From the NCBI GenBank assembly GCA_948567375.1, contig OX419762.1, positions 29,703,465 through 29,767,464 on the forward strand: DNA of 64,000 nucleotides, read 5' to 3'. The notes under the pieces were generated by a model. The model was given only the letters and a program-made list of their open reading frames with translations. It did not search any database and was not told the DNA's origin. The position numbers were made by a program, and so were the translations under genes. The stretch comes from Lunularia cruciata (taxonomy: Eukaryota > Streptophyta > Marchantiopsida > Lunulariales > Lunulariaceae). Shown in pieces: positions 1 through 64,000 of the stretch; within the stretch, counting starts at the first letter, position 1, and each line of letters starts with the position of its first letter.

Positions 1-1421
1 ACGGGCTGGGGATGTCTAGCGTCTAGGCATCAAGGATTTGTGATGTCGTTCTGCTGGTGCATGTATAAGCTATTCTATGAGCTGCACCTGTCGTACCACT
101 TATCTGCTGAGTTCAGGGATTTAAGTTCACATGTCATTCTATCACAGACAGTTCTCAGAAAGTTGTGATCTATTTCGTCCAAAGCGAAAGAAACATCGGT
201 TCTGGTCTGCGGGTATGTGACACTTCAGAAGCCCCAGTGTTTACTAAATTGTGAACCGACACACGAAACTACAACATTTTTAGATCGGATAAGACGATGT
301 GCATGTCATTCTGACTACCAGAATCTGTCAACAATGAGGTTAATTTCGGTACGAAACTTAAGTCTGTTGGGGCCTCAGGGGTGTTGGGATTTTACTATAA
401 TGCCGCTTGCTTGGGATGAGAACAAGTCGGCAGTCTTATTGCCAAGCGGTAAGAACAATAAGTTATATGGTATATGGCCAATATGGATACTCGTATGGAC
501 ATACGGAATGTTTGTCAAGCAGTCTCTACTCAAAGCATACTTTGCTTGTCAAATTTCGTTATCTTGGATAGGAGATACAGCGCAACTGGAAATGTCCAAA
601 GACCCTGTTGAATTGTAGTTGAAAAAGTGATAAATCCTCACGACTTTACACACTTTACTTTGTCGAAGTAGCCAGGTGGTTCCCTTAAAACAGAGAAGGT
701 CCGGACAAGAAACACAGGAACCAATTCGGAGAAGTGGAGGCTGCTTATAAACTTTATAATCACAATCTCTAGATTTGTTCCTTTTGGGCCTCGAAATGGT
801 TATATCCAAGTCCAGGCATCGGTTCTAGGAAACTGCAAGGCGTGCAGTGGTGTATGCCATTTTACTCTGGAGTGGTTTAACTCTTGAGAGTTTTAAGTTA
901 CTCTAGCAGGCTCAATGGTCAGTCCTTTCTCTCAAATATCATTCGGTGGATGACATGAACTGAGTATATTTTGTTGTCACTAGATGGTCTCAAGTGAGAG
1001 CTGACTCTATTGCTTGACGATAGTTGATTCTTATCTCTGAGAGAAAGTTGACTTTCCTACAAGCAGTAGAAATCCAGGGCGATTGTGATGCCTCAAGCAT
1101 CTCCTGTTGGCCAGCTTTTGGAGTCGCTAGTTAGGTGTTCCAGTCAGCTTCATGCACTGTTCATGTTTATACTCATAGATTAGTTCCCAGTCACTCAGCT
1201 CACACAGCGGGCAATTATCTGTTGAGCTCATAAAATTGGCATCCTCTCCCCCCCGCCCCTTCCCTTGTAGGCCCCCCTTGGCTTGTTTCCGTATGGTATT
1301 GATTTGGGATCGTGGCTTACGGTATGATATCCCTGCTTAAACTGCATTCATACGGTACAGCAGCTTGGTCTGCACTTATTTGACATCCAAGGCGTCTGAC
1401 CTGCTGTTCGGCTTAATGCAG
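1..1421. other. Left-edge region without a recognisable gene
   Basis: Base composition is near-balanced and resembles the gene-bearing segment that follows. I searched it for upstream exons of the UEV gene that ends at 1562, such as the Pro-rich stretch before the active-site equivalent, and found none. They therefore lie left of the window or are lost. An open frame on the plus strand at 217-618 starts only with GTG and resembles nothing I know. A C-rich run occurs at about 1248-1275. Confidence 0.5.
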
Positions 1422-1562
1422 GTCGATCCCAGACATTTCTCCATGCTGGCACAGTGGCGTCGTGAGTACACCATGGAGAATATCCTTACTGAGCTGAAGC
1501 GTGAAATGGCAGCTCCTTCGAACCGCAAGCTGCAGCAGCCACCAGAAGGCAGCATCTTTTAG
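1422..1562 (+). CDS. UEV1: Terminal exon of ubiquitin-conjugating enzyme variant UEV1/MMS2 (partial gene)
   Basis: The exon encodes the last 46 residues of a UEV1/MMS2-type protein. UEVs are E2-like proteins without the catalytic Cys. They pair with Ubc13 to build Lys63-linked ubiquitin chains for DNA-damage tolerance and signalling. The exon begins in frame just after an acceptor (TAATGCAG at 1414-1421) with VDPRHF. It then contains [12 protein letters not shown], a Lys/Glu helix, and the very conserved C-terminal [10 protein letters not shown] ending SIF and TAG. Plant UEVs end in nearly the same way (NRKL-QPPEG-F). Earlier exons, covering the N-terminal UBC fold, are not visible in the 1.4 kb upstream, so either the preceding intron is long or this is a displaced fragment. 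The intact acceptor and reading frame favour a real terminal exon. Identity is fairly sure; activity cannot be judged. Confidence 0.8.
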
Positions 1563-3761
1563 AAACGTTATCTGATCATGTTGATACCTGCATGTATTGT
1601 ACTGAATCAGTGTTGCGTACTGTCAAGCTACGGACGAGCAGAGGTTGTAAGCTCAATGTTCGGAGAGTGAAGCTTGGAGAGCATGAATAGCCTCATTTCA
1701 TGCTCTGATGTGGTCAGATGGGGATCATCCATATGTAGCTGTGATATGTTTCCATTCGATTGTACTGGATGTCGGAAGTAGATTGGAATTCCTAGCTGAA
1801 CGTGGCGAATTTGAGGCTCCCAAGGGGTCATATTCATACAGCTAGTGTATTGCGATTCATATGATTGGAACTTGCAGCAGTGATTACCATTAATCTAGGG
1901 GTGTGGGAAATGGACACTTGAGGTGGTCGGATGCTTTTTACTGATATCCGCTTTGGGAGGAATGAAAGATGTATTTTCTTTCAACTGCTTACATTTCTGA
2001 ATAGATGGTATGACAATCCGGATTCGGTCCACATGTATCTCGACGGGCTACAAAGCGATAGATCAATATGTATAGAACTCGGAATCCCATGTGAGGAAGG
2101 TTGACTTACGAGTGTTGACCAGCAATTCAATCGAGAGTATTAATTACCCTTTTGCTACCCGTGAGTTCTTTGAAGCAAAGTGGCTAGCCGTGGATCTGTG
2201 CTGCATCCTGGGAATTGATGAACCTCTTCTCAAACTCTTGAAATAAGCTTTCTGTTAAGTTTCGCTGGGTGAGAGATTTGCTTGCTCTGGTATGTCGGTT
2301 TCTTCTTGATACAATTTTCTTAGCCTGCGTGAAAAGGTAGGCGGGTATATGGGGTAACTGTTTACTGCAGCAGAAGTTGGGAGTTTTGTTTCTGATTTAT
2401 CTAAGCTGGTTGGCGTGTCAGGGTAGAGGATCTCTGTGAAGGGACTCTCTTTGATTTTTACGTTGGGACATGGATGTCATATGCACGGAAGGCACTGTTC
2501 TTATCTTGTTCTTAGTAACCGGGTCAGCCGCAAGTTTTAACGTCTTGTCCTGTTATTGATAAAGGACAGTTATCAGAAAGAAGCAAATTATCAACCGCTT
2601 ACTTACTGATGCAATTCAATATTCTTCATCTGTTCATCGGGAATGTTGGGTAACCTCAGTCCACGTTAATTTCCTCCATGGGCAGCACTACACGTCCATC
2701 TTATCCTTTTTGTTATCTTTCAAACTGGCCTCCTGTAATATTGAGTGAACTCGTCCACATAAATTCCCTCCAAGGTCAGTAGCATATGTCCATCTTCTCT
2801 TTCTTGTCATTTTTTAAACTGGCTTACTGGACCCCATCTTGTTTTTCGGTATATCCATCAACCGCAGCATATTGTCACACAAGTGGATCAAGGTTGTGGT
2901 GGGGTGGGGCTGGTTTGTTTCCTAATCCTCTTTTTTGACCTTCCCCAGTGCTATGTTTTAGGGGGTCCTTTTATCTCTCACATGATCTTCTCTACTCTAG
3001 AGATGGTAATCATATTTTCCTTACAGATTGCCCACCCCAGGGAGATGAAGGTTGAAATTTGGTCGTGATTATGGCTAGTTAATGTAGCGTGTAGTGTGGT
3101 TGTTAAAGGTGATTTTTTCAGAGAAGTTTCCTTCGCACTTGATACTTTGCATATGCAAAGTGCATACAAGATATTGATTATGAATAAATGACGTGAAAAG
3201 ATAATCTTGCTACTATTTTGATGACTGCTGGTTTTAACTTGTAGTAACTGTCTTGCTGATAGCAGGTTGATCAATATAAGTTAGAATCAGCTTTATCTTG
3301 AATAATAAGTTTTGTTTTAATCTTGCTTTCTTTTGAAGACTCATTGAAGTACAGTAAGTTACAAGACCCAACAAAGTAGTCAACTAAACAACATGGTTGT
3401 GTATAGAAGTTGTGGTATTTCATTATATCATAAGTTGTAGTGTTTTATTAATGAAACTAAAAAATGAATTGATTAAAAAATGTCATATGTTTAGCTTTAA
3501 AGTAAAGATAGTTTATTGGGGTCTTCATTCATTGCTCACAAGAGGTTAGGGAATTGTAAGCATAAACATAGATCTATTGATAAGATACATGATAAATTAT
3601 ATGTAGAGAAAATTTGTACTATATAGTTGAAACAATATATAATATATAGTTTACATTTAATATCTTTAAAGAAGGGAAGTGAAAGATATACTGAGACATA
3701 TAAGAAGAACACTATTCTGGTTGATTGAAAATAAGTTTAAATAAATAATGGGATTTATTTA
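1563..3761. other. 3' flank of the UEV exon and intergenic DNA
   Basis: No gene is recognised. Composition shifts gradually from near-balanced (to about 3.0 kb) to AT-rich. The first part probably includes the UEV 3' UTR. Short open frames on both strands (about 1.63-1.84, 2.88-3.07 and 2.98-3.27 kb) have no recognisable similarity and look like chance frames. Confidence 0.5.
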
Positions 3762-3812
3762 GTTGATTTCAATTGATCCCATTATAAATAATGGGATCAA
3801 TTGAAATTCAAC
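3762..3812. repeat. 24-bp inverted repeat with 2-nt loop (palindrome)
   Basis: The left arm 3762-3785 (GTTGATTTCAATTGATCCCA plus TTAT) is matched by its reverse complement at 3788-3812, with one extra T in the right arm. The stem is nearly perfect and only 2 nt separate the arms. It lies in AT-rich intergenic DNA. It could be a relic of a small foldback element or a cruciform-prone spot. No flanking target duplication is evident. Confidence 0.75.
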
Positions 3813-4082
3813 CTGATGATGAAGTACAATTTATTCATATTAGTTAGACGGGTATATGTGCATCCAAAGGTATATCACTGATATGAAAATTAAAAGAAAA
3901 GGCATTTTCAGATTTATAATTCATCATTACAAACATATAAACAATATGCAATACAAAATATACGCAGAGTATCACTATGTCCCCTTGGTACCAATAAATA
4001 TATAAGAGAAGGTTCTTACAATTCTTCTCTACTTGTTATTAGGATTATAGTTATTGTTTGAGTTGAATACTTAAATATAGAA

Positions 4083-4320
4083 AATCTTATGATTAATATC
4101 TGATAGATTTCACACTGTGATCTTGTTTTGTTAGTAATTTTACCATTTGACTCGGTTTTTTTCAATCTTATTTGTAATATCAGAGGAATTTCACACTATA
4201 ACTTTGTTTCGCCAGCAATTTTACCAACTCTGTTTTTTGTCAATCTTATGATTAATATTTGAGACATTTCACATTACGATCTTGTTTCGCCAACAATCTT
4301 ACCATATGACTTTGCTTTGA
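4083..4320. repeat. Degenerate tandem repeat, three units of about 78-80 bp
   Basis: Units begin near 4083, 4163 and 4241. Each contains CAATCTTAT, then GA-ATTTCACA, then TGATCTTGTTTCGCCA or a variant, then AATTTTACCA and a T-rich end. Copies are diverged by substitutions and small indels. A second smaller set of echoes (TGTC-AGAGATTTCTA followed by GTGTTGTGTATGAT) occurs at about 4515-4645. No coding potential is seen. Confidence 0.6.
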
Positions 4321-6557
4321 AAAAGATTGAGTATGACCTTGTTTTCTACTATATTTAAGGAAATTCGTGGTATGATTTTGCTGTTGAGAGAGTCACCTGC
4401 GAACCACGTTAGAATTCTGTTTCCATGTACCTCGCCTGCATCACTCACACCGAACTCTTCCAGTGAAACGATTCCGTGATCATGTCCCCACCCGTTCTCA
4501 ACCTAAAGCTCACCCATGTCTATAGATTTCTATAAACCTCATCAATGTCCAGAGATTTCTATGGGTGTTGTGTATGATCTTATCTCTTCCGATGAACGAT
4601 TCAGTGATCATGTCTAGAGATTTCTAAGAGTGTTGTGTATGATTTAATCTACGATGTCAAATGCACTTCCATATGCTTAGATGTGTATCCTCGATGGAGA
4701 TGGAGGGAGAAAAAAGACGTTATTTTCTCAAAATTTCTAAAACAAAATCATATATCTACCCCAGACAGAGGGGAGGAAAAGAAAAACATACCATGGTTAT
4801 TTTGTAAGAAAAATTTAACAAGATTATTTTGTGAAACGTTTTGAAACAGTATCATATGGTCCAAGGTAATATTGTAAGGACAATAGTTTTTCCCTTCTTA
4901 TTCTTATTATTATTTTTAGTGATATATTTATATAAATATCTAGTATGAACTAAAAGATAAATTAGAATAGTCTTAAAATCTTTTTTCACCCAATTAACTG
5001 CAATATATTATTTGATGAGTAAAATACCTTCATCGAAGTATTTTGAACTATACTATACATTGATTCCGTACTGTTCGACCAAACTTTTCCTTTGAATGGA
5101 CTTCTTTAAGATGAATGATATATAATTCTTATTCTGATAAGAATATACTTATGTTATATTTGAGTACTAAATGAAAAATCATTTCCTTGGATATTTTTAG
5201 AACTCTTTGATGCTTATGGGGGCTTTCTATTGCCAGCTTATTTATTAAAATAATATGAAGCTAAAAATAAAGACAAAAATGCATTCATACCTAATTTTAC
5301 TTTAAAATAAATATAGAAATTTAAAGAATAAAGATAGTTGTTCACCAAATAGTTAAAAAGATCAACTTGTAAACTCATTATGGATCATAAACATGATCAC
5401 TAAATTTTTTTTAACATTACTAGATTATGTTTCATGGAAGATAATTTCAAAGAGACAATCTAATAGTAATTCCAATACTAATATTTTGAAGTGAAGTTAC
5501 TGGTGTTTTTCATAAATATTTCATCAAAATTAATAGTAATAATATAATATATAATAGTAATATTTTGTCTTATTTGATATGAAAATAAGATTAAAAATTT
5601 TTAATTAAATTTTTCACCAGTATTGTCTTTGTTTCTGTCTAGTCTTTGTTGCAATTCCTTTTCTATCACAAGAGGTACTCTAGATAAATCACTCGTATTC
5701 TTTGCACTAAGTCTTCTTCTTCGTTGGGAAACATAACGATAAAATAGTTGGTAAAGTTTTCTTGCAAACGATAATCAATTCTTATTCTTTTTGGTCTCTT
5801 CTTCTCTAATTATTTTCTTACCGCATATATTAAGTACTGTAATTTTAAAAATGAATAATTAAAAATAAAATAAAATAGATAAATCACTTATTTAAGTGTA
5901 TCATAATATACAATTCTATATGATTTATTATAACATATTTAGGATACTATATCTTATGATGGTGGGCAAGGCTATTAATTTAAACTACAAGAAAATATGC
6001 ATTAATCTATTCTAAAATACTTGTACGTGAAACCATCGCTAGGTTTATTCAGAACTCAATTCATTCACAATCACTCCATGATAAGTTGATCCAGACTTGC
6101 TATTTCAGGTTTACACTATGGACAAGCCCATGACTGGACAATGTTGCACGAGCTTTGAATGAGCAGATGACATTTGACAAGTCCAGGGAGGAAAAACGAG
6201 ATTTGTCAAGAATGTAGGATACCAACCGACATTGAGACTGTGCACCATAACATGCGGTTCAATCTGTCGCGGGGCGGCCTTTCCATATCGTAGTCGACTT
6301 GACATGACCGTGGACAGTAATTAGTCTTTGAACAATGTGATCGCAATGTACTGTTTACTCGGGAGCAGCAAAGTTTAAATCGGGGAACGGCTGGGCTGCC
6401 ATCGCTAGGACGCCCTGAGACAGGAGTTCCAGGCCGCAGATTTACGTTCAGAGAGCCAGGAGGGGCTAGCCAGGTATATTCAGAGAATTGTCAGTTCGTG
6501 GAGAGTTTATCATAACAACTTGATAACTTCTGCAGATTTGGAAATCTACATGTGACC
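4321..6557. other. AT-rich intergenic DNA
   Basis: 4.85-6.0 kb is strongly AT-rich without a gene signal. From about 6.0 kb composition returns to near-balanced as the ACL5-like gene region is approached. A short minus-strand open frame at 6111-6305 is unrecognised and has no splice context that I can support. Confidence 0.5.
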
Positions 6558-6890
6558 TTATTGTTGGCGATGGATGGCTTCGTCTACTATCAGATTGTCT
6601 GCAATCTTTTCACATGTAACCGCCCATTCTGCAAGTGAGATCAGCTCATTCAACCGCGCATTTGACCACCCTGTTTCCACCAACTCCCAGGGGCTGGGAA
6701 CAAAGTCTTCGAAGATTTGGTTGACTGGGATTCTTTCGGTGTGATCCCACAGTGGAAGGGAAGGAACTTGGAAAATATCCCTGCCACTCAGGCGCAGCAG
6801 CATTGAATCCGAATTAGAGCGTGCGCTGAGCTCGCTCACATTAGCGAAACATTCAGAGGGTGTTTGGGGAATGCTACAGGTCCACCGCAT
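6558..6890 (-). CDS. Unidentified open reading frame, possibly a terminal exon
   Basis: I do not recognise this protein. The first in-frame ATG is at 6888-6890 and gives about 110 residues ending in TAA at 6558. The frame stays open upstream to an in-frame TAG at 7005-7007, so it could be a 3' exon of about 147 codons rather than an ORF starting at the ATG. The sequence is rich in Trp, Glu, Leu and Ser (for example PLWDHTERIP and SPWELVETGW). There are no transmembrane segments or low-complexity tracts. It lies on the same strand as the ACL5-like gene and begins about 400 bp downstream of that gene's stop, so it could be a separate gene, an alternative 3' part or a chance frame in near-balanced DNA. 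Nothing regulatory is apparent. Confidence 0.3.
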   Translation of the reverse strand: MRWTCSIPQTPSECFANVSELSARSNSDSMLLRLSGRDIFQVPSLPLWDHTERIPVNQIFEDFVPSPWELVETGWSNARLNELISLAEWAVTCEKIADNLIVDEAIHRQQ

Positions 6891-7394
6891 GCGGGTGACA
6901 TTTCCAAAATCCCTTTTGAGTTTATTACGCAAAATAGTATGGTGGATCCACACCAGGAGCCCTTCTGTCCACAAAACAGGCCAGCTCTCGCTGATCCATT
7001 GCCGCTAGTTCCGCTACAACTACTGTAAGTGCTGCTGGCTAGGAAGGAACCGTTTGATCTTCCTGAAGCCGAACACACAACCTACTGACTATCTCGTCTT
7101 ACTACCGCGCCGAGTAAAACTGTAGAGAACCTCCCTCCTCTCACTATGTCCTATCTATATAGCACAGGTCCCACGGGCTTAACTAGGGGGCCTTATGTAT
7201 GAAACCACGCCCAGATCCTGAATGTGCTTCGTCTTCAGCTCAGGTATGGATGGGTTGTACTTCGACATCACAGACCGACGGTAGAGAGCAAAAAGAAAAT
7301 TGCTGCCCATTACGTAAAATTCTGTCAAAAAAGATTCCTTATCTGTTGTCTATACATGGGTATGATGAGAGCATCCGGTTGCTCGTAGCAGTCT

Positions 7395-10228
<2,834 letters not shown>

Positions 10229-10750
10229 TTCGTCCTCTCTTTTCTCTTCCCCGACGATTGGGAGACTCTCTTTCCCCAGCTTTAATCTTGATGTAAACAA
10301 GGAAAAATTCTCCAGAAACGCGATGCAGCTCTCCACAATCTCACGAGCTCAATTCCTCTCTTCCAGTTGAAACAACAAGAAAGCTCGAATTTCTTAAAAG
10401 AACGGTTCCAGCTAGTCTGCTTTGGATCAGTAACAGCCGCGACCCGATGGAAAGAAAGAATGGAACTGACTATTTAGAAGCCAAAAGGCTTCTGCTTCGG
10501 TAGTTCCTTGCCGCTTAGAGATTCACGAGGAGACACTAAATTGAATCTCAAAAGTAGAAGAAGAGCAATAGTCAAGGGGCGTAGCAGTTGCTATTGGACT
10601 CGGTTTTTCTTCAGAAAAGCCTTTTGATTGAAGGAAGCATACCAATCGAATAGACACAGAGCTGCCGAAGATATAGTGAAAGTAAGAGCACTGGACAGCG
10701 AAAGAGAAAGAAGATATTGAATGAGACATTTCATGCTCGGAGGCATATTA
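10229..10750 (-). promoter_or_regulatory. 5' leader / promoter-proximal region of the ACL5-like gene
   Basis: Near-balanced DNA lies upstream of the ATG and ends abruptly at an AT desert from about 10.85 kb. On the transcript strand it holds a 68-codon open frame (10729-10523) that could act as an upstream ORF if transcription starts above it. No TATA box or known cis element can be assigned with confidence. Upstream ORFs do control other genes of the thermospermine pathway (SAC51 family), but linking that to this frame is speculation. Confidence 0.3.
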
Positions 10751-13138
10751 TGTAGACAACACAAAGAGGCATCATGCCATTAACGCTATGATCATGCCAA
10801 TACCATACCCATGCATACATTCATGTCATTGATCTATTGCGGGTATCGTTTTTGCATGAGTTCGTATTTCAAATTTTATTCAAAGAAAGATTTTACATTC
10901 TATTTTATCATAATACTAATTATTTTAAACATATAGATATAAAATTATATTATAATTGTAAAATATATATTTTGGATGTATAGATAAATTTATCATCCAA
11001 AATAATATAAAATTTATTATAGATATAAATCAAAAACTAATAAATTATAATATAATTGTTTAATCTATTTCTAAAATAATAATTTTAGATAATCTGTAGT
11101 TACTAAAATATGCACATTATTAGCCTTGAACCAATAACCAATAGGAACTGATTTTAAATCATGTTTATTTGTAGTGTTTATCTTTTTCACCAAATGTGCA
11201 AAACTATTCATAAAAAATTTAAAATAATAATATTATCATAAAAATATTTTATTTTTAATATGTAATATAATATAATAATATAATAATAATATATATGATA
11301 AATATATATAATATATATGATAATATATATTTTATATAATAAATATAATAATAAATATTTTTTATAAGGAGTAAATATCATAATATTGTTAAATAAAAAG
11401 ACATATATCACTTTAATGAAAAATTAATTCATTTTAAATTTACATAATCACATAAATTATATGGTTAATATAAATAAATCTAAATATCAATATATATTAT
11501 ATCTAAATATTTATCTGTCAAATAAAACTGACTAAATTTTTTGGTTTTTTAATTTATATATATATATAAATATATATAAAGAGTTCATCATCTAAATAAA
11601 GATGAATGTAAAATAATTTTATTGAATATAATGCGAAATTATAAGTTAAAATTTCAAGAATAATAAATTTTGATCAATTTGATTAGTAATATACATTTGA
11701 CACAAATAAAAATATTTAAATTACAAAAGAAGCTTTTTAATCCAATTTAGTGTTAATATAAACAAAAAATTACTCATTATTAATATTTTGAAAGTTACTA
11801 TAATGTTTATCTTCTATCAATGTGATATACATTGCTTTGATAAATAAGATATAATCCTTTTTAGTTTCCATCAAACCTAGGAACTTATTTACTTTAGCTG
11901 CATTTTAAGATTTCGAGCTGTATATAGTACATAATAATTTACCAGTTTACTTGTATCACCTTTGTTTTCAGAAATTAGAAAAATATAGACACTACTCAAA
12001 CAATTAAACAAATTTTTTTGGTAATTTAGACCAATATTATGATAATAGACCAAAGACCAATATTATGATCAAAGGAGATTTTGCACACATTCAGAAATAT
12101 CTTCCTAATATATACAACTTAAAAAATATTTAACATATTAAAATTTATAGCTATGATTTCTAGAGGTGAAATATAAAATCAAATAATTTTACAACTTTGT
12201 CAATATTAGGCATATTACATACATTGGTGAATAAAGAAAAGTACCCCATTAAAAGTACTATAAAAGGTAATGTTATGAGTTGACTTACTTAAACATATGT
12301 CAGACAATAAAGAAAGATAGTGTACTTCAAAGAGAACTTTCTCAGAAAAATTATTCTCATGTGAATCTACTATCTTTCATATATCCGTTCATCTTTTTGG
12401 CTATATTCTTTTTCTTTGTCTTTTATTCACTTAATATTATGTATATTTATCCTTGTTATTACCTCTCTCTATATATGTATGTTTTCTAAACGTGAATATA
12501 AAACTTTATTTGTAATATTTTGATTAAAGGTTAGTTTACTAAAGAGCTCAATTAGCAAAGATATTTTATAATTTTTTAAAAAAAAAATTTTATAACAGAT
12601 AATATGACTACATAAAAAATAGAAATTAACAAGTAAAATTGTAATTCAAACTCTATGTTAAGATAGTATCATAACAATTAAATTTTACAAACAATTTCAG
12701 AAAGATATAAATTTGAGTACCTCATTAGGTCTGCATGGAGGTGACCACCAATCCCATTCATTTTGTATTATCCTTCTATATTTGATATACAGAATATTTT
12801 ATTTCTAGATTCATTCTCCGAGCTTGATGTTATAGAATATTAGAGTATATGATCTTGATTTTATATTGGATGTTATATTGGATTCCTAGATCCAAAAAAT
12901 TGAAAGCTAAGTCAAATATAGAGTTGAAAGTCACTTTGTCTATCCGGGCTTAAGGGCCATCTACTATGGATAGACAATACTGTTTCTAACAACATATTTT
13001 ATTTTTTTAATTTCCTTACCTTGCATGCATCATGGTAATAGACATATAATACTATTTCTAATGATGTATTTGTTGCTTTAAATTCCTTACCTTGTATGCA
13101 TCATAGTAATATTATCTTGTGAATATAAATGTTGTTCA
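10751..13138. other. AT desert
   Basis: This stretch is extremely AT-rich, especially 10.86-12.7 kb, with long runs of ATA/TAT-type simple sequence (for example about 11.22-11.35 kb). Open frames here are low-complexity Ile/Tyr/Lys products and not genes. No repeat with clear ends is recognised. Confidence 0.6.
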
Positions 13139-13160
13139 TATATATATATATATATATATA
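13139..13160. repeat. (TA)n microsatellite
   Basis: Eleven uninterrupted TA units. Confidence 0.95.
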
Positions 13161-13945
13161 GAGTACACCAAAGAGAAAAGAGAGGGAAAAGAGTACAAGG
13201 CACAAACAAGTGCAAAAGGAGAAGAGAGCTCGAGGTGCAAATAGTTCCAAGCGGCCAAGAAAGGGTGTGCCTACCGCAGCCGCTCATCGATGAAGACACA
13301 AAGTCTGAATGCATTGCAAAGCAATTGATATACAATGTTTGTATAATAATATGAGCATGTTTGGAGAAATAGCCAGTGCCTCTCTTGTTTGCAAATAACC
13401 CCATGCTACTTACCTGAGGAGATCATCAAAGTGGTGATGTACCATCCAAAAATCTCAATTGTTAGAGGGATAAAGGTATCCGAGGATAGCCAAGGTGCGT
13501 AGTTGTACTCCTTACCTCTAGAGGTAATGTCATTGTTGCTCTTGCCTATATGCAAATCCATGCCAATGACTTTGCTTGTGGATGGTTCACCACCACAATG
13601 TGCAAGGTGTGACCATCCATAAAGGTAACAATATCCGCTCACACTCAACATGTAAGTGATCATGGTAAATCCAACCATCTCTCAATCTGAACCTAAGCAC
13701 ATGTAGCTCATAAGATCCGGGTCATTGCATCATGAACTATATCATTGACTTTAGTGCTCTTTGCCTATTGTACATCATAGAAATGTATGCCTTGCATGTC
13801 ATATAGGGAATCACATGTGCATTGGTCTAGAAGCATTATGAGCATTGGATGGGGGAGACTGAACCTCGATTGTAGTGTTGGGGTAAACTACTCAGAAATA
13901 AATCACAAGTTTTTCAATCAAGGATAAACCCAAAGCTTTGCTACT
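13161..13945. other. Unassigned DNA between microsatellite and tandem array
   Basis: No gene is recognised. The phrase CCTTGCATGCATCATGGTAA at about 13019 and its variant at about 13090, both just left of the microsatellite, recur inside the array that follows (about 14163 and 14468). This suggests that the array's repeat family extends on this side. Minus-strand open frames at 13087-13404 and 13406-13678 are unrecognised. Confidence 0.4.
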
Positions 13946-14780
13946 GCTTATAGAATCTAATAGGATTATAGAGAGGAATCTTATTAGTTGTAATGAGTAC
14001 TTTTTTGATAGTTTTAGAGCTCAAAATTTTATCACTGAAAGCTAATAAAATGAAAATATGAATGAAAATAAAATTCTAATTTTCATTGAAATCTACAAGG
14101 AACTATTGTTGCACTATGAACCTGGTGGTTAGGGTACCCATTATATATTACGGTTCTTATTTCCGTACATCTTATGCATCATGGTGCTATTATCCCAAGA
14201 AGGTAAAAGTGATCTATCCAAACTTCTCTTTAGACTATAATCTAAGAGGATTATAGACCCTTAAATTATCATTCATAGGTAGGCATTATATCACTATATT
14301 GGGTATGTTTTGGACTGCTTTTTAGAACAAACATTTATCATTTAAAGCTACATTTAGAATATACATAAATCTCTAATCAACACTTGAATCTACATTGATT
14401 ATTGGTGCAGGATGAGCAGGATTTTGGTGGTTAGGTTATCTATGATATATTATCGTTCTTAGGTCCTTACTTTGCATGCATCACAGTGGTGTTATCCCGT
14501 GAATATGAAATTAATGCATGCACAGCTCTATTTGAACAATGATCTAACAGGATTATAGATCCTTAAACTATCATCTAATAGGAGTATAGATAGGCATCAT
14601 ATTATTATATTGGATATTTTTGTTTTGATATTTTGAGATCAAAAGTTTTTCATTTAATGTTACATATGGAATACAAACAAATTTCTGATCAACATTAAAA
14701 TCTATAACTATCGGTGCTGGATGAGCCTGGATTCTGGTTCTGGTGGGGTTACCCATGATATATTATCGTTCATGTTATTG
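13946..14780. repeat. Degenerate tandem array, three units of about 280-310 bp
   Basis: Units start near 13955, 14232 and 14541 with A/GATCTAA-AGGATTATAGA. They share, in order, an AAACTATCAT-type block, a TTTGATA-TTTTGAG block, AAATCTA, then GGTGCTGGATGAG, GGTGGTTAGG-TACCCAT and GATATATTATCGTTC, then TGCATCA-GGTG-TATTATCCC. Divergence between units is high. No coding or transposon hallmark is visible, so it may be an old local duplication or satellite remnant. Confidence 0.6.
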
Positions 14781-15487
14781 CTCTGTAATCTACCGCTACG
14801 TAACAATACTTGTTATGGTGTTTTGGTAATGATGCCTTTGGTTTCTGGTTTAGCTGTGAAAAGCAAAGCAAAGCTCAAAAACCTACAGAGAATAAAACTG
14901 GTCCGTAGATTGCAATCTTGAAAATGGGCGAAACACCCTTCCCATCGTAAATCAACGTTGTGGTTTGTGTAGGTGAGAAAGGCAAGAATTTGATGACTAT
15001 TTGTGAGTATTCTTCTATATCATCCGGAGTAACAACCGGGCTTGGTGTGTTAACAAGGACCTCTGTCTATTAAAGCTTTTATTTCAAATAAGATTATCCA
15101 ATCCCCTTTAACGGGACTCATTCAGAAGTAATAAAAATTCTTCAATTAAAAAAAGAATCGTCCTCTAACAGGTCGGTCCTATTAGTTTTGTTTAGTGGCG
15201 TGATCATCTATGTTATACGATATTCTGTGGTATGGTTGATATAGTCGTAATTGGAGAATGCCAGGAGACAAATACTCCAAAAACTCAGGTAACCTCTTCT
15301 CTTCTCCAGGTACCCTTTGAGAATAAAATAATAAGATTGCAATATCCTTCAATTTTGACGCATGTGGTGGAGTCTTCTTCTCATTTGCCTGAATGATCAT
15401 ATGAATAATAAAACGTTAGTAGGCAGAGCCCGTAACACGAACTTTTCATCTCAGTCTGAACGGGGAGAAAATCTAACAATTAAGAGA
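14781..15487. other. Unassigned DNA
   Basis: No gene is recognised. Base composition rises toward balanced from about 14.9 kb onward. Several short open frames on both strands lack recognisable similarity. Confidence 0.4.
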
Positions 15488-16074
15488 GAAAGGCGACCGC
15501 GTAGGAAAAACGAAGGATGGGAAGACCCCATCAAGCCGTACAAGGGAGAGAAAAAAAAGAAGAAAAAAAGTAATACGATGAGTAAAAGTAAGTCTATATG
15601 AGAAATCTGCCCTACCCTACCGATTAAGTAGATTAACCGATTAACAATTAAGTAGATTGAGATATGAGTGGATAACTGCCTTCCCCTGACAAGACTTTTG
15701 CTGCTAGTGAAGTAGAGTAGTAGTAAGATGTGACTCGCAATACTTTTGAAGCTGTCGTGGTTCTTCCCCTTTGCCTAGAACCTAGTAGTAGAATGACTCT
15801 CTCTTATCTGGGAAGGAAAAAGTGCTTACGGGGATTCGGGCCCAAAAGAAAAAACCTGTTCTGTACCTCAGACAAACCTTCTCTTACAGATTCACAGGAA
15901 TCTGTGTCTTCCATAAGTAACTTTCTGTTATTCTTTCCGCAAAACCAATCGCAGTGGCCCATTCCTTCTTTCCTTCCTATTGGGGCTTAGCCCCATTTTA
16001 CTTCCTTGTGTTTTATCCTGGTACGGCTTGTGGGATCTTTCCCTCCTTCGTGTTATCCTACGCGGTCGCCTCGT
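15488..16074. repeat. Imperfect 52-bp inverted repeat within an island of distinct composition
   Basis: The arm 15488-15541 contains AGGCGACCGCGTAGG, then ACGAAGGA, then CAAGCCGTAC. It is matched by the reverse complement of 16021-16074 with only a few mismatches and gaps, at about 480 bp separation. Between them lie GGGGCTTAGCCCC (15982-15994, a 6-bp stem with a 1-nt loop) and GC-richer, C/T-rich DNA unlike the AT-rich surroundings. Style and small palindromes resemble plant organelle intergenic DNA, so a nuclear insertion of organellar origin is possible. I cannot identify an organellar gene in it. Confidence 0.6.
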
Positions 16075-16880
16075 TCTCATTCCTTCACATCGCTCTACTT
16101 TTTGATACTTTTTTCTTCTCAGTACAACATGCCCTTCCACAGCTCCACCAGAGTCATCTCATCGCAAAGATATTCATTAGCAGCCGGCCGATTGTACGCT
16201 TACGTTTCTGGGAAACAGCGGACTCTGCTTTTTAAACCTTGTGGTGTTGATACGGTATAATTGTTGATTTGCCTCTCTTTTCTCTCAAAATTACTCACCA
16301 GGGTTCTTTAGAGTACTAAGTAATATCTGCAATCGAACTGCCTACACCGTAACGTTTTCTGCTTTTGTGTTTCCGAACCACGAGTTTAATAAAGATGTCT
16401 CTTGACGCTATCGACGAGGGATGACATTGCGAAATTATATGCATTTAAGAGGTGACATGTTACGGTATTATGATATAGTAAATAAAACTTCTGGTCTTGG
16501 TATATTGCAGACGCATCAGACTATGATTCAAGTCCTGGCATTATATTTCGATCGTGACATGCTCCTGAGATAACTGGAAAGGTCGCGAGCATATCACCTA
16601 ATATAAATCTAGCTCTATTAATCTAGAACTCGAATCACAAACGCGCAACATTCTTTGATAATCATTTATTTGAATGTCCGTGAGGCATGAGGTGTCTTTA
16701 CCCATACAACTTCGATTGGATCCCAAACTTTGCTGTTCACTGGTTTCAAAACATACTGCTCGCTGAGCAATGCTGCGACGTGTGGTTGTACAAGTGGTAT
16801 CTTAATTCACGCATGCTGGCAACCCTCGATTTAGCCCGTAGTTTACACCGAACGTAACGACGACTAAATCAAATTGAAAC

Positions 16881-17057
16881 TGATTGAGTGCAAGGATAGC
16901 TGAAGAATCGTGCAAAAGGATATCTCACACAAACGATAACATTTGAGTGAAAGGTTAGATGAAGAATCGTGCAGAAGGATATCTCACACAAACCAAAACA
17001 TTTGAGTGAAAGGTTAGATGAAGAACCGTACAAAAGGATATCTTACACACACGATAA
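16881..17057. repeat. Tandem repeat, three units of 59 bp
   Basis: The phrase TGAAGAATCGTGCAAAAGGA recurs at 16901, 16960 and 17019 with few changes. Each copy is followed by TATCTCACACAAAC and preceded by TTGAGTG-AAGG-TAG. Period is 59 bp. The first unit is the most diverged at its left end. Confidence 0.9.
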
Positions 17058-20000
17058 TATTGCACTCGTTCTTAGTAATCCCTCAAGAAATATGTTAATT
17101 CTCCCCAACCAGATAAAAAAAGTCGACTGAGAAGGATGTATTGCCTCAATTTCGGAGGTGGTGAATGGTCAAGAAAGGAGTGAACAACACTGTAATCGAT
17201 CAAGTGGTATCTCCTGGCGCGTTCACGTAAGGTAATGATAAAGACTCGATCCAGACCAAGTTAAACTTGAAATTGTACAATAGCTCCATTTTCGTCTAGT
17301 TTCTCCACACCAAGTTAAACCTGAAATCGTATAATAGCTTCCTTTTTTTTTGTCTTTTTAGGGCACAGGAACCATGCACGTGTCTCTCTTTGATGGAGAT
17401 TGTAAATTAATAAAAAACCATGGACTCACTAATTCCTAGTTGATTCTCTATCTATCAACTCTAAAGTTTCGGCAGATAGATTTCAGGTTATTTTATTTTA
17501 TTTTATATTATTGATTAATTATATATTTTTTAAATATTAATCTATGAATTAAATAAAAATTATATTTATTTAAATTTTCAATAAATATTATATTTCATAA
17601 AATATATTTATGAAATAGAAAATAATAATTTTTTAGATGGTCCATGTATTTTTTAATATTTTATATAATTAAATTAATATATTAAAACTACTTCAAAAGG
17701 AGAACTAGCTTTAGGGACAAATATTTTAGTCGCTTATAGGCTTTGGAAAGGTTACAAACTTGAAGATGCAATTTTAATGAACGTACATTATATTAAAATA
17801 TGATTTATTTGATCAAGTTAATGAAGTTTAATAATAGAAGTAGGTCAATAAATAGCTAAATTTAAAATAGCTAAATTTAATTTGATTTTAGATTAGATTA
17901 TATATTTTAATTACAAGAAAAAACTAGATTTTCAAGGAATATATTGGAAGCTTTGGACAGGAAGCATGTTGGTCCAAAATAGCTTGTGAAAATCTCTTGA
18001 TCTAATGTTCTTTCATTATGGTCTTTCAAATGAAGTGTAGATTTTACCAAGTTACCATGGCATTCATCATTGTAACTTTAGTGAATGTATAAAGAGTGGT
18101 TTAGTAAAGTAAAACATTCATTCTTTGATGAACTTAGAGCATGGAGTGAATAAATAGAATTGAATGGAAATATGCTAATATGAACTATATTTTCTCTACA
18201 GAATGTGAAATATTTAATTTATAATATTATTCATAATGATTGATCTTGGAAAAGCTTCTAATACTAGAGGATCTTTTGGTGAGTGGGAGTAAAGAATTTT
18301 CTATGTTAATTTGGTGAAGTTTTATGATCCATTTTGGAACAATTTTGCATAAGAAGATAAATGGGTGAATTGAAAACGAAGGAAAGATTTAAAGGAAAGA
18401 AAGAGAAGATAAATTTTGTTCTTTTCTTATTCTTGATATTATTTGATATCAATTTATTCTTCCTTCTAGCACATAATGTATACATGAACTACTATTAGAA
18501 ATGTTCTTGCAATAAAAGACAATATTTTTTTATAAATTTGCATATCATTCAATGTATTCAAGCATGTGTATCTAAAAAATTTTTCTAGGCCGCATAAGTG
18601 TTAAAGTTATTTACGTTTGTCTCTAGCAAGATTCCACGCTCATGATGGAAAGGAAGCCTAAACCTTCCACGTCGGCTCGCTAAGATTAAGCTTGTTAAGG
18701 AGAATATCATCCTTTGCCCTATAGTTTGTTCCGAGGGGAAATGACAGTTGCATACAAGGATCAATGTGAATAAAACGTGAATTAATAAGAACTGCATTAC
18801 CTTCTGGTAGAGAGAGTAGTGCTCTCAAATTTCTCAAGTGAGGGCACCAACATTATAAAAATGAAGTACAAATAAGTTATTTTGTTTCATTCTTTTTTTT
18901 GGATTCGCGGAGTCCCACATATCGGTTGTTCAACATCATGTTCCGCAGGTCCTTTGTCGCCTTGCAAGAAAGCATTTTCATGCTTCGTTTAAAACACGTT
19001 GTACATTTTCTAAGGCATAACGTATTCACGTCAGGTAGAAATCGACAAACTAATCTTATCTAATTGGTGAGAACTGGTCTCAATTCGATTTCCAAGAGCA
19101 TATATGTGATGAGGGAATATAAAATTCAATCCATCTTGTCCACTGATATATAGGACATACAGCCTTAGATTGTGTGAGTTTTGACACTTACTTATGACGG
19201 GATACTCGACACTATGTTCAAGCAGCTTATGAAACGCTTGTGATATATTCTCTTTCGTCCAAGAAAAGCTGATGTAAGCCGATGCTACCTACTCTTAACA
19301 AGCATTTATGCTTATCGGAGAGTACATGCAACTGATGCTCCAATACTCGATGATCCTAGGCTGATACTAGGTAGAAAAATTGCTTTTCTATTGATCGTGA
19401 ATTGATTATGTATTTAGTGGCGAGGAACAGGTAAGAAATTTTCATCTGCCTAGTTTGTCCATCACCATGAACCTTGAAGTAGACAGAACTATCATGCCAG
19501 TCTGAGTTAAAAGGTTTAGAGTTCATGTCGCATCAGAAGACTTAGTATGTATGACACACTACTTGAGTTTCCTGCACCTTTTCATGTAACGTCTGAAAAT
19601 GACATCTGCGGTTTGTGATGTCACGGCAGTATGTTTAACATGACTCGGGCTGGTTAACGAAATCTTTCTGAGCGCCTCTTGAGGCAAACTGCCATGGATA
19701 TCACGATAAAGTAAGTACAGAAAATGTCATCATACTTTCGAATCCCTTCACTTGTAACCACTTGATGAAGAACAGTACATTCAAGGCATCTCTTACTAAG
19801 TACAATGATCATGAAACTCCACCCCATTGTAATTCCAACAAGTTCATATGGGAATGACTATTTAAAGGAAAATAACTGTTTGAATCCAACGCCAACAATG
19901 ATCCACCCTTTAATTTCTCACTCTTAAGCGCAGATGTGCAGAAATGTGTACATCCAGCAGTTGTTTATTAATATTAGCCTTCTAGATCATTGGCACGGTT

Positions 20001-23000
20001 GAATAGCAAAAGGTACACGAAAAGTGAAGCCATTCTGCAAGTTGTACAATCTTACTCTTACCCTTTTCTGACAGAGATCGACTCAACTGTACCCCAAACT
20101 TGGGACCGAACACTTAACGATATCCAAGTTGGCCTCGAGACTTCACAGCACCCCTTTCCCCCCTCATGGTCCCACATGTCATTAATCTGTCATTCTTTGC
20201 AGTGATCTGTCCCTGTTAACACATAATGTTCTTGCGAGGACACTAGAGTTATGCAGCACAGTTAAATCGCAAACACTAAATAACCACGAACAGCTTTGAA
20301 AGGAACATTTGGTTCATGTTTCTAACTCGGTAGTTGTATATCATTTTCTTGTTTTCAGCTAAACAAAGATTAGCTTAATAATCAGGTTTAGATCAGCAAG
20401 GTAAACAAGATTAGTGTTTATCCATGTGGAACAGAGAAAACAAAACTGTCATGTTGATAGAAGAGCATTGATTACCCATGCACTAGCAACGAATACCTCG
20501 ACGTCTCGCCAACGTAATTTATGCTTCAATTTTAAGCAGAGCTTTTGATACTTGTTCTTTGATTTCCAGTGTTCTTGGATAATTTGCAAATGACTACTCG
20601 GTTGATTCCTTTTAAAAGAAGTATTGATCATCTTCTTAAACCGCTTGAATATTTTTGAAGTGAAATAATAAGAATGAGTTGACAAGAAATGTACATCATG
20701 GTATGGGAGATTATTGAAGGTATGCATATGTTCCAGATTTGAAAAAATACTGTATTTAATTGTCAAATTGTCGATATAAGTATCAAGAAGATGAGAATAA
20801 GATTTTCCATAGTTTATTGTATTCAAAGTGGGTTATAAATTTGGTGTAGTTTGGACTGCCCAGTTTGCAAACACAACCTTGTCAACTAAAGAGATGGACC
20901 TGGAGAAAGCTACAAGTTACTCATGGGAAGTGATGATTATGTGGAATAGAAGTACAGGATTGTGTGATGCATATGTTCAGTTTCCCGCCACTAGTTTTTG
21001 ATCTATAATTTTTGTTCTCCACACAAAAAATATTCTATAAGCTTTAGATTCACTCAAAGAGTAACAAGTAAGATAACGTGGAAGTCAAGAAAAATCCAAC
21101 ATCTAATTTTTGGAAGATCTAGGCAACACATTTCTTCTATTGTGCGACTCTTCCGAGAAATTAAAAAACTCAAATTTCCAGGTTGATATCTTACTTTCAG
21201 GAATCAGATAAAATTCTTGATTCAGTTGATAGAACAATAAACCTCACCGTTGAAGCTTCTATCTTTCTTTGTCAAAATTAAGAAGAATGGACGTTTGCTA
21301 AAAATACTTCTTTTAAAAGCAAATTATTTATGATAATACACTTGAAAAAATACCAAAACGATATAGATGATATTTGAAAGTCTTTTCAAGTTAATACATA
21401 TGGACAATCGGATTTGTGCTTGGACTTAATTGTAGGTATTGTTGCTACTTGATGTTTTACCCCATAAGTTTATAGAACAGTTTTTAAAATAATGTTGGAG
21501 CAAAGATTTGATGGTTCGAAAAATCAATTAAGACTTAGTTCAAGCTAAAGAATGGGAGGTAGACAAGTTAAACCAAATCATGGGGAGCTCTTCTTAAACT
21601 TCTAACCAACATTCCATAACTATCTTAGAAAGTGGGATTGCCTTAAAATTATGCAATTTTTTACAACATATTTGAGCCCCGTCTTAACTTTAGGTCAAAA
21701 TATGCCAAAACTGTAAGCTAGATAAGACCAAGCATCAAATATCTGAATATAAGTTAGTATCAATGAACTTAGAATGATATCAAAGCAAACTTTAAAATCT
21801 GGTCTATATGTATTATCTGATTGTAATTATACAATATAAATATTTTCTAATAAGGAGAATACTAAATTGAGTGGTTTGGTCAAATAAAGCGGAAGTGATA
21901 ATAGAGCAAAAATAGAAGTAAATGAATCTTTTAGAGTTAGTTGGAGGGTTAGTGGCTATATGGTTGTCTGTATATTGAAGTGTGAATCAAGAAATCTGAA
22001 ATTATATCTTGTATCAAGAATGAAGAATAAGTATCTCTATAATGAACTGTGAACTAAGATTAAAATTGACCATATTATTAAATAAGGAGTAAGGATCATG
22101 TATATCACATTGAAGTATAAATTAAGAGAAATATAAAATTTATTTCTTGGTAATATAGTCTTGCACATGTTTTAAGTATTAAGGAACTATTGTCTAAATT
22201 TTGTTAAAGCTTATGCGGTAGTGGGAGCAATACAAAATAGGAAAAATATATAATGATTTATATGCTATACTTTACCTTTTGAGAGGTCTAAGGGTTTAGA
22301 TAAACCTTGTCATTATGAGGTAAAATATTTCCTTTTGAGATATATATGAGTAGAAGTTAACTTAGTAATTGAGATCTACAAATACAAAATGAAAAATTTG
22401 TAGAATTATATGAAAAATATTCAATGAGTGGTTTTTCCTTGTCTTGTTATTCACATTTTATTTGGAGGTTATTATAAATCATAGGATTGTACTGTTAAAA
22501 TGTCAAATAGCTACATGAGCAATATTGATTGAGCAATAATATCTTATCCCTTGTTATGTAAATGCTGCATATTTCTCATTGATAGGTTGTGGGACTTAAA
22601 TCAACCTATAATTTTTCAATGCAAATTCTGAAGAACTGACCATGTGTTAAAAATCTTTTTTCTTAAATTATTAAGTCCTTTGTTCATATGTTTGAGGTTA
22701 CGCATTAGCTTAGTTCTTTGTGCAATGCTACATGATATTCTAAGCTAATGTTCTGTTTTAAGTGGCGTGCATGAATTTTGAAACCAATAGAATTATTCCT
22801 AATGCTCTTGTGCTTGCATGCCTTGCTCTTATCATTTTACATCTTCCTTTCATCACCCACATCTTTGTTATACATATGTAAAACTTGAGTATTGCTTATA
22901 TTTCACCATATAATCCTTCACTTTTTAAATATTACAAAGGTATATCCTACATTCATTCCTTGTACACTCTATGTAGATACTTTGATTTTAGTATAAACAT

Positions 23001-23063
23001 GATCATTTCATTATACATTTTTTATTTGAAAATATATTTTCTTCTCTTTGCTCACATAGTTCA
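17058..23063. other. Long stretch without a supported gene
   Basis: AT-rich DNA alternates with patches of more balanced composition (about 18.58-18.83 and 18.9-20.3 kb). The balanced patches contain short unrecognised open frames (minus 18585-18797; plus 19990-20205). I found no splice-supported conserved protein, no RNA gene and no transposon ends. The patch at 21.48-21.6 kb (GGAGCAAAGATTTGATGGTTCGA) faintly resembles the start of an LTR-element gag leader, but the similarity is too weak to call. Confidence 0.5.
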
Positions 23064-23647
23064 TGTAATATTCTGAATACAATAGAAACACCCAAGAGAA
23101 ACACAAGAGATGAAACACAAAGCTTCAACACTTAATACTCCAATGCCCCAAAGGAACACCTTGTCTTTATTATATAGCAAAGAGTATCACTTCAAAGGAA
23201 GCTCCACCCTTGGATCAGATACATGGATTGGTGATATGTCAGCAAGTTCCACCCTTAAATTAGTTGCATGGATGGGTGACATGTCGGTCCTTGTCCTATC
23301 TGGTTGGTCAAACAAGTTTGACCAAATGGAAAGCTCTTAATCAGACAAAAAGTAAGGAGTGGTGAGTGGGGAGTGGGAAGTAAGGAGTGGGGGGGTAGGG
23401 AGAAGACAAGCTTTATCTCATCATAAGGGAGGGGAATCTTTTCATTTTTGAAGCCTAATTTATCCATTTAGGCCTCCAAAATTGGCTCTAAAGTTTTCAA
23501 GGTGTTTCCAACTCTTGCCCTATTAGTGGAAGTACAATTTAGGTTACACCTCTATCTGACCTGCTTATTCAATCATATACAAAATCCTTCCAGATGTTAC
23601 CAACTAATTTCCACCTCTAGATAATATGTCTAGCTATTGGTATTATA
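23064..23647 (-). mobile_element. Solo LTR (old) of the younger chromovirus family
   Basis: It aligns along its length with the 738-bp LTRs at 27658 and 33504, starting TGTAATATTCTGAATAC and ending GGTATTATA, with several internal deletions. Shared blocks include TCTTTATTATATAG (the TATA region on the other strand), GGAAGCTCCACC, GGTGA-ATGTC and TTCCAGATGTTACCAA. Flanks GTTCA (23059-23063) and GTTCT (23648-23652) are a plausible 5-bp target duplication with one change. No internal region accompanies it. Orientation is the same as in the element at 27658-34241. Confidence 0.8.
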
Positions 23648-24559
23648 GTTCTCATGTAAGCTATTTCAGCATTCATATCTTACTCATACAAAGAAGAACC
23701 GTAAATTACTCTAGAGTGCTCAAATCTATACAATCAACCTACATTGATAATTCTTGTAATATTGAAGATTTTCTTAGAAAGCTTATATGGATACACTTCT
23801 ATAAAAATAATCATACCTATAATACACATATGCTTGAAGAGTTGTGACCCTATAACCCTATATTTTGGTTTTAGACATTAAAATAATGTTAGGGTCAAGT
23901 TATGCAAGACCTAACAAGGTTAATGGATGATCCTCAAATGCCACCAAGTGTTATGCTTTAGTCCAAATAAGAAATTTTTTTAGAAATATTACCATTTATA
24001 AAGGATCATTATCTATAGGTACAATAGGATTAGAACTGTATTCAAGATAAGAGCATAAGAATACTTTGTAAGCAAAAATTATTTGCAAATTAGGATTAGA
24101 ATCATATTCAACACAAGAGAAATAAAGGGCATACTTGGTACAATTTTTCTTTTGGTTTAGAGTAATAATCCATTGGAAATTATTAAGCAAGAGCCAAAGT
24201 TAGGTCTAAGTGCCATGTAGTAGCATCTTCAAATCAAGGTTGGTAAAACCTATTGATTGTGTATGTCAAAGAAGTTGTCAATGTTTTATTCCAAAAAACC
24301 ACTAGTTTTAATTGTTGTTATTGAAAAAAATCATATTTGAGAAGTATTTCAATGATTGATACTTTCACTCGATACAATTTTAATTGTATCAAGTTTTTAA
24401 TATAATATAATATAATATAATATTTTCAGATTATGGTATACCAAGAAGTGCTCTAATTGAAGATTAGGTTACACTAGAGCAAAATTTTGATGATGTTCAA
24501 GTTTGCTATACTCAATTTTCATTGTCAGCAATCAATTCAACCTTGAATGAATAGTCATC
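23648..24559. other. Unassigned AT-rich DNA
   Basis: No gene is recognised. It contains a short (TAATA)n microsatellite at about 24399-24423. It adjoins the C-terminal part of the hAT remnant. Confidence 0.5.
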
Positions 24560-25261
24560 ATTGGAAATACACTCAAAGTTGATCTCCATTTGCTTAGTGA
24601 ACTGCACATTATTTGTCTTGATGTGCACCAACTTCATGACAACATTAGGTGAGAGGCAATTCTATTATTTTGAATAAATGAAACCAAAGGTGGAGAAATA
24701 TTATTCCAAAATAGTACTTGATGTCACCAATGTGAAGATGTGGTGAGCTAGCTCTTGAAGAGTGTAGTGTAATGTGTAGTGGGCCACTGAGTCTCTTTTG
24801 GCATCCAAAACTCATAAATAGATACCTTGCATTTGTTGAGCATTTGCAAAGCAATTGGTGTAGTGGTCTGAGCTAATTGCTACAAAGCAAAGATAAAAAA
24901 ACTTGTGTATTCTTGGTACATAATTTCATGCATATCTTGCATTGGCACAATATCATCTTGAAGCACAGTCATATAAATCTGATCCTCAATTTTCATACAA
25001 ATTAGTTAAGGCATCCTTGCACCAACATATCTTGGAGCCAAAAGATAGGAAATTCTATGAGCAAGTCCACACATAAAATCAAATTTTTATTGATTCATTT
25101 TCAACAAATATAATCTTTCATTGGAGTTATCACTTGCAAACAATTGAATGCATCAACCAACCTCATGGAAAAATTTTGAAATATCTCCTTGATAGGTACA
25201 TTATCAGATTGATGGAATTAAATGGTAGCATTGAGAGGCTCCATAATAGCAAGACTCTTAA
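24560..25261 (-). pseudogene. hAT-type transposase remnant, C-terminal part
   Basis: Read on the minus strand from 25261, this continues the transposase whose upstream part is at 38880-39760. Visible pieces are SLAIMEPLNATI, DFMCGLAHRISYLLAPRYVG (the hAT region LDPRYVG), and a degenerate stretch matching the C-terminal dimerisation region, with PTT-YTTLFKSS and traces of the motif before the final helices. The frame is broken by stops and shifts. The junction is exact: removing the chromovirus 25262-38879 and one copy of CTTAA restores an open frame through DDFVSLFKSLAIMEPL. hAT transposases move DNA transposons by cut-and-paste. This copy is dead. The assignment rests on motif recognition only. 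Confidence 0.7.
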
Positions 25262-25686
25262 TGTAACAATAGGGAATTTACCAATGAAGTTAGTATGGCT
25301 ACCAAAGTAGCAAATAAGACAAATTAGCCTAGAATATTCCAGAAGTATCTAGAAAGCTTCTTGGGAAGCTTTCTGGCTAGCTTAGCTTGCACCCCAAGTA
25401 TGTAGCTTCTAGAAGGAAGCTTCTAGAAGCTTCCAACTAGCTTAGCTTGCATGCCAAGTAAGCGACTTCTCGAAGGAAGCTTCTTGAGACACTTCTCGAT
25501 TAACTTGGCTTGCACTCCAAGAAAGCGGCTCAAGGAAGCTTCTTGAGGAGCTTCTCAAGAGCCTTGTAGGATCCCTATAAATACAAGAGCCAAAGCTCAT
25601 GCTAGGCATTGGATTTTACCCACATTCAAGTGTCCGTTCATGATGTTCCATTCTCCTATTTCTCTCCTAGGTCTTGGTCTTTTACA
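25262..25686 (+). repeat. 5' LTR of the older chromovirus
   Basis: It is 425 bp, TG...CA. It contains three 60-63-bp subrepeats, each with CTTAGCTTGCA and AGCTTCT-GAAGGAAGCTTCT (near 25381, 25441 and 25504). The TATA box CTATAAATAC is at 25575-25584, upstream of a C/T-rich end. The 3' LTR has only two subrepeats, which explains the length difference. Confidence 0.9.
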
Positions 25687-25687
25687 T

Positions 25688-25702
25688 TGGTATCAAAGCA
25701 GG
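25688..25702 (+). promoter_or_regulatory. Primer-binding site of the older chromovirus
   Basis: TGGTATCAAAGCAGG follows the 5' LTR after one base. It matches the plant initiator tRNA-Met primer site TGGTATCAGAGC except for one base. Confidence 0.85.
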
Positions 25703-27657
25703 AATGAGATGGATGGAATTTATGGACCACCAAATCCACCTCTGCAAAACCATTAGAAATTTTGTGTCCAAGTACTACCCAAGCATCGTTTCACACAATT
25801 CATCACCTTGCGCTTTAGGCATGATTTTATACATATGATTACCTTGTATGAGGAACCCTTGATACTTCGGATTGTAACTTATGGAGAACGGTAGATGTGT
25901 TGCATCTATGTGTTAATAAATTAGATAAATTAGGAGTAGTGGGATAGAGTAGTAGCCATGATGGAAATAATAGATGTTATCATTGCTATACAACAACAAA
26001 TCGAGCACCTTACTTGATTGTTAGATGAGTGAGACCAACAATGACAAGGACACATAGAGAGAGCACCAGTTTGAGATGGAGAAGATCAAATCCAATTTCC
26101 AAAACCCAAGGTATTTGAATGCAAGAATCTTCCAAGCATAGTGGAGAATTTTTTGTTTGACTACAAATGTTACTTTGAAGCTACCAATCTTCAAGATGAC
26201 CGGAAATAGATTCTTTTGTCTTCTAGCCATTTGGATGGTATGGCAAACTTTGGTGACGATTCAAAGTAGAGCGAGCTGAATGAAAAATTGTTGCACCAAT
26301 CTTGACATGGGCAAAATTCAAGGATATAATACTTGGTTGATTCCAGACTATAAATGCCACCAGAGCCGCACAAGATAAATTAGCAAAGTTGAAGTAGATT
26401 GGCTCTGTAAGTGTAATACTCCGAGGACAAGAGAAGAGAGAAAACACAAATTGCACACTCAAACATCCGATGCCCCAAGGGAGCACCTTCTCTTTATTAT
26501 ATAGACAAAGAGGATCTCCTCCAAGGAAGCTCCACCATAGGATTAGGGACACAAATAGGTGACATGTCAGCAAGCTCCACCCTTGGATTACTGACTTGGA
26601 TGGGTGACCTGTCTGGTCTAGGTCCTATCTGGTTGGTCAAACGAGCTTTGACCGGAGGGAATCTTTTAGGGAATCTTCCTGTAGGAATCTCAGAATCATA
26701 TGAGTAAGGTACCATTGGAAAGCTCTCGACAAGACAAACCAGGGGGGAGGGAAGGCCAGCCGTTCATCCATTTGGGGGGGGGGGATCTGCACATTTTCAA
26801 GGCCTAATTCATCCGTTTAGGCCTCCGAAATTGCCTTCAAAGATTTCAGGCATATTTCGGTTCCTACTCTATTAGTAGAAGTCCCCTTTTGGTGATACCT
26901 CTTTCTGATCTGTTTAGTCCATCATGTGTAACATCCTTCCAGATGTCACCAAACCAATTCTCACCTTTAAATCATATGTCTAGCTATTGGTTCTAAGGTT
27001 CTCAAGTCTATTTTGGTTTCTGCCCTATTAGTAGAAGTACTCTTTTGGTGATACTTCTATCTGATCTATTTTTACCATCATGTATAACATCATTCTAGAT
27101 GTTACCAAACCAAATTTCAGATCTAGATCATATGGCTAACCCTTGGTATTACAGTAAGGAGCTACATCACGTAATTTCAGAACATCATCATGCAAATTCC
27201 AAATATACAAGAGGGTGAAGTTCTGGATCGATTTGTGAGGGGCTTGAAGTCACAAACCAAACTGGAGATGACCATGTGAGAACCACAAAATGTGGAAGAA
27301 GCCATGCAATTGGCTGAGCACTTTGATTCCTTGGTTGCAACAGCTTGGTCTTGACCTTGACCTACATAAAGCCTACCAGTACATTACGCATGGGTGGAAG
27401 AACCGGCACCATTGGAGATTGATGCTATCCAAAGAACACCACTTGGTACAACGGATAAAGAAAGATTGTGACAAAATGGTGGTTATTTTTATTGTCGCCA
27501 AGTTGGACATTGCATTGTTGAATGTCCACTTATGAATGAACAACCTTGACAAGTCGCCTAGATGGAGTTTGTGGATCGGAATGATCAAGGAAAAAAGGAA
27601 TCCCAATAAGAGAATTTGAGCTGCCTATTGGGAGCTTGATTAGTTCCAATGGGATTA
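25703..27657 (+). pseudogene. gag of the older chromovirus (decayed, split by a solo LTR)
   Basis: The structural protein region is in broken frames. It begins near the PBS with a start-like ATG region at 25705 and has a retrotransposon-gag core (EGEVLDRFVRGLKSQTKLEM, VEEAMQLAEHFDSLV) at about 27200-27340. It ends in a zinc knuckle CX2CX4HX4C-like remnant around 27480-27530 (YFYCRQVGHCIVEC). Stops and shifts are frequent. The solo LTR 26412-27153 interrupts it, and its right end is cut by the opposite-strand element at 27658. After excision of that element gag continues toward the protease at 34242. Homologous gag sequences occur at 60.6-61.6 and 62.7-63.9 kb. Confidence 0.8.
26412..27153 (-). 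mobile_element. Solo LTR of the younger chromovirus family
   Basis: It is 742 bp, nearly identical to the two LTRs of the element at 27658-34241, starting TGTAATACTCC and ending GGTATTACA. Perfect 5-bp target duplication GTAAG lies at 26407-26411 and 27154-27158. It sits within the older element's gag. It arose by LTR-LTR recombination after insertion, which is the standard origin of solo LTRs. Confidence 0.95.
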
Positions 27658-28395
27658 TGTAATACTCCGAGTACAAGAGAAGAGAGAAAACACAAATTGC
27701 ACACTCAAAACTCCGATGCCCCAAGGGAGCACCTTCTCTTTATTATATAGACAAAGAGGATCTCCTCCAAGGAAGCTCCACCATAGGATTAGGGACACAG
27801 ATAGGTGACATGTCAGCAAGCTCCACCCTTGGATTACTTACTTGGATGGGTGACCTGTCTGGTCTAGTTCCTATCTGGTTGGTCAAACAAGCTTTGACCA
27901 GAGGGAATCTTTTAGGGAATCTTCCTGTAGGAATCTCAGAATCATATGAGTAAGGTACCGTTGGAAAGTTCTCGACAAGACAAACCAAGGGGAGGGAAGG
28001 CCAGCCTTTTGTCCATAAGGGAGGGGATCTGCACATTTTTGAGGCCTAATTCATCCGTTTAGGCCTCCAAAATTGCCCTCAAAGATTTCAGGCATATTTT
28101 GGTTCCTACTCTATTAGTAGAAGTCCCCTTTTGGTGATACCTCTTTCTGATCTGTTTAGTCCATCATGTGTAACATCCTTCCAGATGTTACCAAACCAAT
28201 TCTCACCTTTAAATCATATGTCTAGCTATTGGTTCTAAGGTTCTCAAGTCTATTTTGGTTTCTGCCCTATTGGTAGAAGTACTCTTTTGGTGATACTTCT
28301 ATCTGATCTATTTTGACCATCATGTATAACATCATTCTAGATGTTACCAAACCAAATTTCAGATCTAGATCATATGGCTAACCTGTGGTATTACA
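27658..28395 (-). repeat. 3' LTR of the younger chromovirus
   Basis: 738 bp. On the element strand it begins TGTAATACC and ends GGAGTATTACA. The short terminal inverted repeat TGTAATAC/GTATTACA is clear. An open frame inside it recurs in other LTR copies and is not a gene. Confidence 0.95.
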
Positions 28396-28413
28396 GACCT
28401 CCCTCCTTTTAAG
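28396..28413 (-). promoter_or_regulatory. Polypurine tract of the younger chromovirus
   Basis: On the element strand AAAAGGAGGGAGGTC directly precedes the 3' LTR. It primes plus-strand DNA synthesis in LTR elements. Confidence 0.85.
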
Positions 28414-30585
28414 ACACAACGTCCTCATTGTGCAATTGTTGCTCAAATGCTTGCACCCACACCGGTGCATGTGCCAAATTGGCAGCGGGTTCCCAGGTTG
28501 CTTTGTAGAGGGGGTAACCTTTCCATTGTACTAGATATTCCACCCGCGGATGGCGAGTACCACGCATGCGCTTTTGGAGAATCCGCTCCACTTCATATTC
28601 CTCTGTGCCATCAATGAGTGTCGGACAAGGTCGAATGTCCTGTGTGGAAGGACCTTGGCCTGATCAGGGAGCATATCTACATAGTAGGGAGACATGGAAC
28701 ACTGGATGGATCTTCATGTGTGGTGGTAGCTCAAGGTGATAGGCCATAGTGCCAATGCGACGGAGAATCGAGAAAGGCCCAATGAAACAAGGTCTGAGCT
28801 TACGAGATCCAACTAATGTGAGGTTGGTTGTCGATAGCCACACTTGATCCCCAACATTGAACTCCATGTGCCTATGGTGTGCATCAGCATACTACTTTTG
28901 TTGATTTTGCGCAATCTGTAACCTGTGCTTGGCGCTCTCCACACCTTGTTGGATTCTAGAAACAAATGTGTTGACTGCATCAACCTTGGTAGTCACTAGA
29001 CGGATCTTCATCAAGCTAGAAGGTGTGAAGGGATGCTCTCCATACATGAGGAAGAACGGAGTGACCTGGGTGGAGGCATTCAATGAATTGTTGTAAGCAA
29101 ATTCCACCAATGGTAGTAGGGTGTCCCACCTCTCTTGCTTTTCTAAGGTGAAGCCGCATAACATGTCTTCAATCGTGCGATTAGCCCGCTCTGTTTGGCC
29201 ATCTGTTTGTGGGTGGTAAGCTGTAGACATGGTCAACTTGGTTTTGAAGAAACCAAAGAGTGTTCGCCAAAACAAACTGGTGAATTGGGTGCCTCTATCA
29301 GTGATGAGTACTCTAGACAAGCCATGGTGAGCAAAGACTGCATCTAAGTATAGTTGAGCTAGTTGTGGAGCGATCACCTCCTTGGTGGTACGGCGTACAT
29401 GAATCATTTTGCTGAGCCGGTCCACAAAGACCACAATGGAGTCAAACCCTGAGGTGGTCTTGGGTAATTCACAGACAAGATCCATACTCACTTGTTCCCA
29501 ACGTTGGGTAGGAGTGGAGAGAGGTTGAAGGAGCCCTACAGGAGCTTGATTAGAAGCTTTGTTCTATTGACAAAGTAGGCAGCTACGCACATAGTCCATC
29601 ACGTCGTTGCTCATCTTGGGCCAATAGTAATGGTGCTTGACTGCATCCAAGGTCTTGTCCACTCCAACATGAGCTGCAATGGCCGAATCATGACATTCTG
29701 CTAGAATGGTGGTGCGTAATTCTGGGACATTTGGGACCCATAATCTGCCATCCCAAAAGGTGAGTCCTTGGGTGTTGGTGACATCTTTGGACAATTGTGC
29801 TTCTACAATCTATGGATCAGTTTTTGTAGCAGCTAGAATCTCTTGCCAGAATTCAGGGTTAATCTTAACCTCTGCCACCAAGTTGTTGGCCATTGGCATG
29901 CGGGTGAATGCATCTGCAAGTTGCTTCGTACCTTCCACGTAGGTGATTGTCATGTTGAAGCGTTGTCGCCACTCTGCTCACCGAATTTGGCGACGAGATA
30001 GATCCTTTTATGTCTCGAGGTAGACTAGAGGTTTGTGGTCTGTCTCTACTACAAATGCCTTCTTGCCCAGGTAGTGCTTCCAATGCTTGGTTGCTAGAAC
30101 GATGGCCAACTCTTCTTGTTCTGTGGTGTGGTAGTTGCGCTCTGCCAGTAACAACTTTTGAGAGAAATATGCAATTAGATGCCATCCGTCATGCCACTCT
30201 TGTTGTAGGACTGCTCCTATTGCTACGCTTGATGCATCCGTAGCCAACTTGATTGGACGTTTTGGATCATACCACTTCAAGATTGGTGCATGTAGCAAGG
30301 CGGCCTTCAATTCTTGAAAGGCCAACTCCTGTGCACTTCCCCTTGCCAAGTAGTGCCGTTAAAGGCTGTGCAACCTTGGAGAAGTCCTTGACAAATCTAC
30401 GATAGAATCCCGTCAACCCCAAGAAGCTCTTAAGTTGAGTCTGATCTTCTGGGGCACTCCATTTTTGAATGACCTCTATTTTATCTGTCAATACTTGAAT
30501 GCCCTTTGCACTTACTCTATGCCCTAAGTAGTCTACTTCAAACTTGCCAAACTCACACTTCAAGATTTTGGCGTACAACTGATTC
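28409..30585 (-). pseudogene. RNase H, integrase and chromodomain of the younger chromovirus
   Basis: This is the C-terminal half of pol. RNase H shows LATDASSVAIG, TTEQEELAIVLA and ETDHKPLVY (acidic residues present) at about 30250-30020. The integrase zinc region (HVGVDKTLDAVKHHYYWPKM, then CLLC) lies at 29794-29564. The DDE core is at 29491-28892: D in MDLVCELP, D in ITDRGTQFTS, E in GQTERANRTIED, all intact. A linker with GDQVWLSTTNL follows. The chromodomain (RHPRVEYLVQWKGYPLYKATWE) at 28591-28409 reads methylated histone tails in this lineage and steers integration toward heterochromatin. In-frame stops separate the blocks (for example at 29564 and 28892), so this copy is probably not autonomous now. 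Confidence 0.9.
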
Positions 30586-31085
30586 TATCTTAGAATCTGG
30601 AGGACCTCTCATAGATGTTGTTTGTGTTCTGTCATTGTGTTACTATATACTAAGATATCATCCAAGAAGACGATAACAGACTTATCCAAGTATGGATAAA
30701 ATATGTCATTCATTAGGCTCATGAAAGTGGCAGGCGCATTGGTGAGGCCAAAAGGCATCACAAGATACTCAAAGTGGCCATACTTGGTTCGAAAGGCAGT
30801 TTTGTACACATCCTCCTCTGCAATTCGGATTTAATTGTAACCGCTCCGCAAGTCTAGTTTGGTGAAGTATCTTGCTCCATGAAGTTGATCAAACAGGTCA
30901 TCCATGCGAGGTAAGGGGTATTTATTCTTCACTGTTTGCTGATTCAGACCCCGATAGTCAATGCACATGCGCATTGTACCATCCTTCTTCTTCACAAACA
31001 AGACAGGGGCCCCATATGGTGATATGCTAGGTTGGATGAACCCTTTTTGTATCATCTCCTCAATTTGAGTCTTACACTCCTCCAA
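30586..31085 (-). pseudogene. Reverse transcriptase of the younger chromovirus
   Basis: Conserved blocks run from [22 protein letters not shown] through [18 protein letters not shown] and [12 protein letters not shown] to the catalytic FLDDIL at about 30650-30667, followed by VYS. One in-frame stop replaces the residue after SGYN (usually SGYHQIR). RT copies element RNA into DNA in the cytoplasmic particle. RNase H follows after a short connection. Confidence 0.9.
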
Positions 31086-31326
31086 CTCATGAGGTGATAG
31101 GCGATATGGAGCCTTACAAGGAGGTGTCTTTCCCAGAGTGTCTCTATTTTGTGATCTACTCGCCTTTTAGGTGGTAATCCTGAGGGTAGATCATCGGGAA
31201 AGACATCTTGAAACTCATCCACCACATCCTTCAATTTCTCAGGAATTTTTCCAGCAAGTTGTGCACTCTGGACTTCTCTTATTAGACCCATAAAACATCT
31301 ATCGGTCTTACAGACAGTTGTCGTCC

Positions 31327-31719
31327 CTACGACATATAGAGGCAGTTTTTGCTTGTGTGATTTTTCTTTAACCCAATGATTGACCATTGGTGGGTTCTCA
31401 CTACTTTCTTCCTCCAATCCACCATTGGGTTGTACTGCTCCATCCATGGCATGCCTAAAATTGCATCATAACGGGCTAACTGTATCACTCGCCACTCAAT
31501 TGCTTCCTGATATTCTCCTACAGAGAGGGTTACCCGTCTAGGTAATGATTCAATCCTCTTTGTTTGCCCATTTGGTAACTCTACTTCTTCACTTCCATCT
31601 CTCTCTAGGTCCATTCCCAAGCTTATTGCAACAGAGCAAGACAAGAAATTCTCTGTTGCTCCCGGATCTATTAATACTCTCACTTGATTACCCTCTAGGA
31701 TTCCATTCACGACAATCAA
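31327..31719 (-). pseudogene. Aspartic protease of the younger chromovirus (active-site substitution)
   Basis: This retropepsin-like domain has VLIDPGATENFLS near 31660 and the flap/second motif DAILGMPWM. The catalytic triplet is normally D-S/T-G. Here codons read GAT CCG GGA (Asp-Pro-Gly), so Ser/Thr has become Pro by a single T-to-C change. Proteolytic maturation by this copy is therefore doubtful. It overlaps the start of the RT linker region. Confidence 0.88.
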
Positions 31720-31899
31720 TTGTGAGGTTGCCTTTCGGGATCTTTGCGCATTATTCTTCTTCCTTCCCTTGCTTCTTTGCTTCCTTATTGAGCCAATAAG
31801 GCCGCAAGGTACATTTACTGGCGATCTTCATTTTCCAAAGTGGTTTCCACCTCTTCCTCTTCAATGTGCCTCTCCATGTTGTTCAAAGATTGCCTATAC

Positions 31900-33363
31900 G
31901 AAGGCCGAGGGCCTTTAGGGAAACGAGTGCGACAATTGGTAGATATGTGCCCAATACGGCCACAATTGTAACAACGGCGTTGTTCTCCTCGAGTCCCTTC
32001 TCCTCGTGGGACTCCATCTCTTTGTTCTTCTACTCGTCCCTACTCCCCTTGAAGCGACCTTGCTCCTTGATCTCGGAATCGAAGGTTGCCCAATTCCATC
32101 GGTACTGGTCCACCCATGTGTGGCATTTCTGCCTGATAATGTTGAGGTGGAACTACTCCTTCGCCTCCACCTAATGCTCCTGCTATTCTCTGCACACAAG
32201 CAACAGCTTCAAATACCGTATGAGGGTTTTGCACCATGACTTCTTGGCAAATCCACTCTTTCAACCCTCGTTTGAAATTGTTGAGAGCCTCTACTGGACT
32301 CATATTGGTAATTGCGACTTGTAGATCCAGAAATACCTCCACATACTCTTGTACCCTATTCATCTGTCTCAATCCCCATAGTCGGGTTTGAGCCATCTGC
32401 ACAGAATCCACCGATTAGAAATTCTTCAGCAGTCCTTCTTGCATTGCTGTCTATGTGACCTCCCTTCTCTCTGCTAGCATGGATCATTCCCAAGCATCAT
32501 ACTATGTGAGGGCTTTATCGGTCAAGTACCCACATGCAAACACGCTTGCAGCATGCTCTGTGATCTCTGTTGAGAACAATCAAAAATATCGATTCATTCT
32601 CGAGATCCAATTTTCCACTACTCCCATTGTATGCTACCCCTTGTAAGGCTCGATGTTGCAGGTCTTCTTCATTCAGAGTAGCAATGTGGCTTCATTGTTG
32701 ATAGGGTTCGTAGGTACGGGTGCCTCTCCAAGTACTTCAGTCGCAGGTACTGGGTTTTGAGACGGCTCTTCTTCTTGCATGGCTTGATCGTTCCTGAGGA
32801 TCTGTACTTGAATTTGTAATGTCTCCATGGTCATCTTAATCTCTCGAAATTCATTCAACATCCCTTGCATTCCTTGCACAAGCTCTTGCAACTACGGATC
32901 CATGGTTCCTACAACACCCAATTGGCGTCTACTTCAATATAGAGTCAATATAATCACTCTGGAAGGCGCATGAACTATCGGAACTACCATTGAGACCTCA
33001 GAAGCTATCACTTGTTGATAATACTCCTCACCAAAATTCCTAACCACAAAATCTCTAAACATCACTTTCGGCCTCACTACATAACAGATTTCTACTTGAG
33101 TGTTGAAAGGGAGAGGATTTAGGACATTCATATCCATATTATCATAATAGAATGTAGATCGTCAAATCCCACTTTCTGTCATATATCACCACAGGTAGAA
33201 TCACCGAGTTTGGTGAGTTCATCACTCTGTCCATGAATTCCGCACCAAAGTGATAAACTAGCAATACTCTCATCTGCTCATGCTGGATGTACATAACCTT
33301 GATGTGGAATGGGTTTGAGAATGGAAAGCTAGGTGTGGGAAATTGTCCCCCCTGCGCATCCAT
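31900..33363 (-). pseudogene. gag of the younger chromovirus
   Basis: It starts at ATG 33363, about 120 bp inside the PBS. The N-terminal part has two similar segments of about 45 residues (33363-33142 and 33137-32934), separated by a stop and sharing FG-E, V, S-V and a hydrophobic P-V block. A short coiled-coil-like segment rich in Gln/Met follows (MQELVQGMQGMLNEFREIKM, 32891 onward). The gag core (RLWGLRQMNRVQEYVEVFLD) lies at about 32390-32200. A canonical CX2CX4HX4C zinc knuckle (CYNCGRIGHISTNC) is at about 31980-31937. Frames are interrupted by stops. Gag forms the particle and the knuckle binds RNA. Confidence 0.85.
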
Positions 33364-33490
33364 CCCATCCGCTCTCTAAAGTCCTTCCTAAGTCTAGCAA
33401 TTACTCTATGTTCTCCACCTCAAATTACTCAGTTTCAGTAGTTCGTGCTATTCCAAGAGGGGCGATCCACTCTCTTGGACTAGAACACTC

Positions 33491-33502
33491 GCTCTGATAC
33501 CA
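33491..33502 (-). promoter_or_regulatory. Primer-binding site of the younger chromovirus
   Basis: On the element strand TGGTATCAGAGC follows the 5' LTR after one base. It is an exact match to the 3' end of plant initiator tRNA-Met. Confidence 0.95.
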
Positions 33503-33503
33503 T

Positions 33504-34241
33504 TGTAATACTCCGAGGACAAGAGAAGAGAGAAAACACAAATTGCACACTCAAAACTCCGATGCCCCAAGGGAGCACCTTCTCTTTATTATATAGACAA
33601 AGAGGATCTCCTCCAAGGAAGCTCCACCATAGGATTAGGGACACAGATAGGTGACATGTCAGCAAGCTCCACCCTTGGATTACTGACTTGGATGGGTGAC
33701 CTGTCTGGTCTAGTTCCTATCTGGTTGGTCAAACAAGCTTAGATCGGAGGGAATCTTTTAGGGAATCTTCCTATAGGAATCTCAGAATCATATGAGTAAG
33801 GTACCGTTGGAAAGCTCTTGACAAGACAAACCAAGGGGAGGGAAGGCCAGCCTTTTGTCCATAAGGGAGGGGATCTGCACATTTTTGAGGCCTAATTCAT
33901 CTGTTTAGGCCTTCGAAATTGCCCTCAAAGATTTCAGGCATATTTCGATTCCTACTCTATTAGTAGAAGTCCCCTTTTGGTGATACCTCTTTCTGATCTG
34001 TTTAGTCCATCATGTGTAACATCCTTACAGATGTTACCAAACCAATTCTCACCTTTAAATCATATGTATAGCTATTGGTTCTAAGGTTCTCAAGTCTATT
34101 TTGGTTTCTGCCCTATTGGTAGAAGTACTCTTTTGGTGATACTTCTATCTGATCTATTTTGACCATCATGTATAACATCATTCTAGATGTTACCAAACCA
34201 AATTTCAGATCTAGATCATATGGCTAACCTGTGGTATTACA
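33504..34241 (-). repeat. 5' LTR of the younger chromovirus
   Basis: 738 bp. A TATA box (CTATATAATA on the element strand, about 33597-33586) lies upstream of the PBS side, as expected for an LTR promoter. Confidence 0.95.
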
Positions 34242-34570
34242 GATTGAAGGCTTGACCTATGCAACTTTGTTTCACTTGCAAGGTATGATATTTAATTGGG
34301 GTTGTAGGATTTTGGATGATTCCAGAAGCTCAAAGAATTGCATGTCTATGCAAGTAGCAAAGGAATTGGGTATTCCTATCAAACTAGTAATTGGAAATAG
34401 ATTGATGATGGCGGATGGTAGAAAGGGTTCTATATTTTGTACTTTGCATCCTATTACCTTCAAGATTGGGAAGGAGTATTTGGAGTGTATGAGGTTTGTA
34501 GTGGCACCTCTACACTAGGATGTCATTCTAGGACTACCTTGGCTTGAAAGTCATAAGGTTCAATTTGATT
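34242..34570 (+). pseudogene. Protease region of the older chromovirus
   Basis: This picks up the older element directly after the younger insertion. The frame reads an aspartyl-protease-like fold with ILDDSRSSKNCMSMQVAKEL, then DVILGLPWLESH (the usual D-x-ILG-PWL). The catalytic D-S/T-G equivalent appears as DDSRSS and is degraded, and a stop precedes DVILG. Non-functional. Confidence 0.75.
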
Positions 34571-36160
34571 GGACCCGATGACAAATTCAAGTATAACACC
34601 AAGGTATGAATTTCAGATTAGGTTGTTTGGCACCTTTGAGTAAGACATCTAAGAATAGTCAGTCCCAAGATGGGAAGTTTTTTGAGAAGGTAGCCATAGA
34701 GCAAGCCTTGAAGGGAGGTGGGTCCCAAGATGGGAAGTTTGCAAGGAAGGCAACCATGGAGTAAGTTTTCAAGAGAGATGAGTCCTTAGATGGGAAGTTT
34801 GTTAGTGAAGCAACCATAGAGCAAGCTTTGGAGGAAGATAAGTTTGTATTTGCAATGTGTACTAAACCAATTGCACAAGGACAATCTGAGGAGGGCCAAG
34901 AGTCTCATCAAGCAATGGTTGATCAGATAGTTCAAGAAATTCCGGATGTGTTTTTGGATGATCTGCCGAAGGGATTACCTTCTGATTGTGGTATGCCCTT
35001 CAAGATTGAGTTATTGCCAAGGAATACTCCAATGAGTAGACCAATCTATTGGCTCTCACCAAAGGAGTTAGAAGAGTTACAAATAAAACTTATGGAGTTG
35101 TTGGAGAAGGACTTCATATGACAAAGTACCTCTCCTTGGGGAGCATCGGTACTATTTGTTCCAAAGAAGGATGGAGGACTTTGTTTTTGTTTACTGTGTG
35201 CTCAATAAGCAAATAGTGATGAATGCATATCCCTTGCCTTGGATCAATGACTTGCTTGATCAACCGAGTGGAGCACGATACTTTTCCAAGTTGGATCTTC
35301 ATAGCGACTATTAGAAAATCCCCATTGATAGGAAGGATGTGCAAAAGATTGCTTTTTGTACAAGGTATAGGCATTTCAAGTAGAGACTTCTACTTTTTGC
35401 ACTCACTAATGCTCCAACAATCTTCATGGATCAGATGCATCGGGTGTTGGATGGACTATTGGATCAATATGTGGTGTTGTTCTTGGATGATATCTTAATC
35501 TATAGTAAGACAAAGGCAGAACATGTGAATCATGTGCAAGAAGTCCTAAGACGACTACTACAATGGAAATTTTATTGCAAGAAGTTGAAGTGTGCCTTTT
35601 GGTAAAAGGAAGTCACCTTCTTGGATCACAAGATCTCATAGGAAGGGATCAAGATGGAAGAGGAGAAAATCAAGGCCATTACTGATTTGCCTACTCTAAA
35701 GGATACTACAGAAGTAAGGGCATTTAATGGATTGGCCAGGTTTTACCAACAGTCCATCCACTATTGTGCTCATGTGGCTGCACCATTGATTGAACTCTTG
35801 GGGAAGATATTGAGCTTCCAGTGGACCACTAAGCATGAAGAAGCATTCTATAAGCTTAAACATATGGTGTCTTCAAGACCCATCCTTCAACTATATGATC
35901 CTCAAGTGCCTTTTGTGGTTGATTTTGATGCTTCTGACTTTGCAATTGGAGTAGTGTTGCAATAGGAATTCCCAGATGGACTACATCCCATTGCCTTTGT
36001 GTCTTGCCAACTAAATAAAGCTGAAAAAAATTACTCTACTTGAGATCAAGAACAAGTTGCAATGGTATATGCCACCAAGGTATGGAGGCATTATCTCTTG
36101 GAGAAACAAGTGATCATGCAAACTAATCACAAACTATTGTTGTAGACCTTACACTTGGAA
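34571..36160 (+). pseudogene. Reverse transcriptase and RNase H of the older chromovirus
   Basis: A spacer containing three copies of a block with GGGAAGTTTG and GCAACCATAGAG (34660-34830) leads into IPDVFLDDLPKGLP, then RPIYWLSPKELEELQ (RT entry), KKDGG, YPLPW and KLDLHS. The catalytic FLDDIL is at 35480-35497, followed by IYS. RNase H is seen as VVDFDASDFAIGVVLQ (about 35917-35965) and YATKVWRHYLL. Stops and frameshifts are numerous. Confidence 0.88.
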
Positions 36161-37319
36161 CATGAAGAGTTGACATCATTGATGGGAGAAACAACTCCAA
36201 TTGTTTGACATCAAACTTAAGTATAAACTAGGTCGGTTCCATGTCATCCTTGATGCTCTTTCACGATGACCTGATTTGAAGTCTCTTCCTCTCATCACGG
36301 TAGCAATTATGATGGTGTCTATTGACTTCAAGGTCCAAAATGAGTTTTGTCAACTCTACAACAAGATCCTTCTTCCAAATGGTACATGGTCATCTTATAG
36401 CATGAAACAAGGAGTACAACACCTTCTCCTTCAAGGAAGGCCTTCTTTTCCATGAGGACCAGATCTATGTTCTAGCCAAAGGCAATGTCCAACTTGTGCG
36501 CCTACAAGAAGCCCATGATTTACCAATAGCTGGTCACATGGGTGTGAACAAGACCTTGGGTACACTCCAACATCGATGGTGGTGGCCCAACATGACACGA
36601 GATGTTCAAGAGTTTGTTTGATTATATGAGAGTTGCCAATGTAACAAGGCCAGCAACCAGAAGCCAAGTGGACTCCTTCAACCACTCCCAATTCCATCCA
36701 CTCGATGGGAACACGTGAGCTTAGATGTCATCACATCCTTGCCCAAGATAAAGAAAGGACACACAACAATTGTGTTGTTTATGGATAAGCTTAGTAGAAA
36801 AATCCACTTGGAACCAACCTTTGATACCGTGGATGCTCCAACCTTAGCACAAATCTACTTTGACAATGTCTTCAAGCATCATGGGATGTCACATGTACTC
36901 ATCTCCGACCTGTGATCTTTGATTCATTGGGAAGTTTTGGCAAACACTCTTCCAAATACTTGGCACCAAGCTTGCTTTGTCCATGGCCTATCATCCTCAA
37001 CCTGATAGACAAACCAAACATGCAAATCATACCTTGGAGGATATGCTACGTGCTTTCATCAATGTCCACCATACCAATTGGGATGAATGTTTTGCAATTG
37101 CAGAATTTGCTTACAATAATTCCAAATAGACAAGCACCAAATTTTCTCCTTTCTTTCTCAATGTGGGCCAAGATCCGCTTGTTCCAGATTCTCTTCTTGC
37201 TCTTCCTCCATCTCAGGTCCCTCATACTTCAACCTTCTTAACAACCATATCCCAATCTCTCCAACAAGCCAAATCTCACCTCCTTGTTGCTCAAAATTGT
37301 CAAAAACACTACGCGGACC
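36161..37319 (+). pseudogene. Integrase of the older chromovirus
   Basis: The zinc-binding region GHMGVNKTLGTLQHRWWWPN then CQCNKA lies near 36535-36650. The core has SLDVITSLPKIKKGHTTIV with the first Asp in the 36715-36915 frame, and a degraded ISDL region where the second Asp lies. An A/P-rich HGLSS remnant follows. A solo LTR interrupts the frame at 37320, exactly inside the segment equivalent to QKHYAD-HHR. Non-functional. Confidence 0.85.
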
Positions 37320-38011
37320 TATAACACCCATTTGTGCATGTGTGTGGTATTGTGATATTTAGCTTGGTATTACAAGTACTTAAGAGATATTATTTATATA
37401 GAGATAAAGGATTGTTCTATATTAGTCATGGTTAGCTAAAGTTAGTCATAGCTAAGATAGAGGGGACCTTACTTTAGAAGACGTAGAAAAGATGAGCACC
37501 ACTATTTTGGATTTTAGTGTGTTGACTTGATATTATTCCTAGGTGTTTGGCTTTGAGGAAAGAGTTGAGAACTCTTGGGCCCGCAAGCCTTTTTGTTTTG
37601 GATTCTTTTTTAGTCCAAGGATAGCCCATGTGAAGGAATCCTTGACTTAGTGGTTGGGTCAAGATAAGACCACATGCCTAGGGGAATATGCCCATGTGAA
37701 CGGATATTCCTTTCTACTTTTTGACTTTACTTGACTTTTAGTCTAGTAACTTAAGTTACTGCAGTAATTAGTAACTTTGGTACGTAACTATTTCACAAGT
37801 ATATAAACAAGGGGTGAGGAGGTACTCATCATCCTTTCATTTGCAACTATCTCTCTCTCATTGAGTTCTCTAGTGAGCAATGTCTTGAGTCTTGGAGTGT
37901 TAGCCTTGGAGGAGTATGATGGAGTTTGGGTTCCTTGCCTTCTTAGTCCATGGTGCGCTACCATAATAGCCAGCAGAGGTTCATCTTGAGTGAGAGACAG
38001 GCCGGCTCACA
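37320..38011 (+). mobile_element. Solo LTR of a third, unidentified family
   Basis: A block of about 692 bp begins TATAACACCC (probably TGTAACACCC with one transition) and ends GGCTCACA. It interrupts the older integrase so that GACC occurs on both sides (37316-37319 and 38012-38015). Excision restores a continuous reading of the integrase-chromodomain linker. It contains a TATA-like GTATATAAAC at about 37799 followed by C/T-rich sequence, as in LTR promoters. No internal region or sister copy is in the window. Boundaries are uncertain by one or two bases. Confidence 0.7.
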
Positions 38012-38512
38012 GACCACCATCGTTGTGATCTCACCTTTGAAGTCAATGATAAAGTCATGCTATCCTCTAGTAACCTACCTCTCCCACTTGATACCCAAGT
38101 TCGTAAACTTGCCCCTAATTGGATAGGACACTTTGATGTCACCCAAATTATCTCTCTTGTTGCTTATTGACTTGCCTTGCCTTGTCATATATGCATCCAT
38201 CTTGTCTTTCATGTTCCCAAGGTGAAACCCTTTAATCCTAACCCATCTTCCTTTTCCTCTCAAGTCCAACCTCCTTCTCCTCCTTTCCCTATCAATGATC
38301 ATGAGGAGTACAAAGTTAATTGTATCCTTGTGCGTCGCTACATTTAACAAGGCCATGGACAACATATGGATTACAAGGTCCTTTGGAAAGGTTATTCCCT
38401 TCATGATGTCACATGGGAACCTCTTTCTCATCTCCAGAATGCACAATTGGCCATCTAGGAGTTTGAAGCTTCATTAGCAACGAGGACGTCATTGACTAGC
38501 GGTGGGAGAATA
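38012..38512 (+). pseudogene. Integrase C-terminus, chromodomain and polypurine tract of the older chromovirus
   Basis: After the solo LTR the frame reads CDLTFEVNDKVMLSSS, then a linker, then a chromodomain at about 38290-38470 (YKVNCILVRRYI, a stop, then MDYKVLWKGYSLHDVTWEP). Trp and Glu of the aromatic cage region are kept, and a second stop lies just downstream. The purine-rich GCGGTGGGAGAATAT before 38513 is the polypurine tract. Confidence 0.88.
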
Positions 38513-38879
38513 TGTAACAATATGGAATGTAACAACAAAGTTAATATGGCTAACAAAGTAGCAAATAAGACAAATTAGCCTAGAATATTCTAAAAGTATC
38601 TAGCAAGCTTCTTGGGAATCTTCCTGGCTAGCTTAGCTTGCACCACAAGTAGGTAGCTTCTAGAAGGAAGTTTCTAGAAGCTTCCAACTAGCTTAGCTTG
38701 CATGCCAAGTAAGCGGCTTCTAGGAAGAAGCTTCTTGAGAAGCCTCTCAAGAGCCTTGTAAGATCCCTATAAATACAAGAGCCGTAGCTCAAGCTAGGCA
38801 TTTGGAGTTTACACACATTCAAATGTCCCAATGTAATCTTCCATTCTCCTATTTCTCTCCTCGGTCTTGGTCTTTTACA
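38513..38879 (+). repeat. 3' LTR of the older chromovirus
   Basis: 367 bp, TGTAACAATA...TCTTTTACA. It lacks one of the three subrepeats found in the 5' LTR and carries many substitutions against it, showing age. Confidence 0.92.
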
Positions 38880-39760
38880 CTTAAAGAGTGAGACAAAATC
38901 ATCAGAGTAGATACTTTTTTGGATCATTATCATGGCTTCCTTCTATTTTATAGGTTCTTCTTATAAAGTCATGTGCATGAACCAAAGAATGTACTATCTT
39001 CTCAACTACAAGTAATGAAGCAAAATAAGATTGTAGAGTGCCCCATCATGTGGGAGTTGGAGTGACAAGATTACAAAGATTTGCATCTTTGAGTGCCTTT
39101 TGCAATCATGTTTCTGAGAGATGATGATTATAAAAGAATGTCACAATATCTTATGCATCAACAAACTTCACCAAGTACTCAAATGAGTACACATCAAGAC
39201 AATCATAAATCTTCCAACCTCACTTTGCCTTTGTTGCAGCAAAGATATCCTTGACAAATAGATGAAGGCTATGAGATACACAACCTTGGAAATATTTTGA
39301 AGGGTATTGCTTCTCCAGCATTGTCCAAGCAAACTTGGTTTGGTAATATTGTCCATAACAAATCTTGATACATTACCGGGAGTATTCTTAATAACACACT
39401 TGTTCATCGATATTGATAGATTCAAGAAAGAAGTTAGGTCTTTGTGAAGCCAACATGTATTTGATTATTGGTTTTTTTCTATATTTGACCAGCCATCACT
39501 TGTAAAAGAATAAAATGTTCCTTGTGAAAGAAACATTTCAACCTTGCACTTGACTTTAAGGTAGCATATATTAAGTAGCTTACTTGCAAAGTCCTCATGT
39601 GAAGGCAATTTTATATTTGGCTGGAGTAGTTTCAAAGCATCTACCATGTGTTTCTCTTCAATGCAAACAAAAGCAAAACTTACTATATAGTAATGCATTG
39701 CAATCTATATGCAAAACAATTCAACTCCTTCTTAGACAACTTAAAGCAACCAAATTACCG
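38880..39760 (-). pseudogene. hAT-type transposase remnant, N-terminal/central part
   Basis: Minus-strand frames contain LKLLQPNIKLPSHEDFASKL, then TFYSFTSDGWSN (the DUF659/hAT D-G-W-S motif, about 39490). Next comes C-SHSLHLFVKDIF (the hAT C-aaH-lnL-lkdI motif, about 39290), then PT-WGTLQ and finally DDFVSLFK. Broken by stops and frameshifts. The gene continues at 25261 after the chromovirus insertion. No terminal inverted repeats were found. Family assignment is by motif pattern, so related DUF659 domesticated genes are a less likely alternative. Confidence 0.72.
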
Positions 39761-42700
39761 CATGTCGCATGAAACCAATAACTATATAACTAAAAATTGT
39801 TTGAGTATACTTCTTCAAACCTTACATCACAAGGAAATCAAGATATACCAATGTTGGTAACTCCTTCATAGACTTCTTAAAATTGTCACATTGATTGAGA
39901 TGCTTCATCACAATCTCTCTCTTTTTGTGGTGTAGGAAAATACACTAGCAATTTTGCGTCTAGATTTTTGGCCAAAATTGGAATCTGGTTCATTTGAGAA
40001 AATTGACCACAATGTAGCAAAATCTTGACCTCATTTTTTGACTTTAGATGTGATATCTTTTTTCCACTTCAATGACATCTCATGGTGAAAATTGTGAAGT
40101 TGATGTAGCTTCTCAACCAAAAACTATAGATTGTATTGCTTTTTCAACCCTTGACATTTGTGACTTGTGGGGTTTCTATTTGATTATCACATGAAAGATC
40201 AATATTCAATTTTAATCCCTTGTTGAAAAAACTAGCTCCTACATGATCAATGCAAAATTTAAGTTGAAAAAAGCAATTGACTCATAGTGCATCACAAACC
40301 CAAAATCTTCTGATGGCCTTGCAAAACCTTAAAACCTCTTGTCCATTAATTAAAAGTTATAACCTTGTCTATTGGTGGTCTTTTAATAATTAAAATTCAT
40401 AAATAACACTAAAAACCAAAAAACCATTATTTTCTAAATATATGGAAAATTTATTTATTTTAAACCATTTGTAAAAAACCAATGTGCCAGCCTTGCTTCA
40501 ATTTGAGTTTTTTTTATAGGTATGTTTAATAGATCTTTGAATGAGTTAGGAGTAGTGTATTTGAATGGTTACAAATATAAGTATCTTTGATGACTTAGGA
40601 TCTGAGCTTGACCTTAGAAAAATTTAAGGTTTTACCTTAGAATATTAGTCAAAGATTATGAATAGTGTTGAAGGGTTTATAATTATCAACTTAGTCATAA
40701 ATTAGACATATTTTATACTCTAATCATGAAGCTCAATAAACATATGGGACACAAGTTGAAAGATTTATCATATGAAGATAATACACTATTAAGGAAGTTT
40801 ATTCTAAGTCGTAAAATTTTTGCCTATATTGGAGGATGAACAATGATTAATAACTTAGAGTATATTTTATAGTATAACTTATGAATGATTTTGAGTGTGT
40901 AGTTTGGACTTGAAAACATGTTAACATGTTAAACATGTTAAAATAGCATTGATTGGCATTAAGTATATAAGTATTTATTTTTTAATATAGTAGTGAATGC
41001 TTAAAGAACTAAACATGATCTTTTGCAAAACATAATATCTACATTTAAGGAGCTTCCAATATAGTACAATGCTAGAAAATTTTCCAAAAAATATATTACT
41101 ATGTTCTTGTGTAGTTATCTTTAGAAGCAACAAATTTTCCTAAGGAGCTCATAGATATAAGACAAAAACTCCATTTTGTCACTCAATTTCTACCAAGATA
41201 AGGATTCTATTTGATGTGTCTTTACCTTATTACACATAGGTCGTATATGTTGTGTTCATGTTCATGTGTTCATGTTTGGTACTTTAAACCCTTAGCATTC
41301 CACCATACCAAAGAAACTATACTAGTTTATCTAACACTAACTATCTTATCTTGTCTTGGCCCAAGTACCATGTTGGTCTCTTAAAGGCACTCAAATTCAA
41401 GAAAATAGATTAGTTTATCTTCCACCAACTAATATTATCTTATCTTGGTTTAAGGTCCATGCCACCCTCTCAAACTCAACAAGTCAAAGAAAATTGTTAT
41501 TTACTACTCACCATTTATTCCTTAATATTAGGTTAGATATTTTTTATAGTTCACAATATGATGATCTTCTCACCTAATGTACAACTTCTCCATAAAGTCT
41601 AAATGAGATTTGAGGCTAGCCCAACATGCTTGGTATCACCCAATTTTTCACTCTACTTGGGTATAATAATAGAACCTAAGATAAGCCTAAATAATGACTA
41701 TGTTGATTTTTAACCTTCAATATAAAGGTGGTCAAGTTCTGGTCCCAAACCTGCTTATATACCCTCTTTCTTCTGTATAGTTATTGTACTTGTAAGAATT
41801 ATTTCTTTGGCATTTTAAAGTATATCCTAATTGAAATAATCAAACCAAAATTTGAGTGCCTTACACTACAAATTAAAGTTAAACTTGGGCCTATTAAAAT
41901 AGAATGAATAGAATATACAAGGAATCATATAGAGTATATAAAATACAGGAATATATTTATCTAACATGTAATTTATAATATTTCATGTGGAAGTCCTCTA
42001 ATTGGATATATTTTAATGAATTATTCTCTTGTTCAACAAAGATTAAAATCTAGAATTTTAAGCCAAATTTTATTATTTTGCTTTCAAAGTGTTCCTCGTT
42101 TTGCTCTTGTCTTGGTAATGGTTCCAATTCAGTTCTGCTCTAGCACTTCTACTATCTTCTAACATTGGTCCTCAACAGCGGCTATATTCTAGTATTGTTG
42201 CGTTGAGATACCAAATTTTGCTTTGGGATGCAAACGCTCAACCCTTAATAGTATTCCATGCTCATTGCATAACCTTATTGATTTTTTCATTTCCTTACCC
42301 TAGCTTAACTTTGAATTTCATGGGAATCTATATTTGGTCTTATTTGGTTTTAACTTTTCAAGTATATGGCTATTCTTGATGTTCTTTATCTTGTTAGAAG
42401 TATCTTGAAAACATCATCTTGACCATCCTTTCCAACACTTAATAATTCTTCAAAAAATTTGACATCTCCACTTTGAATAATTTAAGGTTCTTTTAGTTCT
42501 TGTTTGTGTGAGATATAAAGTTCACAAGATTTATTTTTTAATTATTCTATTTTATAAAAAAATGATAGTTTAACTCACTAATATAGCTTCAACTAGAAGA
42601 AAACAAAACTAAATAAGATGTGAAAAGAATTATTACTTAGAAGTCTAATATGTGGTCTTTTATAGAAGATTTAGACCTTCAACCATATTATAAGTTTGCA

Positions 42701-42800
42701 TTGAGTTCATGGAGTGTAGTGTCACAAGATTTATTTGTTTTGTCCAATTCATTCCTATTTGTGAAGATATAGCCAACTAACTTACGTTTTAGCAGGAAAC
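39761..42800. other. AT-rich DNA, possibly including upstream hAT sequence
   Basis: No supported gene. The left part may hold the transposase N-terminus and the transposon's own end, but I cannot see a zinc finger or terminal inverted repeat. Short open frames are unrecognised. Confidence 0.45.
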
Positions 42801-45320
42801 TCCTTCATGGGAGTAACCTTTAGAATTGTGTCTATTTGGGCAAATGTACAAATGGAAGAAGCCAATGGAATGCTAATTAGACAAGTCCAAAGGATAATAA
42901 AAATGCAAGATACAAGTACAAAGGTCTTCAACTAGAAGAAATTTGCCCAAATACTTTTGGCCAAGAAAGACTTTGGCCCAAAAATTACAATACCCAAAGA
43001 TCATACAAAAATTTGAATACATTGCTACTTGGTTAAGGAAATGCTGCCAAAGAAAATTTTCATTTGAGGAAAATTGTGTGCATTCAACCATGGCCTTGCA
43101 TGTGGGAGAGTGATTGTTCATGGTATGTTTCACATGTGTGGAGAAGGACTCTCCATCAAGTGCCTGACATAACATGTGTAGAGGAGTTCTCAATCACTAC
43201 ATAACCATGAAGGGGTGAAGAACAACCAAGGAACTTTCCTACAAAACCAAGTGTACACATATCAATTTCAATTTTTTCAAATCAATTTTAGTTTTAGATT
43301 CAAGCAATTCCCAAGACTTCATAGTTCTTATCAACTTCATAGTTTATATTATTTATCTTTGGACACAATCCCAACTCTGATGGGTAACATGGTGTTTGTC
43401 CAAAACCCATGAGAAAGACCTTCATAGCTATACTTCATAGCCTAGCAATCTACAAATGGTCCATTCATTACAGAAGTAAGGTGATCCAAAACAAACATCT
43501 TGGCTTCTTTCTCTAGAAATAACATCAAGGCAACCTTATACAAAAGAGGCAAAAGAATAATGGCTGGCAAGTTGGGCCAAAAGATGAAAGAGATCCGGAT
43601 CAAAGAGATCCGGCCCAAAGAGCAATTGTTGAAGTGATCATGAAGATGTCAAGCATAAGAAAATGACCTACCTCACCAACAACCAAGCCATCTTCTTTGA
43701 GTACAAGTTTCAAGGAGAACTTATCAAACTTGTCAAACATGTTCTAATTCCAAGCAAGGAGTTTGCACCGCAACTTCAATGGAGCTACCTACTTAGCTCC
43801 ATTTGCAATTCTAAATGGGAGTTGAATTTACTAACAAGGGAGGAGTGCAAGAAGTTTCTAAGCCATTTTCACCCAATAGAGTACTTGGCCTTGCAACTTG
43901 AAGGCAAATAATTTATCAAGAAGTATCAAGACATAGATATAAAAAATGCAGCAACAAGAGAATTTATTTGAGTGGAGGAAAAAGTGAGAACCACAAAGGC
44001 AAAGAAGAAGAGGATCTCTTAAACAAAGTCTTCAAGACCAGCCAAGAGATCAAGGAAGAATCCTCAACAGATAAAAGCATCTTCAAAAGAGGAAGCTCAA
44101 GACTTTGAAGATAAGGACGAGGAAGAAGAAGAGCAAGGTTCTTTCACTTTGAAGGAAGAAGAGCAATAGGAAGACACCTAATCTGCTTGAGAAAAGTATG
44201 GGCCAAGAGGATAAAGCCCAAGAACAAGGAGAGACATTGCATCACCCTCAAGAACCTCCTAGCTCTAATCACAAAGTAGGTGTTTAAGAAGAAAAGAAAA
44301 AGACCATCAAAGACCAACAAGCACAAGAACTTTGGTCCAGAGCCAAAGTGGAAGAAGAGAGGAAGTCAAAGACACTCCACTAAAACTGCTTACCAAATTC
44401 AAAGAAGGATTGGTTTGAGCAACCCAAACACTGGTCAAAGAAGGACCACAATTTATCATACAATTGGTAGGAGCAACACTTAAGTTCATGGAGCTTGTAC
44501 TTCCTCATTATTAGGAGTGCTTGGAGATAATGGATTACACCACCTTGGTGCACAACATGTACAAGGTGATATACACTTGGAAAGGGAAGGAGGACCAAGG
44601 TAATGTAGAAATGGCCAAGGTAAGAAACCTAAACAAGGAGGAGGCAAGAAGGTGAATGCCTTAATACAGGAACCTTTTGAGGCAAAGAGGCAAACATTTC
44701 CCTTTAAAGTAGTCAAAAAGAAGTAAAAGAAGAAACTTGGGAGGCTACAACTTGAAATTGGAAACTATGCAAATCAAGAAAGAAGATATGCAACTTGGAT
44801 AGAAAGACCAATTCCAAACCATGGACAAAGAAGTGGTAAGCATTTTTTGTTAGTTGAAGAATTCCAAGGTTCAGATTGTGAACATGGATTTGTAGATGGT
44901 TGAGTACCAAAGAGAGTTAGCTACATCTGGATCACTTGGTTAAAGAATTGCAAAGAGAGAAGGAGCTAGATCAAGTCCAAATGCAAGAAGAGATGTAGAT
45001 GAAGATGAAGATCCAACACTTGGAGACGGAGAAGCAAAAAGTAACTTAGTAGTTAGAGGAAGCCAAGGAACACTTCATAGGTATGTTGAAGGAAGAGTGA
45101 TAATTGAAATCAATGGAGATGAAGATCCATGAGCTTAAGTTGCAAGTCCAAAAATTGGGAGGAAGTACATACAAAGTAGAGCAAATGGACAAACTAATAA
45201 TTGGACTTAGAGAACATTTGGATAGGAAGTCTTTTGAAGTATATTATACCTATCTGTTCGAAATAGCAAGCTATAGGAAGTGGACCACTATCTTGTTTAG
45301 ACATTTTTAGAGGAAAATTT
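42801..45320 (+). pseudogene. Purine-rich decayed coding repeat of unknown type
   Basis: The plus strand has long stretches that look formerly coding: about 43663-43911 (82 codons with a Lys/Leu-rich protein), a Glu/Lys-rich acidic segment to about 44165, a basic Lys/Arg segment at 44280-44480, and a helical, charged segment at 45104-45310 (MKIHELKLQVQKLGG). Stops interrupt every few tens of codons. Character (basic and acidic low-complexity blocks plus coiled-coil-like helices) would fit a gag-like or structural protein of an unrecognised repeat. I do not recognise a domain, and no LTRs or terminal repeats are visible. Confidence 0.35.
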
Positions 45321-47626
45321 GTTCTTTGCAGTAACGATTTAGGTCAAACACACTTCACTAAAAGGAGCGCTTTGTAGTTGTCTAAATTTTGGAGTAGGAA
45401 GTTGTGCAAAAACCTTTGTAGTTGTTAAAACTTCAAGGAAAAGGCCTTTGGAGTTCTATAGAACATTTTAATTATGTAAATAGAATTGACTTTGTGAAAG
45501 ACTTGACACCTTTTGTAGCACATGTAAGATGCCTAATTAACCTACATGTGCTTAGGATAAGATAGGATAAAATCCTAAATTAGAGATAGAAGATTATCAA
45601 AAATCTATTGGACCATTGAATCCCTTTGGGGCTTTGGTCCATGGTCAATTGAGTTCAGTTCACTTTTTTCAAATCAAAGTCCATTAAAAAGGACTCTAAT
45701 TTATTCATCATTATGTTCTTTCCATTCAAAGTGTGGGTGAATATTTTCATTTAGTAGTGGTGAGGAATTTCAAAATAGGATCACAAATGCTAGATTAGAA
45801 AGAGATGTATTTGTACTTGATCAAGATGTATGGATTTTGAGGGATCCAAAGGAGTGAACCTATACATTGAGGAGTCAATCTAGATTTGGAGCATTGGCAA
45901 TACCAAAAAATAGAAATACAAAGGCATTTGGCCAACATAGAGACACCTTTAGAGTTGTGCATGTGTGGAAGGGTAGTATGTATCTTTGTAGTCAAAGTCT
46001 TTGGAGTGAAGGAGGTTTTAGGGTGAAGTGAACTATCACTTTCAAGAATAAATTGAGCCTACTTGTTGTTAATGTGATATTTAGTCTTCCTTTTTTATAG
46101 TGTGCTGTAGGGCAACACTACCTTCTTTGGAAATTGTTCTTGCCCAAGAGGCTAAATAGGGAAAAATAAACAAATTGCAACTTAGTGATATTTCCATTCT
46201 CTTCTAATAATTTTTTACTATATACTCAAGGGAATAATATGTTCATATCAACTTTACTAGCATTTGGCCTACATTGGGTCACCAAAGAAGGAGATGCAAA
46301 TAGGTTTTCAAGACATGCTAAACAAAGGTTTTGATGTGGTCTTCTATTTTATAGACCTTTTCTATAAAGTGATAATGGTGTACTTATATGAGAAATTGTT
46401 CTCTCTAGCCTTAAAGAAGAAGAAATCAGTTATGAACCAAAGGTGCAAACAGATAATTATCAACAAGTCATATGTACCAGATTAATTAAATGTTCAACCT
46501 TACTATAGATAAGAGGAAACAACTAGATATGAATGAGAGTGAAATACCTAGATTGTATGTGAGATGGTTTTGGTCTTCAATAATATCATTCAAACTCCAC
46601 TTCAGTCCTTTCTCATGTAATAAGTTTGGAGTTGATTATAGTATTTCAAATGGTTGATTGGACAACTTGATAGGAAGATGCAATCAAATCAAACAAAAGA
46701 CTTAAGTAACAACAAACCAAGTTAGTGCATGGGGTTTAGCTCTAATTTTTAAGGTGAATCTTTTGGCTTATTTGAATCATATTTCTCCCTTTGAATGAAA
46801 ATAACTCTTTCTAATTAGCTCAACTACTTGTAAAAGATATGGCTTAGTGAAACATGGACTTGAAGACTAGATCAAGAATGTGTAGAATAACTCAAAAAAG
46901 TGTGCATATGAACCAATATTATTTAGATGCATCCAAGTCAAAAACTTTTATACCTAAACCTAATGTCACCAATGTTATAGTACCACAATTAACCATATGA
47001 ATTAAGTAAAATTTTATCATATCAATAAGCTAAAATTCTAGAAGATATCCAAAATACAAATTATAAGTTTTTAAAGTAATATTTAAAGGGTACTTAATAA
47101 ACTTTCTAGGAATCAAGTAGAGTATCAAAGCATTTCGTAACCTTCTTGATCTACAAGTGTTGAGGAACCATCCTAAGAAATAAAAAACTTGGTTAGGAAA
47201 TTACCTATGAATTTTATGCCTACCTCAAGTATAAATTACAAGGCTTGGGGCCATTTTTTGTATTTTTGAGTACTTTAAAGTTAGTTCTTTGACAATATTT
47301 TTTGCTCTATCTACACTTATTCTCTAAATTTTATTCTTCTTCACTATCATTAGAGCATGAATGATCTTGTTGAATAATAAGCACCACATTGTTAGGATTA
47401 TTGCATATATGACAACTAATTGCTAATTTATCACTTTATAGCATTAGATTTTGGTTTATCTATTTATTATATACAACTTATGGTTGAAGGTTGATGTGTG
47501 CTATCAACATTTTGATATATAAATTGATTCTTTGTATTCAGTAATGATATTAATGATTCAAGAAATAAAAAAAATTGGAATAAAATAGTAGAAGTAAGGA
47601 GATGTATCACTTAAGGGTAGAAACAT
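45321..47626. other. AT-rich DNA without a supported gene
   Basis: No conserved protein, RNA gene or element end was found up to the left end of the DNMT-bearing element. Confidence 0.5.
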
Positions 47627-48113
47627 TGTCGTGCATATATATATCGCTACACAACATACATCGCTGTCAACATCATACACTATAGAAGAACAACAATCAG
47701 ATTGCTTACCACTCTCAACTCAACTCAACTCAGATCAGTACTTGATATGGCACTCTATAAACTGCCAACAATTGGGCAATGATTACAGTCAAGCCACACC
47801 CACTCAAGCATAGAGAATCCAGGTGACGCTCGCCGGCCTCTGTCCACCATAGCCAGGAACTCGAAGGCTCAACTTCAAAACTATACCCCTTGGACTCGAG
47901 CTAGCTCTGAAACCCTAACGGTCCCGCTGACGGCACACTTGACGGTGCAAACAATACAAAGTGATGGTGGGCCCCACCATGAAGTCAGTACCCTAAGCAC
48001 GAAATCTGACCATCGGAAAGTAGTCTCTGAGAAACTACTGAAATAACTCTAACTACTATCACTGGAACTCTAGTGTTCGAGCATCTAGATGCAGCACTAC
48101 AAATGGCGTGACA
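47627..48113 (-). repeat. 3' LTR of the DNMT-bearing element with extra 68-bp segment
   Basis: The part 47695-48113 aligns with the 5' LTR at 58150-58600. It is preceded by a 68-bp segment (47627-47694, with TATATATATCGCTACACAAC) that the 5' LTR lacks. That segment recurs at 48116-48183, directly beyond the LTR on the internal side. The boundary could be either 47627, supported by the ACAT duplication, or 47695. Confidence 0.7.
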
Positions 48114-48115
48114 GC

Positions 48116-48183
48116 TGTCATGCGTATATATATCGCTACACAACATACATCGCTGTCAACATCATACACTATAGAAGAACAAC
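48116..48183 (-). repeat. 68-bp direct repeat flanking the 3' LTR
   Basis: It matches 47627-47694 with about two changes. Both begin TGTC-TGC and end GAAGAACAAC. It includes an alternating TATATATA stretch. Confidence 0.9.
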
Positions 48184-48219
48184 TCACACATAAGTCATAC
48201 ATAGACTCTAAAGTGCCAC

Positions 48220-48234
48220 AATTGCCCCCCCCTA
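48220..48234 (-). promoter_or_regulatory. Candidate polypurine tract of the DNMT-bearing element
   Basis: On the element strand AGGGGGGGGCAAT lies about 105 bp before the LTR core, in the short 3' region after the pol stop at 48392. It is the only good purine run there. If this is the true tract, the LTR would begin at TGTGGCAC (48220) and the 68-bp repeat would lie inside it. Confidence 0.45.
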
Positions 48235-48391
48235 GTTGGCGGTTAGGCCCCTCTAACTCCAGATAGCCATCTACTCTAAGTATATGGTATACCCTCTAAT
48301 GGGCAAAGATCAGGAGGCCGGGTGCTATGGAACCCCATCGTTAGTCGCCTGTCTGCAATCTATACCATATAAAGAATGAACTAGCTATAGG

Positions 48392-48700
48392 TCAAGTACA
48401 TCTAGGACATAACCATTGTCCCTAAGGAACCACCATGAGGGGAGGAGTCATACATGCCATATGCCATCCTCTCAAACAGCTATCACACACTAACATAGTA
48501 GCAGCTCCTCTAGAAGAGCCACATAACATACACCTCAAGCTTGCACGTACAAGTGCCAAGCTTGGGTTCATAGTACCATCAATGTTTGGGAGGTGGCATG
48601 GTGCACAATTGCGCACATGATCCTTCCAAACAACACCATCACGTCCTTCTAACACAAGGACTCCAGATGGCAAAACCTCATGCACTCTCAAGATAGTGCG
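48392..48700 (-). pseudogene. PHD finger and basic tail at the end of the DNMT-bearing element's integrase
   Basis: This C-terminal pol segment follows the integrase tail HVRNCAPCHLP. It has a complete C4HC3 PHD signature: CMLC (48521-48532), then CDSC, then GWHMAC, then, past one in-frame stop, WLCPRC (to 48398). Pol ends at TGA 48392-48394. Spacing (C-x2-C, x11, C-x2-C-x4-H-x2-C, then C-x2-C) and the GWHMAC-TPPL segment are typical of histone H3-tail readers. Chromoviruses carry a chromodomain here, and by analogy the finger may steer integration to particular chromatin. The stop (VVP, stop, GQW) is the only break in the finger. Confidence 0.87.
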
Positions 48701-49895
48701 GCCTGTAGAAACATCAAGTGTTGTTGGTGTTGTCTACTGTAGATATACATAATTGCTTGGATGAAATCAACGGAGCGAGGGTCTATAACCTCCTCCTTGA
48801 ATGGTAGCATAGCGTAAAGTATCTCTATGTTGAGCAATTGCCAAGTTCTCAAAGGCCATCGGCATCACTCTTTAAAAGATCTCTGCCCGCTGAGAACATG
48901 CACTCATCCATACATTAGGGTCATCCAAGTCCAAAACTACAGTAGCATCTCGACAAATGGCTGTAAGTAAATCAAGATCTTGTCCATAGAGTAGAAAGTA
49001 TGGAGAGAAGGATGCTAAGGAGGCTTGCTGGCTGAACCGATAGCCCATGGCCAACCAAGGTAATTGGAGATCCCAATCTCCCAAGTGGGCTCTCTGCAAA
49101 CCATACTTTCGCAATCCTCTCTTCACCGTCTGAACCACTCTCTTTGCTAAGCCATCTGCCTCAAGGTGATCTCAGGATGTAGTATGATGATCAATCAAAG
49201 CCTTGTCACACAAGACCTGAAACTCCCCCAAGAACTCTGTACCTTGATCAGTCAAAACCTCAGTTGGTGCACCAAAATGACTAAGAACTCGATCCAGGAA
49301 TGAGTAAGTTGTCCCTTCACTAGACTTGTCAGGAAGTGCCACCAACTCAATCCACTTGGAGAAGTGATCCACCATCACCAAAACGTACCAATGATGTCTC
49401 ATAGTCAATGGTAAAGGTCAGGTAAAGTCCAAACTCCAACGGTAACCCAATCCCATGATAGGTAATGGGTGTAACTGTGGCATAGGAGCATTGAATGATG
49501 CTCTAACTTGGTCAAAAACCACACATCTGGCAACAAACTACTATACCTTGGTCTGCATACCGCGCCACCAATAATGACTCTAGAGTAAGCTATATGTACG
49601 CTTTACTCCAAAATGTCCTAGCTCCTCATGAGCATGACAAACCAACTGTGGTCTTTGAGATGGAAGTGGTACTACTCGCACTCTACCATCTTCCCATACA
49701 CACAAAAGGTGTCTACCCTCCAATCTGAACCATCTGGCTTGCTGAAGAACACAGTCTCTCTCCTTGGCCCCAACTGTGCCACCCACAACACTAGTGCGAA
49801 GATAGTCCATCACTAAGACATCATCATGAATGTCTCTCTGAACTGTACCAATATGTTCACTCTCCGGATCTGTGACCTCAATAACTCCTCCTATA
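48701..49895 (-). pseudogene. Integrase of the DNMT-bearing element
   Basis: The integrase inserts element DNA into the chromosome. It has a zinc-binding N-terminus (HAHEELGHFGVKRTYSLL, stop, then HYWWRGMQTKV) and first catalytic Asp in LVMVDHFSKW. The second is in VLTDQGTEFLG. The third position reads EADGLAKRVVQT, where related integrases have Glu at the Lys (AAG at 49142-49144). A single G-to-A change thus removes the DDE triad. Next comes the C-terminal region with ILRVHEVLPSGVLVLEG (GPY/F-like SH3 fold). All blocks share the frame used from RT to PHD, broken only by stops. Confidence 0.88.
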
Positions 49896-51457
49896 TGCGC
49901 TGAGAGAGATACCACCAAAGCCTCTACAAATATACACAGAAACACCGATGCATGCCAACCTAGCACCATCTCCTCATCTGTCTCACCATGCCAATGTGCT
50001 CCGGTCTGATCGTGCTGGCTGGGACATGGGTTTCTACTCAACCTATTTGCATCACAGTTCACCCCTCCAGGTCTGTGAACAACCGTGAAATCATACTCTT
50101 GTAAAATCAGAGCCCATTGTGCAAGCTTCCCTGAAAGCATGTCGGACTCCATCAACCACTTCAGCGGCTGATGATCAATGATGAGAGTGAAAGGGTTACC
50201 AAATAGGTAACATCAAAAATGTACTACTGCCCAAACTGCTGCCAAGCACTCTCCCTCATATGAACTATACTTTGCCTCCGCTGAATTGTTGGAGCGACTA
50301 GTATAGGCCACCACAAACTCCTTCCCCTCATCATCGTGTTAGGTGAGCACCGCTCCAAGCCCCAACATACTCCAATCAGTGTGAACCTGAAATGGTCGTC
50401 CCCTAATTGGTCTCCTCAAAATAGGAGCAAATGTCAACCTCTCCTTGAGCTCTACAAAAGCTCTCTCCTGCTCATCTCCCCAACACCACTCATGTGTAAG
50501 CTTGGTCAACTTTGTCAAGGGCTTGGCAATGGCACTAAATCCTCTAACATAGCGGTGATAGAAGTTTGCCAACCCAAGTAATGCTCGCACTCTGCTCACA
50601 TCCGTAGGCCAAGGAATACGTGCAATAGCCTCCACCTTGGTCTGCTGGACTTCAAGTCCTCTAGGGTAGATATTGTGACCCAAATACTCAACTTGCTCAT
50701 GGAAGAACCTACACTTCCCAGGATGTAATTTGAGTCCATGAGATCTCAACCTCTCAAACACCTCCAACAACTATCTCTCATTCTCCTCCACAGTAGTGCT
50801 ATAAACCAAAATATCATCAATATAGCATCGAGCAAAATCCAATCCAACTAGGATCCTATCCATGACCCTCAGGAACTAAGCAGGAGCGTTCTTTAACCCA
50901 AATGGTAAGAACCTCCACTGATATAACACATCCTTACCGTGAGGATCAATAGCCCAAAATGCTATCTTGGACTTATCCTCCTCTCTGATCGGCAACTGAT
51001 GATATTCCGCTCGAAGATCCAAAGTACTGAAGACCTTTGCATGCCCAATTGCATCAAAAATCTCCTCCGATGTAGGCATGGCATACCAATCAGCCCTGGT
51101 CTGCCGGTTGATAGGACGGTAATCTCCACACATATGCCTATCTATATAGTTGCCATGCATATCCTTCTTGGCTGGCATCATTGTCGCTGATGCATACTCT
51201 CCATGTGAAATCTCCACCAAACCAGCCTCAAAAAGGTCACTACTCCGGCTCTGAATTAATGTCCTCTCCATTTCACTATATCGATAAGGACGTCGGAAAA
51301 CTAGTGTATTGCTAGTCAGCTCAATCCGTATACTAGGTCCCTTCAGAGCACCCAAATCCTTCATACTGAAGGCAAAACAACTCGTGTGACTCCTCAAGAA
51401 CCTCCAACCCTCCGTCTTTCCTCTCCAGTAAGCTTGGGTCCAAGATCCGGCTCCCAA
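49896..51457 (-). pseudogene. Reverse transcriptase and RNase H of the DNMT-bearing element
   Basis: RT blocks are RPYRYSEMERTLIQ, then CGDYRPINRQT, STLDLRAEYHQLP and WRFLPFGLKNAPA. The catalytic CYIDDILVYS (YIDD codons at 50813-50824) follows. The connection subdomain includes GKCRFFHEQVEYLGHNIYP and ALLGLANFYHRYVRGFSAIAK. RNase H has VHTDWSMLGLGAVL, YSSYEGECLAAVWA and IIDHQPLKWLM. HRPGGVNCDANRLSR marks the junction to the integrase. YIDD rather than FLDD separates this lineage from the two chromoviruses nearby. Stops occur after NAPA, at 50339 and elsewhere. The frame is otherwise continuous. Confidence 0.92.
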
Positions 51458-51834
51458 GTATCCTTTGTAACTGTAGTAAGAGTGGAAGACGTACTAACTG
51501 ACTGCTACACTGGGCCCTTGGGAACAATAGTGTCATGCTCCTGACCACTAGAGGTCCCAACCTCTGTGTGAAAAACTCCCTCCACTCTGGCTGCAAGCTC
51601 CACACGTCCTCTAGCTGCATCCCATGTGGACCAAGTGTGTAATCCAAGTAGCCCACGCTCACCTGGATGGACTCCAAGTAGACCACTCTCCCTAGTAGCT
51701 ATTGGATGTGTCCCAAGAATACCATATCCACTCAGTCCATCGCCCCTAGCATGTGCCTGAATCTTCTCAATAGGCATAGGGCTCACAAGTGTCCGAGTGG
51801 TGATGCCTATCAAGCACATACTACATTGCTTTGC

Positions 51835-52782
51835 CAAGCCAAGGCTCACAATCCAAGTCAAACAGTTCAGGTCCATAGCTTGACCTAACACCTGACGCCT
51901 AGATGCCTCAGACACTACTGGAACAGTGGTAATACCGGTGCAAAAACCCATCACCCGCTCTCTCTCATCAGCGTAGTGCTCCACCAACTGTTGTAACTAT
52001 GAGTCCCAAACAAGTCCAGGTCCTCCCTCTCAAAAAGCATGAGAGCCTAGGAAACTCATGAGTATGGGAAATGTAGCTCTAGGCTGTCCAACTAGGTTCA
52101 CCATTGCCATAGGTGACCTATCAGCCACTACCATTGTCTGAGACTGACACCCAACATCCAAGATATCATCAACAAGGATGTGGTCAAGTCGTTGAATCCC
52201 ATCACAAGCGTGTTGTAGAACCTCTCTGGTAAGAGGTTTGTCCACCAAAGACAAAGACAATGAGCCCGTGATCCCACTCTGGCTGCATCTAACAATACAG
52301 CAGGTCCCATCCAAGAATGGACCTGATGTGTACTTGCCTCCACTCTAGTGCAAGAATCACCCATCAAAGGAATGTTCTCCAAAAGGTAAGCTAGAGAAAT
52401 AGATTGATGAACCTGGAGATGTCGTAGTATTTGTAACATCTCCCAAAACACACTAGAATGAGGATCTTGAAGACCCAATCCTCTTCCAGCATGTGTATGT
52501 CCCTGACATGGCCATCCAGAAATCAACAAGTGAATAGGCCCATGTCTCTCTAGGTCATGCGCTCTTAGTAAGGAAATGTCTCTTGGTAGGGTCTTCTGGT
52601 AACCTCTGACTGTTGACATCGGTAATAACTCTGGATACCAATAGGCCAAGTGTGCCACATGATATAGAGAGACTCGCTAGCAGTCTTATCTCTCTTTATA
52701 TACAAGTACCTTTGTACTTGTATACCCGCCTATAACACCGTAGCTAGTCCGGTGCTGATCCCACCAAACAACTCCAATAGGC
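51835..52782 (-). pseudogene. DNMT3-type cytosine-5 DNA methyltransferase domain inside the retroelement
   Basis: The domain would methylate cytosine at C5 using S-adenosylmethionine. Motif I ELFGGISTGL (AdoMet binding) is at about 52774-52745, followed by GIQVQRYLY. After a frameshift comes ARH-type sequence VSLYHVAHLAYWYPELL. Motif IV HLLISGWPCQG carries the catalytic Cys at about 52500-52517. The FWEMLQILRHLQ helix, motif VI LLENIPLMG (52368-52379) and motif VIII LDAARVGSRAH with WWTNL follow. After another shift, a target-recognition-like stretch leads to ADERERVMGF and motif X RRQVLGQAMDLNCL (about 51895-51860). Motif order I-IV-VI-VIII-X is that of DNMT1/DNMT3, not the rearranged DRM order. 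GGISTGL, the FWE helix and the ENIP-VG spacing resemble DNMT3. Catalytic Pro-Cys is retained, but frameshifts and stops disable this copy. Confidence 0.88.
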
Positions 52783-53023
52783 ATATCCCCTCTACTGGAT
52801 ATTGCCAAGCAATGAGTGTGGTATCCAGAGGTGTCAAAGCAATCGCCTTTGGAGGCTCATCCTCACACTCATCTCCTGATGGTACAAAGGCTCCACTCCA
52901 ATAGGCATATCCCCTCTACTGGATATTGCCAAGCAATGAGTGTGGTATCCAGAGGTGTCAAAGCAATCACCTCTGGAGGCTCATCCTCACACTCATCCCT
53001 TGATGGTACGAAGGCTCCACTCC
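52776..53023 (-). repeat. 124-bp tandem duplication at the protease-DNMT junction
   Basis: Copies 52776-52899 and 52900-53023 differ at only a few bases. They encode IALTPLDTTLIAWQYPVEG and CLLE, which runs into motif I in the left copy. The duplication shifts the frame because 124 is not a multiple of three. Ignoring one copy puts the linker and motif I in the same frame. Confidence 0.95.
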
Positions 53024-54110
53024 AAGCTTGCTGCACCAACTGATCTGCATGCTGCTGCAATGCCTCCTCTAAACTCCACAATAGAACATCCAAGGTGGAT
53101 GGAACAATCCCACTCGTACTCCATAGCCGAGTAATCTCCTCTGGTACAGGAGTATCCTCTGCATGGGCATTCCCCTCCAACAAGTCACCAGGCCAAGTAA
53201 CTGCACCACTAAAAGCTAAAACTGATGCTGCCATGGTCCTGGACTATAGTGAGCCAAGACTACCACTACTGAAGCATACTGGTAGGCGACATACCTGTCC
53301 CTCACCAGATTGCCAACCAGGTCTATAAGAGGTTGTCTCCTCCCAATAGTCAATGCTGAAACCCATGGGGTATAACACTGCTCCCCCAACTAGCACATCA
53401 TATGACTCAGCTATCGTCGCAATAGCCTGAGCTCTCACCGCCGAGCTATCAATTGGATGACCAGGCTGAACCTAGACAACAAGCTCTCCACGTGTGATGT
53501 ACTGTGTCGAACAACCACCTAGAGATGTTTGGATCTGAAATGGATACCTCTCTACATCGGTCTTCTATAACTCTAGACCAACAACTACAGCCTTCCCCAA
53601 CATAAGGGGCTGTGCACCAGAGTCTAACAAGACTCTCTATGGTGTATAGATCTTTCCCGAAGGTCCCACCAAACAAAAAATCCCCCTCTGGTTATCCAAT
53701 AGGACAACACTAGGTGTAAACCACGCTCTCTCAAAGGCGGGTCTAGCTGGCAACTCCTCCAGTCTAGCCGCTGCTGCTTGCCATAAACCACTGGTTGCTG
53801 AACGGATCCCATGCTCCTCAACCAAGTCAGCTCCACTACCAACCACCTCTGCTCTAGTAGTAGGAACTACACCATCCCTACTCTCACACAATGTGGCAGC
53901 CAATCGGAACATTGGAGTTGGGTCAACTCCCAATGTAAACATATCACTGGTCAAAAACAAAGGACGTCGCATAATCAGCTGAGCCGCCCCCAACATCATG
54001 CTAGACTTAGTCTGTGTAGTAGCAAGTGGCTGACTAGTAGGTAGTCCATCATGTATTCCATCACCACCTACCACACGTACATTGGGACGTATAGGAACCA
54101 TGGATGTCAT
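52869..54110 (-). pseudogene. Aspartic protease and linker of the DNMT-bearing element
   Basis: The retropepsin core RVLLDSGAQPLMLG (about 53637-53595) carries an intact Asp-Ser-Gly and is preceded by an in-frame stop. The second hydrophobic block is DVLVGGAVLYPMGFSIDYWEET (53375-53310), then RPGWQSGEGQ. Upstream (54110-53640) is an Ala/Thr/Leu-rich linker after the zinc knuckle. Downstream (53234-52870) is an acidic linker (DECEDEPPEV) that runs toward the methyltransferase. The whole stretch uses one frame with several stops, so protease, linker and DNMT were probably one polyprotein. Confidence 0.85.
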
Positions 54111-54373
54111 CTACAATGCCTCAAATAGCATGAAAGACTGGGGAAGTCTGACTTGTTTCCCAATCTCTCCTCTCTATGGGTCCAACTCCACTGATGCTCC
54201 TCTAGGCTCTGAGCATGTACTGCACTCCTAGTCACTACTACAGATGCATCCACCTGTGCTGCTCCGCACATGAAGTCCAAAGCATCTCTATCACCCGCAT
54301 ATGAGGTGGAAGCCTCAGCACCCAAATCTAATCTCCTCTGAGCAATAGCCATACTAGCCAATCTCTGCTCCAA

Positions 54374-55496
54374 CTACTCAATCCAAGTAGCCATAGTTGT
54401 GTCAGAAGTAAGGGAAGGTACTGCACCCCTACTAGGTGTAGGTCGTCTACCACCACCTTGTCCTCCATGAACTGGAGCTCCTCTACTACCTGCCATAGCA
54501 GCCCTACCACTCCGTAACTCCGGGTGTAGGTCAAAACACCGGTCACTAGTGTGACCAAATTTGGGGCAATGCTCACACTGCCTCTGTGTTGGCTGTGATG
54601 CACCCAAGGTATCAAGTCCACTACCTTGCAATACACTCTCTCCGATGGTGAGGTCCACCACAAGTCCAACAAGCAACACCACCACTCACTAGCTGCTATT
54701 GACCCGAAAATGAGGGTAAGGGTCTAACTCCACTAGGCCCTCCACTCGCTCCAAAGGATCTGGGCTGTCCACCTTGTCCTCAAAAACTAACTAGGCGTGG
54801 TGCACTATGTTGCACTCTAGAAGAAGTCACAACCATGGATGAGGTCTCTCTACCAAATCCAGATGTCACCACCCTCTCCTCCACCATGTTGAGCTCAATA
54901 CGCTCAGCCAAACCAAAGACCACTGCCAAAGTAGGCAAAGTAGCTTGTAACAACGTAGCATCACAAACTCTACATTGTAACTCCCTGTCCAGTATCCCAT
55001 ACCAAAATTGGACTGCCTGGGCCTCAGGAACTCCTTGAGTGAAACTCATCAGCCGCCTCATGCGAGTGTATGCCTTGCGTAGGCTCTCTCTAGCCTTCCG
55101 CTGGAACTCTTGCAAGCTCCTTAGCTTGTCAGTCCGCACTCCTTAGTAGTTTTGCCTCAAACATAGGAAGAACTCCACCATGGGGTTAAACCCCGATACC
55201 ACACCACCTCCTGTAGCAGTACCTCCACTCATAGTAGCACTATCTCCAGCTAGTGCACCTCCACTAGCTCCACCCACACTACTTGAGCTAGAACTCGTAG
55301 GTACAGCCAATCTACTCTTGGCCACCGAGCCTGAAGTGATGGAGACATAGTTTGGAGACCAATTCTGTCTCCATAACTCGATCTCCTCTAAATGAGCTCT
55401 CCTGAACTCATGGTAGTCATCCATCGGTGGACCCTCCAAGTGCTGAAACAACCCATTCCATGCCATGATGGGTGTGAACAAAGTTGGGTTCTGCAT
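54374..55496 (-). pseudogene. gag of the DNMT-bearing element
   Basis: The frame starts at 55496 (MQNPTLFTPIMAWNGLFQHL) with a Ser/Gly-rich loop and one in-frame stop at 55143. It continues 55139-54780 with the retrotransposon-gag core (AQAVQFWYGILDRELQCRV, then FGLAERIEL). A frameshift then leads to a CX2CX4HX4C knuckle (CEHCPKFGHTSDRC, about 54578-54537), followed by FDLHPELR, Gly/Arg-rich sequence and a coiled segment. It packages element RNA. Confidence 0.85.
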
Positions 55497-56544
55497 CTAC
55501 TGCAGATCACACCAACTATCGAACTCATGGATGAAGTCAATCCAACTCAATGGTACCCACTATACCAGAGTAACACTTAGGGCCTTTGGAGGCCCCATAG
55601 ATCTCGTCCATGTCCCACAACAACGGTGCGGACACACCAAGTGCACTCTCAACTGAATCAACTCCTATGTCAAACTCTAACTCAGAGTCAATCTCCTCCC
55701 TCCCTGGGACCTGAGATACAAGCTGATACCAAGCACCACTCCGAGTAAACCCACTACGTACTGCAAGGCTATTTTCTCTAGAATCTCCAAAGAACTCCGT
55801 CGTGACAAAGTAAACACAACAGCAAACCTGAACCACCAACTGCAACCACAAGTCTCAACCGCAAGTGCTCCACCAAGTGCCAATACCACCACCAAGTGCC
55901 AATACCAACTAAGCACCACCCACTAATGTAACTCTAACCGAGATAACTACACTAGGGGAAAGGGCAACATGTAACCTACCATCATAACACGCACTCTCAC
56001 GGTCTGCAGGTAATCACTTCCTGCCTCACTAGAGAGAAACAAAGGTAGTCTGATTGGTCATCACTCCAGCCTCACCACCGAGAGCACACCAGAGCACCAA
56101 CACTCAAAAGTCAGGGCACCTCACACAAACGTGGTGCACAAATAGGAAGTAGAGAATAGAGGGGATCCAATCACAAGAAATCTAAACAAAAACCCTCCAT
56201 CTCATAACACAACACAAGTCTGACTTTGCCACCATTTGGCATTTGACATAAGAGAAGTTTGTATCTAAGTCCTAAGCTACCAAGATCACCAAGAATGGGA
56301 TCAAATTGCCTCTCCTAGCCAAAGTTACATGTGTATAGATAACAGTGGCACAGTCACTAGTACAAGAAGTGAGGGTGGACCAGTTGGCTAGGGCACCAAT
56401 CTAGGAACAAGAGATCTAGGGGTCAAACCCTGTTGCACACAATCTAGAAAGAAAGGCAGATTTTGCCAACCAATGACCAAGATCTACTCTAAACTAGCTA
56501 GTCTCACGCCAGCAAGCTGGCTTGCTGGCCCTTCAGGCCCTTCG
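55497..56544 (-). other. Leader of the DNMT-bearing element
   Basis: Element leader upstream of gag. Open frames at 55537-55919 on the minus strand, including an acidic segment (GREEIDSELEFDIGVDSVES), are unrecognised and may be an extra N-terminal extension or a separate short ORF. At the right edge lies a short palindromic AGCAAGCTGGCTTGCTGG (about 56511), next to the truncated LTR. Confidence 0.4.
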
Positions 56545-57153
56545 TAGGGACACAGATAGGTGACATGTCAGCAAGCTCCACCCTTGGATTACTTACTTGG
56601 ATGGGTGACCTGTCTGGTCTAGGTCCTATCTGGTTGGTCAAACGAGCTTTGACCGGAGGGAATCTTTTAGGGAATCTTCCTATAGGAATCTGAGAATCAC
56701 ATGAGTAAGGTACCATTGGAAAGCTCTCGAAGAGACAAACCAGGGGGGGAGGGAAGGCCAGCCTTTCCTCCGTTTGGGGGATTAATCTGCACATTTTTGA
56801 GGCCTAATTCATCCGTTTAGGCCTTTGAAATTGCCTTCAAAGATTTCAGGCATATTTTGGTTCCTACTATACTAGTAGAAGTCCCCTTTTGGTGATACCT
56901 CTTTCTGATCTTTTGAGTCCATCATGTGTAACATCCTTCCAGATGTTACCAAACCAATTCTCACCTTTAAATCATATGTCTAGCTATTGGTTCTAAGGTT
57001 CTCAAGTCTATTTCGGTTTCTGCCCTATTAGTAGAAGTACTCTTTTGGTGATACTTCTATCTGATCTATTTTGACCATCATGTATAACATCATTCTAGAT
57101 GTTACCAAACCAAATTTCACATCTAGATCATATGGCTAACCCTTGGTATTACA
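56545..57153 (-). mobile_element. 5'-truncated LTR of the younger chromovirus family
   Basis: It matches the right four-fifths of the 738-bp LTR, from TAGGGACACAGATAGG to GGTATTACA. About the first 130 bp are missing. It lies in the leader of the DNMT-bearing element, in the same orientation as the other copies. The truncated left end means it is not a simple solo LTR; a deletion or recombination is likely. Confidence 0.9.
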
Positions 57154-57480
57154 TATTATTGGACCAGGGACTTTTGAGTGTGTGACAAGGGATCTGGCAC
57201 GTAGACAGACAGCTCTACCAATCTCATGTGGTGGGGTTGGCTTACTTTCTATAGAGGAGATGGCACCTATAGCGTTTTTGGGTAGTTGGGCTCTCTCGGC
57301 ACTCCTACTTTCCTCTCGTATTGTGGTTACTGATAGGCCGGTTTTGGAGACTTATGTGACAGAGGTGGAGGAAGGATCCTTTTCTCTCCAGGTGTTATTG
57401 CGGCAGACAAGAGATAGTCTATCCCCACGAGCACAAGATGGTTTCACCGTTTGCTTCACTATCGTCAGATTGGACTAGAA
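57154..57480 (+). pseudogene. LINE-like fragment (C-terminal region of a non-LTR reverse transcriptase ORF)
   Basis: The frame 57143-57478 reads CVTRDLARRQTALPISCGGV, then GLLSIEEMAPIAFLGSWALS. This LP-GG-GL-a-AFLGSWA pattern is typical of the region after the RT domain in plant non-LTR elements. The rest is unremarkable. It starts abruptly at the end of the truncated LTR and ends with a stop at 57478. No poly-A tail or target duplication is visible. Confidence 0.55.
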
Positions 57481-58149
57481 GTCTATAGTCTTCCTTGATG
57501 GAGCGACAGTGTGAGCATACGCTACATTCTCTCTTAGTTGACTCGTCCATTCCTAAGTAGCTTCTCATAGCCCACAGCCCTATACCTCGAAACGCCAAAA
57601 CTCAGCCAAATGAGCCCTTTCTTGTTGCCACTTTGAACCTCCTCCACAACTGGTGAAACTTCTCCAAATCTGCGAAAGTCCTCCAAACTAGCAAAAGTCC
57701 TCCAAATCTGGCCAAAATCTAACGTAAATTCCAACCAAAATCTGACATAAACCCTAAAGTTGGATGTCCACCAAATCCCCCGCTAACTTTCCACTTGAGC
57801 CAAATTGACAACACGGGTTTCTCCTAATCACAAATTCATAAGAATAGCTTCACAACTCCACCTTCAATTTGACTTTCTGAGGCCAACTCGCAGCAAATTG
57901 GTCTTGCTTTCACCTCTTGAGCCCAAAATCACAACCACTGCTCAAAATTTGCTCCTTCTTTGCTCAAAATTTGGCCAGCGCTTCCGCACACCGTCCGCCT
58001 AACTACCAAATCTGCATCAATTGAACGAGCTTCTGCACACTAGGGAAACACTGAACTTGAATCGAGCTACCAACGATCCACTGAGCTTGGAGATACCACC
58101 AACACTCAAAGTTCATGCACACGATTTCCCCCTGACTTCACTTCTCTGA
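57481..58149 (-). other. 5' leader next to the 5' LTR of the DNMT-bearing element
   Basis: C/A-rich (on the plus strand) low-complexity DNA with repeated CTCCAAA and CAAAATCT phrases. No good match to the tRNA-Met primer site is found right after the LTR. The sequence there on the element strand starts TCAGAGAAGTGAAG, so the primer is unknown or the site has mutated. Confidence 0.45.
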
Positions 58150-58600
58150 TGTAATCAGATTGCTTACCACTCTCAACTCAACTCAACTCAGATTAGTACT
58201 TGATTTGTCACTCTATAAACTGCCAACAACTGGGCACTGATTACAATCAAGCCACACCCACTCAAGCATAAAGAATCTAGGTGACGCTCACCGGCCTCTG
58301 TCCACCATAACCAGGAACTCGAAGGCTCAATATCAGAGAAGTGAGCTCTCTTGAGCTCACTTTGAAACTATATCCCCTGGACTTGAGCTACCTCTGAAAC
58401 CCTAACGGGCCCGCTGACAACACACTTGATGGTATGAACAGGACAAAGTGACAGTGGGCCCCACCGTGAAGTCAGTACCCCAAATACAAAATCTAACCGT
58501 CGGAAAGTAGTCTTTGAGAAACTGCAGAAATAACTCTAACTACTATCACTGAAACTCCTGTGTCCGAGCATCTAGATGCGGCACTACAAATGGCGTGACA
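58150..58600 (-). repeat. 5' LTR of the DNMT-bearing element
   Basis: 451 bp, TGTAATCAG...GGCGTGACA on the plus strand. It aligns with 47695-48113, with an extra stretch of about 30 bp containing GAGCTCTCTTGAGCTC (about 58342-58362). It lacks the 68-bp segment present at the other end. Confidence 0.85.
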
Positions 58601-60379
58601 ACATGCTCACCCAAACAATTACAAGGATTGGCATTTCAAGAAGAATAAATTGTACTTTTTTCCCAATCCAAACTATTTCATGAAAAAAAATTGCAAGAGG
58701 AGTGAATAATTATTTTTCTTGATTTTGTGTAATATTTAAGAGCAATTAATATGTTGATCATAATTAACATATTCATTGAGAGCCAATTAAAAGGCATTAA
58801 AATGTCTTTGTTAGTATACAAACTAGAGTAATAATATTTGAGGTTTGTGGATCTAATTGGTTCTTGGTACAAGTTCAAGAAAACACTCACATCCTAATTT
58901 CAAGTTATCAACTCAATGAATATAATACAACATTGCCTTGAGGAGCTTAAAGAAAATTATTTTGGTAAAGAGAGCTATACCATTTAATATTGAAACCCTC
59001 TCATGAAGATTCAAAAGAATCAAGATACCAAAGAACTATAATCTTTTACATACAAATGAAACCTTTTGCAGATAGAGGTAGTCATGAGGGAACTAGAACA
59101 ACTAGACTAAGCTTTACACATGGCTAAGAGATTTGACTCTCTTACCTCTTCAGTGATAAAGCATCCATGATCTAAACAATTCATAGAAGTTTATCATATG
59201 CAAATGGATGAAGTGGTTCCTATGGATGTTCATGTAATCCAATATAGCATGCTTATATGATGGTTACAATAAGTGAGTATGATAAGATGCTTCTTTTATC
59301 AGTAATTTGGGTATCATGCTCTAGATTGTTTTAACTCCATGAGATGAACTTTACTAATTGATAGAGTAGTCAATCAATTAGGAGAATACCAAAATATAGT
59401 AAGAATAGATGAGCAATTTATTACGAGCACCATCCATTATTATGAAGTAGATATCTAAATATAGAAATTCTTTCTAGTTTACAATAAGAGACACAATTAT
59501 CTTTGCAAGACTTGTGCAAATCATTTAGTTTAAGAAATATATATCACAACAATTTGAAAAGAAGATAAGATATTTTGTTGCATTAGTAAAAGGAAGCTCT
59601 TTAATGATGAAAAATTGAAAAAGGTTTAGGTTTTACATAATGACCTAAGGTAAGTGATTAGAAAAGATTTTATCCTTGAATTAAATTATTAATAGACATA
59701 TTACTCAACAAACAAAAGACTAGCATGTTTGACATCTTTTATGAAGAAATCACCCCATTACAAGACTTCACATGGAAAGTAATTAGATACATTATTAAAG
59801 TGATTATCAAAAAGAGCAATGGATTAGTTTTCAGTTTGTATCAAACCAGTAAAGGAGTTGATCAAGAAGAGAAAGGTATGAGTTTTAAAGCTTATAGATA
59901 AGATTTTGTAACATATTCAATTGAAAGCTTATGGATAGGTTATTTTCAGAGTTTTAAATTGTCTTTCTATATGATCTACTTAAGGGTCTACATTCATGTC
60001 AAAGAAAACCATTTATATAAAAAAAATTTTCTTACAATATACATTTTAATATATCTATGAACCTTTAATGTCAACATTAATAAGAAGAAATCAAGAAGAT
60101 CTAGATGGAGTGCATAAAGAAGAATTTTAATGGACATAGATCTTGTCTTATAGAGAATATACGTAGGGTCTACAAAAGACTGATGATAGAGTAAGATTTT
60201 GTATGGAGTATGATAAACCACATGAAAAAAATGAATAATGATTTTCTCTAACCTTCAAAATATGATTTTTAATCATTGATTTGGAACTAGATAATTTACC
60301 AAATTTGATCTTTGTAATGTGTATAAGTAACTTCATACACTTAAATAATAAGCTAGAAAAAGCTTAATGTAGCTGATAC
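58601..60379. other. AT-rich DNA without a supported gene
   Basis: No conserved domain was found. Decayed coding is possible around 59.1-59.9 kb on the plus strand, but I cannot assign a family. Confidence 0.4.
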
Positions 60380-61599
60380 ATGATAAAATTAGCATATATC
60401 TAGGAAAATCTAAGAATGTTCTTGAAGTATGTAAGAAGTTTACTGGTGAGAAGCTTCTAGGAACTTTCATATGGTTAAGAACTTGTGCTAAAGTTGATGG
60501 CTAGCTTAGCTTGTACACCAAGTAGGTTCCTAGCTTAGCTTGCACTTCAAGTTAATGCAGGAGTTTCTAATGTGATGTTCCATTCTCCTTTTTCTCTCTT
60601 TGGTCATTTACATTAGTATTAGAGTAAGAATGTGATGGATAGAATCTATGGACCACCAAATGTATTTCCCCAAAGCCATTTAGATTTATATGAATATGAA
60701 CTACTTAACCACCATTTCATGCAATTCATTATTTCATGCTTTGGTCAAATGTTTTGAATGTGATCACCTTGTCCAATGAACCATTGATCCTTCCAATTGT
60801 AAATTATTTACAGTGATAGACATGTTACATTTATGTTAACCTAGAAATTTGTAAGTAGTTTGATAGAGTAGTAATAGCTATGTCAACAATGCCAAAATTA
60901 TCATTTGCATAGATAATCTTACTCTATTGTTGAAAGAGAGAGATTGTGAGGTCAACCATAGATGGAGAGAGCAAATTTTAAAGACAAAGAAGATCAAGTG
61001 CACTTTCAAAAGCCCAAGCCATTCGAAAGCAAGAATTAACCAATTGTAATGGAGAATTTTGTATTTGATTATGAATGATACTTTGAAGCTACAAATTTCT
61101 AGATGAACAAAGACAGATCCTTTTGGCTTTGAGCCAATTAGATGGAGTGCAAACTATGGTGGCACTTTTGTAGTAGAGCCAGCTCAATGGCAATTTTTTA
61201 TTCCAATCTTAATATGGGAAGAATTTAAGAGTGCAATAATTGAGACATTCCAAATAATGAAAGTTTAATGAGCCATACAATATAGATTGGTAGAATCAAG
61301 GCAAATTGGTTCTATGAGCAGTTACATAACATAATACCAGAACACAATGATGTAGATTCTAGATATATAAGAAGGTGAAGCTCTTGATCAGTTTGTGATA
61401 GGCTTGAAATCATGCATCAAGTTGGAAATAATTATGTACAAACCTTGGCACTTAGAAGAAGCCATGGAGTTGTCCAAGCACTTTGATTTATTGGTTGCAT
61501 AACTTGGTCTTGATCTAGACCTTCATGAAACCTACAAAAATATCACAAATGGATGGAGGAACCAACAATGGAGATTGATGCAATCCAGCAAAGATCTCT
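60380..61599 (+). mobile_element. Pol-less derivative of the older chromovirus family, unit 1 (LTR + gag)
   Basis: An old, diverged LTR ends GGTCATTTACA at 60612. A decayed PBS follows (TTAGTATTAGAGTAAG). The gag sequence is homologous to that at 25.7-27.4 kb (MDRIYGPPN block at about 60633; gag core at about 61370-61490, with TLCTNLGTYKKP-type remnants). It stops before the zinc knuckle, where TGTAACAATATGG of the next LTR begins at 61600. No protease, RT or integrase. Frames are broken. Confidence 0.75.
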
Positions 61600-62652
61600 T
61601 GTAACAATATGGAGTTAGTAGGAGGTAATGATTTAATAGAATAAACTCCATGTATTTGTAATACTATTAGCTAAACAAATTATCAAGAGGTGGAAATTGG
61701 TTTGGTAATATCTTTAGGGATATTATATATGATGGACTAAGTAGATTAGATAGAGATGTCACCAAAAGAGTACTTCTACCAAAAGTGTAGAGATTGAAAA
61801 TAACTTGAAAACTTCAAAGCAAATTTAGGAGGCCTAAATGGATGAATTAGGCCTTGAAAAATAAAAATTTCCACCCTAAAATAGAAACAAGCAGTACCTT
61901 CTCCTTCCTTGTTTGTCTTGTTGAGAGCTTTCTAATGATAACTCATCCATGCTATTATAAGCTTCCTATAAGAAGATTCCCCAAATATTCCCTTTGGTCA
62001 AACTTATTCGACAAACCAAATAGGACAAGGATCAATATATCACCAATCCATATAACTAATCTAGGGGTTTGCTAACATATCAATAATCCATGTATTTGAT
62101 CCAAAATTGTAGCTCTCTTGAGTAGATCTTCTTTGCTATATAATAAAGATGAGGTGCTTCATTGATGCATTGGAGTATTGAAGAATTGAACCATATGTTT
62201 TTCTTGTGTTTCTTCTCTTATATTTTTCTTGAATTTTCTTTTGTCCTTGGAACATTATAATAATGAAAAGGCAATGGAACTAGAATAACCTAAGAATGTT
62301 TGATGAGCATCTAATAAGTTTCTTAGTAGAATATCCTAGAAGCATCTAGGAAGCTTTGGATGAAATGCATATAGGAACCTTCCAAGAATTAAGTAACTTC
62401 TATGCCAAGTTGATGGCTAACTTAGCTTAAATGACAAGTAAATAGCTAGTTTAATTTGGACTCCAAGAAAGGAGGCTTTGGGAAGGAACCTTCCTTGGAA
62501 GCTTCTTGACAACCTTGTACCTAGGTGACCTATAAATATAAAGGCAAAATCTCATGCTAGGTATTCAAAGTTTCCCTCATGTGTGACCTCCCTGATGTGA
62601 TCTTCAACTCTGATATTCCATTCTCCTATTTCTCTCCTCTATCTTTTTCATT
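61600..62652 (+). repeat. Shared central LTR of the pol-less pair, interrupted by a reversed solo LTR
   Basis: It begins TGTAACAATATGGAGTTAG at 61600. It is interrupted at about 61657-62259 and resumes with the CTAGAAGCATCTAGGAAGC, GCTTAGCTT and CTATAAATATAAAGG (TATA) blocks. It ends near 62651 before the PBS-like TTGGTATTAGAGTAAG. It serves as 3' LTR of unit 1 and 5' LTR of unit 2. Confidence 0.75.
61657..62259 (+). mobile_element. Old solo LTR of the younger chromovirus family, opposite orientation
   Basis: Reverse-complement match to the 738-bp LTRs. It starts TGTAATACTATTAG and runs through GGTTTGGTAATATC, GATGGACTAA, ACCAAAAGAGTACTTCTACC and TTAGGCCTTGAAAA to CCTTGGAACATTATA. It is strongly diverged and shortened. 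A target duplication is not clear. Confidence 0.75.
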
Positions 62653-63885
62653 GGTATTAGAGTAAGAATGGGATGGATGAAGTCTATAGATCACTAAATC
62701 CATTTGCATCCAAACTACTAGGATTTCTATATCCATGAAGTACCAAAGTTTCATTTCATGTCATTTATCATTTCAAGCTTTGGGTAGAACCTTTTGAGTA
62801 CAATCACCTTGTCTGATGAACCATTGATTCATCTTATTGTAACTTAAAAGGAGCAGTGAACATGTTGCATTTGCATGTTAGCTAAGATAAATTTTAAGTA
62901 GATAGTTAGTAGAGTAAAAGTTATGGTGGCCATACCCAACATTATCATTGCTATGCAATAGAAAATTGAGCAAATTACTCAGTTGTTGGAAGAGAGAGAT
63001 CATCAACTACAAAGGCACATAGAAAGGGAGTAGCATTTCAAGAAGGAGAAGAGTATAAGTGATTTCTAAAGTTAAAGGGATTTGAAAGCAAGAATCTACC
63101 AAGTGTAGTAAAGACCTTTGTGTTTCATTGTGAATATAATTTTGAAGGTACAAATCTTAGGATGAATGAAGATTGCTTTTCTTGCCTTCAAGCCAATTAG
63201 ATAGAGTGGCAAAACTATGGTGGAAATTTTGGATGAAGCTTGGTTCACCTAGAATTGCCACCAAAAGTAATTTGTAGATCTAAACTTGACATGGGAAGAA
63301 TTCAAGAGAGCAATAATTAAGAGATTCTAAGTGGTGAATACTACACAAGTTCTACAAGATAGATAAGTAGAATTAAAGTAGATTGGTTTGGTGAAGAGCT
63401 AAATACTCCATTCCAAAACACTATAATGAAAATTCAAGGGAAACTAGACGGTGTTGCTTTGGATCTATTTTTGAGGGTCTAGAAATTGTGCACCAAATTA
63501 GAAGTAACTTTACACAAACCCAAACACTTAGAAGAAGCTATATAATTAGCTGAGAGCTTTGATTCCTTGGTTGTCACAACTTGGTCTCAACCTAAACTTT
63601 CATCAACCTACAAATAGACCACACATGGATGGAGAATCCATCACCAATGGAGATCAATGGCCTTCTAGATAGAGAATGATCATGAAAAAATAGTGGTTGA
63701 TCTATTATAGCCAAATCAGACATTACATTGGTAAATGTCTAATAATGAATGGATGACCTTGACCCATATCTCAAATGAAGTTCTTGGAGCATGAGGATCA
63801 AGGAAACAATCTAATAAGAGACATTGAGCCATTTACTAGGAACTTGATTTGTTCTAACAAGATTGAAAGCTCAACCTATGTGTGA
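62653..63885 (+). mobile_element. Pol-less derivative of the older chromovirus family, unit 2 (gag)
   Basis: After the PBS-like site it carries the gag homologous to 25.7-27.6 kb, including the zinc-knuckle remnant (about 63700-63760). It ends at the segment matching the gag-protease border, where the next LTR begins (TATGGAGTTAG at about 63890). The pol region is absent. Frames are broken by stops. Confidence 0.72.
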
Positions 63886-64000
63886 AAATATGGAGTTAGC
63901 ATATGAGTTAATAAAGGCTAGTGAGTTAGAAAATAGGCAAAATGAGCCAAGTATTTTAAATGTGCTAGAAGTATCTAGAACTTCTTAGTACTTTCTAAGT
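63886..64000 (+). repeat. Start of a third LTR (cut by the window edge)
   Basis: It matches the beginning of the older-family LTR (GGAGTTAGCATATG, then AAATAGGCAAAATGAGCC and CTAGAAGTATCTAG) and continues beyond the window. Confidence 0.7.

Follow-up and report, generated by a model that had tools for sequence, protein, structure and literature searches.

The 64,000-nucleotide stretch of the Lunularia cruciata genome analysed here (contig OX419762.1, positions 29,703,465 to 29,767,464; hereafter the window) contains a decayed copy of a young and numerous Ty3/gypsy retrotransposon family. In this family Gag, the aspartic protease (PR) and a DNMT3-type cytosine methyltransferase (DNMT) share one frame, which ends in a stop codon of leaky type ahead of a second frame for reverse transcriptase and RNase H (RT-RH), integrase (IN) and a PHD finger. 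We place at about one half the probability of the reading that we prefer for this arrangement, in which the DNMT would most likely methylate the cDNA of the element within the particle, prior to integration. The reading is built upon the order of the domains, the in-frame TAG-CAG-YYA stop, the standing of the DNMT as a component of the family and the selection acting upon it, all of which are found in the copies themselves.

An earlier note, made from the letters of the sequence, had proposed such a methyltransferase between the protease and RT of a single Ty3/gypsy element. The motifs that it quoted (ELFGGISTGL, ISGWPCQG, LLENIP, ARVGSRAH..WTNL and VLGQAMDLNCL) are present on the minus strand in the order given, and the flanking Gag, PR, RT-RH and IN could be mapped in order around them (Table 1). 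Both the domain and its position therefore stand; the note did not mention that the copy is broken, nor did it pick up the stop of leaky type behind the DNMT, the PHD finger or the spread of relatives through bryophytes and algae. The domains of the copy run Gag, PR, DNMT, RT-RH, IN, PHD, which is the Ty3/gypsy order around a DNMT, and LTR-like direct repeats of ~420-450 bp lie at both ends. The PR-RT-RH-IN order and the long terminal repeats by which a Ty3/gypsy element is recognised are thus both found, the PR being assigned by eye (LLDSGAQ in family locus L009, in which Pfam gave no protease match) and via relatives (Pfam names a protease in the related protein P0157).

Table 1. Features of the Ty3/gypsy element, in window coordinates.
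Feature	Position	Strand	Basis or remark
Whole Ty3/gypsy element, including both LTR-like repeats	47695..58600	-	repeats and tblastn of domains
5' LTR-like repeat	58153..58600	-	84% identical, with 29 gaps, to 47695-48113
Gag region with CCHC knuckles, frame broken	54464..55538	-	tblastn with own-genome Gag; knuckles by eye in L009, L010
Aspartic protease (PR) region	53271..53648	-	tblastn with L009 stretch
124-bp tandem duplication at DNMT start	52771..53018	-	two copies, 96% identical
DNMT3-type C5 cytosine methyltransferase domain	51826..52792	-	motifs, PF00145, open relative as query
TAG CAG TCA, stop and leaky-type context between DNMT and RT frames	51499..51507	-	
Reverse transcriptase and RNase H (RT-RH)	50066..51205	-	Pfam, tblastn
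Integrase (IN; zinc finger and core)	48806..49705	-	Pfam, tblastn
PHD finger, C-terminus of integrase frame	48395..48565	-	PF00628, E=1.1e-6 in window copy
3' LTR-like repeat	47695..48113	-	ends approximate; an extra 68 bp, 47627-47694, recurs at 48116-48183

Compared with an open relative, the window DNMT falls into three overlapping pieces in three frames, which span 52792-51826. The profile PF00145, named in the earlier note as a check on the assignment, matches the piece 52676-52128 at E=2.5e-6 and passes its curated cut-off. Motif I runs into a stop codon, the 124-bp duplication is single in all 20 of the long family loci compared, and motif VIII reads RAHCLC where L009 has RAHRLR, with two arginines changed. 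With its three frames, its stop, its duplication and its altered motif VIII, the window copy is dead. PF00628 matches the PHD finger of L009 at E=6.3e-11. In the leader between LTR and Gag, a 156-bp unit is repeated in tandem at 56830-57141, its two copies being 78% identical. Two other decayed Ty3/gypsy elements lie in the window, at 31827-28892 (minus strand) and 35192-37195 (plus strand), with RT identities of 34-40%, and no DNMT match was found in either.

The 580 Mb assembly of L. cruciata is described as enlarged through Ty3/Gypsy bursts (PMC9985172, in its available text), and two samples of the family were drawn from this genome. A scan of 565.8 Mb in 74 contigs with PF00145 scored 123 places among 2,161 candidates, and 20 long loci were taken from the resulting list for their long open frames, which makes this a biased choice. 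Of the eight loci that the scan returned in detail, four look host-encoded on a reading of their translations: L001 and L004 are multi-exon and DNMT3-like, L002 is rearranged and DRM-like, and L003 is CMT-like. At motif IV, L001 (G000:C7) and L004 (G000:C1) carry FPCQ, where DNMT3A has SPCN. Among the family copies, Gag-PR-DNMT is one open frame of 1428 aa in L009 and L010, and RT-RH-IN-PHD is an open frame of 1037 aa in L013 and L014; both frames were whole together in none of the 20 fetched loci, each at most 10 kb in length for an element of ~11 kb.

The second sample was selected through RT, for which a query gave at least 126 matches at 97-100% identity, these being the best-scoring part of 46,671 candidates. 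Twenty copies were spaced along the ranking of 126 (one was shifted to the next rank, having already been sampled), and 1,501 bases upstream of RT were read in each. The full DNMT domain is held by 19 of these 20, while the remaining copy, L064, has only 6% of it within the stretch read; in seven of the 20 the domain is both ungapped and free of stops. As 19 of 20 copies chosen by their RT hold the full domain, the DNMT is a regular component of the family, as had been supposed, and not of one copy. A chance insertion in the window copy alone is ruled out by the same count. Whether intact copies keep the DNMT in frame with pol, a point that the earlier note had raised, receives a divided answer: it is in frame with Gag-PR, but a TAG parts it from RT.

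The assignment to the DNMT3 type was borne out on two lines. The best 29 of 52 matches in a sequence search of the PDB were DNMT3A/B/C (best 3.2e-11), followed by HaeIII (9.4e-4) and DRM2 (0.035), and Foldseek, run with an AlphaFold model of the domain (mean pLDDT 70, pTM 0.78, stretch 203-253 poor), agreed. All 50 of the matches listed, out of 1,520 at E<=10, were chains from structures of DNMT3A, 3B or 3C, and some of these chains may be DNMT3L. Motifs I-X of the element DNMT are in unrearranged order, those of the host DRM-like L002 being rearranged. These comparisons support the element DNMT as closest in sequence, and in modelled fold, to DNMT3, and methylation activity is predicted for it. 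A DNMT1, CMT, DRM or bacterial type was not favoured by either search. Pfam matched neither ADD nor PWWP anywhere along the 1428-aa frame. At motif IV, as counted over 100 rows with a crude pattern, PCQ is found in 56 and ECQ in 25, and the cysteine is kept in 88; only the motif IV columns of this table were used, other patterns having matched wrong places. ECQ occurs in Closterium and in relatives whose DNMT follows RNase H, an unusual change beside the catalytic cysteine.

One stop lies between the two frames, in register with both. Junctions could be read in 23 of 25 element loci (L005-L028 and the window; the pattern did not pick up L005 and L012), and all 23 carry TAG CAG followed by CCA, TCA or CTA. 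The 20 RT-selected loci have TAG CAG CCA without exception, which brings both samples together to TAG-CAG-YYA at 43 of 43 junctions. The context UAG-CAR-YYA is that of the leaky stop of tobacco mosaic virus (TMV) type; the L. cruciata family shares with it these letters and the register of the two frames, and differs in that its stop follows a DNMT and in that read-through is here a prediction. Six letters after a stop would fit CAR-YYA by chance about once in 500, assuming equal bases, and the 43 junctions are not independent observations, because the copies are young. In the second frame of L013, the first methionine after the stop comes only at residue 48.

Because a stop in leaky context lies after the DNMT, the enzyme would be made with Gag and not at the low level of Pol, with RT and integrase reached through predicted read-through. 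Proteins from other sources are of similar extent. Marchantia P0108 and P0110 and metagenome P0120, P0121 and P0126 end 41-104 residues past the matched DNMT, and no RT was found in them. By eye, the joined DNMT-RT gene models P0111 (Marchantia), P0047 (Riccia) and P0131 (Sphagnum) omit the stretch in which the stop would lie, and this omission, as judged from a comparison of proteins alone, fits a stop at that place in Marchantia, Riccia and Sphagnum too.

A comparison across copies in the manner of dN/dS, likewise suggested in the earlier note, found shared DNMT variants to be depleted in nonsynonymous changes. We took the nonsynonymous/synonymous (N/S) ratio against its expectation in the ungapped copies among the 20 long loci; the values for singletons, for variants in >=2 copies and for those in >=3 were 0.95, 0.54 and 0.39 in DNMT (19 copies), 0.67, 0.35 and 0.15 in RT-RH (17), 0.73, 0.29 and 0.15 in Gag (16), 1.14, 0.67 and 0.38 in IN (18), and 0.58, 0.58 and 0.09 in PR (20), all of them rough, with small counts, loci picked for open frames and shared sites that may be recurrent changes. 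When 40 of 45 loci were used, these being ungapped, DNMT variants in >=2 copies gave an N/S of 0.63 at CpG transitions and 0.61 elsewhere, and the ratio was 0.44 in >=3 copies and 0.27 in >=5. We take the fall from singleton variants to shared ones to reflect purifying selection along the lineage that is transmitted; on these rough values it would be weaker for the DNMT than for RT and Gag, and comparable with that on IN. Identity between the L. cruciata family and Marchantia is 64-73% for DNMT (four proteins) and 71 and 78% for RT (two proteins), such that conservation is about alike.

The window copy carries T where three other copies have C at 23.5-23.7% of CG, 16.4-17.2% of CHG and 2.6-3.1% of CHH positions, while the reverse change amounts to 5.4-11.3%, 3.0-4.4% and 1.6-2.4%, respectively; the comparison is one of the window copy with three family copies. 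Judged from this pattern of decay, the footprint is the mark of host CG and CHG methylation, and the host would eventually methylate, and presumably silence, the insertions. Since the footprint of this old copy shows host methylation, any benefit of the DNMT is expected at or before integration.

Three protein searches, each of which scored the 8,000 candidates sharing most words, returned 106, 55 and 41 matches. The relatives come from bryophytes (Marchantia polymorpha, Calypogeia fissa, Riccia sorocarpa and four Sphagnum species), from algae (Closterium strains, Klebsormidium nitens KFL_009030040 and KFL_013780020, and Monoraphidium neglectum) and, in many cases, from metagenomes; a scan of IMG/VR yielded a single locus, 29% identical along a short stretch, which was left aside. 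Domain order was parsed in 45 hand-chosen rows, three of them our own frames, with five proteins checked by Pfam. The DNMT stands before RT in 14 of the 45, the order is RT-RH-DNMT in 16, and in 15 the two domains are not both visible. The RT-RH-DNMT rows consist of Monoraphidium and 15 metagenome rows, with the DNMT between RNase H and integrase, and 11 of these 16, together with our own frame, have a PHD finger behind IN; none was found in the parsed Closterium and K. nitens rows (P0197, one of them, being incomplete).

In a tree of 52 DNMT rows, in which long branches meet and the host rows come from the L. cruciata genome only, the 49 retroelement rows split from the three host rows (100/99). 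The 16-row group that contains the RH-DNMT rows is recovered as one (98/87), the 12 rows from our family, Marchantia, Calypogeia and Sphagnum form one clade (100/100), and the K. nitens rows fall within the retroelement clade on a branch with Closterium that is weak (81/25). Sphagnum joins Marchantia (97/80), within the liverwort rows rather than outside them, a placement which hints at horizontal transfer or old element paralogy. An RT tree of 28 rows joins K. nitens to the RH-DNMT group (94/95), unlike the DNMT tree, and places the two window elements that lack a DNMT match next to Closterium (92/84, rooted at the midpoint), for which reason it is no test of the DNMT elements as one clade. 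The simplest reading would be a single capture, after which the domain moved once within the element. On a broader scale we suggest, tentatively and at something short of even odds, an ancient DNMT3-bearing Ty3/gypsy lineage in green algae and bryophytes, many of its members with a PHD finger, in which a leaky stop in bryophytes would have made the DNMT a Gag-level particle component that methylates cDNA, and in which the DNMT would have moved once, from ahead of RT to between RNase H and integrase.

How the DNMT of the L. cruciata family might come to act on cDNA can be set out in steps, all of which beyond domain order and stop we infer. Nearly every Gag precursor would carry a DNMT, and only the read-through minority would carry RT and integrase; the protease in the same frame could free many DNMT molecules within the particle. 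Double-stranded cDNA would be the DNA at hand there and the most likely substrate. It would be methylated before integration, at CG as by two tested retrotransposon DNMT3s, and the new copy would enter the nucleus resembling methylated host DNA. Such methylation could spare the cDNA from treatment as foreign; alternatively, CG methylation and the PHD finger could together steer the chromatin where the element lands, and the finger on the integrase would choose or tolerate the chromatin of that site. Against this mechanism stand the lack of methylation, itself inconclusive, by the KnitGypsy DNMT3 in yeast, the weaker selection than on RT and Gag, the ECQ rows, the host-methylated insertions and the two Ty3/gypsy elements of the window without a DNMT match.

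The DNMT may instead act at the target site, where the PHD-bearing integrase would land in chromatin whose H3K4 is unmodified and where the DNMT would methylate, such that copies settle in silent and harmless chromatin. The finger does sit on the integrase frame and recurs in 11 of the 16 relatives of RT-RH-DNMT order, and its best solved matches are the fingers of CHD4, PHF12, KMT2, KDM5 and KAT6A, several of which read unmodified H3K4; in the bryophyte type, however, a stop separates DNMT from integrase, and the lack of a PHD match in the parsed Closterium and K. nitens rows (P0197 partial) also speaks against what we regard as an unlikely explanation. An enzyme that restrains its own element, seeding the silencing of sibling copies and keeping the family harmless to its host, would agree with an old window copy that is clearly methylated at CG and CHG, as judged by decay. 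Yet decay from CHG methylation points to CMT-type enzymes rather than DNMT3, which suggests the host, and a family for which no fewer than 126 RT matches of 97-100% identity were scored is both numerous and young; restraint of this kind seems to us improbable.

Hardly better placed, and likewise improbable, is a domain whose chemistry has been lost or changed, and which would bind nucleic acid as a component of the Gag precursor or would methylate RNA. Its position is linked to Gag, 25 of 100 rows have ECQ for motif IV, and the KnitGypsy DNMT3 was inactive in yeast, inconclusively (PMC5890265), but the motif IV cysteine is kept in 88 of 100 rows by the crude pattern, and motif order and fold are those of DNMT3. 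That the window copy alone captured the domain by chance, or holds it as passenger sequence, would suit its broken state and is very hard to credit: 19 of the 20 copies selected through RT have the DNMT, related elements occur in seven further named genera, and variants shared between copies show selection.

The earlier note was right in citing de Mendoza et al. (2018) for retroelement DNMTs. Their work describes a gypsy element of Klebsormidium that contains a DNMT3, for which they place the capture in the lineage of K. nitens, as well as dinoflagellate elements with DNMTs; two SymbioDIRS DNMT3s methylated CG in yeast, and the tested KnitGypsy DNMT3 gave no methylation there, which its authors consider inconclusive (PMC5890265, main text). 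KnitGypsy-Dnmt3 resembles the L. cruciata family as a Ty3/gypsy polyprotein with an unrearranged DNMT3 under purifying selection (PMC5890265), and K. nitens P0197 shares the PR-DNMT-RT-RH-IN order. In P0197, however, the DNMT is continuous with RT, whereas in the L. cruciata family a TAG lies between them and the DNMT goes with Gag, and the PHD finger is on the L. cruciata side. SymbioDIRS-Dnmt3 and SymbioLINE-Dnmt of dinoflagellates are likewise retrotransposons with a DNMT, but of other element classes and, per PMC5890265, of unrelated capture. Physcomitrella provides examples of plant DNMT3 genes (Yaari et al. 2019, PMC6453930), which belong to the same methyltransferase class; the host DNMT3 genes have introns and form a separate clade in the DNMT tree, the element DNMTs standing apart.

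The words PHD, Marchantia and Physcomitrella are absent from the main text of PMC5890265, the available text of a 2025 survey (PMC12344493) repeats streptophytes and dinoflagellates for retroelement DNMTs, and a bryophyte retroelement DNMT goes unmentioned in the available texts of PMC6453930, PMC11244446, PMC10952607, PMC5784723, PMC9861306 and PMC7027989. Among the matches listed, which lie outside subscription papers, bioRxiv and supplements, no title concerned a gypsy element with a DNMT in a bryophyte. New relative to KnitGypsy-Dnmt3 are the bryophyte-wide occurrence, the DNMT upstream of a leaky stop and the PHD finger. A curiosity of one charophyte becomes a set of elements across liverworts, Sphagnum, Closterium, Klebsormidium and one chlorophyte, and a host-parasite contest over methylation becomes accessible in the model plant Marchantia. 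The stop after the DNMT permits a concrete claim, namely that the enzyme is produced alongside Gag and may belong to the particle, with cDNA as its likely substrate; if this is true, some insertions would arrive pre-methylated, which bears on how the silencing of new copies begins.

Among the PHD-bearing relatives, the metagenome proteins P0132, P0134, P0138, P0143, P0150 and P0151 have an extra ~250 aa C-terminal of the finger, in which DP..G and APP/SPP-like motifs are visible by eye. This tail, which in P0134 and P0151 had no Pfam match, is perhaps a second, degenerate methyltransferase. P0079 (Marchantia Mp_7g09570), annotated as a host protein, appears by eye to be a remnant of the element family, with pieces of the DNMT, an integrase and a PHD finger.
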